In this document: positions 1 to 64,000 of the stretch, piece after piece | Numbering within the stretch: position 1 is the first letter of the stretch | Layout: every line of letters starts with the position of its first letter | Origin: Candidatus Hydrogenedentota bacterium | GTDB taxonomy: Bacteria > Hydrogenedentota > Hydrogenedentia > Hydrogenedentales > JAEUWI01 | Reading direction: 5' to 3' | Length of the DNA: 64,000 nucleotides | NCBI GenBank assembly: GCA_016791475.1 | Contig: JAEUWI010000032.1 | Span: 1-64,000, forward strand | Position numbers and translations under genes: made by a program | The notes under the pieces: model-generated | What the model saw: the letters and a program-made list of their open reading frames with translations, nothing else | Told to the model about the DNA's origin: nothing | The model's database searches: none

Positions 1-100
1 GTTTGCAGTATCTCCTATGTCACCCCTTGCGGGATTAGTCAATCCTCGTTCCCTATCCCAGGACTCGCTTCGCTCGCGCCCACCACGGCGGGTCTTCGAC

Positions 101-133
101 CTGGGCTACGATATGCCGTCCCTGCGAGACTAA
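101..133. repeat. Copy of a dispersed palindromic repeat arm
   Basis: A 33-base segment that recurs at 35078-35110 with two mismatches; the shared core is CTACGATATGCCGTCCCT. At the second site the segment is one arm of a long inverted repeat, so this is probably a partial copy of the same intergenic family. The rest of bases 1-200 holds only short palindromes and no convincing gene. Confidence 0.6.
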
Positions 134-190
134 AACCCAACGTGACTTTACATTCGATCCACCGCGGCCCCCTTTAGGGGCCTTCCTCAT

Positions 191-211
191 ACCACCGGTT
201 TTACCGGTGGT
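191..211 (-). terminator. Hairpin overlapping the stop codon of the HupE-like gene
   Basis: A perfect 9-base stem (ACCACCGGT / ACCGGTGGT) with a 3-base loop spans the stop codon of the leftward gene. There is no T-run after it, so termination is only a guess; a second small hairpin (GGCCCC/GGGGCC) follows at about 165-182. Confidence 0.3.
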
Positions 212-812
212 TACTGATTTTCCCACCCAGCAGGATCGTCCCAATCGCCGCCATCCAGCTTCCCCCTATTTTAGCGGCTATTCGGAGCCAGGGCCGGTAG
301 AAACGCTTCCACGAGGCCGCCGCGATTACTGCGGACATGATCCCGAGAGATGAAAAGAACACCGCGTGAACAAAGTAGTTGATATCGGGTGTGAGGGTCG
401 CGCCGTAGGAGAGCCCCGCCGCAGTACCTGCGAGGGCGATAACGGTTCGGGGCCACCCTTTGCTCCTTTCCCAGGGATCGATCAGCAGCAATCCGATCAC
501 GATGAGCGGAATGGCCCGCGCGTATTCTACAAGGCCGAAACTAGATCGGGCACCGGCGATAACGCTCCCAACGATGGCCAGGCACAGGGTCCACAGGGGC
601 GCAACACCCGAATCGGTCTCAAGACGCGCGAAGACGATGGCAAGCGCGACCAGGGCAATGGCCTGATCGGGAAGAGGCAACAAGTGTGCCTCGCGATGCG
701 CAAGGGGAGCGCTGTGGTCTCCGTGACCGAAGGCAACGCCTGCAAGTGAAAGCGCCACGAGGAGCAGTCCGACCGGTAACGCGGCAGACAAGTATTTTCG
801 CGGTCTAGCCAA
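201..812 (-). CDS. HupE/UreJ-like membrane protein (second of a pair)
   Basis: About 203 residues with an N-terminal signal-like hydrophobic stretch that ends in a histidine-rich GHGDHS motif, followed by four to five membrane helices. The organisation (signal, His-rich loop, short helices) resembles HupE/UreJ proteins, which are thought to move nickel or cobalt. The chosen start is a TTG that overlaps the TAG stop of the upstream hupE-like gene (TTGGCTAG), which suggests translational coupling; a further in-frame TTG lies at 854. No ribosome-binding site is obvious. The family call is weaker than for its neighbour because the HPLxGxDH motif is absent. It could be a diverged paralogue that works together with the first protein. 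Confidence 0.6.
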   Translation of the reverse strand: MARPRKYLSAALPVGLLLVALSLAGVAFGHGDHSAPLAHREAHLLPLPDQAIALVALAIVFARLETDSGVAPLWTLCLAIVGSVIAGARSSFGLVEYARAIPLIVIGLLLIDPWERSKGWPRTVIALAGTAAGLSYGATLTPDINYFVHAVFFSSLGIMSAVIAAASWKRFYRPWLRIAAKIGGSWMAAIGTILLGGKISNHR

Positions 813-1386
813 GGAGAAAGTACACGCCGACGAGGGACATGGCCGCTCCGGCAATGCGCGCTATCTTGCCCTCATACCGGGAGAGGGCCGCCAGGCCAAA
901 CCCAATGCCCGCAAGGTGAATCAGTCCCGTGGCCAGCACGAATCCCATGCCATAGGACACGCCATCGGCGGCCTCGGGAAGTTCCGCGCCGTGAGCGTAA
1001 CCATGAAAAACCGCGAACATCCCCACCATCGTAATAGTGACCCACTCCTTTGGCTTGAAGGCAATGGCAACGCAGAGCCCAAGTCCAACGACTGACAGGG
1101 CAATTGCAACTTCCACGCCTGGAAGGGGAAGGCCCGCCGCGCCCGCGCATCCGCCAACCGCCATAATAATGGGAAATACCACAGGCAATTTCCAGACATT
1201 CTGCCCGCCAAGCTGCGCGCCCCAGATGCCCACGAGAAACATCGCCAGCAAGTGGTCAAAACCAAGCACGGGGTGAAGAAAACCGCTTTGAAATCCACCC
1301 ATCGCGCCCGTGCCCGTGTGGGCATGGGCCGCGGCGGCACAGAATCCACAGGTCCCGAGAAGAACAGGCAAGGTAGTCCGTCGCAT
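805..1386 (-). CDS. HupE/UreJ family protein
   Basis: A 193-residue inner-membrane protein. A cleavable signal ending in AHAHTG is followed by the family hallmark HPVLGFDHLLAM (about residues 38-49), then by five further hydrophobic helices and a second His motif, FHGYAHG. HupE/UreJ proteins are secondary nickel/cobalt permeases often found with hydrogenase or urease genes; neither is present in this window, so the metal user is unknown. TAGGAG lies 9-10 bases before the ATG. The gene overlaps the next leftward membrane-protein gene by a few bases, so the two probably form one transcription unit. Confidence 0.85.
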   Translation of the reverse strand: MRRTTLPVLLGTCGFCAAAAHAHTGTGAMGGFQSGFLHPVLGFDHLLAMFLVGIWGAQLGGQNVWKLPVVFPIIMAVGGCAGAAGLPLPGVEVAIALSVVGLGLCVAIAFKPKEWVTITMVGMFAVFHGYAHGAELPEAADGVSYGMGFVLATGLIHLAGIGFGLAALSRYEGKIARIAGAAMSLVGVYFLLG

Positions 1387-1477
1387 GGCTGAACACTCCT
1401 ATCGTTTGGAAGATTGGACGGGAGTGTAGCAGCCTGTTCGGAGCCACATCAACGATGTGAATGTCGTGTTCCGCATA

Positions 1478-2986
1478 TTAAGACGTACCCCGCAATATCA
1501 CCAGCGACCTCGCCGGAATCGTCCACGTATCCGATTTTCCGTCGGTGGCGGTATCCACATAGGCCGTTGCCGTTCTTACCTCGACCGCTTCCCTCCCATA
1601 GTTCGCCAGCACGAGGTGCAGCTCCCGATTGGCGAAGGCCGACGCCACCACATCCTTCGGCAGAGGCCCGTTGAAGAGGCTGGAATCGCTAATCTCAAGC
1701 CAGGCCATGGTTCCCTCTTCCACGAGGGGTTTGTAGCGCTTGAGCCAGCGTGCGTAGGTTGGGCGGGCCTTGGGATTGCCGGGTACGGCGTCCCAGGCGC
1801 TGTAGGTGTGGAGCTTGGTGGGATCCGCCTGATACTGGGCAAAAGTGTCGCGGCAGCGTTTCAGCCAGAAATCGTCTTTGTAGCTCACACCCGGTACGAA
1901 GCCGCGCTCGCCGGTGAAAATACGACCGCCCATGGAAACAGGAAACTGCATGTAGGGAATGGACTGGAGATAGGGTTCATCCTCGCTTTCGGTGGAGGCG
2001 AAGCCCATGTCGATGCAGGGCACGAGGTAAGGCGTATGGTTCTTTGTGAGGTTGCGCAGGGCATCCGCCTCGGCCACGCCCTCGCCCACCCAGAGGTAGT
2101 CATAGGTCTTCAACGCACCCGCCATGGGCATTTCCGCGGCATTCACATGGAGCTTCAATATACCGCCACGCCGCTTCACGTCGGCATAGATCAAGGCCAA
2201 CAGATCGGCAAAGGCGCCATCGTGCTCGGCCGTCTCTTCAAAGGCCACAATCTCATCCTTCGCAACGGGCATGGCGCCCTTGGCCGGATGTTTGTTGGCG
2301 AGATAACCTCCATCGACATAGATGCCATCGGTGCCATATTCATCAAGAATCTGGGCATATTTCTGCAGCACAAAGGCGCGCCAACCCGGACTCGCAGGGG
2401 AACAACGGGCCATGTTCCAGTAGCCCACTTCGAGGAAATCGCCTTCACGACTCCATTCCTGTTTGAAATCGGGATCGGTACGCTGAATAAAGCACGGCGA
2501 GGTATAGGTCAAAACCTTCATGCCACGCTCATGGGCCAGCGCGATGAACTTTCGATATCCTTCCGGGTTCACGGCGGAATACTTGTCGCCACCGAAAAGG
2601 CGGAGGGAATCGTTCCAATCATCAAACACCTGAATGATTTGAATGCCTTCGTCGCGCATGCGATCCAGCTCGCCCGCGTCGTAGTCATCCACCACCCAGG
2701 GCCTGGTGGCCGGATATTCACCCAGGTTGTAGCAGGCCTGTCCGGGAAGATAGTCCGTGATCAGATGAGTCCGCATGGCGCTTCGAATGGATTGGGTGCA
2801 GGTCGCAATATTGATGAGTCGACGCCGATGATCTTCCCGGTCATACGCGCGAAGGAGCGAAGCGACCGGATCGGACGGACCCGAAATGGGCGTTTCAAGG
2901 GCTTGTGCCGCCGGTGTGGAAAGTCCCGCCACACTCCCCGCAACAATCGCCTGAGTTCCAGTGGTCAAAAAGGTGCGTCGTTTCAC
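1478..2986 (-). CDS. Tat-exported TIM-barrel protein, probable glycoside hydrolase
   Basis: A 502-residue protein beginning at GTG with GGAG placed 8-9 bases upstream. The N-terminus KRRTFLTTG followed by an Ala-rich hydrophobic stretch is a typical Tat signal. The body contains barrel-like strands such as MKVLTYTSP and YGTDGIYVDGG; the latter resembles the strand-4 nucleophile region of alpha-galactosidase-type (GH36/GH27 clan) hydrolases. A C-terminal beta domain rich in ANYGREAVEV-type strands also fits a glycosidase. The exact family and substrate cannot be read from sequence alone. Role inferred: periplasmic or surface carbohydrate breakdown. The divergent side holds the HupE pair, and no operon partner is evident. 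Confidence 0.55.
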   Translation of the reverse strand: MKRRTFLTTGTQAIVAGSVAGLSTPAAQALETPISGPSDPVASLLRAYDREDHRRRLINIATCTQSIRSAMRTHLITDYLPGQACYNLGEYPATRPWVVDDYDAGELDRMRDEGIQIIQVFDDWNDSLRLFGGDKYSAVNPEGYRKFIALAHERGMKVLTYTSPCFIQRTDPDFKQEWSREGDFLEVGYWNMARCSPASPGWRAFVLQKYAQILDEYGTDGIYVDGGYLANKHPAKGAMPVAKDEIVAFEETAEHDGAFADLLALIYADVKRRGGILKLHVNAAEMPMAGALKTYDYLWVGEGVAEADALRNLTKNHTPYLVPCIDMGFASTESEDEPYLQSIPYMQFPVSMGGRIFTGERGFVPGVSYKDDFWLKRCRDTFAQYQADPTKLHTYSAWDAVPGNPKARPTYARWLKRYKPLVEEGTMAWLEISDSSLFNGPLPKDVVASAFANRELHLVLANYGREAVEVRTATAYVDTATDGKSDTWTIPARSLVILRGTS

Positions 2987-3033
2987 AGCGGGTACTCCAA
3001 TCGTTCATGAATCAGGCCAGGGCTGTATTCTCC

Positions 3034-3516
3034 TCATAGTGCCTTGCGCCAGTACCCGATGTCGATCCAGCGATCAAATTTAAAGCCTACGGCGGGAAAA
3101 TGGCCAACCTTTTCAAAGCCCAGCTTTTCGTGGAGGGCCACACTGGCTTCATTGGGCAGGGCGATACAGCCTATGGCAATCTTCACATCGTGGTCGGGAA
3201 GTGCACGGAGAAGTTCGGTGTAGAGTTGCGTACCAATCCCCCGCCCCTCCGCGCCCCGGCGCAGATATATGGTGGTCTCGGCGCAGTAGTGATAGGCCGC
3301 CCGTTCCTTCCAGCGCGAAGCATAGGCATAACCGAGAATCTCTCCCCCATCCGCATAAACCAGCCAGGGGTAACGTGCGGTAATGGTTTCGATGCGGCGG
3401 GTCATCTCCCCATCGTCCACGGCCCCATATTCGAAGCTGGTAACGAGGTCGGTAACGTAGGGATTGTAAATCGACGCTAGAGATGGACCGTCGTGTCCGG
3501 TGGCCGCGCGAATCAT
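3034..3516 (-). CDS. GNAT family N-acetyltransferase (Pat/Bar-like)
   Basis: About 160 residues. The start MIRAATGHD is a typical GNAT opening; an alternative in-frame start at 3540 would overlap the upstream CheX-like gene. The acetyl-CoA loop is seen as RRGAEGRGIGTQLY (motif A, Q/RxxGxG/A), followed by NEASVALHEKLGFEKVG (motif B). Overall it resembles phosphinothricin-type acetyltransferases, which acetylate small amines or amino acids, but the substrate is not predictable. The start lies 5 bases after the stop of the CheX-like gene, so the two are likely co-transcribed. Confidence 0.8.
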   Translation of the reverse strand: MIRAATGHDGPSLASIYNPYVTDLVTSFEYGAVDDGEMTRRIETITARYPWLVYADGGEILGYAYASRWKERAAYHYCAETTIYLRRGAEGRGIGTQLYTELLRALPDHDVKIAIGCIALPNEASVALHEKLGFEKVGHFPAVGFKFDRWIDIGYWRKAL

Positions 3517-3521
3517 GGCGC

Positions 3522-4016
3522 CTACTTCACCGAGATGCAAACATCAAGGGCGAAAGACTCCCGTTCCACATTCTCAAAAACGATAACGACACAATACGTG
3601 CCGCTGCGGTGAAACACTTCATGCTTGCCGCCCGAAATGATGGTGGGCAGGGTCATATTGAACTTGTACATCGTTCCCGCGAGCCTGGTCTTGGCGCCGC
3701 CCGCAATCATATTGATAAGTTCGCCCACCCCGTCGCGTATCTCTGATTCCGCAAGCATTTCATCATCCGGCGTCATGAGCATGGCCCGAATCGCGCGCTC
3801 CGCCAGTTCCGCGGGCATACTGAGCGCGCAGGTGCCCGTGGTCGTGCCCGACAGCCCCATAACGCCACTGACATCCCCGTACATGTCATAACCCTGCTTG
3901 ATAAAAACCTCCTTCCGGCGGATCTGCATGCCGATCATGGTGGAGAAGGCTTCCTTGGTGGCGTCGATAAAAGGAGCGATAAGCTCCAGTTTCAGGGATG
4001 AAGACATTGGGACCAT
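3522..4016 (-). CDS. CheX-like chemotaxis phosphatase family protein
   Basis: A 164-residue cytoplasmic protein of the CheC/CheX/FliY fold. The conserved helix DGVGELINMIAGGAKT (about residues 97-112) holds the Glu and Asn pair that in CheX attacks the phospho-Asp of CheY. There is one such helix, as in CheX. GGAG is close to the first ATG, but MSSS at 4007 is an equally good start. No other che genes are in the window; the partner response regulator must be elsewhere. Members of this family in non-chemotactic settings also exist, so a link to motility (flgK at 47.5 kb) is only suggestive. Confidence 0.8.
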   Translation of the reverse strand: MVPMSSSLKLELIAPFIDATKEAFSTMIGMQIRRKEVFIKQGYDMYGDVSGVMGLSGTTTGTCALSMPAELAERAIRAMLMTPDDEMLAESEIRDGVGELINMIAGGAKTRLAGTMYKFNMTLPTIISGGKHEVFHRSGTYCVVIVFENVERESFALDVCISVK

Positions 4017-4464
4017 TCGCTCCAGGGTTCACCGGCAATCCGGGTTCTGGCTGAAATTCATCACACTCCGGTCAACCACCAGGGGCACTTTTGCCCCGGC
4101 AAGACCCGAGTGTGCCATTTTCGCATCCCGCAGCCTTTTCCGCAACAACGCAACATATTGTGCGGCTGGTGTCCACCGGAAAACAGGGGTATTAACGTCG
4201 AATTCGGATACTTATCCACAGGGTGTTTCAGCCCAACGCGGAAAGAGCGGGTGTTGAATATCTTTTCAGATGTTTATTCTCAAATAACTCAAAATAAAGA
4301 GGTTACACTATGATTTACGACTATGGGTAACTGAAGAGCCACCGGCATTCGCAATATTTTTCACTAGGCGCCCCATGGTTTTTCACATGTTATCCACAGG
4401 CATAAACACAGCAGTTCACGTTGACTTACCACCATATATTGCCCCATACCCGCTTTGCCTCGTC
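4017..4464. other. Left half of putative oriC: DnaA boxes and AT-rich stretch
   Basis: A gene-free spacer between the CheX-like gene and the dnaN terminator. It holds two perfect DnaA boxes (TTATCCACA) at 4212-4220 and 4390-4398, both on the + strand, plus a weaker TTTTTCACA just before the second. Between them, 4255-4315 is clearly AT-rich relative to the surrounding DNA and could serve as an unwinding element. The absence of a dnaA gene here does not argue against an origin, since dnaA and oriC are separated in many phyla. Confidence 0.65.
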
Positions 4465-4500
4465 AAAAAATAAAACAGGAGCCGAAATTGCCGGCTCCTG
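4465..4500 (-). terminator. Rho-independent terminator of dnaN
   Basis: Read on the - strand, a 9-base stem (CAGGAGCCG / CGGCTCCTG) is followed at once by a T-rich tract. It sits about 35 bases after the dnaN stop codon and would end leftward transcription before it enters the DnaA-box region. Confidence 0.85.
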
Positions 4501-4535
4501 CCAAACATGCATAACGATCAGTCCGACCGGACCCC

Positions 4536-5642
4536 TCAGATCCGGATCGGCATCACCACGTTGATGTAGGTATCATCCGGTGCATCCGTGCAGGGCTTGA
4601 GAATACCCGGGCTCATGGCGTCCTTCACCACCAGGGCCACCTGATCGGACTCCATCCGGCGCAGCACATCCAGCACGAAATCGGGGTTAAAGGCAATTTC
4701 CACCTTATCGCCATCATAATCGATAGGCAGCTCTTCCTCGTACTCGCCGACTTCGGGGGTCACCACCTTCAGCGTCATCACGCCCTTGCCGAAGCCGAAG
4801 CGCACGGAATTGAACTTGTCGTTGGTCATGGTGCGGGTACGCCGGACGGCTTCGGTGAAACGCTCCGTATTGACGAGGATTTCCTTGTCATGCTTGGCGG
4901 GAATCACCATGTTGTAGTTGGGGAAGGTGCCTTCAATCAGGGCCGAAACCATGCGGAGGTTGTTGAACACGAAGGCGATCTGGCTTTCGTCGAGGAAGAT
5001 CTGCGCCATCTCGTCTTCATCCAGCAGGCGCTCCAGCTCGTGGATCATCTTCGAGGGAATGATTACCTTGGCCTCACGGTCCGAGGGAATGCCCTCCAAC
5101 TCGCGATTCAAGCTCATCCGGCGCCCGTCCGTGGCCACAACGGTGATTTTGCCGTCCGCTATCTCAAAAAGCAGGCCGGTGAGGTTATAGCGCGCCTGGT
5201 CGTTGCAGATGGCGAAGGAAGAGCGCAGGAACAGCTTCTTCAAGGTCCCCTGCTTGAGCGTAAGGGGTTCTATGCCCTCAAAGCTGCGGATGGGCGGGAA
5301 TTCATCCGGCGACATGCTGAAGAGCTTCGTATCGATTCGCCCGCAGGTGATTTCGATGACGTTGTTGTCCATCAGGTTGAGCGTGATGTCTTCGTTGGGC
5401 ATTTCGGAAAGCATGGAGGAAATGCGCTGGGAAGATACGGTGAGGGCGCCCGGACGTTCCACGGTGCAATCCACCGTGCATTCGATGCTGACCTTGAGAT
5501 CGGTGGCCGCCAGCTTAATGTTGGCTTCGCCCGTTTCAATCAGGATATGCGAGAGAATGGGCAAAGCGGATTTGGAAGAGACGATGCTCTTGACCTTATT
5601 GACGGCATCCAGCAAATCCTGTCGCGGGATCGTAATCTTCAT
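4536..5642 (-). CDS. dnaN: DNA polymerase III beta sliding clamp
   Basis: A 368-residue protein, the usual length for the beta clamp (366-375). The N-terminus MKITIPRQDLLDAVNKV, the central KIIPSKMIHEL-type segment and the C-terminus ending NVVMPIRI match the family, in which three copies of one fold build half of the ring that tethers polymerase to DNA. The C-terminal V-M-P-x-R motif forms part of the peptide-binding pocket. The gene stands alone with its own terminator; it is not next to dnaA or recF as in many bacteria. It lies between two DnaA-box clusters. Confidence 0.97.
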   Translation of the reverse strand: MKITIPRQDLLDAVNKVKSIVSSKSALPILSHILIETGEANIKLAATDLKVSIECTVDCTVERPGALTVSSQRISSMLSEMPNEDITLNLMDNNVIEITCGRIDTKLFSMSPDEFPPIRSFEGIEPLTLKQGTLKKLFLRSSFAICNDQARYNLTGLLFEIADGKITVVATDGRRMSLNRELEGIPSDREAKVIIPSKMIHELERLLDEDEMAQIFLDESQIAFVFNNLRMVSALIEGTFPNYNMVIPAKHDKEILVNTERFTEAVRRTRTMTNDKFNSVRFGFGKGVMTLKVVTPEVGEYEEELPIDYDGDKVEIAFNPDFVLDVLRRMESDQVALVVKDAMSPGILKPCTDAPDDTYINVVMPIRI

Positions 5643-5682
5643 TCTGGTTCTCCATGTCCGTTTACGGGGATAAGTGGTGCTT

Positions 5683-5712
5683 ATTATATTAGATTGAATA
5701 TAGAGATAAAAC
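5683..5712 (-). promoter_or_regulatory. Putative dnaN promoter
   Basis: On the - strand a perfect TATAAT lies about 40 bases before the dnaN ATG. The -35 region at 17-18 bases spacing is poor (TTTTAT or GTTTTA). The site is within the AT-rich edge of the origin-like spacer, so DnaA could influence it. Confidence 0.45.
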
Positions 5713-6319
5713 CAGTCGTAATAGTAATAGGGACTGGGATAGCGTGGAAAAGTGGGTCAACGTGTTTGATTATAGCTGTTTAGCCTGTGGAAAGAAACCT
5801 GAATAACCCACTTCGTTTTCCACCGCCCTCCCCAAGGGGGTCGTATTGGTTTAGATCCGCCTGTGAATATCCCTATCGGAATGTGTAAAACCCCGGTGGT
5901 TTTCCATAGGTTATATGACGCTTTTCCACCGGGGGCCGGAGTCTCGTTTTTCCACCGACTTTCGAAGGTTATCCACACCGCTTTCAGGGCCTGCTTTGGA
6001 GCCTTTTCCCGGTTATCCCCAAGTTCCCCAAAAAGTTTTTCCCGGCCTGTGCAAAACGAGGGACGCGCGCCGGAATCCGGCGCGCGTCTCACATAAGCCA
6101 TTGAAAATAAACGGGTTAATTATTCAATTGTATCGTAGGTTCCAAGTGAACCGGCAACCCTAACCCTATGAAATACAATAGTTTGTACGTCGTTTACCAC
6201 CGGGGGTGAAATACCGGTTATTCGACCTCAGGAGGGGTTATCCACATGTTTTCCACAGGCCTTCTTCACCCTTCCATCTTTAATTGAATTTTTCCGTTTC
6301 GGTGCGCTGCTGAGCCACC
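5713..6319. other. Right half of putative oriC: dense DnaA-box-like array
   Basis: A gene-free spacer between dnaN and pilB. Perfect TTATCCACA boxes lie at 5969-5977 and 6238-6246, with close variants at 6013-6021 (TTATCCCCA) and 6249-6257 (TTTTCCACA). Three TTTTCCACC copies lie at 5816-5824, 5922-5930 and 5948-5956, and TGTGGAAAG on the opposite strand at 5786-5794. AT-rich patches lie at 5680-5725 and 6100-6190. Such density of one motif is hard to explain other than by DnaA binding. Confidence 0.7.
6062..6088 (-). terminator. Perfect 12-base-stem hairpin downstream of pilB
   Basis: GACGCGCGCCGG and its exact complement are separated by 3 bases. Read leftward it is followed by CCTCGTTTT, so it may stop pilB transcripts from running through the origin region; a structural role at the origin is the alternative. 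Confidence 0.45.
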
Positions 6320-8299
6320 TCAGGTGCGGATAACACGCAGGAATTCTTCCGGATTCACCAGGCCCTCCGTCACTTTCTGGCGACAACGCATGGCCATGGT
6401 GGTCAGTTTTGCGGCTTTCATGATGACTTCGGCGCTGGCTTCTTCGTAAATCAGCTTGCGGATGGGCTCGGTAATTTCCAGCACCTCGAAAATACCGGTA
6501 CGACCATGATTGCCCGTGTGGTAGCAGGCGTCGCAACCGCTGCCGCGGAATAGTTTCTTTGTCGTCGCGGGCAAACCGAGGGATTTAAGCAGCGTGGGCG
6601 CCGGTTTGAACGACGTGACGCACTCGCGGCAGATGGTGCGGACCAGCCGCTGGCCAATGACGGCGGTCAGGGCGCTGGAAATGAGATAGGCGGGCACTTC
6701 CATGTTGCGCAGGGTGGCGATAGCCTCGGGCGCGTCATTGGTGTGCAGGGTGCTGAATACAAGGTGGCCGGTCATGGCGGCGCGGATGGCGATGCGGGCG
6801 GTCTCGGAATCTCGAATTTCGCCCACGAGCAGCACGTCGATATCCTGGCGGAGGGCGGCGCGGAGCGTATTGGCGAAGGTGACGTCAATATCGGTATCGA
6901 TCTGCACCTGATTGATGCCGGAAAGCTGGTATTCCACCGGATCTTCGATGGTCACGATACTGTCGGTCATGACGTTTTTCTGATTCAGGGCCGCATAAAG
7001 GGTCGTGGTCTTACCGCTGCCCGTGGGGCCCGTGACGAGGATCATGCCGTAGGGCTGTTCGATAATGCGGGTCAGGCTTTCCTCATCGTCGGATTCGAGG
7101 CCCAGATCGCGGATACCGGAAAGCACGGAAGATTGATCCAGGAGGCGGAGCACAATGCGCTCGCCGAGGAAAGTGGGCAGCGTCGCAACGCGCACGTCGA
7201 ACTCGCGGTCGCCGACCTCCAGGCTGATGTGGCCGTCCTGGGGGTGGCGCGTATCCGTAATGTCGAGTTCGGCAATAATCTTGATGCGGGAAACCACGGC
7301 ATTTTCGAGCTCTTCGGGAATACTCATGATGTCGTGGAGCACGCCGTCGATGCGGTATCGAACGCGCATTTCGGGTTCCTGGGGGTCCAGGTGGATGTCG
7401 GTGGCGCCGGAATTGACGGCGCCCTCGATGATGGTGGTGACCATCTGGATCACGGAACTTCCCGACGCCGCCCGGGCAATGGCTTCAAAACGCGCGGACT
7501 CCCGCTCTACTTCGACTTCCTCATTAACGTTCACGGTATCATTCTCCATAACCGATTTGCTTATAGATGGATGGACGGATTTTACAGGCACTTCTTCATC
7601 GAGCTGTTTTGCGGCCTGCCGGGCGGCACGGACCGGCGGGGTCGCGGCACTGGCGTCGTTTTCCTTCAAGGTTCCATAGCGCCGGGCAAGTTCGGTCTTG
7701 ATGTCCTCGCAGGCGGTAATGCTGACGTGGATTCGTTTTCCCAGGATAATGCTTGCGGCTTCAAGCCGGTCCAGAGCCTGTGGGCTGGTAATCAGCACGT
7801 CGAGCCGATCGCCCTGGAGGCTTATGGGTATGATTTCATTCTTGCGGGCCACGCTTTCCGGAATCAATGCGAGGGCTTCGGTGTCGCTGGGGGTCTTCTC
7901 CAGGATGGTATAGGGCAATTCGTGTTGTAAACTGAAGGCCCGGGCAATATCTTCCCGCGTGGCATAGCCGTGTTCCACAAGAATATTGCCCAGCAGTCGG
8001 CCCTTGCGCTTCTGAAGGGCCAGGGCCTCTTCGAGCTTATCCTGGGTCAATACCCCCATACCGACCAGGGTATCGCCCATGCTTTGCTGCACCGTATGAA
8101 CGGCTTTGGAATGGAATTCATAGCGGAGCATGTCTTCAACGGCGTTGAAAGACACTTTTCTGGCCTGGATGAGTTGTTTGTACCATGGGGTTCCGGTACT
8201 GGCTTCTTTTTCCTTGGCCTTGTTGAGCTCATCGCGGGTGATGAGCTCCTGTTTGACGAGATTTTCACCGAGTGTAGCGCTGTTTCTGCGCGCATTCAT
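6320..8299 (-). CDS. pilB: PilB/GspE-type assembly ATPase
   Basis: A 659-residue cytoplasmic ATPase that powers extension of a type IV pilus or type II secretion pseudopilus. The first ~220 residues contain two MshEN/GspE-N-like modules (LGENLVKQELIT and LGNILVEHGYAT repeats) that can bind c-di-GMP in some members. The ATPase core has Walker A GPTGSGKTTT (about 423), an Asp box, Walker B LLVGEIRD (about 487) and the zinc-binding CxxC pairs TICRECV and GCDACY (about 555 and 590). It is longer than average PilB because of the N-terminal modules. No other pilus genes adjoin it. An A/G-rich ribosome site (AGGAGGAA) precedes the ATG. Confidence 0.9.
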   Translation of the reverse strand: MNARRNSATLGENLVKQELITRDELNKAKEKEASTGTPWYKQLIQARKVSFNAVEDMLRYEFHSKAVHTVQQSMGDTLVGMGVLTQDKLEEALALQKRKGRLLGNILVEHGYATREDIARAFSLQHELPYTILEKTPSDTEALALIPESVARKNEIIPISLQGDRLDVLITSPQALDRLEAASIILGKRIHVSITACEDIKTELARRYGTLKENDASAATPPVRAARQAAKQLDEEVPVKSVHPSISKSVMENDTVNVNEEVEVERESARFEAIARAASGSSVIQMVTTIIEGAVNSGATDIHLDPQEPEMRVRYRIDGVLHDIMSIPEELENAVVSRIKIIAELDITDTRHPQDGHISLEVGDREFDVRVATLPTFLGERIVLRLLDQSSVLSGIRDLGLESDDEESLTRIIEQPYGMILVTGPTGSGKTTTLYAALNQKNVMTDSIVTIEDPVEYQLSGINQVQIDTDIDVTFANTLRAALRQDIDVLLVGEIRDSETARIAIRAAMTGHLVFSTLHTNDAPEAIATLRNMEVPAYLISSALTAVIGQRLVRTICRECVTSFKPAPTLLKSLGLPATTKKLFRGSGCDACYHTGNHGRTGIFEVLEITEPIRKLIYEEASAEVIMKAAKLTTMAMRCRQKVTEGLVNPEEFLRVIRT

Positions 8300-8340
8300 A
8301 AGGGGGTTCCTCCTCCGTTCGGTTCCCTGGGACGTCGGGC

Positions 8341-8369
8341 ATTATAGGTTTAACATGAATGGATCGCAA
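8341..8369 (-). promoter_or_regulatory. Sigma70-type promoter of pilB
   Basis: On the - strand TTGCGA and a perfect TATAAT are separated by 17 bases, ending about 40 bases before the pilB ATG. Confidence 0.7.
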
Positions 8370-8562
8370 AGTGCTATTTTAACGAAAAATTCACGTCGGC
8401 AGGGTTCGCCTCAACCAGCAAACCATCATCCGGGATCTTTCCCAATATTGCAAGTCCTTTTTGCGGGTCCCCGGCGTACCCGCACTTGGTGTGCGGGGTC
8501 ATCTTCGCGTATCATCGGGTTTTCACCTACTCATCACATCGGCAGAGCGCGCGGAACGATCC

Positions 8563-9726
8563 ATGGACAATACAACCCCCCAAACGCCGGAAAACCAGCC
8601 CGAACTGGTTCGACCCCCGGTGAACTACCTGCAACTTGTGTCCAGTTTACTGGTTATTCTGCTGGTGGCTTCCAATCTGGTCACCTGGCTTCATTTCCGG
8701 CATAAGCTCGCGGGCTCCAGTGCAACGGCCTCAACTTCGGTCTCGGAAGCGCCGGCCAATCCGGCGAGTCCGGCACCGCAGCCGCCGCTGGAGAACGTGT
8801 ATCGGATTACCAACGGGCACGATCATCTGTACAAGCTGGAGCATCTGGACAAGTACCTGGCGGCCGCGGAGACGCTCGGCGTGACGCGCACACTTTTCGT
8901 GGCCAGTTCCGAGTTTACCTTTGAAGGCAAAGGCGCGAAGGACAAGCTGAACGACTGGAGTTCAAAGGAAATTCTCACGGCGGCGAAGAAGCATCCGGGC
9001 AAGATCATACCCTTCGTCACGCTTCACCCGGATGATCCGGCGAAAATTGAGCTGTTGAAGGGCTATATGGCGGAAGGGGCCATGGGCCTGAAGCTCTACA
9101 CGGGGCACAGCAATTTTTACGATCGAAAGCTGGATGCCGATGAAATGATGCCGGTCTATGCCTTCTGCGAGGAGAACGGCCTGCCCATCGTGTGGCACAT
9201 CAACATGGACAAATACGGCGACGAATTCGAACGGGTGATGGAGAAGCACCCGAAGATGTACGTGCTCCTGCCCCACTTCGGTGTGGGCTTCTGGAAGCCG
9301 GAGGGCAAGGTGATCAAGCAAATGGAGGCGATGCTGGCGAAGTATCCCAACCTGTATGTGGATACGAGCTTCGGCACGCGCGAGATCCTGGTGGGCGGTC
9401 TGGAGAAGGTCAGCGATAATCCGGACATATTTAAAGAATTTTACCGGAAGAACCAGGATCGTATTGTCTGGGGCACGGATATGGTGGTGACGGGCAACTC
9501 GGAGAAGACCCAGGCCTGGATCACGTCGGTCATTCGGGCCTGCCGCGATCTCCATGAGAAGGATCACTATACCTTCTGGATGGCCGCTCAGGGCTCCAAG
9601 TACGCCTATGCCGGGGGGAAGAACATCTACGGGGAGTTTCGCGGTCTCGGGTTGCCGCCGGAGATCTTGAAAAAGATCTATGAAACCAATATCGACAAAC
9701 TGCTGGCGGGATTAAAGAAGCCGTAG
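8563..9726 (+). CDS. Membrane-anchored amidohydrolase-family protein
   Basis: A 387-residue protein when started at the ATG at 8563; an upstream TTG at 8461 stays in frame but gives a poor N-terminus. One membrane helix (LVSSLLVILLVASNLVTWL, about residues 23-41) anchors it, then a Pro/Ala-rich linker leads to an amidohydrolase-2-like TIM barrel: NGHDHL near the start (HxH-like), MGLKLYTGH, VWHINMD, LPHFG and a late WGTDMV with the typical metal-binding Asp. The family hydrolyses C-N or decarboxylates ring acids; the substrate is unknown. It likely acts outside the cytoplasm. It converges with the leftward sigma/pseudopilin gene. Confidence 0.75.
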   Translation: MDNTTPQTPENQPELVRPPVNYLQLVSSLLVILLVASNLVTWLHFRHKLAGSSATASTSVSEAPANPASPAPQPPLENVYRITNGHDHLYKLEHLDKYLAAAETLGVTRTLFVASSEFTFEGKGAKDKLNDWSSKEILTAAKKHPGKIIPFVTLHPDDPAKIELLKGYMAEGAMGLKLYTGHSNFYDRKLDADEMMPVYAFCEENGLPIVWHINMDKYGDEFERVMEKHPKMYVLLPHFGVGFWKPEGKVIKQMEAMLAKYPNLYVDTSFGTREILVGGLEKVSDNPDIFKEFYRKNQDRIVWGTDMVVTGNSEKTQAWITSVIRACRDLHEKDHYTFWMAAQGSKYAYAGGKNIYGEFRGLGLPPEILKKIYETNIDKLLAGLKKP

Positions 9727-9759
9727 TCGGGGATAGCGGAACCGCCCCCTCTCCTCCCC

Positions 9760-11352
9760 TCAGCCCCCGCCGAGGAGTTCCCGCACGCCCGGGGTTACGG
9801 GAAAGGCCGAGCCGAATCGCACGGGTTCCACGTGGCCATCGAGATAGAGGACATTGGCGCTGTCCGGATCACGCCCGAATACACTGGCGGTGACCCGCTC
9901 AAACATGATGGGGATGGCCGCGCGGGTATTGGCCGCGGCCAGGGGATCGCTGCGTTTGGCGACGAAGAAGTACTCCACGTCTTTCTTCAGGCGCCGGAGC
10001 ATTTTGTCCGCCGTATCGATGTCGGATTGGATATCGGGTGGCGTCGGGCTTTCCAGCGCGGATTTGAAGGCCGCCAGGGCCGCTTCGTCGAGCAGGACGT
10101 AGCCGGTGTAGACGTAGGAGCGGGCCATGAGGGCGTGGGCCGTGTTGAAGTCCGGCGGACTCGCTTCGAGGGCGTTTTTCATGGCCTTTACGAGTTCGGG
10201 GTCGTTGAGGCTGGGCCGCACCAGCAGGGCGGGATCTTTAATGTAGCGCGGGTAGAGCTGTCGCAAATCGGGCACCCAGGCGCCGGGCACATCGGTAACC
10301 ATGGGCGGAAACTGGTTGGCTTCCGACTGGGCGCTGTATTCCAGCAGCGCCTTACCGATGGTTTCCAGGTTCTCCGCGCCCGCAGCCTGCCGGGCCGCTT
10401 CCAGAGAGCGGGAAATGGTGGGCAGCAGGATAATGGCGATGATGGCAATAATAAAAATCGGCACGGTGACCTGCATGAAACGGAAGCCCCAGGTGGCGAT
10501 GCGCTCTTCCTGGGCCTCGTGGCCGGCGCGGAGGTGATCTTCCGTCTGCGCGGCCAGGTTTTCGGGGGGATGGACCTCCGGAAGTTCGCGAATGGCTTCC
10601 AGCGTGGCGCTCTCCGCGGCGGCCAGCGCCGCGCCCTCCTTCAGGGCGGCAATGGCGGCGGCCAGCTTTCGCTGGCGTCCGGGCGAAAGCAGATTGAGCT
10701 GTCGGCGCCGGATGTTGTCGCGCAGGCCCTTCGGGACGGGTGAGGCGGTGGCGACCCCGGATGGCTGGGCAATGCGGTCGCAGGCGTCCAGGAGGAGTCT
10801 TTCCGCGCGGCGGCGAGAGAGGTTCAGACTCTCGCCCAGTGCGGCCGGATGCAGACCGACCACGCAGGCCAGCAGCACGGCGGCCCGTTCCTTAAGGGTA
10901 AGGGCTTTCAGGGCGTTCACGAGCGCGGCGTTTCGGTCGTGGCGTTCCGTTTCCACCGCCGACGCGTCATCGTCCCAGGCGGACCATTTGTCATCCCGCG
11001 CGGGGGCCATGCCGCCCCGGAGGATGTTGTCCCAGGAAGAGCGCTTCTGCTGCTGCTGGCGACGGGCGTGTTCCAGGGCTACGAGGGTGGCCGTGCGGAA
11101 GATCCAGTCCTTTACGGAAGGCGCCTTGCGCAGCCGGGCGAGATTGTTGACCGAAAGCGCCAGGGTGCGCTGGAACAATTCCGAAGCGCGCTCGGGATCG
11201 CCGGTGAGCCAATAGAGATAGTTGTAGAGCGGCCGCTCAACATGCTCGATCAGGGGGCGGCACGAGGCGGGATCGCCCTTCTTAATTTCGGCCAGAAGCG
11301 GTCGCGCATCGATATCGGGATTGTTATGGGTAACCTGCGTTTCCGTAGTCAT
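9760..11352 (-). CDS. ECF sigma-like domain fused to a pilin-like helix and H-X9-DG domain
   Basis: A 530-residue protein; the start MTTETQ was preferred over an upstream frame start with low-complexity Pro/Ile residues. Residues ~15-95 resemble sigma70 region 2 (PLYNYLYWLTGDPERASELFQRTL), and ~140-195 resemble region 4 (ALTLKERAAVLLACVVGLHPAALGESL). After a charged linker comes one membrane helix (PIFIIAIIAIILLPTI), immediately followed by SLEAARQAAGAENLETIGKAL, which is strikingly like the N-terminal helix of DUF1559/type II pseudopilins. The C-terminus carries NVLYLDGHVEPVRFG, the pattern of the H-X9-DG pilin-associated domain. Each half is familiar; the fusion is not. Function inferred: a membrane-tethered sigma-like regulator. 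Confidence 0.7.
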   Translation of the reverse strand: MTTETQVTHNNPDIDARPLLAEIKKGDPASCRPLIEHVERPLYNYLYWLTGDPERASELFQRTLALSVNNLARLRKAPSVKDWIFRTATLVALEHARRQQQQKRSSWDNILRGGMAPARDDKWSAWDDDASAVETERHDRNAALVNALKALTLKERAAVLLACVVGLHPAALGESLNLSRRRAERLLLDACDRIAQPSGVATASPVPKGLRDNIRRRQLNLLSPGRQRKLAAAIAALKEGAALAAAESATLEAIRELPEVHPPENLAAQTEDHLRAGHEAQEERIATWGFRFMQVTVPIFIIAIIAIILLPTISRSLEAARQAAGAENLETIGKALLEYSAQSEANQFPPMVTDVPGAWVPDLRQLYPRYIKDPALLVRPSLNDPELVKAMKNALEASPPDFNTAHALMARSYVYTGYVLLDEAALAAFKSALESPTPPDIQSDIDTADKMLRRLKKDVEYFFVAKRSDPLAAANTRAAIPIMFERVTASVFGRDPDSANVLYLDGHVEPVRFGSAFPVTPGVRELLGGG

Positions 11353-11460
11353 CGTTTCCACGCGTGGGTAGTTGGGAATGAGGTGCTGCGGCGGCCGGCG
11401 GCACACCGCCCGGCTCAAGGCTAAAGGGTAGCAGAGTCGATGGCGGGGATGAAAGATGAA

Positions 11461-11580
11461 GGGGGTTGAAGGATGAAATGGGATAGGACGGATAGGACGA
11501 ATAAGGATCAACGAGTCAAACTTATCGATATGACTCTTTCTACCCGTCCTTTTTCAACCTTCAGATTTCATCCTTCATCC
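11461..11580. repeat. Degenerate inverted repeat with GGATAGGAC-type nonamers
   Basis: Left arm has TTGAAGGATGAAA and GGATAGGAC repeats; the right arm has CGTCC, TTTCATCCTTCA and related complements. It fills the gap between two leftward genes and belongs to the same 9-base-period family seen at 37.5, 44.25, 51.6 and 53.8 kb. Confidence 0.55.
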
Positions 11581-11581
11581 T

Positions 11582-12961
11582 TCAAAGGGTCCAGCCTTCG
11601 CGATAGGGCGGATTGATCAGGGCGTTGGCTTCGGCGTTGTTGGTCACCTTCAGGTTGTCGCCGTCCCATTCGAGACGGTGATCCTTCATGCGGATCGCCA
11701 GCACGCCGATGAGCACCATTTCCGTGAGGGGGCCGCCATATTCGAAGCTGGCGCTCGCGGGCTTGCCGTCTTTGCAGGCGCGGACCCAGTCCTGCTCGTG
11801 GGGGGCGCTGTTCTGGGCCACGCGCTCGATGGTTGGCGCGGGATCGGTGTAGGCCTTGCGCCGGGCCTCGGGCAGGATCTGGGCCCCGCCCGCGCCGTGG
11901 GACTTGTGGAGGATGATGCCTTTTTCGCCGATGAGCAGGGCGCCATTGTTGGGCAACTCGAAATCGCCGGGCAGCCCGTCCGGAATCGGAGGCATGAGGC
12001 GACCATCGAACCAGGTGAGCTTTACCGGCGGCTTGTCGCCCCGGGCAGCAAACTGGTAATTCACCACACAGGCCCGGGGATAGGTCTCGGCCGCGATCTC
12101 GGGGATGTCGTGGGTCGTGGCGGCATGGACACTGGTGGGGTGGCCGAGATCGAGCGCATAGAAGGACGGGTCCAGGATGTGACAACCCATATCGCCCAGA
12201 GGGCCTGTGCCGAAGTCGTAGAACCCGCGCCAGCTCAGGGGGTGGTAGATGGGGTGATAAGGCCGCATGGGCGCCGGGCCGATCCAGAGATCCCAATTCA
12301 GGGATTCCGGGACGGGCGGAGTGTCTGTTGGCCGCGCCATGATGGGGAAGTCCGACCAGGGATCGCCGCCCACGGGGCGATCGCTCCAGGCAAGTACTTC
12401 ACGCACCGGACCGATGGCGCCGTCGTCGATCCACTCCTTTACCAACCGGATCTCGTTGGAAGAATGGCCCTGGTTGCCCATCTGGGTCTGGATACCCGCT
12501 TCGCGGGCCGCTTTCGTGATGGTGCGGACCTCGTGGAGCGTGTGGGCCAGGGGCTTCTGGCAATAGAGGTGCTTGCCATTCTGGATGGCCGCCATGCAGA
12601 TCACCGCGTGGGTGTGATCCGGCGTGGCCACGATGAGCGCATCGAAGTCCTTGCCCGCTTTATCGAACATATCGCGGTAATCGACGAAGCGCTTCGCGCC
12701 GGGATAGAGATCGAAGATTTTTCCCGCGTGGTTATGGTCCACGTCGCACAGGGCCACAATGTTTTCCGTGGCCGCGCAGGCGGCGATATTATTGCGGCCC
12801 ATGCCGCCGATGCCGACCGCCGCAACGTTGAGTTTTTCATTGGGGGAGATCTTGCCGGGCACCACGTTGGCGGTGTTCACCTTCGTGGTGGCGCAGGCCG
12901 ACAGGGTGGCGGTGGTCGTGGCGGCCAGGAAAGCGCGGCGGGTCAGATCGTGGTGCTGCAT
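11582..12961 (-). CDS. Gfo/Idh/MocA-family oxidoreductase (Tat/lipoprotein signal)
   Basis: A 459-residue protein starting at MQHHDL, with GGAGAG 7-8 bases upstream. TRRAFLAATTTATLSAC combines a twin-arginine signal with a lipobox-like Cys. The Rossmann motif VGIGGMGRNN follows, then IVATPDHTH and the family signature CQKPLAHT (EKPL-like; Glu replaced by Gln). The C-terminal GFO_IDH_MocA_C domain is present. These enzymes oxidise or epimerise sugars and inositols using bound NAD(P); exported members are common in Planctomycetes-like bacteria. The Gln at the position usually Glu in EKP is a mild oddity. Substrate is unknown. Confidence 0.9.
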   Translation of the reverse strand: MQHHDLTRRAFLAATTTATLSACATTKVNTANVVPGKISPNEKLNVAAVGIGGMGRNNIAACAATENIVALCDVDHNHAGKIFDLYPGAKRFVDYRDMFDKAGKDFDALIVATPDHTHAVICMAAIQNGKHLYCQKPLAHTLHEVRTITKAAREAGIQTQMGNQGHSSNEIRLVKEWIDDGAIGPVREVLAWSDRPVGGDPWSDFPIMARPTDTPPVPESLNWDLWIGPAPMRPYHPIYHPLSWRGFYDFGTGPLGDMGCHILDPSFYALDLGHPTSVHAATTHDIPEIAAETYPRACVVNYQFAARGDKPPVKLTWFDGRLMPPIPDGLPGDFELPNNGALLIGEKGIILHKSHGAGGAQILPEARRKAYTDPAPTIERVAQNSAPHEQDWVRACKDGKPASASFEYGGPLTEMVLIGVLAIRMKDHRLEWDGDNLKVTNNAEANALINPPYREGWTL

Positions 12962-13375
12962 GGGGTCTCTCTCCGTGAATGGGGTTCGCAGGCCATGATA
13001 GGGAAAATTCGAGGCGAGATCTAGTTGGCGGATCGACCACGGAAGGGCACGGAAATTCACGGAAGGGGGAAGACGAACGGAGGATCGATTTCGACCGCAG
13101 GGTGCGGCAGAATCGGTGGACTGGTGATCCATGGAGTGCTGCGTGCACGGCCAAATACTAATTTAGTAGGAATTAGTATGAAATTAGTATTTCCTAAGTC
13201 GTTTATCTACAAATACTTAACAGCCAATTTTTGTCTCAAGACGAATGGAGACCGAGACAAACAAGCACGTTTCTCTGCCCATCGGCATGCCATCACGCAT
13301 GTGCTGGCGCAACTTGGCGCGGGCGGCGCTTGACAGTTTTACAGATTTATGCGACGATGAAGGCGAAGGAGCTTG
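12962..13375. other. Divergent intergenic region with AT-rich ATTAGTA repeats
   Basis: No gene is seen in these ~410 bases. Near 13030-13070 lies a copy of the CACGGAA-type repeat that also occurs at 16605. At 13155-13200 three ATTAGTA/TACTAAT heptamers sit close together in a strongly AT-rich island, which could be an operator. TTGACA at 13330-13335 with a weak GACGAT at 17 bases spacing may be the promoter of the next gene. Confidence 0.45.
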
Positions 13376-14497
13376 GTGAGCGTTATGAAATTTACGGCAT
13401 TCTTAGGCAAGGGGCTGCTTACGGCGGGCGTGGCGGCTGCGGGATTGTCCACCGGAAACTGGGCCCGTGAAACGGTCCACAGTTCGCCGTTGCGGGTGCA
13501 GCAGGCGAGTTTCGTGCCGCAGGCATCGACGCCGGCCGTGCCCGACGCCATGATTCCGGCCACGCAGGAAAGTCTCCTCCACTATAAGTTTGTGCCGGGG
13601 GAGCGCACCTATTACCGGCTTCAGGCGGACATCAGCGGGGCGGGCATCGAATCGCTGGCGGGCTCCAGCGGCGTGGCGATGGGTCTGGGCGGGGACATGC
13701 AGGTAATCACCGAAAGTGTGGACAGCTCGGGAAATGGCCACCTGGACATCCGCTTTGACAACGTGGTGATGCAGGGGAGCTTTATGGATGAACCCGTGAA
13801 CCTGAGCCATTCCATGGCGGGCACAGAGTATCAATACGGCAACGAGCACATAAGCACGGCGTCGGGCGATTCGATCAAGGGGATTCCCCAGCTCGAATTT
13901 TTCAACACGCCCACGAAGGCGGTTGTTGCGCCGTCGGGCGATGTGCTGCAGGTGTCGGGTGCGCGGGGGATGGATCAGATGATCTCGCCGGAAACGATCC
14001 TGGCCAGTGTGCAGTTTCCCGAAGGCGACCTGAACCCGGGATTTCAGTGGACCTCCGATTTCGGGATGCCGGTGCCGGGGGTGGACGGACTCGTCAGCAG
14101 CCAGGCCGTCAATACACTGGAAGGCTTCAATCTCTATCGGGGCCGTTACTGCGCCCTGATCCGGCAGACCCTGAAATCGCAACAGAAAGACGGCCAGATC
14201 ACCTCACCCGAGAGCGCTTTGGGCGAGGGGATGAACTTCAGCATGCCCAGCTTCGATCTGGCGGGCGAAAATCTAATTTACTTTGACGTGGAAAACGGGA
14301 AGCTGGTGCAGGCGGATCTGAACCTTAACTTCTCCATGGCCATCGGCGAGGAATTGAAGGTCGTGGCGCAATCGCTGGACCTGTATGGCAAGCTGCTGAA
14401 CGAACTTGAGGGCGGCAAGACCGCCGACGAGCAGCCCCAGGAAGACCTGCTGAATCTGGGGCTGAAAATCGCGGGCTCGCTTTCCATCGTGGACTAA
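13376..14497 (+). CDS. Secreted protein of unknown function (DUF6263-like)
   Basis: About 373 residues. AGGAG at 13366-13370 best fits a GTG start at 13376; the ATG at 13385 is possible but 14 bases away. The N-terminus (FLGKGLLTAGVAAAGLSTGNWA) is a signal peptide. The rest is a beta-rich, soluble domain: LHYKFVPGERTYYRLQAD, then alternating strands with many Gly/Ser and a C-terminal segment LDLYGKLLNELEGG. The opening resembles DUF6263-type proteins, whose role is not known. Neighbouring genes on both strands are exported oxidoreductases. No catalytic motif is recognised. Confidence 0.6.
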   Translation: MSVMKFTAFLGKGLLTAGVAAAGLSTGNWARETVHSSPLRVQQASFVPQASTPAVPDAMIPATQESLLHYKFVPGERTYYRLQADISGAGIESLAGSSGVAMGLGGDMQVITESVDSSGNGHLDIRFDNVVMQGSFMDEPVNLSHSMAGTEYQYGNEHISTASGDSIKGIPQLEFFNTPTKAVVAPSGDVLQVSGARGMDQMISPETILASVQFPEGDLNPGFQWTSDFGMPVPGVDGLVSSQAVNTLEGFNLYRGRYCALIRQTLKSQQKDGQITSPESALGEGMNFSMPSFDLAGENLIYFDVENGKLVQADLNLNFSMAIGEELKVVAQSLDLYGKLLNELEGGKTADEQPQEDLLNLGLKIAGSLSIVD

Positions 14498-14605
14498 GCA
14501 GTTCGAGAAGAGCAGGGTTCTGCCCGATCTCTCCTTCCTGCCGTAGTTGCATCCCGCGCCCGCACCCCTTATTCTGGCTTCTCACACAACGAGAGAGGCT
14601 TTTCC

Positions 14606-16591
14606 ATGCAACACTCCGATCCCGTCAATCGTCGCCGCTTTCTGAAATCCCTGGGCGGCGCCAGTGCCGCCAGTCTGGGTTATTCCGTGATGGTCCAGGC
14701 GGATGATCTCGTCTCACCGGCGACCGAAGCTGTAATACCGGCAAAGCCCGGCTTTGAGGCTATCGCACCAACCGCGCCCCTGAAAAACCGGATCGTCGGC
14801 GAGCTCAACATGACCCTCGTGGAACTGGAGTGCGATCTTCTGGTGGCCGGGGGCGGCATGGCGGGCGTGTGCGCGGCCATCGCCGCGGCGCGGCACGGGT
14901 CCAAAGTGATTCTGGTGCAGGATCGCTCGCGCCTCGGCGGCAACGCCAGCAGCGAAGTGCGGATGCACATCGTGGGCGCGGATCACCATGGCAACCGCTC
15001 CGGGTGGCGGGAGGGCGGCATCCTGGAAGAGCTGCGCCTCGAAAACGCCATGCGCAATCCGCACCACGCCTGGGAACTCTTCGATTTCATGCTCTATGAC
15101 AAGGTGATATCCGAGCCGAATATCACCCTGATTCTGGATACCTTCGTTTTTGGCGCGGAGGTTCAGGACGGGCGCATCGTGAGCGCTGCGGCGCGCTCGG
15201 ATAAGACGGAGCACATTTACCACATCAAGGCGCCCTACTACGCGGACTGCACGGGCGACTGCCGCCTGGGCCTGGAGGCGGGCGCGAAGATTCGCCTGGG
15301 CCACGAGAGCCGCGCCGAGTTCAACGAGCCCCTGGCGCCGGAGGTGGGCGGCACCGGCACCCTCGGCAGCAGCATTCTATTTACGGCGAAGGACTACGGC
15401 AAGCCCATGGCCTTCACGCCGCCGACCTGGGCGCGGAAGGTGACCAAGGATCACCTGAAGTTTCGCGGCGTGGGTTCGTGGGAGTATGGCTACTGGTGGA
15501 TCGAGTGGGGCGGACACATTGACGCCATCCGCGACAACGAGCGCATCCGCTTCGAGCTGCTCTCCATCGTGATGGGCGTGTGGGACTACATCAAGAACTC
15601 CGGGGACAAGCCCGAGAGCGCAAACTGGGCCATGGACTGGGTGGGGATGATCCCCGGCAAGCGGGCCAGCCGTCACCTGGAAGGGCCCCATATCCTCACG
15701 CAACAGGATTGCATGGGCCTGAACCCGCCCTTTGATGACGCGGCGTGCATCGGCGGGTGGCCCTTCGACAACCACCCGCCCACAGGTTTCGACGATCCCG
15801 AGATTCCGCCCTATGTCTCCATCAAGATTGCAGAGGTCTACAACATTCCCCTGCGCAGCATGTTCTCCGTAAACGTGGACAACCTCTTCATGGCGGGGCG
15901 CAACATCAGCAATACCCACGTGGCTTTTGGGTCCACCCGCGTCATGGCGACCTGCGCGGTGGAGGGCCAGGCCATCGGCACGGCGGCGGCGCTGTGTAAA
16001 CAGCAGGGCCTGCTGCCCAAGGACTTCGTGGCAGACAGGGAACGGCTGCGCGATTACCAGCAGGTGCTCCTGCGCGACGACCAGACGATTAAGAACGTGA
16101 AGAACGAAGACCCCCTGGATCTCGCGCGCACGGCGACGGTTACGGCGTCCTCCGAAGTGGAGGGCAGTCTGGCCGCCAACGTGATCAATGGCTGGGTACG
16201 CGACATGGAAGGCGAATGGAAGAATCGCTGGGGCGGTGAAATGGGCCCCGAAGGCGCGTGGCTCGATTTGAGCTGGCCAGCGCCGCAGCGTATCAGCCAT
16301 GTGCAACTCTGCTTCGACTCCGCGTTCTACCGCCAGCTCACGCTGACGGAGCAGTTCAGTGCACGGAAGAACCAGGTGGACGGCGTACAACCGGAATTGG
16401 TGAAGGACTATCGTGTGCTCGTTAAGACCGCGCCCGAGGCTGAGTGGACGGTGGTGGCGGAGGCGCAGAACAACCACCAGCGAATCCGGCGGCATGATTT
16501 CGCGGCGGTGGATGCCGTGGCGGTGCGGGTGCATGTCACGGGCGTGTACGAAGGCTATGCGCGGATCTATGAAGTGCGGTGCTACGCATAG
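14606..16591 (+). CDS. Exported FAD-dependent oxidoreductase with discoidin-like C-terminus
   Basis: A 661-residue protein. NRRRFLKSLGGASAASLG is a Tat signal, expected for an enzyme exported with its flavin. Residues 75-115 (CDLLVAGGGMAGVCAAIAAA, then RSRLGGNASSE) form the FAD-binding Rossmann fold of the FAD_oxidored family, and MAGRNISNTHVAFGSTRVM is the matching late flavin contact. Residues ~505-661 begin TVTASSEVEGSLAANVING and look like an F5/8 type C (discoidin) sugar-binding module. Family members oxidise sugars or related polyols; substrate unknown. ~110 bases separate it from the upstream secreted protein; an operon is possible. Confidence 0.85.
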   Translation: MQHSDPVNRRRFLKSLGGASAASLGYSVMVQADDLVSPATEAVIPAKPGFEAIAPTAPLKNRIVGELNMTLVELECDLLVAGGGMAGVCAAIAAARHGSKVILVQDRSRLGGNASSEVRMHIVGADHHGNRSGWREGGILEELRLENAMRNPHHAWELFDFMLYDKVISEPNITLILDTFVFGAEVQDGRIVSAAARSDKTEHIYHIKAPYYADCTGDCRLGLEAGAKIRLGHESRAEFNEPLAPEVGGTGTLGSSILFTAKDYGKPMAFTPPTWARKVTKDHLKFRGVGSWEYGYWWIEWGGHIDAIRDNERIRFELLSIVMGVWDYIKNSGDKPESANWAMDWVGMIPGKRASRHLEGPHILTQQDCMGLNPPFDDAACIGGWPFDNHPPTGFDDPEIPPYVSIKIAEVYNIPLRSMFSVNVDNLFMAGRNISNTHVAFGSTRVMATCAVEGQAIGTAAALCKQQGLLPKDFVADRERLRDYQQVLLRDDQTIKNVKNEDPLDLARTATVTASSEVEGSLAANVINGWVRDMEGEWKNRWGGEMGPEGAWLDLSWPAPQRISHVQLCFDSAFYRQLTLTEQFSARKNQVDGVQPELVKDYRVLVKTAPEAEWTVVAEAQNNHQRIRRHDFAAVDAVAVRVHVTGVYEGYARIYEVRCYA

Positions 16592-16636
16592 CGGGGAATA
16601 TTAACCACGGAAATGCGCGGAAGTTCACGGAAAGAG

Positions 16637-16762
16637 TTTCCCACAGATGAACGCAGATGGACACAGATAGATCACGAAACATCCTCTATCCTTTGTGATC
16701 TTTGCGTTATTTGTGGTTCCTCTTCCTCTTACCTGTGTTCATCTGTGTCCATCTGTGGGAAA
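16637..16762. repeat. Inverted repeat of CACAGATG units
   Basis: Two ~32-base arms face each other: TTTCCCACAGATG... on the left and its near complement ending CATCTGTGGGAAA on the right, with ~60 bases between. It lies between convergent genes, so it may act as a bidirectional stop, but the ACAGATGxACACAGAT unit is also typical of dispersed intergenic repeats. Confidence 0.75.
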
Positions 16763-16783
16763 ATCTTCTCTATTTCCCACTCT

Positions 16784-18043
16784 TCACCCCGGATACCCCT
16801 TCGCCTCGCCGCTCCGCATCGACTCAAAGGCCATGAGCATCGTGGCCACGTTCTCCACGCCCACGTCCACATTGCAGATCGTGTTCACGTCCTTCGTCTG
16901 GACGTGCTGTAGAAATGACCGCACCGCCCAGCGCGTGTCGTCCCCCTCGATCTCGAATTCAGTCGGTTCGCCTCGGAAATCCCACGGATCCGTGCTCACC
17001 AGCAGCGTCTTGCCACTGGTCACGGCATCCGCGCCGTCGGGGTTGCCGCTGCCCGCCGCCGCATCGGGCACGCCCGCGCCCTCCCGATAGAGCAGACACT
17101 TGTTGCGCGTGATGAGCAGCGAGCCCTTGGTGCCCATGATCAATTCCGACGCCCCCTCAAAGGCGTTGTTCAGGATGGCGGACCATGTGGCGCGCACGGT
17201 GTAGGGCTCGTCTGATTTGGTCGGATCGGTCAGCGCGTACTCATAGGTGCAGAAGACATTGTCTTCCGCCTCGCGGCCATCGCGCCAGTAGTCGATGCCG
17301 CCCGTGGCCCATACCCGCTTCGGTGGCGTACCCAGGATTCGGTTCACCACGTCCATCTGGTGGCTGCCGAGTTCCGTGAAGAGGCCATGGGAGTATTCGT
17401 CGTAGAGTCGCCAGTTCAGCTTGCGCTCCAGCGCGGCATGGCGCGAATCTTCCGGGCCGATGGGCAGATCGCGCTTCCACGGATGGTTGCGATGCCACTG
17501 GCACTTCACCGCCGTGATGCGCCCAATCATCCCGCTCGACGCCATGGCGACGGCCTGTTCATAGACCGGATTCGCACGGCGCTGCAGCCCCACCTGGAAC
17601 ACCGCGCCGACGGCCTTCACCCGCGCCGCAAGATCCCGAGCATCGGCCAGCGAATGACACAGACTTTTCTCGCAATACACGTGCGCCCCCGCGTCCAGCG
17701 CTTTTATGCAAAATTCATGGTGCAGATGCAGCGGCACCGCCACAAAAACCGCCTCCGGCTTCGCCTCCGCCAGCATCGCGTCGTAATTCTCAAAAGTAGC
17801 AACCCCATCCCCGGCATACTTCGCGCCATACTTCAGGTGCGGCGGGTAGTCATCGCAAATGGCCACCAGCTTCGCCTCCGCCAGATCGGTAAGCTTCCGG
17901 ATCAGGTCCGATCCGCGTCCACCCGTCCCCACCACGGCACAGCGAACCGGCGCAGCGCCCTCCGCGGAGGCCAGCAAGGGAGCCGCCGCCAGAGACGCGG
18001 CGGAAGCGGCGAGGAAGGTGCGGCGTGTGGAATCACTCTTCAT
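16784..18043 (-). CDS. Gfo/Idh/MocA-family oxidoreductase (Tat signal)
   Basis: A 419-residue protein. STRRTFLAASAASLAAAPLL is a Tat signal; CAVVGTGGRGSDLIRKL is the NAD(P)-binding motif; FVAVPLHLHHEF and VYCEKSLCHS (EKP-like, Pro replaced by Ser) follow. The C-terminal domain carries KCQWHRNHPW and ELGSHQMDVVNRILG, the H-x-D type active-site region seen in this family. It probably acts on a sugar or polyol outside the cytoplasm. It converges with the FAD oxidoreductase and diverges from the sigma-fusion gene at 18198. Confidence 0.9.
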   Translation of the reverse strand: MKSDSTRRTFLAASAASLAAAPLLASAEGAAPVRCAVVGTGGRGSDLIRKLTDLAEAKLVAICDDYPPHLKYGAKYAGDGVATFENYDAMLAEAKPEAVFVAVPLHLHHEFCIKALDAGAHVYCEKSLCHSLADARDLAARVKAVGAVFQVGLQRRANPVYEQAVAMASSGMIGRITAVKCQWHRNHPWKRDLPIGPEDSRHAALERKLNWRLYDEYSHGLFTELGSHQMDVVNRILGTPPKRVWATGGIDYWRDGREAEDNVFCTYEYALTDPTKSDEPYTVRATWSAILNNAFEGASELIMGTKGSLLITRNKCLLYREGAGVPDAAAGSGNPDGADAVTSGKTLLVSTDPWDFRGEPTEFEIEGDDTRWAVRSFLQHVQTKDVNTICNVDVGVENVATMLMAFESMRSGEAKGYPG

Positions 18044-18147
18044 ATTGCCTACTTTAACCCTTGCGATTTATTCGCGCAACGTGAGCCATCGCACGTCAAC
18101 AAGCCCTTTGATCTTCCCCCCATGTTCCCAAATGCCTCATCGTGCCG

Positions 18148-18173
18148 TCTGTAGTGTACCTTTAAGGAAAAGG
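18148..18173 (+). promoter_or_regulatory. Conserved promoter-like box of sigma-fusion gene 1
   Basis: CTGTAGTGTACCTTTAAGG followed by AAAAGG is identical to the sequence at 21268-21293. In both cases the box ends 25-27 bases before the ATG of a sigma-fusion gene although the flanking sequence is not conserved. Best explained as a shared promoter, possibly recognised by the encoded ECF factors themselves (inference). Confidence 0.6.
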
Positions 18174-18197
18174 CAACTCTGGAGACCCGCCCTCGCC

Positions 18198-20984
18198 ATG
18201 CCCCTGGATGACACCGCCCTGCTGGAACGCTGGAAAACCCGGCGCGATGCCGAAGCCTTCGACGAGATCGTTCGCCGATTCGCCGATCAGGTTTTCGGCA
18301 CCTGTCGGCGCATTCTGCGCAACGACGCCGACGCCGAAGAGGTGGCGCAGGAGTGTTTTCTCCTCCTCGTCCGCTCCGGCGGCGAGGTGCGCACGTCCCT
18401 CGGCGGCTGGCTCCACCGGGCGGCCACGACCCGTAGTCTGGATCGCATCCGCCACGAGGCGCGCCGTCGCGCTCGGGAATCGGCCTACGAGCGACATGCG
18501 CCGAAGGCTACCGAAGCCTCGTGGGACGACATCCAGGAGCACGTGGACGCGGCGATCAATCAATTGCCGGAATCCACGCGGGACATGATCGTGGCCCACT
18601 TCCTCGGACGCAAGACCCACGAGGAAATCGCGGAGGAACTAGGGATGAATCGCCGGGCGGTCTCCCAGCGGATCCAACGGGGCCTCGATACCATCCGGCG
18701 GGATTTTGCCCGACGCGGCATCGCCCTCTCCGCCGCCGCCCTCGGCCCGCTCCTTGCGGACAACTTTTCCTCCGCCGCGCCCCTTTCCTTAAAGGCTTCA
18801 CTGGGAAAACTCGCCATCGCCGCCGGAACTGCCGGGTCAGGCGCGGGCGGGACCGCCGCAACCACGAGCCTGATAGGGAGCCTGCTGATCATGAAAATGA
18901 AACTCGTCGCTTTGGCCCTCATAGTGGGTATGGTAGCCGGAGGCGTTTACTGGGGGATGCCCCGGGCCAACGATTCGCCAAAGTCCGATCCCATTCCTGA
19001 AATAATGTTGGCCGATAGGATGGAGCCATCCATACCCACATCAAGCGGCGAGGTCGCCAAGGCGGAGACGGTGCCGACTGCTTCGGAGAGCGATGGCGCC
19101 ATGCCCTCGTTGGAGGATTTGCTCGCCCTTTCCCAAGCCAAACTGGAGGAAGTGCTGGAACAATACCCCGAGATAGCGGACCCTGCACAGTTCGCATCCG
19201 TCTCGGGCACGGTGGTCGATACCAATGGCTATCCCATCGACGGAGCCTATGTGTACGTCATGCCTGAAAGAGGTTGGGGGAGCTTTCCGGACACCGAGGG
19301 ACGCTTAAGGTCCGCTATCAGTGGTGCGGACGGTCGCTACGCGATAGAGGGCATCGACCGCAGCGGATTCTACGCGGTCGGCGCATCGAAATATGGCTAT
19401 GCCGATCAGCGGGTGAAACCGGCCTTGGAGATAGCGCCGGGTGCTCGGAAGAGCGAGATCGACTTTGTCTTGGATTCTGGCGTCCAACTGGAAGGGGTTA
19501 TCCTCAGTAGCTCAGGCAAACCTGTGCCCAGCGCCGTGGTGCAATGCATCGGTACTGCGGCGCGCGATATGGTCTCGCTGGGCCAAGAGAATACCACCGT
19601 AACGGATACGAAGGGTGAATTTACCTTGGGCTTCCCGAAGGACCATACCGATTATGTCGCGGCCTTGCGTGTACATGCCGGGAAGAATGGCCAAGCGACT
19701 TTCGCTGGTGTTCCCATCGACAGCGGTCGGCGCGAGACACTTCGCATGATGCCACCCGCCATTATTCAGGGGACGCTTACATCGGATAGGGGAGAGCCTG
19801 TTCCCCATGGCCGTATCTCATTCGGAGGCCAGAGGAAAATCTCCGCGGCACCCGACGATCCGCCGGGGACGTGGGGAATGCCGCTTTCTTCGGGATTCTT
19901 TACCGCGCAATGCGATTCGGAAGGTCGGTACGCCGTCGCGGTGGACGCCGGGATCGAGTTCCGCGCGCAAGTCGGGGACGAGAATATTCGGATGACTATG
20001 AAACGTCCACTTGTCGCCGCGCTGGCATCGGGCGAAATTCGCGCCTACGACGTAACTGTGGCCACCATGACAATCCAGATAAAAGGCAAAATTCTCGGGC
20101 AGCAGTCCGGCATTCCTGTTGATGTGCTTGGCGGCTTTCGTGTTTCGGTCGTCACCGACACAGCCATTCACATGGATGCGCAGACCCATTCCGCTTTCTC
20201 GCTCTCATTTCCTTTGGCGGAAGGACGCTACCAGTTGCAGGCGCGTTACGAGTTCAATGATTTTGCAGCGGGCCCCCGCTCGGAACCCGTTGACTTGTCG
20301 TCTGATGGTAAAAACTACATTGAGCTTGTCGTACCTGATCCCCAGGTCTTTACCCTCCGCGCCGTGGATGGAAACGGGAACCCCGTCGAAGGTGCGCGCG
20401 TGAATGTTATGACCAGCACCATCGAGAACTATCAGACCAACGAGCTGACCAACGCAGATGGCCGCATCGACGGTCCCATCACTATGCCGCCCGATTGCGG
20501 TGCCCGCCTGTGGCTTGAAAAACCCGGCTACGCCCCGGCTTGGGGCGCGATCCACGAAAATCAGAGCCCCGGCACGATTCAGGCCGAGGACTTGATCGTG
20601 CTCACGGCGAGTGCGGGCTTTGAAGGGGAACTCGCGGACGCGGAGGGCAACCCCGTCGCGAACGCGGAATTGAGCATCACGCTCACCAGCCCACGAGGCC
20701 AGAGCTGGCCACTCGAAACGACAACGGATGGCGAAGGGCACTTCACCGTGGTGGATCAGGCCCCGGCCGAAGTCGTGGACATCGAAATTGTGATCAAGCC
20801 GCAACCTGGCCCGGTGGAGTTTCGCGTGGGAAATGATGTGGTCACCCTTCCAAGCCCAATTGGAAGCGAGCCTTTCGAGCCCGATCTTCGGGTCTGGAGC
20901 GCGGAGCAGATCGCGCTGGAGGCCAAGACGATCACCGACCTGGGGAATATGTCGCTGGTCGAGGAGGGGCCGCAAGATGAATAG
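18198..20984 (+). CDS. ECF sigma factor fused to carboxypeptidase-regulatory-like repeats (1)
   Basis: A 928-residue protein starting at MPLDDTA. Residues ~1-95 are sigma70 region 2 (EIVRRFADQVFGTCRRILRN, DAEEVAQECFLLLV) and ~120-175 region 4 with a helix-turn-helix (THEEIAEELGMNRRAVSQRI). A Gly/Ala-rich linker with LSLKASLGKLAIAAG leads to one membrane helix (~235-254, LVALALIVGMVAGGVYWG). The remaining ~670 residues hold at least five CarboxypepD_reg/CnaB-like beta modules, each opening with G-x-V-x-D-x-x-G-x-P-V (about 333, 430, 521, 723, 808). Predicted topology: sigma domain inside, repeats outside. ECF factors with C-terminal extensions are known in Planctomycetes; regulation by proteolytic release or by outside binding is inference. 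Confidence 0.85.
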   Translation: MPLDDTALLERWKTRRDAEAFDEIVRRFADQVFGTCRRILRNDADAEEVAQECFLLLVRSGGEVRTSLGGWLHRAATTRSLDRIRHEARRRARESAYERHAPKATEASWDDIQEHVDAAINQLPESTRDMIVAHFLGRKTHEEIAEELGMNRRAVSQRIQRGLDTIRRDFARRGIALSAAALGPLLADNFSSAAPLSLKASLGKLAIAAGTAGSGAGGTAATTSLIGSLLIMKMKLVALALIVGMVAGGVYWGMPRANDSPKSDPIPEIMLADRMEPSIPTSSGEVAKAETVPTASESDGAMPSLEDLLALSQAKLEEVLEQYPEIADPAQFASVSGTVVDTNGYPIDGAYVYVMPERGWGSFPDTEGRLRSAISGADGRYAIEGIDRSGFYAVGASKYGYADQRVKPALEIAPGARKSEIDFVLDSGVQLEGVILSSSGKPVPSAVVQCIGTAARDMVSLGQENTTVTDTKGEFTLGFPKDHTDYVAALRVHAGKNGQATFAGVPIDSGRRETLRMMPPAIIQGTLTSDRGEPVPHGRISFGGQRKISAAPDDPPGTWGMPLSSGFFTAQCDSEGRYAVAVDAGIEFRAQVGDENIRMTMKRPLVAALASGEIRAYDVTVATMTIQIKGKILGQQSGIPVDVLGGFRVSVVTDTAIHMDAQTHSAFSLSFPLAEGRYQLQARYEFNDFAAGPRSEPVDLSSDGKNYIELVVPDPQVFTLRAVDGNGNPVEGARVNVMTSTIENYQTNELTNADGRIDGPITMPPDCGARLWLEKPGYAPAWGAIHENQSPGTIQAEDLIVLTASAGFEGELADAEGNPVANAELSITLTSPRGQSWPLETTTDGEGHFTVVDQAPAEVVDIEIVIKPQPGPVEFRVGNDVVTLPSPIGSEPFEPDLRVWSAEQIALEAKTITDLGNMSLVEEGPQDE

Positions 20985-21000
20985 GGAGGGGCCGAATAGA

Positions 21001-21181
21001 GGATCTCGGACATTCCTGTCCGAGGCAAAACGCACGCTGATATCGACGAGGCCCGGCGAACTTGTCCAGTGATCCCGCCTTGCCAAAGTTGTGACTTCTG
21101 ATGCTTCAGGCTTGCTCGCACACAGCGAATGCGTCTTCTTGCCCAAGCGCGCTCTGCCTCGGACAAGAATGTCCAAGATCC
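21001..21181. repeat. ~180-bp element with 33-base terminal inverted repeats
   Basis: Bases 21001-21033 and the complement of 21149-21181 match at 29 of 33 positions (core CTCGGACA.GAATGTCC, GGATCTCGG start). The element fills most of the 332-base gap between the two sigma-fusion genes, contains no gene, and is built like a MITE or a large palindromic repeat. Confidence 0.7.
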
Positions 21182-21267
21182 GTTGTGCCGCGAAGTCCAA
21201 TGTACGTCCATCTGCTCAAATTTGCGGTCCCCCGAAATTTCCCCTTCCCAAATCGTCTCCGGCTGCA

Positions 21268-21293
21268 ACTGTAGTGTACCTTTAAGGAAAAGG
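21268..21293 (+). promoter_or_regulatory. Conserved promoter-like box of sigma-fusion gene 2
   Basis: Same sequence as at 18148-18173, ending about 24 bases before the ATG at 21317. It follows the inverted-repeat element, so the second gene has its own promoter rather than depending on read-through. Confidence 0.6.
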
Positions 21294-21316
21294 GCACAAG
21301 GAGCGCCACACCCGCC

Positions 21317-24025
21317 ATGCCAATCGATGACGCCACGCTGCTGGAACGCTGGACCACGCGCCGGGACGCGGAAGCCTTCAACGAGATCGTTGAGCGCTTT
21401 GCGGACCAGGTCTATGGCACGTGCAAGCGTATCCTCCGCAACGACGCCGACGCCGAGGATGCGGCACAGGAGTGCTTTCTTCTGCTGGTGCGCGCGGGGG
21501 GCGGCGTCCGATCATCGCTGGGCGGCTGGCTCCATGGCGCGGCCACGAATCTTTGCCGGGACCGCATCCGCCGGGAGATCAATCGCCGTGCGCGTGAATC
21601 GGCCTACAGCGCTGCCGTGCCGAAGGCGACCGAGACCACGTGGGACGACATCCAGACGCATGTGGACGCGGCGATTGACGCGTTGCCCGGGGCAACGCGC
21701 GACGCGATTGTGGCCCACTTTCTCGGGCGGCGCACCCACGCGGAGATCGCCGCCGATCTACGCATCGGTCGGCGCGCGGTCACCTACCGCATCCAGGGCG
21801 GCCTCGACGCCATCCGTCGCGATCTTGCGCGGAAGGGCGTCACCCTCTCCGCCGCTGCGCTTGGGCCGCTCTTCGCGGCGAACGCCTCCACCGCACCCCT
21901 TTCCTTAAAGGCTTCATTGGGAAAACTCGCCATCGCCGCCGGGACCACCGGTAGCGCTGGCACCGTCACAACCACAAGCCTGATAGGAAGCCTGCTGATC
22001 ATGAAAACGAAAATCTCCATTGCCGCCATTGTCCTCGCGCTCCTCGGTGTGGGTGTCTATGTGGCTTCCACGCGACATGAGCCCGTTGTAGAGGTGCCAA
22101 ACCCTCAGGCCATTGCGGAGCCCACAATCCCGACCGCCATCGCAGCGGTGCCCGAAGCCGAGCCCGCACCGGCACCGGTGGAACCGACCGCGACACCGGC
22201 CGATGTAACTGGTGAGACTTCGGAGCTGGACGATTTGCTCGCCCTCTCTCACAGTGTGTTGGACGATGCGATGCGGCTTTATCCACGGATAGAAAAGCCC
22301 GAGGACTACGCTTCGATATCGGGCTCGGTGGTGGATCAGGCGGGGTATCCCGTTCCCAATGCGACGGTGGCGCTGACCCCATCGAGTTCGTGGGGCCGTC
22401 TCCCCGGTGCCAGTGATCTATCCCGCGTCGTAAGCACGAATGCGGACGGAACCTACACAATTGACGCTATCGACCATGGGGGAAGCTTCTGGGTGGCCGC
22501 GTCCAAGCCGGGCTATGCGGACGTGGCGCGAGGCGAGTCCTCCAGTGCGCCCATCGACATCGCCGCGGGAAAAAGTGCGGCGGGTATCGACTTCACCCTG
22601 TCCACCGGCCCCACGATTGAGGGGCGGCTCTTGACTGCGGCGGGCGAACCGGTGTCCGATGGCCTGTTGCAGACGCTATGCCTGACCGGGCCCAGTAGCG
22701 GTTCCATGATCCAGAACATTTCAGCCCGAACTGATGCGTCGGGTTATTTCACGATGGGTTTCGACGAAAAGTCCCGTGGTATGGTCGTGGCTCTGCGTGC
22801 CCAGTCGCCGCTCCATGGCGCGGCAACTTTTCCCACCGTGTCGGTGCTGGACGACCATGCCATCGAACTCCGCCTCTCGGCCCCCGCCATCATTCAAGGT
22901 ACGGTGAAATACAAGACTGGCGCGCCTGTGCCCGGTGCGGTTCTCAACTTCTACGGCAGCAAGCGCGTTGACGTGGCACAGGCGGACGGTGTCGATCCCT
23001 GGCGGAATCCGTCGAGTGCGGGTTATTTCAGCGCACGATGCGACATCAAGGGACAGTATGCCGTCACTGTGGACGCGGGGCTGGATTTCGAGGCGGATGT
23101 CAGTACCAATGCGATGAGGCAAACCGGAAAGCGCGAGAATCTGGCCGCGTTGGCCCCTGGGGAATCGAGAACTTTCAACCCCACCGTGGAATCGGATATG
23201 GCGACCGTACAGGCCACCGTCGTGGGCACGCCTACCGGAAAACCCTTTGAAGTGTATGTGCCTTTCACCGTCGTGGCACAGCGTGACGGCGAGGATATCG
23301 CCTACGGCCAGCACGATGGGCCCAATGCGGTGAAGCTCTTGTTGGCGGGCAAGGCCAGCACGTACACGTTTCAAGCGCGCTACATGTTCAATCTGGACGT
23401 GAAGGGCGATCCCTCAAAGCCCTATGACCTTGCACCAGGCGACCATATTGATATCGAGGTTAATCTTCCAGATCCTCAGCGTTTCGCCGTGCGCGCCGTT
23501 GATTCCGCCGGAAACCCCGTCGCGGGTGCCGCACTGCATTACATCACCACAACGACCGGCACCTTCGATCCCCGAATTCTGACGAATGACGATGGGCGCG
23601 CGGACCGTATTTTGCTGATGCCACCCGATTGCGGCGCACGCATCTGGCTCGAAAAGCCGGGCTACGCCAACGCCTGGGGCACACTTTTTGAAGATCAAAG
23701 CGCGGGCACCGTCCACCCCGAAGATGTGATCGTGTTTTCCTCCGGCGCGGGCTTTGAGGGGGTCCTTTCCGATTCGGAAGACAAGATCCTTTCGGATGTC
23801 GTGCTGAAGATTACCGTCTCCAACACCGACGGGCAGTCCTGGCCGCTCCAATCGACCACGGACGCTGAAGGCCGTTTTACCATCGTCGATCAAGCTCCTG
23901 CCGAAGTGGTGGATATCGCAATTTCCCGTCAGGACGGTGAAGGCGGAATCTGGAGCGCCGAACAAATCACGTTGGAGGCCAACGCAATCACCGCGCTGGG
24001 AACGCTCAAGCTGGTTGAGGAATAG
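21317..24025 (+). CDS. ECF sigma factor fused to carboxypeptidase-regulatory-like repeats (2)
   Basis: A 902-residue paralogue of the preceding sigma fusion. Sigma region 2 (EIVERFADQVYGTCKRILRN, DAEDAAQECFLLLV) and region 4 (THAEIAADLRIGRRAVTYRI) are almost superimposable on gene 1. The Gly/Ala linker with LSLKASLGKLAIAAG and a membrane helix (~232-250, ISIAAIVLALLGVGVYVAS) follow. The outside part is less similar but keeps repeated beta modules such as SISGSVVDQAGYPVPNATV and VRAVDSAGNPVAGA, and a shared C-terminal block ending QITLEANAITALG. A tandem duplication with faster change in the outer part fits the pattern. No separate anti-sigma gene is next to either copy. Confidence 0.85.
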   Translation: MPIDDATLLERWTTRRDAEAFNEIVERFADQVYGTCKRILRNDADAEDAAQECFLLLVRAGGGVRSSLGGWLHGAATNLCRDRIRREINRRARESAYSAAVPKATETTWDDIQTHVDAAIDALPGATRDAIVAHFLGRRTHAEIAADLRIGRRAVTYRIQGGLDAIRRDLARKGVTLSAAALGPLFAANASTAPLSLKASLGKLAIAAGTTGSAGTVTTTSLIGSLLIMKTKISIAAIVLALLGVGVYVASTRHEPVVEVPNPQAIAEPTIPTAIAAVPEAEPAPAPVEPTATPADVTGETSELDDLLALSHSVLDDAMRLYPRIEKPEDYASISGSVVDQAGYPVPNATVALTPSSSWGRLPGASDLSRVVSTNADGTYTIDAIDHGGSFWVAASKPGYADVARGESSSAPIDIAAGKSAAGIDFTLSTGPTIEGRLLTAAGEPVSDGLLQTLCLTGPSSGSMIQNISARTDASGYFTMGFDEKSRGMVVALRAQSPLHGAATFPTVSVLDDHAIELRLSAPAIIQGTVKYKTGAPVPGAVLNFYGSKRVDVAQADGVDPWRNPSSAGYFSARCDIKGQYAVTVDAGLDFEADVSTNAMRQTGKRENLAALAPGESRTFNPTVESDMATVQATVVGTPTGKPFEVYVPFTVVAQRDGEDIAYGQHDGPNAVKLLLAGKASTYTFQARYMFNLDVKGDPSKPYDLAPGDHIDIEVNLPDPQRFAVRAVDSAGNPVAGAALHYITTTTGTFDPRILTNDDGRADRILLMPPDCGARIWLEKPGYANAWGTLFEDQSAGTVHPEDVIVFSSGAGFEGVLSDSEDKILSDVVLKITVSNTDGQSWPLQSTTDAEGRFTIVDQAPAEVVDIAISRQDGEGGIWSAEQITLEANAITALGTLKLVEE

Positions 24026-24064
24026 CGCGTTGACTGAGTGCTTTAATCGCCCCCAAACGCGTAT

Positions 24065-25273
24065 TCACACCCGCCCCGCCGCGCGGTACATCGCCACGAT
24101 CTTGTCTCCGGGGATCTCGGCGAGGAGGTTGTGGATAGCGGCGAAGACGTAGCCGCCATCCTGGCGGAGGCAGGACACCACTTCGTTGACTTCCTGTTCC
24201 ACTTCTTCCAGAGTGCCGAGGGGGAGGGTTTTCTGGGTCTGAACGCCCCCGCCCCAGAGGGCCATGCGGCCCCGGGTCTTGTCTTTCCAGGCGCGGTAGC
24301 CTTCGCTTCCGGCGGTCCACTGGACGGGGTTGATGACGTCGAAGCCGCTTTCGATGAAGTCGTCGAGGAGTTCGAAGACGGCGCCGCAGGTGTGGAGGAA
24401 GGTCTTGACGCCGGGGGCGTGCCGGTGGACGGTGTCATTCATCCGCTGGTAGCTGGGCTTGAACAGATCGCGGTAGGTCTGGGGCGAGGCGATGCAACTG
24501 TTCTGGGTGCCCCAGTCGTCGGAGGTGACGTGGTACAGGTCGATGAAGGAGTGGACTTCGTCGAGCACCGCGGCGATCTGGCCGAGGATTTCGGTGGTAA
24601 CGGCGTCGTGGAACTCGGCCACGTAGTCGGGCTCGGTGAGGCAGAGCAGGGGAAACATGCCGATACCGGTGTAGCTCCCGATGCCGATGGGGCAGCCGGG
24701 CCCGGCGAAGAGGATGGCGCGGTCGGTGGATTCCCGGGCGCGCCGGCAATGGTCCCGAAGCGCGGCGAGATCCCGGTCGCTCGGGCGGCTGCGCACGAGG
24801 GTGTCGACCACTTCGCGAAGGTCCGGACGGGGAATTTCTCCCATCAGTGACACAGGCTGTCCGCCGTGCTCGTGTTCGAAGACGTGTGCGGCCGGGGGCA
24901 TGGTCCGGTCTCCCTGCACGATGGTGCCGTCGGGCTGCACGCGGAAATCGTCAGGGTGGCGCACCAGGGCGGGCAGTCGTCCATTGAAGTCATAGGGTCG
25001 CCAGAGGTCGGGCTGGGGATAGGCGTTGCCGAGGTCCATGCGGACGGTGGCCACGTCGCAATCCAGCGCGTCGAGCACGTCAATGTCGGGCAGGGCGAGC
25101 ATCTGGCCGGTATCGTGCACGCGGGGCAGGCGGGGCGGGAGTCCTAATGCGGCCACGAGACTTGGATAGGCAAAGCAACTGATGCCCGAGGAGTCCATGC
25201 CGCCGAGGTCCATGGGGACGCGGTCGGTTTCCTGGAAGTTTAATGCGGCGAGGACACGTTCTCTTCTGGTCAT
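24065..25273 (-). CDS. Uroporphyrinogen decarboxylase (UROD)-family protein
   Basis: A 402-residue TIM-barrel protein of the URO-D superfamily. The start MTRRERVLAALNFQETDRVPMD is the classic opening of the MtaA/CmuA-like branch. The late motif FLHTCGAVFELLDDFIESG holds the His and Cys that bind zinc in the methyltransferases, and DVINPVQW follows. Length and motifs point to a corrinoid methyltransferase-like or uncharacterised branch rather than to the haem enzyme HemE. GGAGAG precedes the ATG. No corrinoid protein gene is adjacent, so its methyl donor or partner cannot be named. It converges with sigma-fusion gene 2. Confidence 0.85.
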   Translation of the reverse strand: MTRRERVLAALNFQETDRVPMDLGGMDSSGISCFAYPSLVAALGLPPRLPRVHDTGQMLALPDIDVLDALDCDVATVRMDLGNAYPQPDLWRPYDFNGRLPALVRHPDDFRVQPDGTIVQGDRTMPPAAHVFEHEHGGQPVSLMGEIPRPDLREVVDTLVRSRPSDRDLAALRDHCRRARESTDRAILFAGPGCPIGIGSYTGIGMFPLLCLTEPDYVAEFHDAVTTEILGQIAAVLDEVHSFIDLYHVTSDDWGTQNSCIASPQTYRDLFKPSYQRMNDTVHRHAPGVKTFLHTCGAVFELLDDFIESGFDVINPVQWTAGSEGYRAWKDKTRGRMALWGGGVQTQKTLPLGTLEEVEQEVNEVVSCLRQDGGYVFAAIHNLLAEIPGDKIVAMYRAAGRV

Positions 25274-25467
25274 GGTGGGAATCTCTCCAGCCCCCTGAAT
25301 GCGATGCGGGCGGCATCGCCTCGTTATGGTTGCGGAAAGGGCGGCGGCGAATCAAGCGGGGCGTTCCGGCACGGGGCTCTTCAAGCGCCGAGTACTGGAT
25401 GAGGTGATGGTGATGTATGCAAGCGCGGTGGACGATTGGTTTTCAGCGTTCCGAAATCCAAGGGCAA

Positions 25468-26343
25468 TCAGCGAGCATCCTTCTCGTCGTGTGGCTCGAA
25501 CGACTCTGTGCGTTTCGGAAGTTTCTTTTCTTCCGACGTCAACCGGCGTTCTATTTTCTTCAGATCCTCCGAGGGGGGCAGATTCTCCGGCACAATCTTT
25601 CGATCAAGAAGCAACTTGCGCACATCTTTGTTGTTCTTGGTATGCTCCGCCGTGATCTTCGGCTCGGTTCGCAGATCGTCGCGTTTGATGTTGAAATTCG
25701 TGATTTCGTTGGCAAAGTCTTTCGCTTTGATGGTGATTGCGGGCAAGAAATCCGCCAGTGCACGGCCCTTCGAGACGCCAAGGCGTTTCTTCATATCGTT
25801 GGTCGTATTGCCGCCGAATAACGCCATGTCTCCCTTGCTCCGAATGCGCGCGAAGCTCTGCCCGTCTCGCAAGCGTTCAAATATTATACCCGAGAGCTCT
25901 CGTTCGGATTGGGTCAGTTTCTTCCGCGCGCTGAGGCGCTCGACTTCGGCCAGTCGCTTTTCGATTACTTCCTGTTTGCGCGTTTGTACGGCAAAGTAGG
26001 TTTGCGCAAAGGCCACCGGGGCCTTGGTGGAATCGCCATTCTGCGCGATGAGGTAGCAGGCATAGCGGGTCAACATGATGTCGTCCACATCGCGCTGAGC
26101 ACCTGAACCTATGTTCACCATTGTGCGCACGCGCGCAAAATGGTCCTCCGCAGGATAACCCGACATCTCACAGGCTTTTACCGCTTTTTCGACCACCGGC
26201 TCAAAGTTTCTCCAAGTCCGGTAACCCAACAAGGGGAGAAGATCGCGGGCCATCCAGAATTCGATATCAGAGTCGTCGTCACGCCTTACTATTTCCTCGA
26301 ACTCGGCATGAAGCTCAACTATCTTCTCTCGTTTCATCTCCAT
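25468..26343 (-). CDS. dinD: DNA-damage-inducible protein D (DinD-like)
   Basis: A 291-residue protein. The N-terminal half is a BRO-N-type domain (DIEFWMARDLLPLLGYRTWRNF), followed by the block DIMLTRYACYLIAQNGDSTKAPVAFAQTYFA that is highly typical of DinD. In E. coli DinD is SOS-induced and binds/inhibits RecA filaments. No LexA box was seen upstream here, so SOS control is not shown. Such genes spread by horizontal transfer and often stand alone, as this one does. Confidence 0.85.
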   Translation of the reverse strand: MEMKREKIVELHAEFEEIVRRDDDSDIEFWMARDLLPLLGYRTWRNFEPVVEKAVKACEMSGYPAEDHFARVRTMVNIGSGAQRDVDDIMLTRYACYLIAQNGDSTKAPVAFAQTYFAVQTRKQEVIEKRLAEVERLSARKKLTQSERELSGIIFERLRDGQSFARIRSKGDMALFGGNTTNDMKKRLGVSKGRALADFLPAITIKAKDFANEITNFNIKRDDLRTEPKITAEHTKNNKDVRKLLLDRKIVPENLPPSEDLKKIERRLTSEEKKLPKRTESFEPHDEKDAR

Positions 26344-26488
26344 ACCCTCGTCACTTGCTCTGTTAATGGGTCGACAGGGATCGTGCCTGTTTCCGAAACT
26401 TCCAACTGCCGCGAAGTTTCACATTGTCATCGACGCACAAAGGCCATCACTTGCCCTTGAATGCCCATTATCACTCCCTGCCCGTCCA

Positions 26489-26519
26489 TTGGACAAGCCC
26501 GCGAGGACCGCGTTAAAAT
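26489..26519 (+). promoter_or_regulatory. Possible promoter of the ABC exporter operon
   Basis: TTGGAC and TTAAAA/TAAAAT are separated by 18-19 bases, about 50 bases before the GTG start at 26568. The spacing is slightly long. Confidence 0.4.
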
Positions 26520-26567
26520 CCGCGTTGGAGCAGAAACGTTCACCACCCTGTTGAGGAGCCTTTGTGT

Positions 26568-27509
26568 GTGAGTGCCATTGTTACCACGAATCTGACGAAG
26601 ATATACAAGGAAGTCGGCAAGGCGGCCGTGAAGTCGCTGGACGGGCTCACCCTGACGATCGAGCAGAATGAGGTCTACGGATTTCTGGGCCGAAATGGCG
26701 CGGGTAAAACCACGACCATCAAGATCCTCTGCGGTCTCATCAAGCCGAGTTCGGGCGACGCGGCGGTCTTTGGTCAAGACGTGCGCACGCCCCAGGCGCG
26801 ACGCCTGCTGGGCTATCTGCCGGAGCAGCCCTACTTCTACGAGTACCTCACGCCCCGGGAAACCATCGATTTCTATGGGAAATTGCAGAAGCTGAGTCCG
26901 GCCGAGCGGGACAAACAATGGGACAAGCTTTCCGAATTGCTGGACCTGCGGGAAATCGCGGGGCAGCGGATCAAGGGCTTTTCCAAGGGCATGCGCCAGC
27001 GGATCGGCTTCGCCGTGGCGCTGGTGGGTGACCCGCCCCTGCTGATTCTGGATGAGCCCATGAGCGGGCTGGACCCCATCGGTCGTCGGATGATCCGCGA
27101 CCTCATCATGCGCTGCCGTGATGAAAAGAAGACGATTTTCTTCAGCTCCCACGTCATGGGCGATGTGGAGCAGATTTGTGATCGGGTCAGCATCCTGGTA
27201 AAGGGCCGACTGACCCACCGGGGCCGTATCGACGAGCTTCTGGCGCAGAATATCAAGGCGGTGGAAGTTATTGCGGCGGATCTGAGCGATGCGGTCCGCG
27301 CCGAGTTGGCGGGCCTCGCGGAGTCGCACCGGCGTCTGGACGAGCAGGATATTTTTACCTTCAAGGATCAGCCCACGGCCAACGACGCCGTCCGGCGTAT
27401 TCACGGGCAGTCGGGCCGTCTGGTGGAATTCTCGCCCGTGCGCGAATCGTTGGAAGACTTTTTCCTCAGGCAGCAGGGGGCCGCTCCCGTGAAAGAAAGG
27501 GCGGTCTGA
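26568..27509 (+). CDS. ABC-2 type exporter, ATP-binding protein
   Basis: About 313 residues from the GTG at 26568, chosen because GAGGAG lies 9 bases upstream; in-frame TTG at 26562 is too close to it. Walker A GRNGAGKTT (about 41), ABC signature FSKGMRQR (about 139), Walker B LLILDEP (about 157) and the H-loop FFSSHV are intact. The C-terminal extension resembles those of drug or polysaccharide exporters (CcmA/NatA-like). The stop overlaps the ATG of the permease gene (TGATG), so the two are translated together; the pumped substrate is unknown. Confidence 0.92.
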   Translation: MSAIVTTNLTKIYKEVGKAAVKSLDGLTLTIEQNEVYGFLGRNGAGKTTTIKILCGLIKPSSGDAAVFGQDVRTPQARRLLGYLPEQPYFYEYLTPRETIDFYGKLQKLSPAERDKQWDKLSELLDLREIAGQRIKGFSKGMRQRIGFAVALVGDPPLLILDEPMSGLDPIGRRMIRDLIMRCRDEKKTIFFSSHVMGDVEQICDRVSILVKGRLTHRGRIDELLAQNIKAVEVIAADLSDAVRAELAGLAESHRRLDEQDIFTFKDQPTANDAVRRIHGQSGRLVEFSPVRESLEDFFLRQQGAAPVKERAV

Positions 27510-28270
27510 TGCGTATTCTCGCCATTGCCCAGAATACCTTTCGCGAGTCCATTCGGGACAAGGTGCTCTACGTCCTGTTGTTTTTCGCCGCAGTCACCAT
27601 TTTCGGGTCCAAGGCCCTGGGCTGGATCAGTATAGGCCAGGACATCAAGATCGTTAAGGACATCGCCCTGGCGTCCACGTCCGTCTTCGGGGTATTGATC
27701 GCGATTTTCGTGGGCACGAGCCTGATCTACAAAGAAATCGACAAGCGCACGCTCTACACGATCCTGGCGCAGCCCATGCACCGCTACGAGTTCATCGTGG
27801 GCAAATATCTGGGGCTCATCGCCCTGCTCGCGGTGACCACGGTGATTATGGCGGTGGTGTCGTCGCTGTACATCCTGCTGCTGGGTGGCACGCTCCACAC
27901 CACCTTCTTTCTGGCTATTTTGCTGATTTACTGGAAGCTGATGCTGATCACGGCCTTCGCCGTGCTTATGTCCGCCATGACCTCCCCCATTCTCGGCGCA
28001 ATTATCGTGTTTTCCGTGGCGGTTTTCGGCCATGCCACGGAGGTGTTTCGCGATCTGCCGCCCCAGTTTGACGGTACGGCGGCCAAGGCGATTCTCGAAG
28101 CGGCCTACTACGTGATCCCGAACCTGAGCAATTTCGATATTGCCCGGGAAGCGGCCAACGGCATCGACGTCTCCCCCGCCTACGTGATCTGGGTCATGAC
28201 CTACGGCCTGATGTACACGGTCATGCTGCTGATTCTGGCGGCCCTGGCCTTTCAGGAGAAGGATGTATGA
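27509..28270 (+). CDS. ABC-2 type exporter, permease protein
   Basis: A 253-residue integral membrane protein with six hydrophobic segments. The N-terminus RILAIAQNTFRESIRDKVLYVLLFFA is typical of the NosY/ABC2_membrane_5-like permeases, with a short cytoplasmic helix before the first membrane span and a conserved ...IYKEIDKRTLYTILAQPMHRYEFIVGKY segment. It overlaps its ATPase gene upstream (TGATG) and the next gene downstream (ATGA), so all three form one operon. Confidence 0.9.
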   Translation: MRILAIAQNTFRESIRDKVLYVLLFFAAVTIFGSKALGWISIGQDIKIVKDIALASTSVFGVLIAIFVGTSLIYKEIDKRTLYTILAQPMHRYEFIVGKYLGLIALLAVTTVIMAVVSSLYILLLGGTLHTTFFLAILLIYWKLMLITAFAVLMSAMTSPILGAIIVFSVAVFGHATEVFRDLPPQFDGTAAKAILEAAYYVIPNLSNFDIAREAANGIDVSPAYVIWVMTYGLMYTVMLLILAALAFQEKDV

Positions 28271-29292
28271 TCGCGCCGCGGCAGGCGATCGCCTTCGGTT
28301 GCGCCCTGGCCGTCTTCGCCGGGGCGGTCTTTGCCCAGCGCCAGGCGAACGGCGTACGGGCCCAGGCCGAGGGCGACGAGATTCTCTACCTGCCAAACCA
28401 GAAGATCTTGAACCATTTCACCGGCGGCATGAACAACGTGGTGGCGGACCTGCTCTGGCTGCGCTGTATCCAGTATGTGGGCAAGGAAAACAAGGGCGAG
28501 CGCAATTTCACCTGGCTCAACCAGATGCTCGAGACGGTGGTCCAGCTTGATCCTTATTTCGGCGACGCCTATCGCTACGGGGGCATGTTCCTCGCGGCGC
28601 TGCGGGCGGACGACGACGCGGGGATTGATCTGCTGGAGCGGGGCTTCATTGAGAATCCCAGAAACTTTCAACTGCCCTACGAGCTGGCGATGATCTTTCT
28701 GCTCAATCGCAAAGACGAGCCGGGCTCCAAAGAGCGTGCGACCTACTACCTCAGCATGGCGGCGGCGATTGAGGGTTGCCCGGAATTCATCCGGGATCTG
28801 GCCACCAAGCTGCAGGGTCAGTTCAATCTGGTGGACGTGGAGCGAGAGATGTGGCAGCGCATGGCCGAGGGCGAGGACAAGCTGCTGCGTGAGCTGGGCG
28901 AGCGCAAGCTGGTGGAGATGGACATCCGCACGGCGGTGGACAATCTGAACAAGCTGGTCCTGATGTATAACCAGCGCCAGGGCCGCTTCCCAAATTCCAT
29001 CGACGAGATGGTGCAGGCGGGCCTGATCAACCCGCTCGGGCCCGATCCGTTGGGCGGTACGTTCTTCATGGGTGCGGACAGCGTGATCCGCAACACGACG
29101 CTCCTGGACGAGGAAAAGAAGAATCGTCTGAAGGTGATCCGTAATCAGGTCAATTCCTTCAAGAATAAGAACAACCGCTGGCCGGCATCGCTGGAGGAGC
29201 TGGTGGAACGGGGCCAGACCAGCGTGATTCCCGTCCACCCCTATCCGGCGCAGTCGTGGCGCTATGATCCGGCCACGGGCGCGGTGGAATAG
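28267..29292 (+). CDS. Membrane-anchored TPR-like protein of the exporter operon
   Basis: A 341-residue protein with an N-terminal signal or anchor (AIAFGCALAVFAGAVFA), then helix pairs resembling tetratricopeptide repeats (TVVQLDPYFGDAYRYGGMFL, GFIENPRNFQLPYELAMIFL). The C-terminal third contains two copies of a N-x-R-x-P-x-S-x-x-E-L-V motif (GRFPNSIDEMV, NRWPASLEELV), as in small-repeat proteins that follow pilin-like or secretion genes. The ATGA overlap with the permease suggests it helps the exporter on the outer side of the membrane. No enzyme motif is seen. Confidence 0.65.
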   Translation: MIAPRQAIAFGCALAVFAGAVFAQRQANGVRAQAEGDEILYLPNQKILNHFTGGMNNVVADLLWLRCIQYVGKENKGERNFTWLNQMLETVVQLDPYFGDAYRYGGMFLAALRADDDAGIDLLERGFIENPRNFQLPYELAMIFLLNRKDEPGSKERATYYLSMAAAIEGCPEFIRDLATKLQGQFNLVDVEREMWQRMAEGEDKLLRELGERKLVEMDIRTAVDNLNKLVLMYNQRQGRFPNSIDEMVQAGLINPLGPDPLGGTFFMGADSVIRNTTLLDEEKKNRLKVIRNQVNSFKNKNNRWPASLEELVERGQTSVIPVHPYPAQSWRYDPATGAVE

Positions 29293-29522
29293 GGATTTCG
29301 GGTCGCGCGAAGAGTTTCAGGTTGGCGTCCGGATGGTGGCGCAAAAGGGTGATTCAGGTGGTGTTGCCGTACCCGATGAACTTCGGCACTGGCACACGAG
29401 TCGCTCTTACGCGCGGATCGCGTGGCACGTCTAATATTGAGGGCGCAGGGTGGTATCGTGGCCGAGCCCTGCACACAAGTGCCTTGCACACCTCTGCGCA
29501 TGCGCCCTGCGCAAACCTGTCC
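29293..29522. other. Spacer upstream of pckG without a recognised gene
   Basis: Apart from the promoter at 29523-29551 nothing coding was recognised in 29293-29723. A few short direct repeats (TGCGCA, GCACAC) occur near 29465-29520; their meaning is unknown. Confidence 0.5.
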
Positions 29523-29551
29523 TTGAACCGGCCCCAACTTCACCGTATAGT
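29523..29551 (+). promoter_or_regulatory. Sigma70-type promoter of pckG
   Basis: TTGAAC and TATAGT with an ideal 17-base spacer. The ATG of pckG is ~170 bases further on, leaving a long untranslated leader in which no known riboswitch was recognised. Confidence 0.65.
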
Positions 29552-29723
29552 GGCGTCCGGCAAGCTATTTGCGCAGCTTGCGCAGACAAAAGGTGTGGAA
29601 AGAGACGCAGTGGGCCGTCCGGAGCGAATGGCACGCGGATTGCATCTGTTTCGGGCAAGTGAAAAGAACGGCAAACTCTACTGTGAATCCGGTGGAAAAG
29701 TACCTTGAAAGCGAGGAAAAGAA

Positions 29724-31574
29724 ATGGAAACTCCGGCCTATGTGAAGCACACCCAGCTTGTCGCCTGGGTGAAGGAGATGGCGGCACTGTGCCAACCCGA
29801 TCGCGTGGTATGGTGCGACGGCTCGAAGGAAGAGTACGACGGACTGATGAAGGAGATGGTGGCGTCGGGGATGGCAATCAAGCTGAACGAAGAGAAGCGC
29901 CCCAACAGCTTCCTGTTCCGCTCCGATCCGAAAGACGTGGCCCGCGTAGAAGATCGTACCTATATCTGCAGTCGCCGCAAGGAAGACGCCGGCCCCACCA
30001 ACAACTGGATCGACCCGGCGAAAATGAAGACGACGCTTCAGGGTCTGTTCAACGGCGCCATGCGTGGTCGCCCGATGTACGTGATCCCTTTCTGCATGGG
30101 CCCCATCGGCTCTGCAATTTCCCATATCGGCATTGAGATTACCGACTCCCCCTACGTTGTGGTGAACATGCACATCATGACCCGCGTCGGCCGCGCGGTG
30201 ATCGACCAGCTCGGTGAAAACGGCGCCTACGTCCCCTGTGTCCACTCCGTGGGCAAGCCTCTGGCTCCCGGCGAAGCCGATGTGACCTGGCCCTGCAACA
30301 ACGACGAAAAATACATCGTCCACTTCCCCGAAGAGCGGAGCATCTGGTCTTACGGCAGCGGCTACGGCGGCAACGCCCTCCTCGGCAAGAAATGCTTTGC
30401 CCTCCGCATCGCCTCGTGCATGGCGCGGGACGAGGGCTGGCTCGCGGAGCACATGCTGATTCTCGGCGTGACCGCGCCCGACGGCGAGAAGACCTACATC
30501 GCGGCGGCCTTCCCGAGCGCCTGCGGCAAGACCAACTTCGCCATGCTGATTCCGCCGAAGGAAATCGGCGATTATAAGATTTCCACGGTGGGCGACGACA
30601 TCGCCTGGATCAAGCCCGGCCCCGACGGCAAGCTCTACGCCATCAACCCGGAAGCCGGCTTCTTCGGCGTGGCCCCCGGCACGTCCTATCAGTCCAATCC
30701 GAACGCGATGGAATCGGTGAAGCGCGACACCATCTTTACCAACGTGGCGCTGACGCCCGATGGCGATGTGTGGTGGGAAGGCATGACCGATACGAAGCCG
30801 GAAAAGCTCACCGACTGGCTGGGTCAGGAATGGACCCCCGACTGCGGGCGCGTTTCCTCCCATGCGAATTCCCGCTTTACCGCGCCGCTGCGCAACTGCC
30901 CCTGCGCCGACCCGGCCTATGACGATCCGCGCGGCGTGCCGCTGGACGCCTTCATCTTCGGTGGTCGCCGCAGTTCGACCGTGCCGCTGGTGATGCAGGC
31001 TTACAACTGGAACTACGGCGTGTATCTTGCGGCCACCATGGGCTCCGAGACGACCGCCGCCGCCACGGGCGCCGTGGGCAATGTGCGCCGCGACCCCTTC
31101 GCCATGCTGCCCTTCATCGGCTACCACATGGGCGACTACTGGAATCACTGGCTCAACGTGGGCCGCGCCATCAACAACCCGCCCCGCATCTTCGGCGTGA
31201 ACTGGTTCCGCAAGGATGCCGACGGCAAGTTCGTTTGGCCGGGCTTCGGCGACAACATGCGGGTGCTCAAGTGGATCGTGGACAAGGTTCACGGTCGGGC
31301 CTATGCGGAGGAAAGCCCCCTGGGCTGGGTGCCGCGCTACGAGGATATCGACTGGACGGGTCTGGACTTCACCGAGGCCCAGTTCGACGAGATTATGTCG
31401 GTGGACCGGGGCACCTGGGAGGCCGAAATCCTCTCCCACGAGGAACTTTTCATCAAGCTGTACGATCGGTTGCCCAAAGAGTTCATGCTGAAGCGCCAGC
31501 TCATCCTGAGCCAGCTCTGGCGCGCGCCTGAACACTGGGAACCGACGCATGTGACCGCGCCTTACATCAAATAG
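29724..31574 (+). CDS. pckG: Phosphoenolpyruvate carboxykinase (GTP)
   Basis: A 616-residue cytoplasmic enzyme, the normal length of the GTP-type PEPCK, which interconverts oxaloacetate and phosphoenolpyruvate at the gluconeogenesis/TCA junction. The kinase P-loop FPSACGKTN (about 262-270) with its reactive Cys, the metal-site stretch [12 protein letters not shown], and [16 protein letters not shown] are all family hallmarks. [14 protein letters not shown] is the GTP-type signature near the C-terminal half. GAGGAAAAG lies just before the ATG. A strong terminator follows the stop, so it is monocistronic. Confidence 0.97.
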
Positions 31575-31597
31575 GTGGGAACCAGATGATGTGGCGA

Positions 31598-31626
31598 CGC
31601 CCGGCGGCAACCCCGCCGGGCGTTTT
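31598..31626 (+). terminator. Rho-independent terminator of pckG
   Basis: A 10-base GC-only stem (CGCCCGGCGG / CCGCCGGGCG) with a 5-base loop and a TTTT tail, 24 bases after the stop codon. Confidence 0.9.
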
Positions 31627-31636
31627 GCTGTCCTTG

Positions 31637-31739
31637 GGGACGTACCGCCGCACGGGTGCCGGTCACGCGCGGCACAACGCGCAGGCCATTTTGCGGCGCC
31701 TGACGGGGCGAAACCCACGCCCATGCGGCGGCATGTCCC
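31637..31739. repeat. 103-bp terminal-inverted-repeat element, copy A
   Basis: Starts GGGACGTACCGCCGC and ends GCGGCGGCATGTCCC, 15-base ends that are inverted copies with two mismatches. A second element with the same ends and nearly the same length is at 39802-39903; interiors differ. No gene inside. The rest of 31740-31909 is AT-rich promoter DNA. Confidence 0.7.
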
Positions 31740-31873
31740 GGTGGATGCTGGAATCGCGACGCGAACGATGACGAAGATCGAATATCTGAATTTCTCCCCA
31801 TAACGCACGGCGGGCAATATCGCATGCGTTCACGGGGACTCTAACTTAATCACTCCAAACCATTTAGAGGCTA

Positions 31874-31903
31874 TTTACGCACTCTGTGTATCCATGCTAT
31901 CAT
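31874..31903 (+). promoter_or_regulatory. Possible promoter of the XRE/ImmA-like pair
   Basis: TTTACG and TATCAT with 18-base spacing. The -10 ends only 6 bases before the ATG at 31910, so transcription would start at or next to the start codon; no ribosome-binding site is seen. The two facts agree with a leaderless message. Confidence 0.35.
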
Positions 31904-31909
31904 TTAGCT

Positions 31910-32281
31910 ATGGAGCATCCGGCAAAAGAATTTGGTACTTGGCTCAAGTCCAAACGACAAGAAAGGCGAATTGTACTTCGAGTATTCGCTGGCAGAATAG
32001 GCATGTATCCAGCGGAATACGCCGAAGTAGAAGCAGGGATCGTGCGTTGGCTGACAGCCGACCACGAAATCGCTATTCAGGAGGTCCTCGCGCTTTCTGA
32101 GAAGGAATTCGACCCCTTTCACCAGCTTCTGGAAATTGCTCGCACTGCGGAGCCGTTGGAGTTTTCCGATGTTTTCACGCGCGAACAGCTCGCCCCGGTG
32201 CGAACGCGGAACAACGGCGAACAGTTGAGCGAAGCCAGTCATGCCGCCATCCTTGACGCTGTTTTTTCGCCGTTGAAATGA
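31910..32281 (+). CDS. XRE-type helix-turn-helix protein
   Basis: About 123 residues from the ATG at 31910. KEFGTWLKSKRQERRIVLRVFAGRIGMYPAEYAEVEAG fits the XRE/Cro helix-turn-helix, with RIGMYPAEYAEVE as the recognition part. The C-terminal half is acidic and helical, with no known domain. Its stop overlaps the start of the ImmA/IrrE-like gene (ATGA). Such pairs regulate mobile elements or act as toxin-antitoxin or stress switches, the peptidase cutting the repressor. Base composition here is more AT-rich than the neighbours, which hints at transfer. Confidence 0.7.
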   Translation: MEHPAKEFGTWLKSKRQERRIVLRVFAGRIGMYPAEYAEVEAGIVRWLTADHEIAIQEVLALSEKEFDPFHQLLEIARTAEPLEFSDVFTREQLAPVRTRNNGEQLSEASHAAILDAVFSPLK

Positions 32282-32850
32282 CCTACCACTATCAGCGCAA
32301 AGGAATTGCAAAGCTCAAGGCGATTGCGACTTCCGTTCTTGATCGCTTTCCTGATCGACGTATCGGGCGAGCCATCGACATAGAGGGAATTATCGAAGAT
32401 CTCGGCGTCGATATTCTTCCCCGCCAAGGCTTCAGGCGCTACGCAGAAGGATATCTCGCCGCCGATCCCAGAATCATTGTGGTTGATGAGCGTATTTTCA
32501 CCTATCTCCCAAGAGCCCGATTCACACTGGCGGAAGAAATTTGCCACCTGATTTTGGAGTATGAACTTTGGAACAACAAAGAGCTACCCTTGGGCGGTTC
32601 CTGCCACGAGCTCACCGAGGAACAGCACTATGCGGTTGAGCGAGATGCGAAAACTCTTGCGGCCATGATATTGATGCCCGATCAGGAATTCGAAAGTGTC
32701 TTTCGCGACAAAGTACGCGAACTCCATGCTGTGGGAGTAAAGGGAAGCAAAGCGCTGTCAATCGCCCGAAATCATGCCGCGGAAGAATTTCAGGTGAGTC
32801 CCATGACGGCTGGGTACAAAGCGCTGGATCTGAAGCTCGTGCAGGAATAG
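32278..32850 (+). CDS. ImmA/IrrE-family protein with altered HExxH motif
   Basis: A 190-residue protein whose fold pattern matches ImmA/IrrE zinc peptidases: RFTLAEEICHLILEYEL occupies the place of the usual HExxH helix and YAVERDAKTLAAMILMP is the typical following motif with the third-ligand Glu region. The first His of HExxH is Glu here (EEICH), so normal zinc binding is doubtful. It may be inactive as a protease, or use other ligands. It overlaps the XRE gene by ATGA. The pair may represent a repressor with a non-cleaving partner. Confidence 0.75.
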   Translation: MTYHYQRKGIAKLKAIATSVLDRFPDRRIGRAIDIEGIIEDLGVDILPRQGFRRYAEGYLAADPRIIVVDERIFTYLPRARFTLAEEICHLILEYELWNNKELPLGGSCHELTEEQHYAVERDAKTLAAMILMPDQEFESVFRDKVRELHAVGVKGSKALSIARNHAAEEFQVSPMTAGYKALDLKLVQE

Positions 32851-33015
32851 CGCACCGTTCTCAGAAGCAACCTTAACTCGTCACAATCCCATTGCGTTTG
32901 AGTTGCATGACTACGCAAAAACACCCGCGCCACCGTGGGAGCGCGGTGACGCGGGCGGGAAGGAGCGGGCGCCACCCGAGGAGAGTAGGTGACCGCCCGT
33001 GGAAGTGCGGGGGTG

Positions 33016-33246
33016 TCAATAGAGCGCGCGCATAATCATCATCACGCCGAGAAAGCCCACCGGGATGCCAATGAGCGCGCCCGCGATGGTCAGGCATAGG
33101 ATAATCCCCACCACCATCAGGAAGGCCCCGGCGAAGAGGGTTGCGGAGATTCCCAGGCGCTGCTCGAAGAGCGAGGCGAAGCGCCACGCGCCCGTGAAGG
33201 GCCGGAAATACCAGGCGGGGCCTTTTCTCCGAATACTCTGGGGCAT
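33016..33246 (-). CDS. Small two-helix membrane protein at the end of the Psp cluster
   Basis: A 76-residue protein with AAGGAA before the ATG. After a basic N-terminus (MPQSIRRKGPAW), two membrane spans follow (TLFAGAFLMVVGIILCLTIAG and IGIPVGFLGVMMIM). No family is recognised. It is the last gene of the leftward Psp-like cluster, ~110 bases after the tiny ORF, and may share its transcript. Its role is probably structural or sensory in the membrane; this is inference from position only. Confidence 0.6.
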   Translation of the reverse strand: MPQSIRRKGPAWYFRPFTGAWRFASLFEQRLGISATLFAGAFLMVVGIILCLTIAGALIGIPVGFLGVMMIMRALY

Positions 33247-33359
33247 GAATTGTTCCTTCTTCAGTGACTCGTATCTGGGATCGTAGGGGTGAATGGGGCT
33301 GTTCGGGTCGCGTTCAGGTTTTACCCCCCTGCCCTCCCGTCCTCCTGCGGCGGGATTTC

Positions 33360-33446
33360 TTAACGCGTCAGCAACGCATGGAGGATCGTGATACAGGCAA
33401 TCGCGGCCATGATGGCGAGGTGCGATCGGGAAACGTGCGGTTCCAT
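33360..33446 (-). CDS. Putative 28-residue membrane peptide after pspC
   Basis: A very short frame, MEPHVSRSHLAIMAAIACIT... ending LLTR, predicted to form one membrane helix with a basic end. The ATG lies 9 bases after the pspC stop, and TAGGA formed by the stop region is at good distance to act as its ribosome site. Single-span peptides of this kind are common in envelope-stress operons. Chance cannot be excluded for a frame of this size. Confidence 0.45.
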   Translation of the reverse strand: MEPHVSRSHLAIMAAIACITILHALLTR

Positions 33447-33455
33447 GACGGGTTC

Positions 33456-33842
33456 CTACTCGTGGTTGTTCTTCAGCCGCTCATCCCAGTCAAAGTCGGG
33501 CGCGGTGACGATGTTTTCCATGCGCTGGATGCGCCGGTCCAGGTTGTCGAAGGTGTCCTTCAAGCGCTGGAGCGCCATGGTGCCGGAGGCGCTGTAGGAG
33601 CTATAGAACTCCGCGTCGCTCTGGGAGTCGAAGGGCACGATGGGCTCGTACTTCATGAGCAGCGCGGCGATGATGTAGCCGATGATGCCAGGCCAGAGGC
33701 CGGTGAACAGCGTGCCCACGAATACGATGATTCGCATGACGGTCACGGAAAAGTCGAGATGCTCGGCCAGGCCCCGGCACACGCCAAATACGACGCCGCT
33801 GCGCGAGCGATAGGGTCCGCCGGTTCTGGGTGACTGGTTCAC
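33456..33842 (-). CDS. pspC: PspC-domain protein with PspB-like tail (1)
   Basis: A 128-residue membrane protein. The GTG start at 33842 overlaps the TAG stop of the preceding gene (TAGTG) and AGGGGAGGA precedes it. PYRSRSGVVFGVCRGLAEHLDF is the PspC domain signature, followed by two membrane spans. The tail contains LDRRIQRMENIV and DFDWDERL, which strongly resembles the C-terminal end of PspB (RIQALESIL...NW). In E. coli PspB and PspC sense envelope damage and release PspA. It probably acts here as a PspC-PspB hybrid. Confidence 0.88.
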   Translation of the reverse strand: MNQSPRTGGPYRSRSGVVFGVCRGLAEHLDFSVTVMRIIVFVGTLFTGLWPGIIGYIIAALLMKYEPIVPFDSQSDAEFYSSYSASGTMALQRLKDTFDNLDRRIQRMENIVTAPDFDWDERLKNNHE

Positions 33843-34024
33843 TATCGTTCCTCCCCTGGGTTGTCCGGCGTGGAGGTGGGGCGTTCCGCCCTTTCCTCCA
33901 GCGCCTTGATGATGCGTTCGTTCTGGGTTTTCAACGTGTTGAGGTCGTCCCGCAATTGCTGCACGTGCCACAGCGTGGCGCCCAGCAGGCCCGTGAAGAG
34001 CAGGAAGCTGAAGAAATTCATCAT
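33842..34024 (-). CDS. Small membrane protein with coiled-coil tail in the Psp cluster
   Basis: A 60-residue protein: one N-terminal membrane helix (FFSFLLFTGLLGATLW) and a charged heptad-like helix (VQQLRDDLNTLKTQNERIIKALEERAE). GGAAGGAC precedes the ATG; its start overlaps the PspB-like stop (ATGA) and its stop overlaps the pspC start (TAGTG), so translation of all three is linked. The layout equals that of PspB, though the sequence is divergent; no named family. Confidence 0.7.
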   Translation of the reverse strand: MMNFFSFLLFTGLLGATLWHVQQLRDDLNTLKTQNERIIKALEERAERPTSTPDNPGEER

Positions 34025-34251
34025 TGGTCCTTCCCTCGTCGGTCAAGCAGGATGGTTTCGAGTGATTCGATCCGCTCTTCCATTTTCTTCAGACCGTAGA
34101 AAATCTCCTGCATGATTTGCGATTCCTCATCGCTGAGCCGGCCGCGTCCGCGCGAGCCGAGCACCTTGCCAAGCAGGCTTGAGATGATAAAAAGACCGAT
34201 GAGGATCGAGCCGAAAATAATGGCCACGATGAGTACGGCGGTGACGTCCAT
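34021..34251 (-). CDS. pspB: PspB-like phage-shock protein
   Basis: A 76-residue protein, the normal PspB length. An N-terminal membrane span (AVLIVAIIFGSILIGLFIISSL) is followed by an amphipathic helix, LSDEESQIMQEIFYGLKKMEERIESLETILLDR, which matches the PspB tail motif R-I-x-x-L-E-x-I-L. PspB works with PspC to recruit PspA under membrane stress. It is translationally coupled to the following two genes, supporting joint action at the inner membrane. Confidence 0.82.
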   Translation of the reverse strand: MDVTAVLIVAIIFGSILIGLFIISSLLGKVLGSRGRGRLSDEESQIMQEIFYGLKKMEERIESLETILLDRRGKDQ

Positions 34252-34295
34252 GGTAGGTTGGTTCCTTTTTACTGCTTATCTGAGCGAGTTTTCTG

Positions 34296-34394
34296 GCGGG
34301 AGCACGGACTTTCCAGTCCGTGTGGCGTGTGTCTTTGGCACACGACGCGAGTAAGTCATCGATCCGCCCATGGGCGGAAAAACCCGCGCTCCCG
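34296..34394. repeat. Clustered hairpins between two pspC genes
   Basis: Outer arms CGGGAGC and GCTCCCG enclose ACGGACT/AGTCCGT and the palindrome CCGCCCATGGGCGG. The block separates the second pspC gene from the pspB-like gene and may end or attenuate the upstream transcript, or be one more dispersed repeat. Confidence 0.6.
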
Positions 34395-34398
34395 TTTG

Positions 34399-34785
34399 TC
34401 AACCGTTGCGCAGGCGCTGATCCCAGTCGTAGTCGCGGGCGGTGACGATGCTCTCCATCCGCTGGATGCGCTTGTCCAGGCTGTCGAACGTATCACGGAG
34501 CCGGCTGAGGGCCATGGGCCGCGAGGTGGTGTAGCTGTTGTAAAATTCGGTCTCCCGATCATTCTGCAGCGCCAGCACGGGCTCCAGCTTCATGATGAAA
34601 CCGGCCACGATATAGGCGATGCCCACGGGATAAAGCCCGGTGAAGAAGAAGGCGACCACCACAATGAAGCGCATGCCGATGACGGAAAAGTCGAAGTAGT
34701 CGGCCAGGCCGCGGCAAACGCCGAAGATGAGGCCATTGCGGCTGCGATAAGGTCCGCTGTGATCGCGGTTGTAATGCTGGCTCAT
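34399..34785 (-). CDS. pspC: PspC-domain protein with PspB-like tail (2)
   Basis: A 128-residue paralogue of the first PspC, the same length. AAGGAG is well placed before MSQHYNRDH. PYRSRNGLIFGVCRGLADYFDF is the PspC signature, followed by two membrane spans (IGMRFIVVVAFFFTGLYP and GIAYIVAGFIM). The tail again shows LDKRIQRMESIV and DYDWDQRL. The two copies probably arose by duplication. An upstream regulator is not visible, and a repeat-rich gap separates it from the pspA part of the locus. Confidence 0.88.
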   Translation of the reverse strand: MSQHYNRDHSGPYRSRNGLIFGVCRGLADYFDFSVIGMRFIVVVAFFFTGLYPVGIAYIVAGFIMKLEPVLALQNDRETEFYNSYTTSRPMALSRLRDTFDSLDKRIQRMESIVTARDYDWDQRLRNG

Positions 34786-34880
34786 GGTGGTGACTCCTTT
34801 TATGTGGATCGTGATAGTCGAGAACATTTTTCGGTCGTATATCTCGCGTGCAAGAATCGCGAGGTTTTCTCAATTCTTAG

Positions 34881-35110
34881 CCACGAAGTGGCGGCATATC
34901 GTAGCCCAGGGTGAAGCGAGGAACGAGCGGAACCCTGGGATCGTCGCCCCCATAGTATCAACCCCGGAGGGGTGGCACAGGTCGGGCGGAAATACGCATC
35001 TACACCTTCTATGCCGCCCCGCTGGGGCTCGTGAATTAAGGCCCATAAACCCAGGGTTCGCTCGTACCTCGCTTCACCCTGGGCTACGATATGCCGTCCC
35101 TACGGGACTA
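34881..35110. repeat. Long inverted repeat (REP-like element)
   Basis: Arms of ~55 bases (34887-34940 and 35048-35104) are near-perfect inverted copies, sharing GGCATATCGTAGCCCAGGG and GAAGCGAGG; the middle has GGAGGGGTGGCAC-type sequence. One arm recurs at 101-133 of the window, so this is a dispersed family. The following stretch to 35376 has no gene that I can support. Confidence 0.8.
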
Positions 35111-35376
35111 AGACTACCATGCACGAAGCAGGTCCGGTGCCGCCATCGATGCGTTGACAGGCGACCTGTCGCATGCTCCAGTGAACTCTCACGCCTCCAT
35201 CAACTCCGCAGACGACGGGACAGCCACGCCCGAAGACGTCACGAACACGCACCCTGCGGCGCGTGTGGACGCGGCTTCCGAAGATCTTTGTAGTGTTCGT
35301 GGGCGCGTCAGTCCCTGCGGATTCCGTGAACGTTTGTACTTGATTCAACTGTCCGTATCGCTGATGACTTGTGGGT

Positions 35377-35625
35377 TTAGAATCGGTGCGCGGTTTCGTG
35401 GGGCGGCGGCGAGGTTCGCCGGTACTCCGCCTGGTCCAGGAGGATGGTCTCCAGCGCTTCGATGCGCTTGCCCATCTTCTCCAGGCCGCGGTGCAGCTCT
35501 TGAATGATTTCGGTTTCTTCCTCGTTGTAGCGGTGGTCCTGCTTCCGCACGCCCGTCCGGGCCATGGCGTAAATCCAGAACATGCTGCCGAAGATGATGC
35601 AGAGTACGAACAGTTGCGTATTCAT
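35377..35625 (-). CDS. PspB-like small membrane protein
   Basis: An 82-residue protein with AAGGAG before its ATG. One membrane span at the N-terminus (QLFVLCIIFGSMFWIYAM) and a helix with EEETEIIQELHRGLEKMGKRIEALETILLD, the PspB tail again, then a Pro-rich end. It lies 18 bases after the next gene upstream, so the two share a transcript. Very likely a PspB homologue that has lost strict similarity in its membrane part. Confidence 0.75.
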   Translation of the reverse strand: MNTQLFVLCIIFGSMFWIYAMARTGVRKQDHRYNEEETEIIQELHRGLEKMGKRIEALETILLDQAEYRRTSPPPHETAHRF

Positions 35626-35643
35626 CGAAGCGCTCCTTCCGGG

Positions 35644-36138
35644 CTAACGCGCCGTGCGCGTGCGGTCGAGCAGTATAGTTTCCAGTGCTTCCATCCGCTG
35701 CGACAGATCCTGCGCGCGCCGGGCGAGTTCATGGACCAGGGCGGATTCATCGGAGGGGGCGGCGCCTCTACCCCTTCGCATGGAACGAATGACGATGAAG
35801 ATGATCGCGGGCATTCCGAAGAGAATGATTATCCCTACGAAGGGGCTTGCGGCATCAATCCACGAATCGTGAACATTGACCTGGACTTGTGCGGGTAGGC
35901 TCCAGTTCGCCGGGACACGATGGGGAACCATTGCCGGCGCATTGAAGGTGTCGTACACGCCCCGCTCAATCCCGCTCACCTCGGCAGTCCGGGCGGGCAC
36001 TTCCTCGCCCGGCACGACATGGTGGCTGGCGGAGCGGCTGAATACCAGGGTGGCAACAATACTCATCACGCTCAGGCCGACAAGCCCGACTACGCCCAAC
36101 ACCGCCACACCGAGAGCGAATTTCAGAAATTTACCCAT
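35644..36138 (-). CDS. Two-span membrane protein with PspB-like tail
   Basis: A 164-residue protein with AAGGAAAG before the ATG. A first span (FALGVAVLGVVGLVGLSV), a ~75-residue outside loop rich in Val/Pro, and a second span (GIIILFGMPAIIFIVI) are followed by SALVHELARRAQDLSQRMEALETILLDR, which repeats the PspB-type ending. The outside loop has no known domain and could be a sensor. It lies between pspA and the PspB-like gene, ~95 bases after pspA. This arrangement is unlike the standard pspABC order. Confidence 0.7.
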   Translation of the reverse strand: MGKFLKFALGVAVLGVVGLVGLSVMSIVATLVFSRSASHHVVPGEEVPARTAEVSGIERGVYDTFNAPAMVPHRVPANWSLPAQVQVNVHDSWIDAASPFVGIIILFGMPAIIFIVIRSMRRGRGAAPSDESALVHELARRAQDLSQRMEALETILLDRTRTAR

Positions 36139-36233
36139 GACACTTTCCTTCCCGTTGCCAACTCCGCGTATCCCTCACACAACGCTGTGCGGGCGTCCGC
36201 CGGGCACTTCCAACCCGGGCGGACGCCGCTGCA

Positions 36234-36908
36234 CTACGCGGTCGTGGTTTCGCCGGACTTCCGGGCCTTCAGCGCCGCCAACTCCTTTTCGAGCTCCGTA
36301 TCGGTTTCCAGGGCCTTGAATTCGTCGGCCAGGGACGCCTTGCGGCCATAGTTCACCAACTCGGCATCGGCTTCCATGCGGTCGATGCGCTGCTGGAAGT
36401 CGTCGAAGCGCTGGAGCGCGTCCGAAGTGTCGTAGCGGCGGATCTGCTGCTGCGCCTTTTTCTTCGTGTTGGCGTTCGTGTGGCGCTGCACCAGCACCCG
36501 CTGCTTTTCGCGCGCGGAGCCGAGCTTGTCTTCCAACTGCATGATATCATTCTGGCACTGGGTGACGAGGTTTTTCGCCTGTTCCAGCTCTTCCTCCAGG
36601 GCTTCGGCGCGCTCCACGTGGCGGCGCTTCTCCAGGAGGGCTTCCCGGGCCAGATCTTCCCGGCCCTTGTCGATGGCGAGCTGGGCTTTGCCGTCCCAGC
36701 TTTTCGCCAGGTCGAGCACCGTTTCGATCTCGCGCTTGATCTTCTTTTTCGTGGCCATGCCGCTGGCGCAGTTGGCCTTGATCTCGATCAAGGTGTCTTC
36801 CATTTCGCGGATCATCATTTTCACCAGCTTTTCGGGATCTTCCGCCTTGTCGAGCATGGCGTTGATGTTCGAGCTGATGATGTCGCGTACCCGTGTGAAA
36901 ATACCCAT
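36234..36908 (-). CDS. pspA: PspA/IM30 envelope-stress protein
   Basis: A 224-residue, mostly coiled-coil protein; AAAGGAG lies before MGIFTRVRDIISSNINAML, the PspA family opening. Heptad-rich helices (KKIKREIETVLDLAKSW, EALEEELEQAKNLVTQCQ) and SLADEFKALETDTELEKELAALK complete the PspA_IM30 pattern. PspA coats damaged inner membrane and, in E. coli, also inhibits the sigma54 activator PspF. It starts 11 bases after the PilZ-like gene. No pspF is in the window. Confidence 0.95.
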   Translation of the reverse strand: MGIFTRVRDIISSNINAMLDKAEDPEKLVKMMIREMEDTLIEIKANCASGMATKKKIKREIETVLDLAKSWDGKAQLAIDKGREDLAREALLEKRRHVERAEALEEELEQAKNLVTQCQNDIMQLEDKLGSAREKQRVLVQRHTNANTKKKAQQQIRRYDTSDALQRFDDFQQRIDRMEADAELVNYGRKASLADEFKALETDTELEKELAALKARKSGETTTA

Positions 36909-36919
36909 GACTGGCTCCT

Positions 36920-37345
36920 TTAGATAGCTTGAACCAGGGCGGTCAAGCGGGTGGGCAGTTCGGCGGGATTGAAGCCCGGCCACACTGCGTTTACTACTGA
37001 GTTGGGGTTGCTTTTATTCAACGCCAGGGCTTCGTACCCGAGGGTGGCGAAGCGCAGGGCGGATTCTGGACAGGTGCGTTGTACGGTAAGGCCCGCCTTG
37101 AAGAGGGGCGTGCCCGCGATGGGGCTGCACCAGGCGATGCGGGCCGGGATGCTCCAGTCGTCGCCTTCGGGCATCAACTGGATGAGGTGTCCGGGGCGAA
37201 GATAGCGACCGAGGCGGAGGGCCGCGCCGCACCGGCTGATGTTCAGCCAGTCGGCGCGCCCCGCTTCGCCGCAGCCCGATGCGTAGGCGAAGGACCCGGC
37301 GAGGGGCGTTCTCAACTCACGCATTTTGTGATTTATGGTGGCCAT
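36920..37345 (-). CDS. PilZ-domain-like protein heading the psp operon
   Basis: A 141-residue soluble protein. LNISRCGAALRLGRYLRPGHLIQLMP matches the strand-turn-strand of PilZ domains (usual N-x-S-x-x-G-x-x-L), which bind c-di-GMP through an RxxxR motif; a clear RxxxR before it is not obvious, so nucleotide binding is uncertain. The ATG lies about 34 bases after the predicted sigma54 start site. Being first in the psp transcript, it may couple second-messenger or surface signals to PspA, which is inference. Confidence 0.7.
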   Translation of the reverse strand: MATINHKMRELRTPLAGSFAYASGCGEAGRADWLNISRCGAALRLGRYLRPGHLIQLMPEGDDWSIPARIAWCSPIAGTPLFKAGLTVQRTCPESALRFATLGYEALALNKSNPNSVVNAVWPGFNPAELPTRLTALVQAI

Positions 37346-37387
37346 GGGGTGCTTTCTATTGGCGCGTTGTGCGCTGATGCCAGGTGT

Positions 37388-37405
37388 AATGCAACCGGCG
37401 TGCCA
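37388..37405 (-). promoter_or_regulatory. Sigma54 (-24/-12) promoter of the psp operon
   Basis: Read leftward the site is TGGCACGCCGGTTGCATT, which matches the sigma54 consensus (TGGCAC-N5-TTGCW) at every conserved base, including GG at -24 and GC at -12. Transcription would begin near 37379, ~35 bases before the PilZ-like gene. E. coli pspA is also sigma54-dependent. Confidence 0.85.
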
Positions 37406-37518
37406 GTTGGGGTGGTTGGGGTAAGTGGTTTTGGATGAAGTGGTTAGGGTGAGGCGTGGGTGGCCTTGGGGTGTTGGGTGGTGGTGGGTGTGGCTAGATT
37501 ATGGCGGATTTCACCATT

Positions 37519-37805
37519 TATGGGTCTTATGGGTCTTATGGGTCTTATGGGTCGTATGGGTCGTATGGGTCGTATGAGTCGTATGAGTCGTATGGGTAGT
37601 GTGGGGAGTCTGGGGCGTGTGGCGCGTGCGGCGCGTGCGGCGCGTGTCGGGCGTGTGGGAAGTCTGGGCGGCCGAGCAGTTGTCCTTTGACCCATAGGAC
37701 CCATAGGACCCATAGGACCCATAGGACCCATAGGACCCATAGGACCCATAGGACCCATAGGACCCATAGGACCCATAGGACCCATAAGACCCATACGACC
37801 CATTC
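37519..37805. repeat. Nonamer tandem repeats arranged as a giant hairpin
   Basis: Left arm 37519-37600: about nine 9-base units of the form ATGGGTCTT/ATGGGTCGT. Right arm 37689-37805: thirteen GACCCATAG-type units, the reverse complement. Between them a GC-rich run repeats GTGCGGCGC. Frames read here give only Met-Gly-Leu or Pro-Ile-Arg repeats and are not genes. The rest of 37346-37891 has nothing else besides the sigma54 promoter. Confidence 0.9.
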
Positions 37806-37891
37806 TTCCCCCCGGGGTCAGTTGTAATTGCTCCGTCGCCTTCCTATACTTTGGTTATAACAACCACAGCCCAGATTGGAGCAGCCGACCC

Positions 37892-39796
37892 ATGCAAATT
37901 CTCTCTTGCGCCGTGTGCGCCCTGGCCCTGATCAGCACCCTGCATGCGGCGGAGGCCGCGCCCATCGCGCTGGACCCTGCTACGGAAGCGCGCTGTCTGG
38001 AGGTGCTTCGTGAAGGACTGGCCTCGTCGGAGTTCTGGCCCTCGATGCATGCGGCGGAGGGGCTCACGCTGGGCGGCCATGGCGCAGACGTGACGGCGGC
38101 CCTCACGCCCCTGCTGGCCACCGAGACGGACGGCCAGAAGCGCTGCGGATTGGCCCGAGAACTGGTGCGGGCGGGTGACCGGAGCAAAACGTCGATCCTG
38201 CTGGGTCTGTTGGCGGAAGCCGATCCCTATGCCCATGTCCATGCGGCCGAGAGCCTGTTCAAGGTGAATCAGATTGGCGACGGCACGCTGCTGCGCGCGG
38301 CGCTGGCCTATCGGGCGAATGCGTCCAAGTCGATGATGGCGGCGGCGGCCCTGTCGCGCTGGGGCAATGCGGAGGCGTTGGCTTATCTTCGAGAAGTGGT
38401 GCAATCTGAGGACCCCGATGTGGCGAAGATTGCGGCGTGGGTGTTGGGCTTCGTGGGCGATCAGTCCGACGTGGCCGTGTTGAAGGCGGGTGTGGCGCGC
38501 TTCGATGATCCGGATGCGAAGTCTTTTTTTGTCCATGCGCTCGCGGGCCTGCAGGATCCCGAGGGGCTGGCGGCGCTGAAAGCGAACCTGGCGAGTGAAG
38601 AGGTGGGCGTTCGCACGATGGCGGCGAATTTCGCGGGTGAGAGCGGCCTGGTGGACGCGCGGGAGGCCCTGATCGGGCTGCTGTCGGATGAGACCCTCGA
38701 TGTGCGCGTGCGCGCGGCCCAGTCTCTGCTCATGCTGGCGAAGCCCGCTACGAAGCCGGTGGGTGTGATTACGAACGATCCTTATCCCGCGACGGCGGCC
38801 AACCCGCGTTACAGCGAAGGCGATGTCACGGTGTTGAACGACGGGCGCTATCTGTATGCGACAACGGAGTTCATCGGCGACACGAGCGATTTTGCAAAGG
38901 CCCATCTGGTGGGGAAAATATCATCGGACGGCGGCCAGACCTGGGGCGAGCCGAAGGTGCTCCAGGAAAACGTGGGCGGATTCAACGTCATGTCCCTCAC
39001 CTTTCAGGCGCTGAACGACAGCGAACTGGGGATGTTCTACCTCATTGCGAATTCCATGACGGATCTGAATGTGTTCCTGCGGCGCTCTACGGATGGCGGC
39101 CTGACCTTTGGCGAGCCCATGCAGGTAACCAATATTCCCGGTTACCACGTGATGAACAATGATCGGGTAATCCGCCTGAAGAGCGGCCGCCTGCTCGCGC
39201 CCGTGGCCAGCACGGCCGACGCGGAGAAGGTGGATCACTACGTGTGCCGCACCTTTATCTCGGACGACGCCGGGGCTACCTGGCGTGCGGGTACGGGCAC
39301 GGTGGACTACGCCAAGCGCGGCGCAATGGAGCCCGAAGTGCTGGAGATGAACGACGGGCGCGTGCTCATGATCGTCCGCACCCAACTGGGTCACATCGCG
39401 GCGGCCTGGTCGGAGGACGGTGGCGACACATGGAGTGCGGCGTCGGACTGGGGCGTGCGCGCCCCGGAGGCACCGTCGACGGTGCGGCGGATTCCGTCCA
39501 CGGGCGATCTGATGCTGGTATGGAACGATGCCTACGTGGAGGGTGAGGGCCACGGTGGCAAGCGCAGTCCGCTTACGGTGGCGATCTCGAAGGACGAAGG
39601 AAAGACCTGGGAGCACAAGAAAAACATCGAAACGGGTGCGGGTGCACCCGGCGCGCCCTTCATGAATGGCTTCTCTTACATCAGCGCAACCTTCGACAGT
39701 GGCCGGGTGCTGCTGACCTACTACGTGGCCGAAGAAGGGTCGGATAAGATCTCGTCGCGCTTCCGGTCCATCCCGATCGCGTGGCTGTATGAGTGA
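37892..39796 (+). CDS. Exported HEAT-repeat/sialidase-like fusion protein
   Basis: A 634-residue protein with a signal peptide ending LHAAEA. Residues ~25-290 form HEAT-like helix pairs (AHVHAAESLFKV, VAKIAAWVLGFVGD, VRVRAAQSLLMLA). Residues ~300-634 form a six-bladed propeller of the sialidase/BNR class with five Asp boxes: SSDGGQTWGEP, STDGGLTFGEP, SDDAGATWRAG, SEDGGDTWSAA and SKDEGKTWEHK. Sialidases release sialic acid or related sugars from glycans; the arginine triad was not verified, so activity is not certain. The helical half could serve in surface or substrate docking. Confidence 0.8.
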   Translation: MQILSCAVCALALISTLHAAEAAPIALDPATEARCLEVLREGLASSEFWPSMHAAEGLTLGGHGADVTAALTPLLATETDGQKRCGLARELVRAGDRSKTSILLGLLAEADPYAHVHAAESLFKVNQIGDGTLLRAALAYRANASKSMMAAAALSRWGNAEALAYLREVVQSEDPDVAKIAAWVLGFVGDQSDVAVLKAGVARFDDPDAKSFFVHALAGLQDPEGLAALKANLASEEVGVRTMAANFAGESGLVDAREALIGLLSDETLDVRVRAAQSLLMLAKPATKPVGVITNDPYPATAANPRYSEGDVTVLNDGRYLYATTEFIGDTSDFAKAHLVGKISSDGGQTWGEPKVLQENVGGFNVMSLTFQALNDSELGMFYLIANSMTDLNVFLRRSTDGGLTFGEPMQVTNIPGYHVMNNDRVIRLKSGRLLAPVASTADAEKVDHYVCRTFISDDAGATWRAGTGTVDYAKRGAMEPEVLEMNDGRVLMIVRTQLGHIAAAWSEDGGDTWSAASDWGVRAPEAPSTVRRIPSTGDLMLVWNDAYVEGEGHGGKRSPLTVAISKDEGKTWEHKKNIETGAGAPGAPFMNGFSYISATFDSGRVLLTYYVAEEGSDKISSRFRSIPIAWLYE

Positions 39797-39801
39797 CCAA
39801 T

Positions 39802-39903
39802 GGGACGTACCGCCGCAGAGGTGCCCCGCTCGCCGTCGGTTGTCTTTACTATGTAAAGTTCGCCAGATTAACGGTGGGGGTCTTGAGCGCGGCGGCATGT
39901 CCC
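39802..39903. repeat. 102-bp terminal-inverted-repeat element, copy B
   Basis: Carries the same 15-base ends as the element at 31637-31739 (GGGACGTACCGCCGC and GCGGCGGCATGTCCC) at nearly the same length, but with a different middle. It starts 5 bases after the stop of the sialidase-like gene. Confidence 0.7.
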
Positions 39904-39990
39904 CGTGGAGAATGTGTCGCGTCCGGGAGCTTGCGCTCGCCCCAACGTGGGATTCGCGAAGTGTCCGAGTCGTCACGTTCATCCAAAGCA

Positions 39991-40187
39991 AGACCATGGG
40001 TGCCACCCGTACGCGGAGGAGCGCAGCGGGGGAGCTTACGGGTGATAGGACACTGCTTTTGTTCGAGGTCCAAGGTATTTTGCACCGCGCTCCAGTCAAT
40101 CCAGTGTGCGGCATCGTCCACCGCGAACACACACCCGTAAACTTGGTCGCCACGGCTCCCGCGTGTACGGGTGGCACCCGTGGTCTA
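39991..40187. repeat. ~197-bp element with 25-base inverted ends
   Basis: Bases 39991-40015 and 40163-40187 are inverted copies with two mismatches (core GGGTGCCACCCGTAC). The gap from 39797 to 40237 consists almost wholly of this and the previous element; no gene was seen there. Confidence 0.7.
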
Positions 40188-40237
40188 CTTTTGCACCAGC
40201 AAGGGACAATTCCAACGCTGGTAGTAGGTTTAGCGAA

Positions 40238-41449
40238 ATGCTGACCGCTGACACCATAGCCGCCATCGCGGAAGAAGTCATCGCTCAGGCGCGCCACGTG
40301 ATCGCGCAGTTCGGGCCCCGCGCGCCGGGGAGTGCGGGGGAGCGAAAGGCCCAGGCGTACGTGGCGGAATGCCTGGCCGCCGCGGAGGCCGATGAGGTGT
40401 GCTGCGAAGATTTTGGCGTGGCGTCGCACGCTTTCATGCGCTTTCAGACGGTCACAGGCTGGCTGTTGATAATCGCTTTTCTCTCGTACTGGTTATCGCC
40501 GTTGCCCGCATTGGTATTAAGCCTTACGGGCTTTGTGGTGACGTGGTTTCAGTTTGTACGCTACCGGCTGTTGCTCGATCCCCTCTACCCCACCACCGCT
40601 TCAATGAATGTATTTGCGCGGTGGAAATCGTCGAAGGAGACGAAGCGGCGTATAATCCTCAATGGCCATATGGACGCGGCTTACGAGTGGCGCTATCACT
40701 ATCGCTGGCCCAAGGCCTTTCCCTGGCTCGTGCGCTATGGACTACTCGGGCTGCCGCTGATGGTGCTGATGGATCTTGCCGCCGTCGTACTGGTCTTCGT
40801 GGCCCCCCACGCCGCCGCCCTGACGTATCTCGGACTTGCGCAGGTGCTGCTGTTGCCGGGCTTTGTGTTGTCGCTCTTTTTCACGGATTTTAATACGACG
40901 GTTCCGGGTGCCAACGACAATCTCTCGGGCGTGTTTATCGCGCTCGGCGTGGCGAAGGCCCTGTGCGCGCCGGGACAGCGCCTCGCGCATACCGAGATTG
41001 CCTGCCTGATTACGGGATCGGAGGAGGCGGGGCTGCGGGGTGCGCAGGCGTGGGCCGCGCGCCATGCCGGGGAACTGGCGGACTGCGAGACGGTAATCCT
41101 CACGCTGGACACGCTGCGCGATCTGGAGCATCTGGTGGTGTATGACCGTGACCTCAACGGCACGGTGCGCAATGATGCGGCTTTCAGTGCGCTGGTGCAG
41201 TCTGCGGGGAAGGCCTGCGGCCACGATATTCCGCTCGCATCGATTCCGCTGGGTTCCACGGACGCGGCGGCCTTCACGCAGGCGGGCCTGCGGGCGACGG
41301 CGCTCTGTGCGATGGATCCGGCCCCGGCGGATTTCTATCATACGCGCCGGGATAATGTGGAGGCGATGGACGCGGGGTGTATCGCGGCGGCGATCGCGGT
41401 GGTGGCGGAGACGGTCCGGCAATTCGACGATGGAAAAACTGATTGTTGA
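40238..41449 (+). CDS. Membrane M28-family peptidase
   Basis: About 403 residues starting MLTADTIA. Zinc-aminopeptidase motifs of family M28 are present: LNGHMDAAYEW (HxD), PGANDNLSG (bridging Asp), GSEEAGLRG (catalytic EE) and FYHTRRDNVE (late His). Unlike most members, three to four membrane spans (LLIIAFLSYWLSPLPALVLSL; LPLMVLMDLAAVVLVFVA; VLLLPGFVLSLFF) are inserted within the fold, so it is membrane-bound. It may trim peptides near the membrane; substrate unknown. Confidence 0.85.
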   Translation: MLTADTIAAIAEEVIAQARHVIAQFGPRAPGSAGERKAQAYVAECLAAAEADEVCCEDFGVASHAFMRFQTVTGWLLIIAFLSYWLSPLPALVLSLTGFVVTWFQFVRYRLLLDPLYPTTASMNVFARWKSSKETKRRIILNGHMDAAYEWRYHYRWPKAFPWLVRYGLLGLPLMVLMDLAAVVLVFVAPHAAALTYLGLAQVLLLPGFVLSLFFTDFNTTVPGANDNLSGVFIALGVAKALCAPGQRLAHTEIACLITGSEEAGLRGAQAWAARHAGELADCETVILTLDTLRDLEHLVVYDRDLNGTVRNDAAFSALVQSAGKACGHDIPLASIPLGSTDAAAFTQAGLRATALCAMDPAPADFYHTRRDNVEAMDAGCIAAAIAVVAETVRQFDDGKTDC

Positions 41450-41459
41450 GCACGAACGT

Positions 41460-41700
41460 TTCACCACGAAGGCCACGAAGCGCACGAAGAAAAAAGAGAG
41501 AAAGAAGCCTTACATGCCTGAGTTTTCCTCTACAATCCAAGCGATACTCGATTGAACTTGCTTCCCTGTTATCTTGGCGTCTTCGCGCCTTCGCGTGCAA
41601 TAGATCGGGAAGAATTCCAACCGTGACTGTGCGACCGCCGATGTCCAATCGCGCCGCCACCACCCTTCCCCCTTCGTGCTCTTCGTGCCTTCGTGGTGAA
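41460..41700. repeat. Inverted repeat of CACGAAG units
   Basis: Left arm TTCACCACGAAGG... at 41460-41489 and right arm ...CCTTCGTGGTGAA at 41672-41700 are inverted copies; an inner CTTCGCGCCTTCGCG block lies at 41580-41600. This CACGAAG class is a familiar dispersed intergenic type; the remaining DNA to 41876 is without a gene except the leader of the next one. Confidence 0.75.
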
Positions 41701-41876
41701 TAGAGACTTTCCGCAATTTGTGGTCAGAACATCGTGGATGCGACGCGCGGCCATTCAGGAAAAGTCACAACTGGACTGGCATTCCGGCGAATCTCAGGTA
41801 TAATTCCGGCATTCTGGATGCATGGCATCCCAACCTGGCGGGCGTGGCAGCGCCCGATCTTAGAAAGGCAGCAGCA

Positions 41877-42893
41877 GTGGTTGATCCTTCGAAAATTGTG
41901 CAGGTGGGTATGGGTTTCTGGGCGTCAAAGACGCTTCTGGTGGCGGTGAAGCTGGGGTTGTTTACCGAGTTGGCGCAGGGGCCGCGGAGCGGCGCGGCAA
42001 TCAAGGATCGGCTGGGCCTGCACGAACGCGCGCTGTATGATTTCCTGGATGCGCTGGTGGCGCTGGGCTTTCTGGAACGCACTGGAATTCTTGACGACGC
42101 GATCTATTCCAATGCCCCGGATGTCGATCTGTTCCTGGACAAGAACAAGCCAAGCTACATGGGTGGCATCCTGGAGATGATGGACAGCCGGAGCTACGAC
42201 CTCTGGAGCCGCCTGGAGGACGGGCTTAGGTCGGGTTTACTGCAGAACGAGGCGCGGCTGACGGGTAAGGGAATTTTCGAGGCGATCTATTCCGATGATG
42301 CCCACTTGCGCGGTTTCCTGAACGCCATGAGCGGCATTCAGATGGGCAACTTCATCGCCTTTGCGGAGCGCTTCGATTTCTCGGGCCATTCGCGCCATTG
42401 CGATATCGGCGGCGCGGGCGGCCAGTTGGCGATCCAGGTGGCGCGACACAACCCCGATGTCCAGGGGGCGAGCTTTGATCTGCCAAAGGTGACGGAGGTG
42501 GCCGCAGAGAACATTGCCGCCGCCGGACTCTCGTCGCGGGTTCAGGCCCTGGCGGGCGACATGTTCAGCGATCCCTTCCCGAACGCGGATATTATCACCA
42601 TGGGGTCCATTCTGCACGACTGGAATCTGGAGCAGAAGCGGTTGCTCGTGAGAAAGGCCTTCGAGGCCCTGCCGGACGGCGGCGCCTTTGCCGTGATCGA
42701 GACGATCATCGACGACGAGCGCCGCAGCAATGTGTTTGGTCTGCTCATGTCCGTCAACATGTTGCTGGAGACCACGGGCGGCTTCGACTATTCTGCGGCC
42801 GACTTCAAAGGCTGGGCGCTGGAAGCGGGCTTCAAGCGTGTGGAGGTGATGCCGCTGACCGGGCCGTCGTCTGCGGTGATTGCGTATAAGTAG
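41877..42893 (+). CDS. SAM-dependent O-methyltransferase (dimerisation2 type)
   Basis: About 338 residues from the GTG at 41877, chosen because AGAAAGG lies 8 bases upstream. The N-terminal ~100 residues are a winged-helix dimerisation domain (VAVKLGLFTELAQGPRSGAAIKDRLGLHERALYDFLDAL). The C-terminal part has motif I CDIGGAGGQLAIQVA and IITMGSILHDWNLEQKRLLVRKA, characteristic of the AcidOMT/Methyltransf_2 family, which methylates hydroxyls of small aromatic molecules. Target compound unknown. The earlier part of the frame upstream has no good start and little domain content. Confidence 0.85.
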   Translation: MVDPSKIVQVGMGFWASKTLLVAVKLGLFTELAQGPRSGAAIKDRLGLHERALYDFLDALVALGFLERTGILDDAIYSNAPDVDLFLDKNKPSYMGGILEMMDSRSYDLWSRLEDGLRSGLLQNEARLTGKGIFEAIYSDDAHLRGFLNAMSGIQMGNFIAFAERFDFSGHSRHCDIGGAGGQLAIQVARHNPDVQGASFDLPKVTEVAAENIAAAGLSSRVQALAGDMFSDPFPNADIITMGSILHDWNLEQKRLLVRKAFEALPDGGAFAVIETIIDDERRSNVFGLLMSVNMLLETTGGFDYSAADFKGWALEAGFKRVEVMPLTGPSSAVIAYK

Positions 42894-42937
42894 GGACGGG
42901 CTCTTCTGGCGTGTCCGAACCTCTTCGTTTATCCCCT

Positions 42938-42971
42938 GGGACAGGCCCGCGCGTTGACGTGGGCCTGTCCC
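42938..42971 (+). terminator. Hairpin after the O-methyltransferase gene
   Basis: Perfect 11-base stem GGGACAGGCCC / GGGCCTGTCCC with a 12-base loop, ~45 bases after the stop. The T-run is missing, so termination would be weak. Confidence 0.5.
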
Positions 42972-43119
42972 GGTTGGGCGTGCCTTTTGAATTCGGGACT
43001 TTGTACCGAATCGGTTTTCCGGTCGCGGGTCCGTCCCCCGGGCGTTTGTTGTCCTGTATGCGGGGTATGGCTTAGCATGATGGGCTGTGGAAACCAATGG
43101 ACTATCACGGGAGTGTGTC

Positions 43120-44232
43120 ATGAAGAAGACGGTTGCAGGTACCTTGCTGGCGCTCGCGGTTGTTCCCGCATTTGCTGCGGAGCTTCCTCTGGATAAGATT
43201 AAGTTGCCCCAGGGCTTTTCCATCAGCGTGTATGCCGACGACGTGCCGGGCGCCCGTTCCATGGCGCTGGGCGACAAGGGCACGGTATTTGTTGGTTCTC
43301 AGCGCGCGGGGAATGTGTATGCGGTTTCGGATACGGATGGCGACCACAAGGCGGACAGCACGGTGGTGGTTGCGGAGGAACTCTGGTGGCCCAATGGCGT
43401 GGCCTTCAAGGATGGCACGCTGTATGTGGCGGAGATCGGCCGGATCGTGAAGTTTGAGAATATCGAAAACTCGCTGGACGCGCCGCCGGAGCCGGTGGTG
43501 GTGATCGACACGCTGCCGCAGGAGCAGATGCACGGCTGGAAGTATCTGAACATCGGCCCGGACGGCAAGCTTTACTTCAATATCGGAATGCCCTGCAACG
43601 ATTGCGATGCGGCGAAAGAACAGAACAATCCTTTATTCGGAACGCTGCAGCGCATTAATACCGATGGCACGGGGCTTGAAACTTTCGCCCTGGGCGTGCG
43701 CAATTCGCTGGGCTTCGATTGGCATCCCGCGACGAAGGCGATGTACTTCAACGATACCGGTCGCGATTTGATGGGTGATGATGTTCCTCAGTGTGAATTG
43801 AACCGGGCGACGGAGCCGGGGCAGCACTTCGGTTATCCCTATTTCCATGGCGGGGACCTTCCCGATCCGGTCCATGGCGCGGGCAAGAATGCGGACGACT
43901 ACGTGAAGCCGATCCAGCAGATGGGCGCGCATGTTACGCCGCTGGGCCTGAAGTTCTACACGGGCGAGCAGTTTCCGGCGGAATACAAGAACCGCATATT
44001 CACGGCGCTGCACGGTTCCTGGAACCGGTCGATCAAGGTGGGCTACAGCGTGAAGCAGATCACGCTGGATGACGCGGGCAACGTGGCGAAATATGAGGAC
44101 TTTGCCACGGGCTGGCTGGATCGCCAGGAGGCCTGGGGACGTCCCGTGGACGTGCGGGTGATGCCGGACGGCGCGCTGCTGGTCTCCGATGACTTTGCGA
44201 ATGTGATTTATCGGATTGCCTATACGGGCTGA
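43120..44232 (+). CDS. PQQ-type sugar (sorbosone-like) dehydrogenase
   Basis: About 370 residues starting MKKTVAGTLLALAVVPAFAA, a signal peptide; earlier in-frame starts lack this. The propeller has GSDH/sorbosone-dehydrogenase strands: LPQGFSISVYADDVPGARSMALG, LYVAEIGRIVKFENI, LNIGPDGKLYFNIGMPCN, GVRNSLGFDWHP, NDTGRDLMGDDVP and LHGSWNRSIKVGY. These periplasmic enzymes oxidise sugars with PQQ and pass electrons to a cytochrome or quinone. No pqq genes are nearby, so the cofactor must come from elsewhere. Confidence 0.85.
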   Translation: MKKTVAGTLLALAVVPAFAAELPLDKIKLPQGFSISVYADDVPGARSMALGDKGTVFVGSQRAGNVYAVSDTDGDHKADSTVVVAEELWWPNGVAFKDGTLYVAEIGRIVKFENIENSLDAPPEPVVVIDTLPQEQMHGWKYLNIGPDGKLYFNIGMPCNDCDAAKEQNNPLFGTLQRINTDGTGLETFALGVRNSLGFDWHPATKAMYFNDTGRDLMGDDVPQCELNRATEPGQHFGYPYFHGGDLPDPVHGAGKNADDYVKPIQQMGAHVTPLGLKFYTGEQFPAEYKNRIFTALHGSWNRSIKVGYSVKQITLDDAGNVAKYEDFATGWLDRQEAWGRPVDVRVMPDGALLVSDDFANVIYRIAYTG

Positions 44233-44253
44233 GGGGCGGCGCGCGCTTTTCTC

Positions 44254-44320
44254 GATGGGACCGATGAGACCGATAGGACCGATCTGATCAATCGGTCCTG
44301 TATGTCCTATCCGTCCCATG
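44254..44320. repeat. Nonamer-type hairpin (GATAGGACC family)
   Basis: Left arm repeats GATGGGACC, GATGAGACC, GATAGGACC; right arm ATCGGTCCT...CCTATCCGTCCCAT is its rough inverse. It has the same 9-base period as the repeats at 37.5 and 53.8 kb and sits just after the sugar dehydrogenase stop. Confidence 0.65.
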
Positions 44321-44333
44321 CCACAAACGACAT

Positions 44334-44359
44334 GGGCCGCCGGCATCCGCCGGCGGCCC
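44334..44359. terminator. Hairpin between convergent genes
   Basis: Perfect 11-base stem GGGCCGCCGGC / GCCGGCGGCCC with a 4-base loop, between the converging stops at 44232 and 44379. It could work for both directions though neither side has a strong T-run. Confidence 0.55.
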
Positions 44360-44378
44360 ACTGCGCTTCCGAAACCCC

Positions 44379-45605
44379 TTACGCCAGAAGCGGCAGTTTG
44401 TCGAAACGCTGATCGAGGACCTTTGCCGGGTCCGCGTGGAGCCAGTCTTCCAGCAGAGTGGTGTAGACCTGGCGGAAATCGGTGCTGTATTTCAGGTCGC
44501 CGCCGTCGAGGTCGCCCAGGTTCGGCGCGGCGCCGTGGATGCCGCCCTTCACGGACTTGCCCATGAGGAACATGGGCGCGGCGGTTCCGTGGTCCGTGCC
44601 GCCGCTGCCGTTCTCGTTCACGCGGCGGCCGAATTCGGAAAAGACCATGGTGGTCACGCGATCGGCGGTGCCGTCTTTTTCCAACTGATCCTGAAAGCGC
44701 GCCAGGGCGCCCGCAACGCCGCCGAGGAGCCGGTCATGGGTTGCAACCTGACCCGAGTGGGTGTCGAAACCACTGGTGGAGACGTAGTAGATGCGCGTGG
44801 CGAGGCCGCCGCGAATCAGGCCCGCCACGGCGTCGAGCTGGCTTGGCCCGGCGTTTCGTTTGCCCTTTTCGATCATCTGAATATTGCCCTTCTTCGCGGC
44901 GGCGCGCACCTCTTCCGAGCTGGTGACGGCGTTGGCGGTGGTGTGGCGCAGGAAATCGAGGGTGGGGTTATGGGCGGGCTTGCCGGCGTTCAGGGCCAGG
45001 AAAGCGGCCTCATTGTCCGCGCCCTTTCCGGGATTCCAGCCGAATTTGCCGGGGTCGGTGGTGGCCACGCCATAACCAAGGGCGCTGCCAAAGGCCTGGG
45101 GCCGTTCGGCATCCAGGGCGAGGCCCACCTGCGGCTGGGCGGCGCCGGCGCAGTTGTTGTCGAAGTAGCGCCCGATCCAGCCATCGCCGAGGTACTCGTC
45201 GGAGTCGCTGCCGGTGTGCCAGATTTCCATGGAGCGGAAGTGCGACCGGTCGGGGTTGGGATAACCCACGCCCTGGATCACGGCGAGCTCGCCGCGCTCG
45301 AAGAAGGGCATGACGGGCCGCATGGCGTCGTTGATTCCCGTCAGATCGTTCAGCTTGATGAGTCGTTCGGGCTTGAGACCGATCTGGGGCCGGGCGCGGT
45401 GGTAGAGGTCGTCTTCAAAGGGCACGATGGTGTTGAGGCCGTCATTGCCGCCACCCAACTGCACCACCACGAGGACGCGGTCGTCGTTGAATCCCTGGAT
45501 CACCTGGGCGGGATCGGCGTAGGCGTCGGTCAGGAATTTCGGGGCCAGGCCGATGCCGGAAAAGACGGCCATCCCCTTCATGAAGTCGCGGCGTGAAATC
45601 GGCAT
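44379..45605 (-). CDS. DUF1501 protein with Tat signal
   Basis: A 408-residue protein. SRRDFMKGMAVFSGIGLAPKFL is a Tat signal. VVQLGGGNDGLNTIVPF and FSEFGRRVNENGSGGTDHGTAAPMFLMG are the DUF1501 (sulfatase-like fold) hallmarks. Found very widely next to DUF1800 genes in Planctomycetes-like and other bacteria; molecular function is unknown, probably extracytoplasmic. It lies 83 bases after the DUF1800 gene, same direction, so it is the second gene of that unit. Confidence 0.92.
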   Translation of the reverse strand: MPISRRDFMKGMAVFSGIGLAPKFLTDAYADPAQVIQGFNDDRVLVVVQLGGGNDGLNTIVPFEDDLYHRARPQIGLKPERLIKLNDLTGINDAMRPVMPFFERGELAVIQGVGYPNPDRSHFRSMEIWHTGSDSDEYLGDGWIGRYFDNNCAGAAQPQVGLALDAERPQAFGSALGYGVATTDPGKFGWNPGKGADNEAAFLALNAGKPAHNPTLDFLRHTTANAVTSSEEVRAAAKKGNIQMIEKGKRNAGPSQLDAVAGLIRGGLATRIYYVSTSGFDTHSGQVATHDRLLGGVAGALARFQDQLEKDGTADRVTTMVFSEFGRRVNENGSGGTDHGTAAPMFLMGKSVKGGIHGAAPNLGDLDGGDLKYSTDFRQVYTTLLEDWLHADPAKVLDQRFDKLPLLA

Positions 45606-45688
45606 TCTAGTTCTCCTCGGTCGCGGTTGCGCCGTATCATTTGAAATTCAATCTTCTCGTCCGTTGCACTGAAATCAGCGCCCCGTCT

Positions 45689-47368
45689 TCAGCAGAGCTG
45701 GTATTCGGCCATGCTCGTAATCAGGTGAAGCAGCTCTTTTCGCTTGTCATCCGTCAGGTTGTCGGGCGCAAAAGGGCTGTCCGGTGCGGCGACTCCCAGA
45801 ACGCCCACCAGGGTGGACTGCTGTTCGGGGCTCAAGGGCGCGTCGAGCAGCTTGCCCGCCACGACGGTGACGCATTCGGTCGCGGTGGAAAAATTCAGGC
45901 CTTCGAACATGTCGTCCAGGGGATCGAAGGCCGGCGGCGCGTCGATACCAAGCTCCTGAAGGAGGGCCTTTCGTTCGGCGGGTTTACCTTCGCGCAGGAT
46001 CTTCACCTTGGCCTGTCGCTCCTCCTTCGGGAGGCTCTTCAGCTTTTCCCGGACCTGTTCGCGGATGGCGGCGCGCGGATCGGGCTTTGGGGTTTCGGCC
46101 ATGGCGGCTGGGGACATGGCCTCCGGGTCGCCTTCGCCCGCCAGCATCATGGTGCTTTCGCCGCCGCCCATCATCAACTGATTGTGGCCCTTGGTGGCGG
46201 CGCTGGCCAGGGTTGCGGGAAGGTTATAGCGCAGGAGGAGCGTGTTGGCGTTGATCCAGGCCCGGTTACCGTCCCAACCTTTCACATTGGGTGGATGGAG
46301 GATGTTCTGGCCCAGGGTCGCGGTGGCCTGAGCCATGGCGGTGGGCGGCACGGAATCGAGGCTGAGGTCGTGTGTCAGTTTGACCACGAGCTGGGCGGGG
46401 CTCTTAACCTGGGTGCCCATCACCCGGGGGCTGTAGAAGGCCTGGGAAAGGAAGAGCTGGCGGAGGACCGGTTTCAGCTCGAAGTTATTTGCGCGGAAGG
46501 TTTCGGCGAGGGTCTCGACCACGGCGGGGTCCACTTCCTCGGCGGCGAAGAACTTGTAGAGTTTCCCGCAGATGAAGGTGCCCAGGGCGGGCTGCTCGAA
46601 GATGATATTGATGATGTCCCAGCCGTCGAATTCGCCGGTGCGGCCCATGAAGGTCTTGGCGCCCGGATCGTGATTGGTGATGTTGAAGGCGAAGGAGACT
46701 CCGTCCGTGGACCAGCCGGTAAAGGCCCGGGCGGAGTTCTTGATATCGTCTTCGGTGTACTGGCCCTGGCCCAGGGTGAAGAGTTCCATGAGTTCCCGGG
46801 CCCAGTTTTCATTGGGCTGTTTTTTCGTGCTGCGGTCGTTGTCCAGATAGCGCAGCATGCAGCGGGACTGGCCCACCTCGGTGGTGAGGCGTTTAAAATT
46901 GCCGGTGGCGTGGGTGCGGAAGACTTCGTAGAGGGCGTAATTGACCTCGGAGGCCTTGACCTTCTGGGCGGAGGTGGCGAAGTGGCCGTGCCACATGAGG
47001 GCCATTTTTTCCTCCAGCGGCCGGGGGGAGGTCCGCATGCGCTGGAGCCACCAGCCCCGGAGTTTCTGAACGGCCTCCCGCTCTTCCCGCTGCATCTTCT
47101 GCTGGAGTTCGCGCCGTTCTTCCTCGCCGAGGGCTTTCCTCGCTTCGGCCCGCTCTTTGTTGCTCATGGGCGGCACGAGGAAGTCGGGCTCGGGAAATTC
47201 GAAAGGGATTGACTCGTAGTTCAGGAGGTAGTCGACGGCGGCGTCGGGGGTCATTTCGGAGAGGCGTACCGCCAGGGCGTGGGGAACGCCAAACCCGGCG
47301 CGGTTCAGCAGGTGTCGGGCTTTGGCAAGATCCCAGGATTCAGGTCCCAGGGGGGGCAGGCTGGCCAT
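45689..47368 (-). CDS. DUF1800 protein
   Basis: A 559-residue protein. The N-terminus AKARHLLNRAGFGVPHALAVRLSEM and the core KMALMWHGHFATS, NENWARELMELFTLGQGQYTEDDIKNSARAFTGW are classic DUF1800. Function of the family is unknown; it nearly always precedes a DUF1501 gene as here. No clear signal peptide at the N-terminus. A charged Glu/Lys/Arg-rich insert near residue 430-480 (REQVREKLKSLPKEERQAKV) looks like a helical linker and is longer than in typical members. Confidence 0.92.
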   Translation of the reverse strand: MASLPPLGPESWDLAKARHLLNRAGFGVPHALAVRLSEMTPDAAVDYLLNYESIPFEFPEPDFLVPPMSNKERAEARKALGEEERRELQQKMQREEREAVQKLRGWWLQRMRTSPRPLEEKMALMWHGHFATSAQKVKASEVNYALYEVFRTHATGNFKRLTTEVGQSRCMLRYLDNDRSTKKQPNENWARELMELFTLGQGQYTEDDIKNSARAFTGWSTDGVSFAFNITNHDPGAKTFMGRTGEFDGWDIINIIFEQPALGTFICGKLYKFFAAEEVDPAVVETLAETFRANNFELKPVLRQLFLSQAFYSPRVMGTQVKSPAQLVVKLTHDLSLDSVPPTAMAQATATLGQNILHPPNVKGWDGNRAWINANTLLLRYNLPATLASAATKGHNQLMMGGGESTMMLAGEGDPEAMSPAAMAETPKPDPRAAIREQVREKLKSLPKEERQAKVKILREGKPAERKALLQELGIDAPPAFDPLDDMFEGLNFSTATECVTVVAGKLLDAPLSPEQQSTLVGVLGVAAPDSPFAPDNLTDDKRKELLHLITSMAEYQLC

Positions 47369-47504
47369 GATGTGCTCCTTTTTGGTGATTCAGCAGGGAT
47401 TGATGTTAGCTGAAACACCGCCGGAGCGGGGAGGTTCCCTGGGTCCGCTCAGTGATCGAGAAAGAACGCGTTTATGAAAAGCCGCGCTTCCGCTATGGCG
47501 TTGT

Positions 47505-49205
47505 TTACCGCACGATGCCGAGGAGGGTATCGAGCATGCGGTCGGTGATGGTGATGACCCGGGCGGAGGCGTCGAAGGCCTTTTGAACCTGGATCATGGT
47601 GGTGACTTCTTCGTCGAGGTTGACGCCGGAGACTTCCTGGCGCCGTAGGTTGAGGTCGTTTATGACCGCGTTCTGCACGTCCCGGCGGTCCAGATTGGCG
47701 CCGGCGTCGATGCCGAGCTGTACCACGGTGGATTCGAAGTAGTCGCCGAGGGTTTCCGTGTCGTTGGTGAGCACGGGGGTATTGCGCAGGGCGGCGAGTT
47801 CGAGGGCGATGGTGTTATTGCCGGTTTCGAGGACGTTCAGGCTGTCGCCCGAACTCAGGAGCGCGGGGTCGTCGATGATGTGCTGGCTCACCCCGATGTT
47901 TCGGGCGTTGCTGCCGGTGAAGAGGCCGTTGAGCCCGAGGGCGGGCAGGAGGTTGGCGGTGTCATTGGCGAAGGTATAGGTAAAACCGGCGTCGGGCGTC
48001 ACGGTGAGCACGCCGTTGGCGATGGAGGCGCTCATGTTCCCGGAGCTGTTGATGGCGGCGGCGATGTCGTTGAGGCTGGTTGTGCCCGCGGTAACCGGGA
48101 CGGAAATGGTTTCGCTGATATTGTTCGCGCTGTCGTACACGACGATGTCGAAGGCGCCGTCATTGACGGTGAAGGGAAGTCCGGCGCTGTCCAGAGCGGC
48201 GGCGGCGCTGGTGACCGCGTTGGAAGCGGCCAGGGGCTGCCGGAGGTTGCTCAGACCGTTGCCACGGGAATGTATGGCGTTGACCTCTTCAATGAGCGCG
48301 GCGGCCAGCGTGTCGTTTCGATCGACCAGCTCGGCAAGGACGACATCGCGCTGTTCCAACGCGCCGGCGAGCTCGCCATCAATCACATTTACCTCGGTCC
48401 CGTTGTTGGCGAAGCGCACCCGCAGAAAATCGGGGCGGTCGGGGTCGATGGAGCCGTCGGGCACAGCCTCAATCTCTCGGGCGCGGTTGCCGATGACGAG
48501 TTCCTCGCCGGAGATTAACACATCCACCTGGCCGTCGGTCCGTTCGCGGTAATCGATATTGATGTACCCGGCGAGTTCATCGAGGAGGACATCGCGGTCG
48601 TCGCGGAGGTCGTTGGCGGTGCCGCCGGTGGCTTCGAGGGTCTTGATGGCGAAGTTCAGGTCCGCGATCTGCTGGGCCACGCCATTGATGGTGGGCACAA
48701 GGGCGCGCACGTCTTCATTGGCCGCGGTGCGGAGGTCTTCGAGGGCGGCGGCGTTCTGGCGCAGGGTTGAGGCGAGGGATTCCGCCTCGGTGATGGTGGC
48801 CACGCGGGTGGGAATGTCTTCCACGTTGTTGGCGAAGTCGTTCATCGCGTCGAAGAATTGATTTAGCTTGGCGGAGAAGCCGTCTTCACTTGGTTCCTGA
48901 TAAAGGTCTTCGAGGCGGGAGTAGAAGCTGGTCTGAATCTCCGCATTCTGCTGGGTAGCGACCTGGTCCCGGTAGGAAATGTCCAGGAACGCGTCCCGGA
49001 GCCGGTTCACGCCGGAGATGAAGGGTCCCCGTCCGAGAAATCCGTAGGAGCGTTCCAGGGGGGCGCGGGTGGAAATATCGGCGCGCTGGCGGGAGAAGCC
49101 CACTTTATTGGCGGAGGCGATATTGTGGCCCGTGACATCAAGCTGGATCTGGGCGGTACTCAGGCCGCTTCGACCGATGTCCAAGGCGCTGAAGAGGGTG
49201 CCCAC
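47505..49205 (-). CDS. flgK: Flagellar hook-associated protein 1
   Basis: A 566-residue protein starting at GTG with GGAG 7 bases upstream. The N-terminus ALDIGRSGLSTAQIQLDVTGHNIASANKVGFSRQR is the flagellar rod/hook signature, and the C-terminal end (VNLDEEVTTMIQVQKAFDASARVITITDRMLDTLL) is the matching FlgK/FlgE helix. FlgK forms the junction between hook and filament. flgL, normally the next gene, does not follow; the flanking leftward gene is DUF1800. A sigma28-type promoter is found upstream. Confidence 0.92.
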   Translation of the reverse strand: MGTLFSALDIGRSGLSTAQIQLDVTGHNIASANKVGFSRQRADISTRAPLERSYGFLGRGPFISGVNRLRDAFLDISYRDQVATQQNAEIQTSFYSRLEDLYQEPSEDGFSAKLNQFFDAMNDFANNVEDIPTRVATITEAESLASTLRQNAAALEDLRTAANEDVRALVPTINGVAQQIADLNFAIKTLEATGGTANDLRDDRDVLLDELAGYINIDYRERTDGQVDVLISGEELVIGNRAREIEAVPDGSIDPDRPDFLRVRFANNGTEVNVIDGELAGALEQRDVVLAELVDRNDTLAAALIEEVNAIHSRGNGLSNLRQPLAASNAVTSAAAALDSAGLPFTVNDGAFDIVVYDSANNISETISVPVTAGTTSLNDIAAAINSSGNMSASIANGVLTVTPDAGFTYTFANDTANLLPALGLNGLFTGSNARNIGVSQHIIDDPALLSSGDSLNVLETGNNTIALELAALRNTPVLTNDTETLGDYFESTVVQLGIDAGANLDRRDVQNAVINDLNLRRQEVSGVNLDEEVTTMIQVQKAFDASARVITITDRMLDTLLGIVR

Positions 49206-49273
49206 GGCGAACTCCGATCACTGGGTTGGTTGAAAAAGCTCATTCCCCTGCCTTAGAGCAAGGTGCGTTCCAA

Positions 49274-49300
49274 TTATCGGCGGGAGTTGACAGGTACTTA
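49274..49300 (-). promoter_or_regulatory. Sigma28 (FliA)-type promoter of flgK
   Basis: Read leftward: TAAG, 15 bases, then a perfect GCCGATAA. This fits the FliA consensus (TAAA-N15-GCCGATAA) with one change. It lies ~70 bases before the flgK start. Confidence 0.8.
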
Positions 49301-49407
49301 ATACGGGGGTATGGGGGCGGGTCGGCCCCGCATTTTGTGGGCCCGTGCGGCATTAACTACCGCCTGTAGGCAGGAATTGCCCACGGGCTTCCGGCAGTGA
49401 ATTCCGC

Positions 49408-49435
49408 TAAAGCTCCCCTCGCGCTTTGCCGATAA
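49408..49435 (+). promoter_or_regulatory. Sigma28 (FliA)-type promoter of the FlgM-like gene
   Basis: TAAA, 16 bases, then a perfect GCCGATAA, about 110 bases before the FlgM-like start. With the promoter at 49274-49300 it forms a divergent pair. Confidence 0.8.
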
Positions 49436-49547
49436 TCAGGGTAGTTCAGACAGTTGAAGCGACCGAGCCTGACCGAAAGCGGAAGGTCCGCACTACGGAC
49501 AGGCCCGGAATAATGCAGCGACAACACCCAAAATGGAGCAGCAAGTC

Positions 49548-49841
49548 ATGACCGGAATCACAGGCATCGGAAACTTGAATGAGCTGCAGGTTGCGCGGCC
49601 CATCAAGGGCGCCCGTAACCTGCCGGCCGCGGACGCTCCGTCCACTGACCAGGACGCCGTCAAGATCAGCGAAGCGGCCCAGCAGGCTGCGGAAGTGGCC
49701 CGTTACCTTCGCGAGTCCGCCAAGGACTCGGAAATTCGCCAGGAACGCGTTGAAGCCGCGAAGCAGAACTTGAGTGAAGGCCGCCAGCGGGTGGAGGAGG
49801 TTCTGACGGAACTGGCCTCGGCCCTGGTGAGCTATATCTAA
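49548..49841 (+). CDS. flgM: FlgM-like anti-sigma28 factor
   Basis: A 97-residue protein; the ATG at 49548 has GGAG 9 bases upstream, unlike the ATG at 49533. The layout matches FlgM: an unstructured N-terminus, then DAVKISEAAQQAAEVARYL and IRQERVEAAKQNLSEGRQRVEEVLTELASALVSYI, comparable with the FlgM segment R-x-E-R-V-E-x-L-K-x-x-I-x-x-G. FlgM holds FliA until the hook is complete. The similarity is modest, but its own FliA-type promoter and position opposite flgK support the call strongly. Confidence 0.7.
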   Translation: MTGITGIGNLNELQVARPIKGARNLPAADAPSTDQDAVKISEAAQQAAEVARYLRESAKDSEIRQERVEAAKQNLSEGRQRVEEVLTELASALVSYI

Positions 49842-49868
49842 GGCGACCGCCCATTCAAAGAATCAGGA

Positions 49869-49898
49869 CGCACTCGGGATTCCGGGTGCGCTTTTTTT
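49869..49898 (+). terminator. Rho-independent terminator of the FlgM-like gene
   Basis: A 9-base stem (CGCACTCGG / CCGGGTGCG, one wobble) followed by seven Ts, 27 bases after the stop. Confidence 0.9.
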
Positions 49899-49946
49899 GT
49901 TGTTGGTGCGCGATACGCACCTGCACGTATCAAAGTGATTTGTAAG

Positions 49947-50085
49947 TTGGGAGCGCCGGCATCCCTGCCGGCAAGGTAGCGAGGGTAATTTGAGTGAATT
50001 CATGCTACTTTGTTTGAGCGAAAGCAACCTGAAGGGTTATTGCGCCTTTGGCGCAATGTGCCGACAGGGATGTCGGCGCTCCCAA
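49947..50085. repeat. Inverted repeat GGGAGCGCCGGCATCCC family
   Basis: Arms 49947-49972 and 50060-50085 are inverted copies (GGGAGCGCCG and CGGCGCTCCC ends). A further CTTTGGCGCTCCC copy is near 50140. No gene is present in 49842-50203. Confidence 0.8.
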
Positions 50086-50155
50086 TGGTCGAATGCTTTT
50101 CTTTTGCACTTGGCGGGTTGCGCAGAGTGCGGGCAGCGCCTTTGGCGCTCCCAGC

Positions 50156-50186
50156 AAAAAAAGGGCCGCGGCGGTTGCCGCGGCCC
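50156..50186 (-). terminator. Rho-independent terminator of the Gfo/Idh/MocA gene at 50.2 kb
   Basis: On the - strand a perfect 10-base stem (GGGCCGCGGC / GCCGCGGCCC) is followed by a run of seven or more Ts, 18 bases after the stop. Confidence 0.92.
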
Positions 50187-50203
50187 TTTACTGTTGGAAG
50201 CGA

Positions 50204-51466
50204 TCAGGCCTTCGCGGGGCCGGGTACGGGGACCGGGCCGACGGGGTAGGGCTTGCTGAAGTCGAGGACTTCGGGCACGATGCTCAGGGGCGAGTTCATG
50301 GCCTCTTCCCAGGTGACGGCCTTGCCGGTGTAGGCGGACATGCGGCCCATGACGGCGGTCAGCGTGCTTTCGGCGGTGCGCACGCCTTCGTTGATGTAGG
50401 GGGCTTCGCCACGGATCGCCTTGACGAGGTCGATGTGTTCCTGGACGTAGGGGTTCTCATCGTCCTTGCCCTTGTCGTGGCAATTGGTGACGCCTTTGGT
50501 GCCGACGAGGTGTTCGGACACGTCCTGGGTGCATTCGCTGTGCCAGTGGCGGGACATGCTGAGTACGTGGACGCCGTTGGCGTATTCATAGTCGCAGGAG
50601 AAGTGATCCCACAGATCGCCGTAGGTTTCGGGGTCTTCCAGGTGTTTCCACGCGCGGCCGCCGGAGGCGAAAACTTTGACGGGGGTGCCGAGGCCCCAGT
50701 TGATGATGTCGAGGTTGTGGATGTGCTGCTCCACGATGTTGTCGCCGCAGACCCAGCAGTGGGCGTACCAGTTGCGGATGCGGGTTTCGAGGTCGCTCCA
50801 TTCGGGCTTGCGCTTGTGGGCGAAGGGCAGGGTGCCGCACCAGTAGGCGCGTCCGGAGAGGATTTCGCCGATGGCGCCGTCCTGGACCTGCTTCATGGTG
50901 TCCACATAGGATTTCTGGTGGCGGCGCTGGAGGCCGGTGACGAGGCAGAGTTTCTTTTCTTCGGCGAGCTTGGCGGCGGCGATGAACTGGCGGACGCCCG
51001 CGGGGTCAACCGCGATGGGCTTTTCGGTGAAGATGTGCTTGCCGGCGTTGACGGCGGCTTCGATGTGCTTGGGGCGGATGTAGGGGGTGGTGGCGTGGAT
51101 GATCATGTCCACGTCGGTCTTGAGGAGTTCCAGGTAGGCGTCCGGGCCGACGAAGCACATTTCATCCGTGACGTCGACCTGGGAGCTTACCTGGGGGTTG
51201 GCGTGGCCGCTGAGGGTCTTGCGGGAGTTGTCCAGGCGATCCTGGAAGAGATCGGCCATGGCCACCAGTTTCATGTTCTTGTTGCCGGTGAGGTTGTCCA
51301 CCGCCGCGCCCGTGCCGCGTCCGCCGCAGCCGATGAGGCCGATCTTGATGGTTTCGCCGTTGTTCTCCGCGATGCCGGTCTTGGCGGCAAGAATCGCGAA
51401 GCCCGCGGCGGCGCTGGTTTGGGCGAAATTTCTGCGGGACATGCCCGATGCAGGTTTCTCTGACAT
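50204..51466 (-). CDS. Gfo/Idh/MocA-family oxidoreductase (Tat signal)
   Basis: A 420-residue protein starting MSEKPASG with AAGGAGAG in front. SRRNFAQTSAAAGFAILAA is a Tat signal, IGLIGCGGRGTGAAVDN is the NAD(P) site and HIFTEKPIAVDPAG is the EKP motif, here intact. Later WVCGDNIVEQHIHNLDIINWGLG contains the family's His/Asp active-site region. This branch is very frequent in Planctomycetes and Hydrogenedentes, where it is thought to work on sugars. Substrate unknown. It has its own strong terminator. Confidence 0.92.
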   Translation of the reverse strand: MSEKPASGMSRRNFAQTSAAAGFAILAAKTGIAENNGETIKIGLIGCGGRGTGAAVDNLTGNKNMKLVAMADLFQDRLDNSRKTLSGHANPQVSSQVDVTDEMCFVGPDAYLELLKTDVDMIIHATTPYIRPKHIEAAVNAGKHIFTEKPIAVDPAGVRQFIAAAKLAEEKKLCLVTGLQRRHQKSYVDTMKQVQDGAIGEILSGRAYWCGTLPFAHKRKPEWSDLETRIRNWYAHCWVCGDNIVEQHIHNLDIINWGLGTPVKVFASGGRAWKHLEDPETYGDLWDHFSCDYEYANGVHVLSMSRHWHSECTQDVSEHLVGTKGVTNCHDKGKDDENPYVQEHIDLVKAIRGEAPYINEGVRTAESTLTAVMGRMSAYTGKAVTWEEAMNSPLSIVPEVLDFSKPYPVGPVPVPGPAKA

Positions 51467-51563
51467 GAGGTCCTCTCCTTTGGTCTGACGTGTGGGGTTG
51501 TTTGGTGCGGTCAATGCACAGCGCTGACCAGCATAGCATATTTGCGGGGGAATTCAATCCGAC

Positions 51564-51628
51564 GCATAGGACGGATTTGACCGATAGGACGTATGAGATT
51601 TGTCCTATCGGTCTTATCCGTCCTATTG
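51564..51628. repeat. Nonamer-type hairpin (ATAGGACGG family)
   Basis: Left arm CATAGGACGG...CCGATAGGAC and right arm GTCCTATCGG...CCGTCCTATT are close inverted copies with a ~11-base loop. It separates two leftward genes. Confidence 0.75.
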
Positions 51629-51631
51629 GGG

Positions 51632-53737
51632 TTACAGCGCCACCTCCAGCTTCTTTTCCGATTCCACGTTTTTCAGCAACTCGTCCTTGCTGCGGTAGAC
51701 CGGCTTGAAGGTGCGGTTGCTGAAGAGCTTCTCGCCCTGGTCCATGTAGTGGGGCGAGGCGGGATCGCCGCTCTGGCCCCAGGGGATGCAACTGTAGGAC
51801 TCGATGCCGTCCTTGTGCATGAACATGAGGAGCATGGCCATGGAGCCCTTGTAGGCCCGATACTTGCCGCTGCCTTCGGGCGTTTCGCGCACGCCGATGC
51901 TCAGGAGGGTGCGGACACTCTTGTCGTTCTCGCCGCGCCCGAAATCGGCGCCGGAGGTGGGCACGAAGGTATCGCCTCGGCCGACTTCAATCATGTCGCC
52001 CCAGGTGATATCGGTCTTGCCATAGAGTTTGAGCATGGTTTCCCGGGCCGAGTCGATGGCTTTTTTCAGCGCCAGGTATTCTTCCACGGAGAGATCTTTT
52101 CCGGCGTTGACCTTGAGGGGGTCGACCACCTGGAAGGCCTCCATGCGGAAATAGCGCATGAGGGGCGCGGCGTTGCTCTCTTTGATGTAGCGACCATCCC
52201 AATTGACAAGGCGATCGAAATCGGCCTTGAAAGCGGGATCTTCCAGGGCCTTCTTGGCGGAGCTCATGGCCATTTTCTTGAGGGCCTTTTTCCAGCCCTC
52301 GCGGTAGGGGTCCGTCACGTCGAAGGCGAGATCCATGGCCTCTTCCTTGGTGAGGCTGTTATCGGCGGCGAGGGCCTGGAGGGCGCGATCGCCCCGGCTG
52401 TTGCGGGAGTCCCAGCTTACGTTGAAGATATAGCCCGGATATTTGTCCGGGGTGAGGGGCGAGTTCTCCATCATGAATTCGGGGCTGATATTGCAGTTCT
52501 GCATGTAGCCCTGCTCGGGATTCTTGATCTGGACGAGATCTTTGGCGTCATGGATGCCGAGCCACTTGGTCTTGGAGGTGTTGCCGGGCACCGGCGCGCT
52601 CCAGTTGTAGCCCTCGGGCCGGATGGGCACGCGGCCGGTTCGGATGTACGCGATGTTGCCGTCGCGATCCGCCGACATGAGGTTCTGCTCCATGTACTGG
52701 TTCATGGCGAGGGCCGCCATGAAGTCGTCGACATTCTTTGCCTGGAGGCATTTGTAGCCCTGCTCCAGGAGGAGGGTCTGCTCGAGGTAGGGTGTGGCGC
52801 CCACGAGGATGGTCTGCTTTTCCAGATTGGGCTCGGCGAAGGCCGGTCCGAGAATGGTGGTGTAGGTGGGCATGGTTACCGGCGCGCCGTCCTTCACATT
52901 GATGGTCACGGCGCCGAGCTCCGCGTTGAGCCATTGCCCGTCGTATTCATACTGGAGTGGATTCGCGGGATTAAGCTTCATGGCGTAGACGTCGGCGGTG
53001 TCCGGGCCGCCCGTGGTGGGCGCCCAGCCGAAGTGCTCGGTGTGGCCATAGGCCAGCAGGAAGGTGCCTACGAGGAAGTAGCCGTGCTGTTCGCTGAGGG
53101 CATCGCCGTAGACGTTGGCCTCGTAGAAGACCGACATGCCCTGCCAGGTGAGGTGGGGATCGGTGAGGAGGATGGCGCAGTTCTCGGCGCTGCGTGCGGG
53201 CGATACCGACCATTCGTTAGAACCCCAGCCAAGGGTGTTGCCTTCCTGATTCATTTCATCGCGCACGGTGCCCAGGGGCCAGTTGAGGATCATGGCGCGC
53301 ATGATGGCGAGGGAGTGCCAGGGCTTGAGATCGAGGGCAAAGGGGGATTTGCGGTCGGGGTGATCGGCCAGATAGGCCTGGACGCCGGCCACGTAGCCCG
53401 CGGCCATGGCTTTCACGGGCTCGGAGGCGGAGGGCCAGAAGGCTTCGCAGCGCTTTTCATTGCCGACCATCTGCATGACGTAGTCGGATTCGATGTGGTC
53501 TTTACCGAGGACTTCGGCCATGCGGCCCACGGCCTGGCGGACGTTGAGGTAGATGTCGTCGAGGCGATCCTCGGCCTGGGCATAGCCCAGGCCATAGGCG
53601 GCTTCGGCGTCGGTGGTGCCGTAGATGTAGGGCGTGCCCCAGGTATCACGGTAGACCGTGGCGGTTCCGGCGTGGGCGCTCTGAATCAGGGCGCCCAGGC
53701 CAAGGGCGAGCAAGAGGGCCAGGGGATGCTTTGGCAT
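51632..53737 (-). CDS. Penicillin acylase-family N-terminal-nucleophile hydrolase
   Basis: A 701-residue exported protein with a signal peptide ending SAHA. RDTWGTPYIYGTTDAEAAYGLGYAQAEDRL is the alpha-chain opening of penicillin/acyl-homoserine-lactone acylases, and GWGSNEWSVS holds Ser173, the expected self-cleavage site and nucleophile. LLTDPHLTW and FGWAPTTGGPDTADVY are also family features. Such enzymes hydrolyse amide bonds of acylated small molecules in the periplasm; known substrates include AHL signals and beta-lactams, but the target here is unknown. Confidence 0.88.
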   Translation of the reverse strand: MPKHPLALLLALGLGALIQSAHAGTATVYRDTWGTPYIYGTTDAEAAYGLGYAQAEDRLDDIYLNVRQAVGRMAEVLGKDHIESDYVMQMVGNEKRCEAFWPSASEPVKAMAAGYVAGVQAYLADHPDRKSPFALDLKPWHSLAIMRAMILNWPLGTVRDEMNQEGNTLGWGSNEWSVSPARSAENCAILLTDPHLTWQGMSVFYEANVYGDALSEQHGYFLVGTFLLAYGHTEHFGWAPTTGGPDTADVYAMKLNPANPLQYEYDGQWLNAELGAVTINVKDGAPVTMPTYTTILGPAFAEPNLEKQTILVGATPYLEQTLLLEQGYKCLQAKNVDDFMAALAMNQYMEQNLMSADRDGNIAYIRTGRVPIRPEGYNWSAPVPGNTSKTKWLGIHDAKDLVQIKNPEQGYMQNCNISPEFMMENSPLTPDKYPGYIFNVSWDSRNSRGDRALQALAADNSLTKEEAMDLAFDVTDPYREGWKKALKKMAMSSAKKALEDPAFKADFDRLVNWDGRYIKESNAAPLMRYFRMEAFQVVDPLKVNAGKDLSVEEYLALKKAIDSARETMLKLYGKTDITWGDMIEVGRGDTFVPTSGADFGRGENDKSVRTLLSIGVRETPEGSGKYRAYKGSMAMLLMFMHKDGIESYSCIPWGQSGDPASPHYMDQGEKLFSNRTFKPVYRSKDELLKNVESEKKLEVAL

Positions 53738-53766
53738 AAGGGGTTTCCTTTGGTGGTGGCAGGGTT

Positions 53767-53933
53767 TATGGGTCTTATGGGTCTTATGGGTCTTATGGGT
53801 CTTATGGGTCTCTTGGGTCTTTTGGGTCTTTTGGGTCTTTTGGGTCTTTTGGGTCTTTTGGGTCTTTTGGGTCTTTTGGGTCGTATGGGTTCATAATGAC
53901 CCATACGACCCATACGACCTATAAGACCCATTC
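53767..53933. repeat. Nonamer tandem repeats (TTTGGGTCT/TATGGGTCT) with short inverse arm
   Basis: About fourteen 9-base units, first TATGGGTCT then TTTGGGTCT, occupy 53767-53890; the inverse units GACCCATAC, GACCTATAA and GACCCATTC follow at 53898-53933. The left arm is far longer than the right, unlike the site at 37.5 kb. Confidence 0.88.
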
Positions 53934-53962
53934 TTTAGATTACGGGCAGTTCACTTCCGACC

Positions 53963-54331
53963 TTACTCATCGCCGGCGCTTACGGGGTAGCCCGCGTTTT
54001 TCCAGCCGCCGAAGCCGCCGATCATGGAGACGACCTGGGTGTAGCCCATGCGCTGGAGGGATTCCGCGGCCAGGGCGGAGCGGGAGCCGCCGCCGCAGTA
54101 GAGCACGACAGGGGTGGTGGTATCGGGTACGGCCTTCTCGATGTCGCGTTCGAGCACACCCTTGCTGATGTGGGTTGCGCCGGTGGCGTGGGCGGTGACC
54201 CATTCGCGATCTTCGCGCACATCAATGAAGGCGAGGCCCTCGCCCCCGTCGAGGCGTGCCTTGACTTCCTCCACGGTTTGCTCCTGCACGCGGGTCTTGG
54301 CGTGGTCTACGATATCTGAAAAACGGCACAT
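53963..54331 (-). CDS. Rhodanese-domain protein
   Basis: About 122 residues starting MCRFSDIV with GAGGAG in front. EVKARLDGGEGLAFIDVREDREW and PVVLYCGGGSRSALAAESLQRMGYTQV form a single rhodanese domain; the Cys in LYCGGGSRS is the sulfur-carrying residue. It probably moves sulfane sulfur in the cytoplasm (for thiol chemistry, tRNA or metal centres). The longer reading frame upstream (to 54427) has no ribosome site and is not preferred. Confidence 0.9.
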   Translation of the reverse strand: MCRFSDIVDHAKTRVQEQTVEEVKARLDGGEGLAFIDVREDREWVTAHATGATHISKGVLERDIEKAVPDTTTPVVLYCGGGSRSALAAESLQRMGYTQVVSMIGGFGGWKNAGYPVSAGDE

Positions 54332-54487
54332 GGGGTGCTCCTCTGGGCGGGTCCTGAAAACTAGTCGAAGCGCTAGTATAGCCGATGACGCGACGTGACT
54401 GTCCTGAGCGCAAAGGTCCCAGAACAACGGCGCCTGAGCTGCGGGTCAATCCGGCCATTGCCTTGCGACGAAGCCCGCTTTGCGTTC

Positions 54488-54525
54488 GGGACTGTCCCGC
54501 GCTTTAAAAACGGGGGACGGTCCCC
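54488..54525. other. Two adjacent small palindromes in a divergent spacer
   Basis: GGGACTGTCCC (54488-54498) and GGGGACGGTCCCC (54513-54525) are both near-perfect palindromes and also partial copies of each other. The 290-base gap from 54332 to 54620 between divergent genes holds no other recognised element; an operator is possible. Confidence 0.45.
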
Positions 54526-54620
54526 TTCCAGACACTGGAAATGCCCGGAAGGTTTCAGGTCCAATAGCCGCCGGGCTCTGAGTCGCAACGATAGTCGGGT
54601 AACAAGGGAGATTTGGGCTG

Positions 54621-57134
54621 GTGCTTGGATTTAAGTCGGTGCCGTGTTGGATAGTGGTGTGTTTTGTTGTCGTTGTGGGGATGATCTCCGGGGCGCGGGC
54701 GGAGATGGCGTGGAAGGATCTCCCCCCCCTGCCCGTTCCCATGTCGGGGCATTTTTCCGGTACTCACGGTGGCGCGTTGATCGTCGCGGGCGGCTCCAAT
54801 TTTCCCGTTTCCCCCTTCCAGGGCGGTGAAAAGCAGTGGCTGGACCGGATCTACGTGCTGGAACCCGGCGCGGAAGCGTGGATCGACGCGGGGCAATTGC
54901 CCCAGCCTCGGGCCTACGGCGGTACGGTGTCCACGCCGGAGGGCGTTTTTCTTATCGGCGGTACGGATGGCCAGACGTGTTTCGAGAGCGTGCTGCGGCT
55001 GGCGTGGAAAGGCGGGGCGGTATCAATCGACGCGGCGGGTACGATTCCCGTGCCCCTGGCCTTTCACGGGGCCGCGCTGGTGGGAAAATCCATCTACCTT
55101 ACGGGCGGGCAGTCTGATCCGAAAGCCACGGAGGCCTTGAACCGAACCTGGTCGTGGGCGTATGCGGATGCGGGCGCGACCTGGGAAGAGGTTGAGGCGC
55201 TGCCCGGTGGATCGCGGATGCTGCCGGTGGTGCTCAGCCGGGACGACAGCCTTTATGTTTTCAGCGGGGCGTCATTGTTTAAGAAGGACGACGGCACGCC
55301 GGGCCGGGTGTTTCTGAACGACGGTTATCGCTACACACCGGGCAAGGGCTGGAAGACTTTGACGGGCCCGCCCGTGCCGCTGGTGGCGGCGCCCGCGCTG
55401 CCCTGGGGCCAGGCGCATATTCTGGTGAGCAGCGGGGACGACGGAAAGCTCTTCGAGCAGTCGGCGGAACTGGGGGATGGTCACCCTGGTTTTCCCAAGA
55501 CGATTTGGGCGTATCACACGATTACGGACACGTGGGTGGAGAAGGGCACGGTGCCCCAGCCCACGGTGACGACGCAGGCGGTGCTGTGGCAGGATCGGAT
55601 GGTAATTCCCGGTGGTGAAGATCGACCGGGGCATCGGATGTCGTCGGTCCTTTCGGGCGTGCCTATGGCCATTGCCAAGAGTCTTGGCTGGCTGGATTAT
55701 GGCGCGCTCGGGCTGTATTTTGCCGCGCTGGTCTATATCGGGATCTATTGTTCTCGTCGCGAGGCGAATACGGAAGTGTATTTCCTGGGTGGTGGTCGAA
55801 TCCCCTGGTGGGCCCTGGGCATCAGTATTTTCGGTACGTCGCTCAGTTCAATTACCTACCTGGCCATTCCGGCGAATGCTTACGCGACCAACTGGGTCGG
55901 ATTCTTGAGCAATACGTGCATTGTGCTGGTCGCACCCTTTGTCGTATGGCTCTACGTACCCCGTTATCGGAACGCAAAAGTCCCCACGGCGTACACCTAC
56001 CTGGAGCAGCGCTTTAATCTGGCGGTGCGGATCTACGGCAGCCTGGTTTTTATGCTGTTTCAATTTGGGCGCATGGCTATCGTGCTTTACCTGCCCGCCA
56101 TTACCTTGTCCGCGTCCACGGGCCTGAGCATCGAAATCTGTATTCTGGCGACGGGGGTATTGGCGACGTTCTACACCATGATGGGCGGGATTGAGGCGGT
56201 GATCTGGACCGATGTGGTCCAGTCGATCGTATTGCTTGCGGGGGCCGTGCTGGCGCTGTATCTGGTGGCTACCAATATTGATGGGGGGGTTGTCGGGGCA
56301 TTCGCAACGGCGGTGGAAAACGACAAGTTCCATACCTTCAACTGGACCTGGGACATGACCACGACGGCGGTGTGGGTCTGTCTCGTGGGCAATTTTTTCG
56401 CCATGCTCTATCCGTACACGGCGGATCAGACGATGGTGCAGCGCTATCTGAGTGCGCGAAACGAGAACGACGCGAAGCGTGCGGTCTGGGTGAATGCCGC
56501 GCTTACCATACCGGTGTCGGTGATCTTTTTCGGCCTGGGCACGGCGCTGTTTGTGTATTTCAAGCACCACCCCGGCCAATTGGATCCCACGCTGAAAAAC
56601 GACGCGATTCTGCCGGTTTTCGTGATGGCCATGTTCCCGACGGGGATGAAGGGCGTGTTGATCTCGGGTGTCTTTGCCGCGGCCATGTCTTCCCTGGACA
56701 GCAGCATGAACAGCATGGCATCGGTGCTCGTAAATGATTATTATCGCCGTTTCAAGGGCGAGGTGAGCGAAGTAAAGGCGCTCGGTATCGCGCGCTGGTT
56801 GACGGTGTTGCTGGGCGGGCTGGGCACGGGGGCGGCGTGGTTTCTGGCGGGCACCCAGGCGACCTCGCTGTTTGACACCTATATGAAGCTTCTGGGGATG
56901 GCGGGCGGGGGCCTGGCGGGCGTGGTGGCGCTGGGCATGTTCACGAAACGCGCCAGCGGCTGGGGCGTTCTTGCGGGCGCGGCGGTGAGCGCGGTGGCGG
57001 TGTATTACGTAAATGCCCAGAACCTGACCCACTTCTATCTCCACGGCATGATCGGATTCCTGGTTTCTTTCTTTGTGGGCTATATCGCGAGCCTGCTTGC
57101 GCCCCGGAAGGTGGACACGGCCCCGCAGGGGTAG
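54621..57134 (+). CDS. Kelch/mutarotase domain fused to sodium:solute symporter
   Basis: An 837-residue membrane protein starting at GTG. A signal-like helix (WIVVCFVVVVGMISGARA) is followed by a ~320-residue Kelch propeller (LPPLPVPMSGHFSGTHGGALIVAGGSNFP, then repeated GG strands) like NanM/YjhT sialic-acid mutarotase. From ~345 on a full SSS transporter appears: YFLGGGRIPWWALGISIFGTSLSSITYLAIPA, then ~12-13 membrane spans and SSLDSSMNSMAS in the later core. The propeller would sit outside and hand its sugar to the pump. Sialic acid or a related sugar is a fair guess because of the nearby sialidase-like gene; not proven. Confidence 0.85.
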   Translation: MLGFKSVPCWIVVCFVVVVGMISGARAEMAWKDLPPLPVPMSGHFSGTHGGALIVAGGSNFPVSPFQGGEKQWLDRIYVLEPGAEAWIDAGQLPQPRAYGGTVSTPEGVFLIGGTDGQTCFESVLRLAWKGGAVSIDAAGTIPVPLAFHGAALVGKSIYLTGGQSDPKATEALNRTWSWAYADAGATWEEVEALPGGSRMLPVVLSRDDSLYVFSGASLFKKDDGTPGRVFLNDGYRYTPGKGWKTLTGPPVPLVAAPALPWGQAHILVSSGDDGKLFEQSAELGDGHPGFPKTIWAYHTITDTWVEKGTVPQPTVTTQAVLWQDRMVIPGGEDRPGHRMSSVLSGVPMAIAKSLGWLDYGALGLYFAALVYIGIYCSRREANTEVYFLGGGRIPWWALGISIFGTSLSSITYLAIPANAYATNWVGFLSNTCIVLVAPFVVWLYVPRYRNAKVPTAYTYLEQRFNLAVRIYGSLVFMLFQFGRMAIVLYLPAITLSASTGLSIEICILATGVLATFYTMMGGIEAVIWTDVVQSIVLLAGAVLALYLVATNIDGGVVGAFATAVENDKFHTFNWTWDMTTTAVWVCLVGNFFAMLYPYTADQTMVQRYLSARNENDAKRAVWVNAALTIPVSVIFFGLGTALFVYFKHHPGQLDPTLKNDAILPVFVMAMFPTGMKGVLISGVFAAAMSSLDSSMNSMASVLVNDYYRRFKGEVSEVKALGIARWLTVLLGGLGTGAAWFLAGTQATSLFDTYMKLLGMAGGGLAGVVALGMFTKRASGWGVLAGAAVSAVAVYYVNAQNLTHFYLHGMIGFLVSFFVGYIASLLAPRKVDTAPQG

Positions 57135-57212
57135 CATACGGCCGGGGAGCAAAATTCCATTTCCGGCGTTTCGATCCGCTATACTGTTGGAAACCTGAAC
57201 CAGAGAGAAATT

Positions 57213-58427
57213 ATGACATTTGAGGAATTTGAGGATCTCGATCCGCGCTGCCTGCGCGTATTGAAGCAGATGGGGATCGAATCCCCCACCCCCGTGCAGG
57301 AGCAGGCGCTCCCTATCGTGCTCACCGGAAAAGACCTGGTGGCGACGGCACAGACTGGAACCGGCAAGACGCTGGCCTTTGCCCTTCCCTCCCTTTCGCG
57401 GCTTGCGAAGGAGAAAGAATCGCGCAACCGGATGCTGGTGCTGGTGCCCACGCGTGAGTTGGCGGTGCAGGTGGAGTCGGTGATCGCGGGACTTTGCAAG
57501 GCGCTGCATATGCACAGTGCGTTGATCTACGGCGGCGTGGGGTTCGGCGGTCAGATCGCCGACCTGAAGCGGGGTTGCGATGTCATCGTGGCCACGCCGG
57601 GCCGCCTGCTGGACCACATGAGCCGGGGCGCGGTGAAGTTCGATAACCTGGAGATTCTGGTCTTCGACGAAGCCGACCGGATGCTGGACATGGGCTTCTT
57701 GCCCGATATCAAGCGGATTCTGGCCAAATTGCCCGTCAGCCGCCAGACTCTGATGTTTTCGGCGACCTTTGCGCCCGAACTGGCCCGCCTGACCCGCAGC
57801 ATGATGCGGGATCCGGGCCGGATTGAAGTCGGGGCGATTTCCATGCCGGTGGACAAAGTCCGGCAGCTTGTTATCCCGGTGCGCCAGGAAGACAAGTCAA
57901 AGATGCTGATGGAAATTCTGAAAGAAGAGCAGATCGACACGGCGATTATTTTCCTGCGGACCAAAATCCGCACGGAACGCGTGACGAAGCTCTTGAAGAC
58001 GAACGGCTTCAAGGCGGCGGCTATTCACGGGGACCTGTCCCAGGTTATCCGCCAGAAATCGTTAGAAGGTTTCCGGAGTGGCAAGTATGAGTTGCTGGTG
58101 GCGACGGATGTGGCGGCGCGCGGGCTGGATATCGATGATATCAGCCATGTGATCAATTATGACATCCCGGAGAATCCGGACGATTATGTGCACCGAATTG
58201 GCCGGACGGCCCGTGCGGAGAAAGAGGGCGACGCGATCACGTTTGTGACGCCGACGGACCACGCCGCGCTTGGCGAAATTGAGAAGACGCTGGGCCGGAA
58301 TCTTCCCCGGAAAGAGTATGAGGGGGCGCCGAATGTGCTGACCCTGTGGCGTCCGGCGGGGGCGAAGCGGGAAGGTCTCCCCGCGACCCGAGCCCGAAAG
58401 GGCCGGAGTCTCATGCGCCGCCGCTAG
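57213..58427 (+). CDS. rhlE: DEAD-box RNA helicase, RhlE type
   Basis: A 404-residue RNA helicase with all main motifs: Q motif TPVQEQALP, I AQTGTGKT, Ia PTRELA, Ib TPGRLLDH, II DEADRMLD, III SAT, V ATDVAARGLDID, VI HRIGRTARA. The short, basic tail (KREGLPATRARKGRSLMRRR) is typical of RhlE, which helps unwind RNA in ribosome assembly and mRNA decay. A TATACT element (57180-57185) may be its -10 box, close to the start; AGAGAG precedes the ATG. Confidence 0.93.
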   Translation: MTFEEFEDLDPRCLRVLKQMGIESPTPVQEQALPIVLTGKDLVATAQTGTGKTLAFALPSLSRLAKEKESRNRMLVLVPTRELAVQVESVIAGLCKALHMHSALIYGGVGFGGQIADLKRGCDVIVATPGRLLDHMSRGAVKFDNLEILVFDEADRMLDMGFLPDIKRILAKLPVSRQTLMFSATFAPELARLTRSMMRDPGRIEVGAISMPVDKVRQLVIPVRQEDKSKMLMEILKEEQIDTAIIFLRTKIRTERVTKLLKTNGFKAAAIHGDLSQVIRQKSLEGFRSGKYELLVATDVAARGLDIDDISHVINYDIPENPDDYVHRIGRTARAEKEGDAITFVTPTDHAALGEIEKTLGRNLPRKEYEGAPNVLTLWRPAGAKREGLPATRARKGRSLMRRR

Positions 58428-58516
58428 GGCGGTCATGGTGCGTGCCGGGTATACCCGGTATGCCGGTTGAGTGAAGGCGGAGCGACAGGCCGGGCAGTCC
58501 GGCTCCGGACCCTGAA

Positions 58517-58545
58517 TTGGTTTTGAGAGCCCGATTTGATATAAT
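58517..58545 (+). promoter_or_regulatory. Sigma70-type promoter of the mre operon
   Basis: TTGGTT and a perfect TATAAT separated by 17 bases. It leaves a leader of ~120 bases before mreB. A CCGGGTATACCCGG palindrome just upstream (58445-58458) may end the rhlE transcript or bind a regulator. Confidence 0.65.
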
Positions 58546-58672
58546 GCGCCCGGCCAAACGGGCACTTCTCTAAGTCCTTAAAATTACGCGTCTTAGGGTG
58601 TTTCTTGCCCTCCCGCGGCGCCCCAGGGGCGTCTGCCATGATTACGATGCTCACCGTGAGGTTCGATATAGA

Positions 58673-59698
58673 ATGAAATTCTGGCACTTAATTCCAGGCC
58701 TGTTCTCCCATGATATGGCGATTGATCTGGGCACCGCCAATACGCTCGTCTACGTCAAGGGACAGGGCATCGTTCTGTGCGAACCATCGGTGGTGGCGAT
58801 CAACACGAAGACGGGCAAACCCCGCGCCGTGGGCAACGAAGCGAAGAACATGATCGGCCGCACGCCGGGCAATATTATCGCCATCCGTCCGATGAAAGAC
58901 GGCGTGATCGCGGATTTTGAGATCACGCAGGAGATGCTGCGCCACTTCATCCAGAAGGTGCACAACCGCAGCCGGCTGGTATGGCCCCGTGTGGCGATCA
59001 GCGTGCCGTCGGGTATTACCGAGGTGGAGAAGCGCGCGGTTATCGACAGCGCGATGAAGGCGGGCGCGAAAAAGGTTTACATTATTGAAGAGCCCATGGC
59101 GGCGGCGATAGGCGCGGGTCTCCCGGTGCACGAGCCCCAGGGGTGCATGGTGGTGGATATCGGCGGCGGCACGACCGAAGTGGCCGTGATCTCCCTGGGC
59201 GGCATCGTATTTGCCAAGTCGGTCCGCGTGGCGGGCGACGACATGGACCAGGCGATTATCCAGCACCTTAAGCGGACCTACAATATGGTGGTGGGCGAAC
59301 GGACAGCGGAAGACATCAAGATCGCCATCGGTTCGGCGTTCCCGCTGAAAGACGAACTGGAGATGCAGGTGAAGGGCCGTGACCAGGTCATGGGCCTGCC
59401 GAAGATTATCACCATCACCTCCGAAGAAATCCGGGAATCCCTTCGGGAGCCGGTCAGCGCCATGGTGGACGCGGTCCGCGTGACGCTGGAGCGCACCCCG
59501 CCGGAGCTTTCGGCGGATATTGTCGATCGCGGTGTGGTGCTCGCGGGCGGGGGCGCCAACCTCCGCGGATTGGACCAGTTGCTGGCGAAGGAAACGGGCC
59601 TGCACGTTTCGGTGGCCGAAGATCCCCTCACGGCCGTCGTGCTCGGCACGGGTAAATTCCTGGAAGAACTCAAGAATTATCCGGACGAGGAGATGTAA
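58673..59698 (+). CDS. mreB: Rod-shape-determining actin-like protein MreB
   Basis: A 341-residue protein; [28 protein letters not shown] is the usual MreB beginning (the frame upstream has no fitting start). Phosphate motifs [10 protein letters not shown] and [15 protein letters not shown] and the adenosine motif [13 protein letters not shown] are present. MreB filaments guide side-wall peptidoglycan synthesis. First gene of mreB-mreC-mreD-mrdA-rodA, all on the same strand with short spacing. Implies a rod-like, walled cell. Confidence 0.97.
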
Positions 59699-59711
59699 CG
59701 GAGAGCCCCGC

Positions 59712-60656
59712 TTGAATCTCACCCGTTATCTTACGACGCACCGCCCGGAAGTGATTCTGGCGGTTCTGTCTTTATCCTCCCTCATATCCCTCTTTACAGG
59801 CACGTCTTCGAGCTTTATCCAGCGTGGCCTGAGCCGACTGGTCAGCATTTCGGGCTACCCGGTGCTGGTGGCGCGAACGGCGGCGGAAGAGGCCTTTCAC
59901 TACGCCTTCGACTCGGTGGCGAGTTACAGCGCCCTGCGCAAGGACAGCGAGAATCTTCGGGGCGTCCAAACCCGGCTGCAGACGGCGCTCGCGGTGGAGG
60001 AGGAATTGGCGGCGGAAAACCGACGGCTGCGGAGCATGCTCGATTTCGCCCGGTCTGAGCCGCGTCTGACCCAGGTGCCCGCGCGGGTCATCGGGAGTCT
60101 TCGGGGGATGCTGACGATCAATCGCGGGCGCGTACACGGGATCCAGCCGCGCATGGCGGTGATCACGGAGCGGGGCGTGGTGGGGATGGTGACGGACGTG
60201 CAGGATCTTTCCGCGAGCGTGGCCACGGTTCACCACCGGGATTGCCGGATTCCCGCGATGGTCCATCGCAACCGGATCCGGGCTTATGACGGGGTGGTCA
60301 AAGCCAACGGAACGGACTATAATTACATCTGCTCCATGGACTTCATCGACATGAAGTATGATGTCCGACCGGGCGATATCGTGGTGACCAGTCCGGAAAG
60401 CCAGTTTTTCCCCGCAGGCCTGCCCGTTGGAACGGTTACCGTAGTGCGTGAAACGGGCGGTGCGCTCTGGCGTTATGCCGAGCTGGAACCTGCGGTTGAT
60501 CCCTATGTGCTGGATGAGGTTTTTGTGGTGATGCGCTACGTGCCGGAGGAAGAGTATTTTACGGGTCCTGGAACACAGGATGCGTATCGAAGCGCCACGT
60601 CGCTCGCCCCGGCCCTGCCCGACGACCGCCCGATCCAGGAGCGCTTTGCCCCATGA
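59712..60656 (+). CDS. mreC: Rod-shape-determining protein MreC
   Basis: About 314 residues from a TTG at 59712, chosen for its GGAGAG 7 bases upstream and the membrane span right after (PEVILAVLSLSSLISLF). A coiled coil (SALRKDSENLRGVQTRLQTALAVEEELAAENRRLRSML) and the MreC double beta-barrel core (VIGSLRGMLTINRGRVHGIQPRMAVITERGVVGMV) follow; YDVRPGDIVVTS is family-typical. MreC links MreB to the PBP2/RodA machine on the outer side of the inner membrane. 13 bases after mreB. Confidence 0.93.
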   Translation: MNLTRYLTTHRPEVILAVLSLSSLISLFTGTSSSFIQRGLSRLVSISGYPVLVARTAAEEAFHYAFDSVASYSALRKDSENLRGVQTRLQTALAVEEELAAENRRLRSMLDFARSEPRLTQVPARVIGSLRGMLTINRGRVHGIQPRMAVITERGVVGMVTDVQDLSASVATVHHRDCRIPAMVHRNRIRAYDGVVKANGTDYNYICSMDFIDMKYDVRPGDIVVTSPESQFFPAGLPVGTVTVVRETGGALWRYAELEPAVDPYVLDEVFVVMRYVPEEEYFTGPGTQDAYRSATSLAPALPDDRPIQERFAP

Positions 60657-60719
60657 TGACGGCCTCGCCCTTTTCAGATCGTTCCGGCGTCCGTCGCCGC
60701 CGCCCGCTTTCCATAGGTA

Positions 60720-60747
60720 CCGCACTCCTTGAAAGTGCGGCTTTCTT
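60720..60747 (+). terminator. Attenuator-like hairpin between mreC and mreD
   Basis: A 7-base stem (CCGCACT / AGTGCGG) with a short loop, then CTTTCTT. It lies in a 135-base gap, the largest gap within the mre operon, and could lower expression of the downstream genes. Confidence 0.45.
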
Positions 60748-60791
60748 AATGGAATCGTCTTGTCGAAATCAGCGGGAGCCCGTGAATCGCC

Positions 60792-61298
60792 ATGCTGCAT
60801 AATCTCTTATGGCTGGTAACGGTGGTCGTCATGGCGCTGGTGCAGACGACCTGGCCCGATTTCCTTACGCTGCAGGGCCGCACGCCGGATCTCACGCTGA
60901 TCCTGGTGGTCTACTTCGCGATTGTTGAAGGCGAAGAGCGGGCGATGTTTACCGGGGCTGTGGGCGGCCTTTACCAGGACGTGGCCAGCCGGGCGGTCCT
61001 GGGTCATAACATACTTTGCCTCGTGATCATTGCCTATTCGGTGGGCCGACTCTCCACGCGGCTGGTGACGGAGCATCCCGCGGTGAAGGCGGGCCTGGTG
61101 TTTCTGGCGTGCGTTGCCCAGGGGATACTGTACACCTTTGTGCTCTATGTGCAGGAGCCGGCGACGCCCGTGGTGGGCAATATTGTGACGGTGGTGGTGC
61201 CTTCGGCCTTCTACACCGCGCTGATTACGCCCTTCGTGTTTTTCGCCCTCGCGCGCCTTTTCGGCGGACGCCCGGCACCCCAGGGGAGCATCGCCTGA
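60792..61298 (+). CDS. mreD: Rod-shape-determining protein MreD
   Basis: A 168-residue, highly hydrophobic protein with five spans. VQTTWPDFLTLQGRTPDLTLILVVYFAIVEGEERAMFTGAVGGLYQDV is the MreD pattern (LxGxxPDLxLI...G...GFxxGLxxD). It sits with MreC and the elongation machine in the inner membrane. Its stop overlaps the ATG of mrdA (TGATG), which agrees with coupled translation. Confidence 0.88.
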   Translation: MLHNLLWLVTVVVMALVQTTWPDFLTLQGRTPDLTLILVVYFAIVEGEERAMFTGAVGGLYQDVASRAVLGHNILCLVIIAYSVGRLSTRLVTEHPAVKAGLVFLACVAQGILYTFVLYVQEPATPVVGNIVTVVVPSAFYTALITPFVFFALARLFGGRPAPQGSIA

Positions 61299-63250
61299 TG
61301 TCGATCAACAACGAGCCAAAGCGTTATGAAGGCGTGGAGAATCGGGTCCAGTTTCTGGCGCTGATTCTGGCGCTGGTTTTTGTGGCGCCGTGTCTCCAGC
61401 TCTGGCAGTTGCAGGTGGTTCGGCAGAGCGAATACCAGAGCATGGCGGACGAACAACGCATTTTCCCGCAGACGCTGGAGTCGGACCGGGGTATCATTTT
61501 CGGGGCGAACGACGTGATCCTGGCGGACAACCGCGCCAGCGTGAACGTGGTTTTTGTGCCGGGGGAATGCCCCGAGGTGCGCCGGGAAGAGACCTGTATC
61601 CGCCTGGCGCAACTGCTGGGCCTGGAAGCGAACAGCGTGATCGAAAAGGTGAAGGCGAAGTCGGGGGATCCTTTCGAGCAGGTGGTGATCAAGAATGACG
61701 TGACCAAGGCGGAGCTCTTCCACATCGAGGAGAACGCCTTCGATCTGCCTGGGGCGCTGATCCTGGTGCAGCCCCAGCGCCGCTATTACTATAACGAAAC
61801 GGGCGGCCAGTTGCTGGGTTATCTGGGCGAAATTCAGCGCAAACAGTTGGACGACCCTTATTGGCAGGAGAAGGGCTATCACCAGGGCGATATCATCGGA
61901 CAGGACGGCCTGGAGGCCCAGTATGAGAGCCAGCTCCAGGGGGTGGATGGCTTCCTGCAGGTGACCAAGTACGCTTCGGGTCGCCCCCAGCTCCGTACGG
62001 ATCGCGGCGGCATGCCGGTGCTGGCGCGACGGGACAGCGCGGGGAATTACTCCTCGATCGAAGGGGAAGGCCGCGAACCGCAGGCCGGCGATCCACTGCA
62101 TCTCACGCTCGATATCGACCTGCAGAAGCACTGCGAGTCCCTGCTGGTGGGCGAAGAAGGCGCCATCGTGGTGCTGAACGCGGATACGGGCGGCGTTATG
62201 GCGATGGCGAGCAACCCGAGCTATGACCCGAGCGTGTTCGTTTCCCACGATCCCACGGGCGAACGGAACCGTCTGCTGTTTCCGCCTCCGAAGACGCCCA
62301 AGCCGATGGTGAACAAAGCCTTTCGCGAGCAGTACCCGCCGGGTTCGGTGTTCAAGGTGATGCTGGCGGCGGCGGCGCTGGAAGAGGGCGTGATCACGCC
62401 CCAGACGACGCACTTCTGCGGCGGCAGCTACCGTATCAACGGCGGTGGCCGGGCCTGGGGCTGCTGGCAGCGCCGGGGTCATGGCCGGGTGGCGGTGAAG
62501 GAGGCGCTGGCCTACTCCTGCGACGTATTTTTTTACAACGTGGGCCTTTCGCTGGGGGTGGATAAGATCCAGGAATGGTCGCACAAGATGGGCCTGGGGG
62601 TGAAAACGGGTATCGATCTGCCAAGAGAGATCACCGGCCTGATTCCGGGGCAGGAATGGAAAAAGGAGCAGTTCAAGAAGAAGGGGCCGTCGGAACAGAA
62701 ATGGTATCCGGGCGACACGGTGAACTTGAGCATCGGCCAGGGCAGTGCCGCGACGACGCCGCTTCAGAATGCGGTGATGCTGGCGTGCATTGCGAACGGG
62801 GGCTACCGGGTGCGGCCCTTCTTGAACCGGGATCGGGGCATCGAAAAGTCGGAGCGGCTGCTGAGCGATTCCACGGTGGAGGTGGTGACGGCGGGCATGC
62901 GGATGTGCGTGGAGAAGGCCCCGCCCAATTATCCGACGGGCACGGGCTGGCGCGCGGGGATCCCCGGATTCACCATTCTGGGGAAGACGGGATCGGCCCA
63001 GATCATGGACCTTGCCAAGCACAAGGTCTACGGGCATGAAGACAACATTCCCAAGCACATGCGCGACCATGCGTGGTTTGTGGCGGCGGTGACGGATCGG
63101 GAGCCGAGAGTATCCATCTGTATTCTGGTGGAGCACGGTCACCACGGCAGCACGGCGGCTTCGGTGCTGGGCAAGCCGGTCATTGAGTATATCTATCGCA
63201 ACCAGCCCGCACCCGATGTCCAGGTGGCCCAGGCCGAGGAAAAGCGCTGA
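61298..63250 (+). CDS. mrdA: Penicillin-binding protein 2 (elongasome transpeptidase)
   Basis: A 650-residue class B PBP. One membrane span (VQFLALILALVFVAPCLQLW), a PBP dimerisation domain with the ESDRGIIFGANDVILADN motif, then the transpeptidase: SVFK active-site motif (PPGSVFKV, about 348), SxD YSCDVFFYN (as in other PBP2s) and KTG in LGKTGSAQ (about 562). It cross-links side-wall peptidoglycan with RodA. Start overlaps the stop of mreD; stop overlaps the ATG of rodA. Confidence 0.95.
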   Translation: MSINNEPKRYEGVENRVQFLALILALVFVAPCLQLWQLQVVRQSEYQSMADEQRIFPQTLESDRGIIFGANDVILADNRASVNVVFVPGECPEVRREETCIRLAQLLGLEANSVIEKVKAKSGDPFEQVVIKNDVTKAELFHIEENAFDLPGALILVQPQRRYYYNETGGQLLGYLGEIQRKQLDDPYWQEKGYHQGDIIGQDGLEAQYESQLQGVDGFLQVTKYASGRPQLRTDRGGMPVLARRDSAGNYSSIEGEGREPQAGDPLHLTLDIDLQKHCESLLVGEEGAIVVLNADTGGVMAMASNPSYDPSVFVSHDPTGERNRLLFPPPKTPKPMVNKAFREQYPPGSVFKVMLAAAALEEGVITPQTTHFCGGSYRINGGGRAWGCWQRRGHGRVAVKEALAYSCDVFFYNVGLSLGVDKIQEWSHKMGLGVKTGIDLPREITGLIPGQEWKKEQFKKKGPSEQKWYPGDTVNLSIGQGSAATTPLQNAVMLACIANGGYRVRPFLNRDRGIEKSERLLSDSTVEVVTAGMRMCVEKAPPNYPTGTGWRAGIPGFTILGKTGSAQIMDLAKHKVYGHEDNIPKHMRDHAWFVAAVTDREPRVSICILVEHGHHGSTAASVLGKPVIEYIYRNQPAPDVQVAQAEEKR

Positions 63251-64000
63251 TGCCGCGGAGCACGCACGACTACCATTCCGAAGACGCGATCATGCGGGCG
63301 ATCAATTTCCGGAATCTGCGCCGGATCGACTGGATGCTGCCGATTTTCGTGCTCGTGCTGGCGGCTATCGGCTGGGTGACCATGTATAGCGCGAGCGCCC
63401 ATTCGGACGCCTCGTACTACCATAAGCAGATCATGTTTTTTCTGGCGGGGGCCGTGATCGCGACGGTGCTCGTGGCGGTGGACTATCGCGCGCTCGTTGC
63501 GGCGGCGCCCGTGTTTTACGTGATCGCGGTCGGGCTGTTGGTGGCGGTGCTGGCGGTGGGTACGGAGGTGAAGGGCGGCCGGCGCTGGCTGGATTTTGGT
63601 CTTTTCAGGATCCAGCCATCGGAGATCACGAAGATCATCATGATCTATTTTCTGGCGTGGTACCTGAGCACGCTGGGCACGCGCATCCGCAAGCTGCACT
63701 GGTTCGTTCTGGCGTTTATCCTTACCGGCGTGCCGATGGCGCTGATCCTGAAGCAGCCCAATCTGAGCACGGCGATGACGCTGGGGCCGCTGGTGGTGGT
63801 GATGCTTTTTGTGGCGGGCTGCCGTCTCTGGCACATGGGGGTGATTGTGCTGGCGGCGCTTTCCGTGGTGCCCTTCGCCTGGATCCAGATTAAGGATTTC
63901 AACCCGAGTCCGATCGAAAAGGAGCAGGCGATCCAGCGGGAAGAATTCCGCGAAAGCCGGCAGTGGTGGGAATTGCACTGGCACCAGAAGATGCGCATCT
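63250..64000 (+). CDS. rodA: Rod-shape protein RodA, incomplete at the window end
   Basis: At least 250 residues of a SEDS-family protein, cut by the end of the window. The ATG overlaps the mrdA stop (TGATG). The translated start is MPRSTHDYHSED, followed by spans beginning WMLPIFVLVLAAIGWVTM with YSAS after it. The signature KGGRRWLDFGLFRIQPSE and KQPNLSTAMTL identify RodA, the glycosyltransferase that makes side-wall glycan strands with PBP2. The C-terminal spans are missing only because the sequence stops. Confidence 0.93.
   Translation, partial: MPRSTHDYHSEDAIMRAINFRNLRRIDWMLPIFVLVLAAIGWVTMYSASAHSDASYYHKQIMFFLAGAVIATVLVAVDYRALVAAAPVFYVIAVGLLVAVLAVGTEVKGGRRWLDFGLFRIQPSEITKIIMIYFLAWYLSTLGTRIRKLHWFVLAFILTGVPMALILKQPNLSTAMTLGPLVVVMLFVAGCRLWHMGVIVLAALSVVPFAWIQIKDFNPSPIEKEQAIQREEFRESRQWWELHWHQKMRI

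Follow-up and report, generated by a model that had tools for sequence, protein, structure and literature searches.

A probable chromosome origin beside dnaN in a Candidatus Hydrogenedentota genome, with a second group of DnaA boxes behind the gene

The stretch of DNA analysed here (the window) comprises bases 1-64000 of contig C32, from a 7.7-Mb assembly of a Candidatus Hydrogenedentota bacterium in 529 contigs. The gene for the beta clamp of DNA polymerase III, dnaN, lies in it between two spacers, as a sequence-only reading of this DNA had proposed, and the spacer upstream of dnaN is closed on its other side by a gene for a PilB/GspE-like ATPase:

4017..4535, no strand: spacer downstream of dnaN, probable accessory DnaA-box module (perfect boxes at 1.05/kb in relatives vs ~0.02/kb background)
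4536..5642, minus strand: dnaN, DNA polymerase III beta clamp, 368 aa (Pfam beta-clamp domains; NCBIfam TIGR00663, 297.7 bits over cut-off)
5643..6319, no strand: 677-bp spacer from the PilB/GspE-like gene to dnaN, probable core oriC (two perfect and two one-mismatch boxes; conserved trio element)
6320..8299, minus strand: PilB/GspE-like ATPase gene, other flank of the probable core origin (Pfam T2SSE, MshEN)

The order PilB/GspE-like gene, spacer, dnaN is kept in most relatives. Nearly all relatives of this dnaN in public records belong to Candidatus Hydrogenedentota; one record titled Nitrospiraceae (JAACEL010000164.1) carries a dnaN of the Hydrogenedentota type (69% identity), and the name of this bin is probably wrong. 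An Rfam search of positions 3500-7000 found no RNA family.

Both spacers are AT-rich (52% upstream and 51% downstream, vs 40% for the window), and the four perfect TTATCCACA boxes that had been read in them were recovered at 4212, 4390, 5969 and 6238, all on the plus strand. The accompanying claim of at least five near copies holds only if sites with two mismatches are counted. One-mismatch sites number three (6013, 6249 and 6325, the last within the PilB/GspE-like gene, at its 3' end), and five further sites keep the CCAC core intact but have two mismatches (5743, 5786, 5816, 5922 and 5948). The principal boxes and box pairs are the following:

6238..6257, plus strand: distal DnaA-box pair TTATCCACA-TG-TTTTCCACA with an 11-bp period (-615/-604 of dnaN in most relatives)
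6013..6021, plus strand: DnaA box with one mismatch, TTATCCCCA (match search)
5969..5977, plus strand: perfect DnaA box at -335 of dnaN (among the most conserved single box positions in relatives)
4377..4401, plus strand: box pair behind dnaN, TTTTTCACA-TG-TTATCCACA (an 88% match to 6236-6260, the distal pair)
4212..4220, plus strand: perfect DnaA box, 178 bp from the box at 4390 (match search)

Matches to TTATCCACA with at most one mismatch number 17 in the window against 6.25 expected, a count reached in 0 of 100 shuffles, and 7 of the 17 fall in 4212-6333. The word itself is not enriched genome-wide, because its 21 perfect sites in 7.7 Mb compare with 20 for the reversed control; 4 of these 21 fall within 2 kb around dnaN. 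A Poisson estimate for the two dnaN spacers, derived from the other 17 sites and ignoring local composition, gives ~2e-12. In a comparison confined to the surroundings of perfect boxes, no box cluster was found at any other such locus of the genome, none of which has more than two near boxes besides its own within 600 bp. The only other same-strand box pair of the genome, TTATCCACA-AG-TTATCCACA (contig C4, 78501-78520), lies in an intergenic spacer flanked by an argG-like gene on one side and rsmD/nrdR-like genes on the other.

The upstream boxes recur at fixed offsets in about 40 relatives, and their positions are kept over most of 11 families. Within 0-800 bp upstream of dnaN, boxes with at most one mismatch reach a density of 6.24/kb in relatives vs ~0.2/kb elsewhere, and perfect boxes reach 1.91/kb vs a background of ~0.01-0.02/kb. 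Besides the 11-bp pair at -615/-604, the recurrent offsets from dnaN are -335, -287, -246 and -183, and the distal boxes point predominantly one way (98 vs 5).

Directly upstream of dnaN lies a further conserved element that the sequence-only reading had missed, composed of tandem boxes, CTA-type DnaA-trios and TTTTATATATA. Its parts in this genome are:

5734..5751, minus strand: tandem weak boxes TTTTCCACG CTATCCCAG (putative BUS boxes), running into the trios (2 and 4 mismatches)
5696..5731, minus strand: predicted DnaA-trio and AT-rich unwinding element CCTATTACTATTACGACTGGTTTTATCTCTATATTC (leave-family-out profile; low stability)

Read on the minus strand, 5696-5751 gives TTTTCCACG CTATCCCAG TCC CTA TTA CTA TTA CGA CTG GTTTTATC. 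A MAFFT alignment of relatives yields the consensus TTTTCCACA.TTTCACA..CCTACTACTACTACTACTTGTTTTATATATA at about -110 to -55 of dnaN. When the profile for each genome was built without its own family, the element was the best match of the stretch examined in 36 of 42 genomes, and its position was almost invariably -60 to -110. In a stability scan of this genome, the 40-mer with the lowest stability in the region begins within the element, at -80 of dnaN. DnaA-trios are described as 3'-GAT-5', i.e., 5'-CTA-3' on the other strand, in the order box, trio, AT-rich stretch (PMC8287927, PMC8235120), and the published search for a basal unwinding system (BUS) requires three or more trios no farther than 16 bp from a box that has no more than 2 mismatches (PMC8287927). 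Here, TTTTCCACG stands 12 nt from CTA TTA CTA TTA, trio-type repeats on the correct strand. Judged by its sequence, the box-trio-AT element at 5696-5751 is thus the known basal unwinding system, with boxes that are degenerate in this genome, a feature that counts against the reading of the spacer as an origin.

The segment from the distal pair to the -335 box contains two conserved 25-bp quasi-palindromes of the form YAAGTnnTTn7AAnnRCTTR, ~67 bp apart, and a weaker one is found between the two downstream boxes:

6161..6185, minus strand: 25-bp quasi-palindrome, copy 1, CAAACTATTGTATTTCATAGGGTTA, possible IHF/HU-family site (~-542 of dnaN in relatives)
6094..6118, minus strand: 25-bp quasi-palindrome, copy 2, TAACCCGTTTATTTTCAATGGCTTA, possible IHF/HU-family site (~-475 of dnaN in relatives)
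4281..4305, minus strand: weaker 25-bp quasi-palindrome between the two downstream boxes (motif search)

The motif occurs upstream in 34 of 41 genomes (shuffle mean 7.3, max 14) and downstream of dnaN in 26 of 42 (shuffle mean 7.8); it was defined on the same sequences as were counted, so that its fixed position is the stronger evidence. An IHF pattern, WATCAANNNNTTR, was matched with at most one mismatch in 28 of 41 genomes vs a shuffle mean of 12.5, and the copies here match it with one mismatch. The quasi-palindromes have halves resembling the IHF core CAAnnnnTTR and a distance of 9 bp between the TT and AA steps, which is also that of the IHF-DNA structure. Of the three DNABII genes in the genome, two have IHF models as their best match, at scores below the curated cut-offs. 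IHF binding can reasonably be inferred because of the likeness of the half-sites, the TT/AA spacing and these two IHF-like genes, and the quasi-palindromes may therefore be sites of an IHF-like protein.

The strand composition also changes at this locus. GC skew, measured at contig scale in this genome and in relatives, is negative in the window to ~5 kb and positive after ~6 kb, with means of ~+0.08 over 81 kb to the right of dnaN vs ~-0.05 over 4.5 kb to the left; as far as contigs allow, the skew check suggested by the sequence-only reading thus places the sign change at dnaN. In a comparison of 10 kb on either side of the gene, 26 of 29 Hydrogenedentota genomes have a higher skew downstream of dnaN than upstream (Wilcoxon p 5.5e-6), and the mean profile passes from ~-0.07 at -4 to -8 kb to ~+0.03 at +2 to +9 kb. 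The skew is contrary in three genomes (G021, G033 and G055) and weak in several, including G001 and G005.

The same comparison around dnaA gives a rise in only 7 of 22 genomes (p 0.14), i.e., no switch. As had been noted, dnaA is absent from the neighbourhood of dnaN: the genome's only full-length DnaA (TIGR00362, 546 bits) is encoded on contig C4, and among 60 genomes of the same order the two genes lie on separate contigs wherever both were found. In most genomes of the phylum, the region upstream of dnaA carries one to a few boxes, perfect ones included, which fits promoter autoregulation.

Collectively, the box cluster, the AT-rich unwinding element and the switch in strand composition are the features of a bacterial DnaA-dependent oriC, and the 677-bp spacer at 5643-6319 is very probably the chromosome origin of this Hydrogenedentota genome. 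The origin role first proposed from the boxes alone is thereby well supported, by the skew, which switches at dnaN but not at dnaA, by conserved box positions and by the box-trio-AT element. At such an origin, DnaA supplied from its distant gene would bind the distal pair (6238-6257) and the -335 box (5969), and an IHF-like protein may bend the DNA at the 25-bp quasi-palindromes. A DnaA filament, loaded by the tandem weak boxes (5734-5751), would then form on the CTA-type trios (5719-5730), and the strands would open at the trios and in the adjoining AT-rich stretch (about 5680-5720). Helicase would enter there and two forks would set out, one of which would have dnaN on its leading side.

Promoters often contain DnaA boxes, and dnaA itself has one to a few in most genomes of the phylum, so the boxes might only serve the regulation of dnaN or neighbouring genes by DnaA, with the origin located elsewhere. 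This is very unlikely in view of the ~5 boxes that keep their positions along 620 bp, the trio element, the skew switch and the failure to find a rival cluster. Still more improbable is an origin by dnaA, as in many bacteria, with the dnaN cluster left as a relic or a DnaA-titration site: perfect boxes do occur upstream of dnaA, but the skew does not switch there, and the 199-kb contig with dnaA in this genome has a positive skew along most of its length. Moreover, nothing similar to the trio element was found within 1 kb upstream of dnaA. A separate oriC of the same box type next to dnaA, which the sequence-only reading had named as an outcome that would overturn its proposal, was looked for in the same region, where no large box cluster is present either.

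The spacer upstream of dnaN being the probable core origin, the part of the boxes behind the gene is a separate matter. In relatives, perfect boxes within 0-500 bp behind dnaN are ~50x denser than background, 41 of 46 near boxes there share one orientation, and the two boxes are separated by 178 bp within the genus, vs about 198-211 bp in several further families. The module is present in families f1 and f9, in most of f5 and in parts of f4 and f7; in f2, f3, f6, f8, f10 and f11 it is absent, save two isolated boxes in opposite orientation, and families without downstream boxes still keep the upstream element. Thus, of the original proposal of an origin split around dnaN, the two box groups stand, the downstream one being a real, oriented module that is conserved in some families, whereas the core parts all lie upstream and the second module is missing in six families. 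The downstream boxes are probably accessory and lineage-specific, because many relatives lack them. Those at 4212 and 4390 probably bring in further DnaA, which may reach the core through a loop that spans dnaN; alternatively, the boxes may titrate the protein.

A truly bipartite origin, in which both spacers are needed and DnaA bound on both sides loops out dnaN, much as dnaA is looped out in B. subtilis and H. pylori, is compatible with a core origin upstream but is a stronger claim, and we regard it as a credible though less favoured possibility. The strong enrichment, shared orientation and conserved spacing of the downstream boxes argue for it, as do the close similarity of 4377-4401 to the distal pair and the recurrence of the quasi-palindrome downstream; the six families that have the upstream element and no downstream boxes argue against it. 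Its fuller version, with matching modules on both sides (11-bp box pair, 25-bp bend site and a further box), with looping of dnaN by DnaA together with an IHF-like protein, and with retention in several families and loss in others, is slightly more tentative. Rather unlikely is that the downstream boxes form a DnaA-titration or DnaA-recharging site of the datA/DARS type that is not part of the origin. Two boxes ~180-210 bp apart about a possible bend site, found in only part of the phylum, would suit such a site, but the boxes are only two or three and lie very close to the probable origin.

In B. subtilis the BUS is likewise positioned directly upstream of dnaN. The probable core origin resembles the BUS of B. 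subtilis (incC) and of H. pylori oriC2 in its tandem boxes, short spacer, 5'-CTA-3' trios and AT-rich stretch (PMC8287927, PMC6669920, PMC8235120), and differs from these origins in that a PilB/GspE-like gene takes the place of dnaA on the other side. An oriC beside dnaN without dnaA is known from the cyanobacteria Synechococcus elongatus and Cyanothece (PMC3480399, PMC4674748). The arrangement is shared with cyanobacteria in so far as the origin occupies a spacer by dnaN with dnaA elsewhere (far off in S. elongatus), whereas the PilB/GspE-like neighbour, the phylum and the second box group behind dnaN are different. The box type differs as well, being TTATCCACA here vs TTTTCCACA in cyanobacteria; TTTTCCACA occurs once, and all perfect boxes are TTATCCACA. 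Split origins are described in B. subtilis, H. pylori and Mollicutes, where the separating gene is usually dnaA (PMC4285127). By sequence, the locus has the same make-up, i.e., two box groups, a gene between them and an unwinding site in one, but here dnaN separates the groups and the second one is not conserved across the phylum. As in E. coli oriC with its IHF site (PMC10380432), a possible bend site lies between box groups and the genome has two IHF-like genes; unlike in E. coli, IHF binding is only predicted here and the trio array is clear, the E. coli BUS score being weak (PMC8287927).

The box-trio module, dnaN-linked origins without dnaA and split origins are therefore already known; new are the phylum, the arrangement PilB/GspE-like gene, oriC, dnaN, and the box module behind dnaN. 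Judged by titles and abstracts, a literature search for Hydrogenedentes and oriC returned no description of an origin in this phylum. The result gives a probable site for the start of replication in a phylum that is represented here by uncultured assemblies only. A BUS that is conserved across the phylum and stayed with dnaN though dnaA is elsewhere supports the idea of an ancestral unwinding module. Additionally, since related families differ in the second box group, they offer a natural test of why some origins split.

Several minor observations were made in the course of this analysis. The half-sites TGTTCCACG and CGTGGAACA in the consensus upstream of dnaN were considered as parS and rejected, full parS being on another contig and none in the window near the origin; they are left as variant boxes or something else. 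Two perfect parS sites, TGTTCCACGTGGAACA, lie 102 bp apart at 118481-118598 of contig C6, at the 3' end of an rsmG-like gene, and no further parS with at most one mismatch was found in the genome. On contig C13, a long protein encoded at 106461-109934 combines an MshEN piece at its N terminus with a DnaA-type AAA+ domain, lacks the DNA-binding domain of DnaA and is encoded next to a GspE/PilB-like ATPase; DnaA-like matches in long open frames also occur in two relatives (G046 and G052). Finally, two HupE/UreJ-family genes stand side by side at 201-1386 of the window.

Follow-up and report, generated by a model that had tools for sequence, protein, structure and literature searches.

An ECF Sigma/Anti-Sigma Fusion Protein with a Pilin-Derived Membrane Anchor in Candidatus Hydrogenedentota

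RESULTS

Architecture of the fused gene

The window, i.e., the whole stretch of DNA analyzed (64,000 nucleotides), comes from a Candidatus Hydrogenedentota genome (G000; 7.7-Mb assembly in 529 contigs). Its minus strand carries, at positions 9760 to 11352, a gene for a protein of 530 amino acids, read as a single frame without internal stop from an ATG at 11352 to the stop codon at 9760 to 9762. Profile searches, alignment, and AlphaFold prediction placed sigma and anti-sigma domains, a membrane span, and an extracytoplasmic part in this one chain, and the order of the parts is an ECF sigma-like domain, a class I anti-sigma domain, a membrane helix in pilin register, and a DUF1559-like outer domain. 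The product is shown to be a fused ECF sigma/anti-sigma membrane protein whose membrane helix and outer domain derive from a DUF1559-type pseudopilin. A first-pass annotation had proposed a chain joining sigma-like segments, a pilin-type helix, and an outer domain, which the uninterrupted frame and the orthologues in the genus bear out; its domain list missed the anti-sigma domain at about residues 206 to 285. Orthologues are complete in two further genomes of the genus (G001 and G002), while in a fourth (G003) the frame runs across the sigma/anti-sigma junction to residue 277, where the contig ends. The two halves are separate genes outside the genus, as a frameshift or assembly error joining two genes would leave them; however, the same fusion recurs in independent assemblies, with full-length copies in G000, G001, and G002 at 44 to 58% identity, and this artefact, considered in the first-pass annotation, is ruled out with a residual probability close to nil.

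Sigma region 2 occupies residues 17 to 101 (11050 to 11304, minus strand), is degenerate at the positions of regions 2.2 and 2.4, and is reported by Pfam as Sigma70_r2 at residues 34 to 100 with 29.8 bits (cut-off, 24); its fold is backed by AlphaFold and VIA. Sigma region 4, at residues 135 to 198 (10759 to 10950, minus strand), has lost the ECF consensus of the recognition helix and reaches only 12.4 bits in the fused protein alone (cut-off, 25.7), and DUF1559 (PF07596) also remains below threshold there (15.4 bits at residues 318 to 359; cut-off, 23.3). The Pfam search suggested in the first-pass annotation thus found region 2 directly but the other two domains only with the help of family alignments, in which region 4 was detected in 17 of 19 members of the sigma alignment and DUF1559 in 13 of 19 members of the second-half alignment (E value, 0.01). 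The AlphaFold prediction contains both sigma domains, region 4 included, and the profile of the sigma half matches SigW, AlgU, RpoE, and other ECF chains. Regions 2 and 4 are joined by a conserved linker, RSSWDNILRGG (residues 104 to 114; 11011 to 11043, minus strand), which the alignment of the four fusions recovers with small changes as RSSxDNILRGG and which is missing from the split sigmas.

The anti-sigma domain comprises helices 1 to 3 at residues 210 to 255 (10588 to 10725, minus strand) and helix 4 at residues 266 to 285 (10498 to 10557, minus strand), the latter predicted to be continuous with the membrane helix. The profile of the second half matches RsiW (1.5e-5) at profile positions 11 to 81 and geopilin and other pilins (6.7e-5) at positions 82 to 151, as well as ChrR and RskA chains. 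AlphaFold and the profile together find helices 1 to 3, a linker, and helix 4, the class I arrangement, in which helix 4 covers sigma2 (PMC7406223, section 7). The Hx3Cx2C zinc motif, which is not obligatory in class I anti-sigmas (PMC7406223), is absent from the aligned fusions; zinc loss was dropped as a special mark of the fusions because several split anti-sigmas also lack the motif, others having it. Across the shared half, identity between the fused protein and the split anti-sigma of G000 is only 27%.

Structure prediction was based on one alignment (A6) with its fragment placement taken as is, two others (A4 and A5) being excluded for misplaced sigma fragments. The full model (mean pLDDT, 90.6; pTM, 0.64) shows sigma2, a poorly ordered linker, sigma4, anti-sigma helices at residues 210 to 218, 224 to 236, and 240 to 255, and then a single helix from 266 to 342, comprising anti-sigma helix 4, the membrane span, and pilin alpha-1, followed by a mixed outer domain. 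Its sigma2/sigma4 part resembles anti-sigma-bound SigW (Z, 13.9; rmsd, 3.0 over 157 residues) and differs from the open polymerase-bound sigma form (rmsd, about 27). The sigma half folded alone gives the same closed form (Z, 17.1; rmsd, 2.8 over 155 residues), so the likeness to SigW is no proof of docking onto the fused anti-sigma domain. The model also matches the PhyR-NepR chain 4qic_C (Z, 13.1; rmsd, 3.1 over 122 residues). Sigma chains took up the whole match list of the full model, which left the outer domain barely probed.

The pilin-register helix and the outer domain

The membrane helix lies at residues 287 to 311 (10420 to 10494, minus strand) and continues into a pilin alpha-1 segment, SRSLEAARQAAGAENLETIGKAL, at residues 312 to 342 (10327 to 10419, minus strand). 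Gly289 and Phe290 (10483 to 10488, minus strand) occupy the prepilin −1 and +1 positions, and P311 stands at +22. This exact pilin register supports the pilin-type helix of the first-pass annotation: the spacing is that of the true prepilins of G000, which read G|FTLIELLVVIAIIGILAAILLP with P at +22, and the fusions read G|FRFM(Q/L), also with P at +22. The juxtamembrane RIATWGFRFM is identical in the three full fusions, in which position +5 is Q, Q, and L and never Glu. The class III signal pattern, Gly or Ala at −1 followed by a hydrophobic helix, is therefore present at G289/F290; a passage of PMC10191384 states that class III leaders always end in Gly or Ala and that Glu5, though frequent, is not required. 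Within the protein, conservation is highest in the membrane segment (89% identity between G000 and G001; 71% between G000 and G002). Net charge over residues 270 to 289 is −3, and G000 has one prepilin peptidase gene.

Among 16 split anti-sigmas, P occupies +22 in 13, Gly −1 in 5, and Glu +5 in 5; Gly-Phe occurs only in L042, and Gly, a hydrophobic +1 residue, and Glu occur together only in L039. By these tallies the helix is pilin-derived and across the split family mostly no longer a prepilin signal, the three full fusions all keeping Gly-Phe. The extracytoplasmic DUF1559-like domain (residues 343 to 530; 9763 to 10326, minus strand) carries YLDGHVE near its end, and D495 takes the place of the H of H-X9-DG, so that the literal H-X9-DG motif of the first-pass annotation is absent.

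Genomic context, distribution, and origin

The gene pilB (6320 to 8299, minus strand) lies close to the fused gene, and a link to a secretion or pilus machine had been proposed. In G001, too, the gene and its neighbor lie near the fusion, at a distance of about 7 kb; in G002, the 11.8 kb downstream of the fusion contain neither, and the G003 contig ends within the fusion. Since proximity recurs in G001 only, pilB was rejected as a partner and the proposed link is unsupported. No operon is common to the four genus loci; the neighbors, named by sequence reading, include cimA and apgM in G001 and G003, a DUF6807-like gene in G001 and G002, and a Gfo/Idh-like gene in G000.

A survey of 68 Hydrogenedentota genomes, a step the first-pass annotation had advised, found the fusion in all four genomes of the genus (in G003 only as far as the contig end) and in none of the other 64 among the matches listed, where a full fusion would rank at the top. 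The best matches in the other genomes of the phylum begin at about residue 195 to 215, i.e., at the anti-sigma domain, and the gene upstream of the split anti-sigma, where the locus shows it, encodes an ECF sigma, with stop and start mostly overlapping. Each genome of the genus also carries such a split pair (on C3 in G000, C30 in G001, C548 in G002, and C97 in G003), in which a normal ECF sigma is accompanied by an anti-sigma that carries the same pilin-derived anchor; everywhere in the phylum the pilin-like anchor is part of the anti-sigma half. Outside the phylum, the check consisted of two fusion-specific peptide patterns, which returned 36 stretches from two relatives, both Candidatus Hydrogenedentota and read as G002 and G003. 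Another ECF sigma in G000 (L095, 1425 to 4289, on C38) is probably membrane-spanning and carries a long extension, one frame covering about 955 amino acids.

In trees of both halves, the fusions form one clade (support, 100/100) on a long branch, which in one of the trees measures 2.5 changes per site; the sigma-half tree places them beside the split sigmas with weak support (80/32). A recent duplication of the genus's own split pair is unsupported, its split anti-sigmas standing apart from the fused clade and grouping with those of G005 and paralogues (100/99). Phylogeny and distribution show the fusion to be a derivative of single origin of a two-gene ECF/anti-sigma system widespread in Hydrogenedentota.

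Loss and retention in the sigma half

Signature residues for polymerase and promoter contact are mostly lost from the fused sigma half. The four fusions retain 17, 19, 17, and 17 of 41 ECF-general columns, compared with 29 to 34 in eight unrelated ECFs of G000 and 32 to 40 in 18 split sigmas, and the columns were chosen as conserved in these same 26 proteins, which favors them. The gap persists when 15 split sigmas are tested by leave-one-out: the fusions keep 16 of 60 cells in region 4.2, and each split sigma loses at most two columns. The losses are spread over all sigma regions, the polymerase-binding region 2.2 as well as the DNA-binding ones. In region 2.2, the D/Q/E positions (58, 61, and 62), which from work on sigma70 we take to be core-binding, are kept together in none of the four fusions. 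The recognition helix of the fusions is still basic (SRRRAER and SPRKARRR), and DNA binding could for this reason be re-specified rather than lost. The anti-sigma and RNAP contact surfaces of sigma factors overlap (PMC7406223, section 7), so sequence cannot tell the loss of one from the loss of the other.

Divergence at codon positions 1, 2, and 3 between G000 and G001 is 0.40, 0.29, and 0.56 in region 2 and 0.34, 0.34, and 0.64 in region 4, and the third position is the most divergent in both regions in all six fusion pairs; this excess is weak or absent in the linker. The pattern gives a moderate signal that the sigma module of the fusions is under selection. Region 2 is nevertheless only 45% identical between G000 and G001, versus 70% for the outer domain. 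The sigma fold is kept in the fusions, yet not as a consensus sigma.

An ECF-type promoter in the split family

The dyad TGAAC-N16/17-CGTA was found upstream of 17 of 17 split sigma genes, with a best dyad of 3 or 4 in shuffled sequence. All 21 distinct split sigma genes examined have it (20 by script plus L137, whose site precedes a start inside a longer frame), and it precedes none of four unrelated ECF genes. The split system thus appears to work like a normal ECF pair. In several split sigma genes the site overlaps the called start codon (e.g., L010, 635 to 660; L031, 863 to 888), which suggests that these calls are too far upstream and that the true starts probably lie a few codons downstream. 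None of the four fused genes has the site within 400 to 450 bases upstream, even with one mismatch allowed.

The site also precedes the gene for a large secreted protein (LPSADM...SWxDFRxLL), next to many of the pairs, and genes for pilin-like paralogues that lack an anti-sigma domain. The genes behind it form a candidate regulon of the split ECF pairs, with examples at L031, L032, L034, L039, L042, L043, L045, L049, L066, L080, L081, L082, L098, L130, and L138; some of these loci were picked for carrying the motif and give no rate. Secreted proteins that read as PQQ-like (DWPRWTGPLGRNV) follow the site at L153 (G000:C71), L135 (G001:C17; two genes), and L132 (G003:C132). Tandem arrays of pilin-like paralogues without GFTLIE occur near split sigma/anti-sigma pairs at L080 (G026:C109) and L098 (G002:C548). 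The site was found before none of 22 true prepilin genes, in a tally by gene class that is crude, as some anti-sigmas and fusions fall under "other" and duplicate loci are counted. The pattern was rejected as a genome-wide predictor, with 18 matches versus 15 in the reversed control in G000, and in the phylum scan a longer form was not clearly in excess; only its position makes the pattern informative. The window holds three matches (31461, 55138, and 56707; average in shuffles, 0.35), all far from the fused gene.

DISCUSSION

Relation to known systems

Sigma/anti-sigma fusions are described for IutY of Pseudomonas putida (ECF243) and for ECF48, ECF52, and ECF53 in section 3.5 of PMC8999054 and in a passage of PMC5411451. 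As in these proteins (PMC8999054), the fusion reported here places an ECF sigma, an anti-sigma domain, a membrane span, and an extracytoplasmic part in one chain; unlike them, its anchor and outer domain are pilin-derived (DUF1559-like), it has no zinc motif, its sigma half is degenerate, and proteolytic release is putative. PhyR, according to a passage of PMC8103513, has a sigma-like domain with an ECF fold and degenerate promoter- and RNAP-binding regions that titrates an anti-sigma. The fusion shares the sigma-like fold with degenerate contact regions; in contrast to PhyR, which is a response regulator, it has a membrane anti-sigma domain and no receiver domain (Pfam scan, E values up to 10), and anti-sigma titration is putative. 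With RsiW-type class I (ASDI) anti-sigmas it has the three-helix bundle, linker, and helix 4 in common, but its helix 4 is predicted to be continuous with a pilin-type membrane helix and Hx3Cx2C is absent. Like DUF1559 pseudopilins, it has a pilin-register helix, P at +22, an EAAR-type alpha-1, and DGHV near its end; unlike them, it lacks GFTLIE, Glu5, and the H of H-X9-DG and scores below the Pfam cut-off. In search listings of titles and abstract beginnings that cover few subscription journals, no paper was found on a pilin-derived anchor of an anti-sigma factor or on a membrane-tethered sigma mimic, and passages of two papers that name both DUF1559 and sigma factors mention each separately. 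Fusions, mimics, and pseudopilins are each known; what appears to be new is their combination with a pilin-derived anchor.

A proposed membrane-tethered sigma mimic and its alternatives

The promoter site, found at all 21 split sigma genes examined but at none of the four fused ones, and the retention of only 17 to 19 of 41 residues lead us to read the protein as a membrane-tethered sigma mimic and not as a working sigma. We favor, with a probability of roughly 0.45, a fused ECF sigma/anti-sigma protein whose sigma half has become a protein-binding mimic and is no longer a polymerase subunit. The first-pass annotation had proposed a transcription factor held in the membrane by a pilin-like part: the architecture, a sigma-type fold tethered through a pilin-derived segment, is confirmed, while it is doubtful that the protein still drives transcription, the signature residues being mostly lost and the promoter site absent. 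In the proposed mechanism, the sigma half would act through protein binding, like the sigma-like domain of PhyR. The outer domain would sense a partner or a state at the cell envelope, and the single long helix formed by anti-sigma helix 4, the membrane span, and pilin alpha-1 would relay the signal; because no break is predicted between helix 4 and the pilin helix, any shift or turn of the latter would reach the sigma module. The module would then either come off its own anti-sigma domain or be locked onto it, and in its free form it may compete for the anti-sigma of the separate working ECF pair in the same genome. The split-pair anti-sigma as the target of the mimic is a guess, because it is only 27% identical to the fused protein.

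The main alternative, possible but doubtful, is that the protein operates as IutY does, the anti-sigma half keeping the sigma half at the membrane until, on a signal, it is released by stepwise proteolysis and turns on promoters of a new specificity. The order of parts equals that of IutY and the ECF48, ECF52, and ECF53 fusions (section 3.5 of PMC8999054 and a passage of PMC5411451), the fusion derives from a working ECF pair, its closed sigma conformation resembles anti-sigma-bound SigW, and the recognition helix has stayed basic; set against this are the signature residues of regions 2.2 and 2.4, which are mostly gone, and the absence of the family ECF site from the fused gene's own promoter. 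It is improbable that the fused gene is a decaying remnant, a pair inactivated by fusion whose sigma half is being lost. The fast evolution of that half and the long fused branch would fit such decay, but the frame has stayed open in four species, third codon positions are the most divergent in both sigma regions in all six pairs, and the fusions share a conserved linker of their own and a confident predicted fold.

Two further readings assign the switch to the pilin-derived part. The active site of prepilin peptidase is cytoplasmic, and cleavage between Gly289 and Phe290 would shed the sigma/anti-sigma module, making pilin-type maturation the switch. Every full fusion has P at +22 and, within an identical 10-residue stretch, G at −1 and F at +1; this arrangement, the single prepilin peptidase gene of G000, and the dispensability of Glu5 in leaders that end in Gly or Ala (a passage of PMC10191384) are consistent with such a cut. 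Yet we consider it very unlikely, as Glu5 is replaced by Q, Q, and L, the residues before the site carry a net charge of −3, a leader of 289 residues would be extreme, and only 5 of 16 split family members have Gly at −1. More broadly, a pilin subunit may have been turned into a signaling receptor, its head and unbroken helix controlling the sigma-like module, which a Gly289-Phe290 cut by prepilin peptidase or a pull on the helix by a type IV filament machine would free. This seems quite unlikely; if true, a gene-regulatory circuit would take its input directly from pilin maturation or assembly.

Implications

The phylum-wide split family has a promoter motif of its own and a set of candidate targets, among them pilin-like paralogues of the sensor, which makes the circuit directly testable. 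Beside it, the fused copy in this genus looks like a natural case of a sigma factor losing its signature residues while being kept folded and tethered to the membrane, and, if so, it would show how regulators that act by mimicry arise.

Follow-up and report, generated by a model that had tools for sequence, protein, structure and literature searches.

Predicted membrane-tethered ECF sigma factors in tandem, and a candidate promoter motif shared by their relatives, in a Hydrogenedentota genome

The window, a 64,000 nt stretch of contig JAEUWI010000032.1 from a Candidatus Hydrogenedentota bacterium (assembly GCA_016791475.1), carries on its forward strand a tandem pair of genes for tethered ECF sigma factors, copy 1 (18198–20984, 928 aa) and copy 2 (21317–24025, 902 aa), whose products are 51 % identical. 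The mechanically called ORF of copy 1 extends upstream to 17859, a start that we reject since the alignment with copy 2, the ribosome-binding site and the promoter element all favour 18198: the N-termini align there as MPLDD and MPIDD, a GGAG ribosome-binding site lies ahead of this position, and the promoter element at 18149–18173 would fall within the longer frame. The genes flanking the pair encode a GFO/IDH/MocA oxidoreductase and a URO-D protein, both on the opposite strand, and there is no anti-sigma gene adjacent to the pair, as the initial annotation had stated. Also in the window is a reverse-strand gene (25468–26343) for a Bro-N protein that matches the PADLOC candidate defence model PDC-S13 (E-value 4.5e-111).

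The N-terminal part of each protein matches the two conserved regions of an ECF sigma factor at or above the Pfam cut-offs. Region 2 (PF04542) lies at 18267–18467 in copy 1 (residues 24–90, 37.6 bits) and at 21386–21577 in copy 2 (residues 24–87, 42.9 bits); region 4 (PF08281) lies at 18543–18686 in copy 1 (residues 116–163, 47 bits) and at 21662–21796 in copy 2 (residues 116–160), where the score is exactly that of the cut-off (25.7/25.7). Both also exceed the cut-off of 42.9 for the sigma70-ECF family TIGR02937 (72.7 for copy 1 and 53.3 for copy 2), and with regions 2 and 4 present and regions 1.1 and 3 absent they belong among the ECF (group 4) factors. The sigma domains are thus predicted to be intact, in agreement with the initial annotation. 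Region 4 is followed by a cytoplasmic juxtamembrane linker (18723–18899, about residues 176–234, in copy 1; 21842–22012 in copy 2) and then by a membrane helix, at 18900–18953 in copy 1 (about residues 235–252, by hydropathy) and at 22013–22069 in copy 2 (residues 233–251, by hydropathy and in an AlphaFold2 model). This is the single strongly hydrophobic segment of each protein (residues ~229–252 by hydropathy). The C-terminal two thirds consist of an outer part of ~600 aa with four CarboxypepD_reg stretches per copy, a CarboxypepD_reg/CnaB-like beta-sandwich array that spans 19197–20957 in copy 1 (from residue 334) and 22313–24010 in copy 2 (residues 333–898).

The AlphaFold2 model of copy 2 (pLDDT 83, from 71 aligned sequences) places these elements in the order sigma2, sigma4, two short helices (179–188 and 195–210), a flexible, disordered stretch, the helix at 233–251, a disordered stalk (252–299), and a chain of beta-sandwiches from residue 330 to the C-terminus. 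By Foldseek the inner part of the model matches SigW, and the outer part the repeats of pilins, adhesins and macroglobulins; with VIA-align a smaller model matches SigW best (Z 13.6, 92 residues, rmsd 2.4) and also region 2 of E. coli sigmaE, and the modelled region 4 of copy 2 aligns with its counterpart in solved ECF sigma structures. The mean net charge in the clade proteins is +1.8 before the helix and -0.75 after it, which fits a topology with the sigma domain inside and the repeats outside. Neither protein has a zf-HC2 or FecR domain (Pfam, E-values up to 1), and the H...C..C zinc-finger pattern is absent from the linkers of both copies. The membrane anchor and the long outer beta-repeats of the initial annotation are therefore borne out, and as sigma domain, anchor and outer repeats occur together with no anti-sigma gene nearby, sensor, anchor and sigma factor would be united in one polypeptide. 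Each member of the pair may be regarded as a predicted one-polypeptide sigma receptor, with a cytoplasmic sigma domain, one membrane helix and a beta-sandwich chain outside the cell membrane; these three elements, which define a membrane-tethered sigma factor, are all present in one chain.

The two copies have not diverged evenly along their length. The linker following region 4, about 54–55 residues long, is 83 % identical between them, and the membrane helix (18882–18953 compared with 22013–22069) only 29 %. In the sigma2 region dN is 0.14 and dS 1.3, and in the outer part dN is 0.55 and dS about 1.5, near saturation; the resulting dN/dS is low for the sigma portion and moderate for the outer one. 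The sigma domain is under purifying selection, and the sigma regions are the best-conserved portion of the clade proteins. Part of the linker is conserved almost as well: over 64 members its mean entropy is 2.2 compared with 2.0 for region 4.2. It carries a juxtamembrane motif, P..L...LGK.AL.G (P..L...LGK.A..G in copy 1), and the residues that the linker keeps are L182, P194, L197, L201, G202, K/R203, A205, L206 and G208 in copy 2 numbering; P194, L182 and K203 (or R) are each kept in 60 of the 64 members, and L197 and A205 in 54 each, part of these counts being taken from automatic alignments. Beyond this module the linker becomes variable, as does the membrane helix, and a long, flexible, Ala/Gly-rich stretch separates the two. 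We infer that the module may stand in for an anti-sigma domain.

At least 14 tethered sigma proteins are encoded in this genome, in which Sigma70_r2 is found in 44 places. Nine of them belong to the same clade as the window pair, namely the pair itself, the proteins of loci L029–L033 and a second pair at L034; four come from other sigma clades (L035–L038, of which L038 has a possible frameshift), and the remaining one is encoded in the window at 9760–11352. The pair's clade is present in 31 of 68 phylum genomes (E-value ≤1e-50), with a maximum of 14 copies per genome. All 68 genomes examined fall in one single order, which makes the Planctomycetes frame of the initial annotation doubtful: Planctomycetota in GTDB comprise more than one order, and a phylum with a single order would fit Hydrogenedentota. 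Several of the loci lie at contig ends. Regions 2 and 4 and a long C-terminal extension are present in all 67 clade relatives that were read out, and a clear helix at residue ~205–255 in all but one (L126, where it is weak); a second strongly hydrophobic segment beyond residue 300 was seen in none of 76 fused proteins. Since it is kept in these 67 relatives, the architecture is more than a chance arrangement. The outer part is of CarboxypepD_reg type in 54 of the 67 and contains STN or F5/8-type C domains in the others, and the arrays of paralogues differ widely in length and type; judging from these sequences, the outer parts appear to be interchangeable across the clade. One pattern-based scan of a species-level genome collection, which is silent on absence, returned a single weak match to the sigma part only, and a plasmid collection gave no match.

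In a tree of the sigma domains the window pair groups with a single-copy relative from a congener (L100), and further tandem pairs are seen at L034 in the same genome and at L111 in another genome of the phylum (G003). The tandem duplication had been put forward as a novelty of this locus, a view that does not survive the finding of a second pair in the genome, a third in G003 and a family spread over the order; the pairs at L034 and L111 suggest instead that the family has expanded by tandem duplication more than once.

The absence of an anti-sigma gene from the pair is put into context by the rest of the genome. By comparison of coordinates, eight of its nine zf-HC2 matches have a soluble ECF gene no more than about 600 bp away, and none of the nine adjoins a fused sigma gene, so the missing anti-sigma gene at the pair appears both real and meaningful. 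Two kinds of ECF factor are thus found in one cell, soluble ones, some of them beside a zinc-finger anti-sigma gene, and fused ones. Canonical pairs of an ECF factor and a membrane-bound zinc-finger anti-sigma factor have the same overall wiring as the window proteins, but are encoded by two genes, with the anti-sigma factor as a protein of its own. An example in this genome is L299 (2300–3873, on C3), where the stop codon of a gene for a 202-aa soluble ECF factor overlaps the start of a gene for a protein with a zinc finger, a membrane segment and an H-X9-DG element; this partner is probably the anti-sigma factor of the pair, its outer part being pilin-like.

Locus L299 is the split counterpart of the third tethered sigma-like protein of the window (9760–11352, reverse strand), which is of related design and belongs to a different clade. 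It consists of region 2, a region 4-like part, a type IV pseudopilin-like helix and an H-X9-DG-like end, and has orthologues in two congeners (58 % and 44 % identical). Just before its helix is a possible prepilin-peptidase site, TWG|FRFMQV, and one might speculate that a cut at the G–F junction would free the sigma part. Other departures from the usual form were seen among the relatives. At L306 (1111–2910, in G041) a clade member of 351 aa is reduced to sigma domain, linker, helix and short tail, and a separate H-X9-DG gene begins 3 nt downstream of it. At L298 (2038–5336) a sigma gene is joined by a GTGA overlap to a gene for a membrane segment plus repeats, and at L295 (2856–5671) there is a frameshift within the linker; these two may be split versions of the fusion, or assembly errors. 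Seven loci (L035, L036, L037, L153, L154, L155 and L157) have sigma domains of other clades mounted on the same type of helix and outer part without the clade motif, from which it follows that sigma–membrane fusions may have arisen more than once.

The two genes of the pair are preceded by an upstream motif (18129–18173 for copy 1 and 21249–21293 for copy 2) in which 25 of 25 nucleotides are identical between the copies (18149–18173 and 21269–21293), with about 30 % matching in the bases that flank this element. A scattered genomic repeat was considered and rejected, because the 25-nt element occurs only twice in the whole genome, both times at the window pair. The orthologue in a congener carries CTGTGGTGTACCTTTAAGGAATGG at the corresponding element. 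The initial annotation contained neither this motif, nor the juxtamembrane one, nor the tethered sigma protein at 9760–11352. A Gibbs sampler applied to the upstream regions of the clade (the best restarts gave equal scores) returned a motif of about 34 nt that consists of CCAATT, then GCGGYGTC, then ATTA-GGGTAGAAT, and has 14.6 bits compared with 7.9–8.3 bits in control gene sets and shuffles. The median leave-one-out score is 14.2 compared with 0.0 in 219 control genes, a difference whose significance is indicative only, the rows being related to one another. With 40 held-out promoters, from genomes outside the training set and chosen without regard to the motif, a score of ≥10 was reached at 28, compared with one of 74 windows taken 100–300 nt farther upstream of the same genes and two of the 219 control genes. 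Ten of this genome's soluble ECF genes were scored, and the motif was found at none of them (best score 4.5), nor at fused genes of other sigma clades (best score 8.6). The control genes, the farther-upstream windows and the soluble ECF genes together lead us to reject a general promoter of the phylum; the motif is a clade-specific candidate promoter class that generalizes to held-out genomes.

The position profile has conserved blocks around −4 to 5, 14–21 and 28–33, followed by a G-rich ribosome-binding site. The third block has the sequence GTAGAA and is similar to GTAAAA, an element that region 2 of E. coli sigmaE binds (title of PDB 5or5). The spacing of the blocks does not fit a standard ECF −35/−10 promoter, which we reject, and the −10 block is for this reason left unassigned. 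A search for a wider regulon with a degenerate pattern at three mismatches did no better than its reversed control. A motif profile search of 12 genomes recovered mostly clade promoters and no convincing further target gene; this applies also to the non-clade matches at L174, L183, L208 (which points into the end of a neighbouring gene), L212 and L219. No neighbouring gene recurs in more than eight clade loci as a potential target. The simplest reading of the motif would be that clade members activate their own genes or those of one another. A different sigma factor, or another DNA-binding protein that governs the whole clade, could also read it, in which case there would be no self-amplification; we regard this as plausible, though on balance it probably does not hold. 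It would account for three blocks spaced unlike those of a standard ECF promoter and for one motif serving paralogues with quite different sigma domains; however, the motif is limited to the clade and missing at the other sigma genes scored, its GTAGAA block is close to the sigmaE element, and autoregulation is common among ECF factors (PMC5826349).

The initial annotation had regarded the C-terminal extension as novel, but fusions of sigma factor, membrane segment and sensor are already known, with IutY demonstrated experimentally (PMC5411451; PMC5826349; PMC8999054). IutY of Pseudomonas putida (ECF243) is a 374-aa protein whose sigma domain is freed by the proteases Prc and RseP and whose periplasmic anti-sigma domain cooperates with an adjacent TonB-dependent receptor (PMC5411451). 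Like IutY, the window proteins combine a cytosolic ECF sigma domain, a single membrane helix and a C-terminal outer domain in one polypeptide; unlike it, they have outer beta-repeats and metabolic flanking genes, the neighbours being oxidoreductases and URO-D, with no TonB-dependent receptor and no FecR match at the pair. SCO4117 (ECF52) unites a sigma domain, a zinc finger, a helix and a carbohydrate-binding outer module in one chain; its truncated form switches on its own gene (PMC5826349), and proteolytic release and positive autoregulation have been proposed (PMC5826349; PMC8999054). This group, which has a proline-rich stalk and a zinc-finger anti-sigma domain, is confined to Actinobacteria. 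The arrangement of sigma domain, membrane helix and outer module in one chain is common to it, to ECF48 and ECF53 and to the present clade, but between sigma domain and helix both window copies lack the zinc finger of ECF52, ECF48 and ECF53, and the clade has the P..L...LGK.AL.G module instead. A review lists these three groups and IutY among the fusions for which activation by proteolysis is either expected or demonstrated (PMC8999054). A long C-terminal extension on an ECF sigma factor is also a feature of planctomycete ECFs such as ECF57, in which it is WD40-like (PMC8999054); neither window copy has a WD40 match (Pfam). Sensor, anchor and sigma factor in one chain is therefore an already known, rare design, and what appears to be new in the clade is the shared promoter motif, the juxtamembrane motif in place of a zinc finger or FecR domain, and the interchangeable outer parts.

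The genome encodes an M50 RseP-type protease (C3:120490–122109) and S41 Prc-type proteases in four places, and thus the site-2 and tail-specific proteases on which release of a tethered sigma factor would depend. Both families are near universal in bacteria, so their presence counts for little. Taken together with the precedents of IutY and SCO4117, it nevertheless leads us to favour release and feedback, and the best reading of the pair and its clade, which we hold with modest confidence, is that they are proteolytically released, self-amplifying one-protein sigma receptors. In the resting state the sigma domain would be held at the membrane, probably occluded by the conserved, helical juxtamembrane module of ~35 residues. 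Should the outer chain be altered, be it by a ligand, envelope damage, tension or shedding, periplasmic and intramembrane proteases would be able to cut the tethered protein, and the freed sigma domain would steer RNA polymerase to its targets, its own gene included; the clade-wide promoter class would in this way provide positive feedback on the sigma gene. As the promoter blocks lie off the standard ECF spacing, it is by inference that we assign their recognition to the clade's own sigma factors, and the same applies to the occlusion, the proteolytic release and the signal.

Cleavage might also be dispensable, with the outer chain shifting or clustering, the module letting go and the still tethered sigma domain recruiting polymerase uncut. 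The Ala/Gly-rich linker, long and flexible, could give it reach and mobility, but IutY, the only experimentally characterized ECF–membrane fusion, requires cleavage (PMC5411451; PMC8999054), and we consider activity at the membrane unlikely. Another view, to which we would assign quite a low probability, is that the outer part serves mainly in adhesion or envelope structure, and that the sigma domain responds to the assembly or loss of this module and not to a soluble ligand. The resemblance of the outer arrays to Gram-positive pilin and adhesin repeats and the variation among paralogues speak for this, but neither a sorting signal nor a pilus gene that could act as partner was noted beside the pair, and the proposal departs from release and feedback mainly in the signal and not in the wiring. 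That the sigma domains are degenerate and have lost their role in transcription, as the borderline region 4 score of copy 2 might suggest, is highly improbable given a dN far below dS, the sigma regions being the most conserved in the family, and models that match solved ECF sigma structures.

Fused proteins of sigma factor, membrane segment and sensor are few and mostly unstudied. With its many natural copies, one promoter class, a short module and swappable outer parts, this clade would make it directly testable in what way a sigma factor serves as its own receptor, and the promoter motif may be of immediate use as a reporter and for tracing targets in bacteria of which largely the genomes alone are known. 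More tentatively, and with considerable doubt on our part, ECF transmembrane signalling in this phylum may have moved largely to one-protein receptors, of which a genome has up to 14 in this clade, with interchangeable sensors and no classical anti-sigma domain, which would be inhibited by a new module and served by a shared promoter that amplifies their own expression or that of one another.
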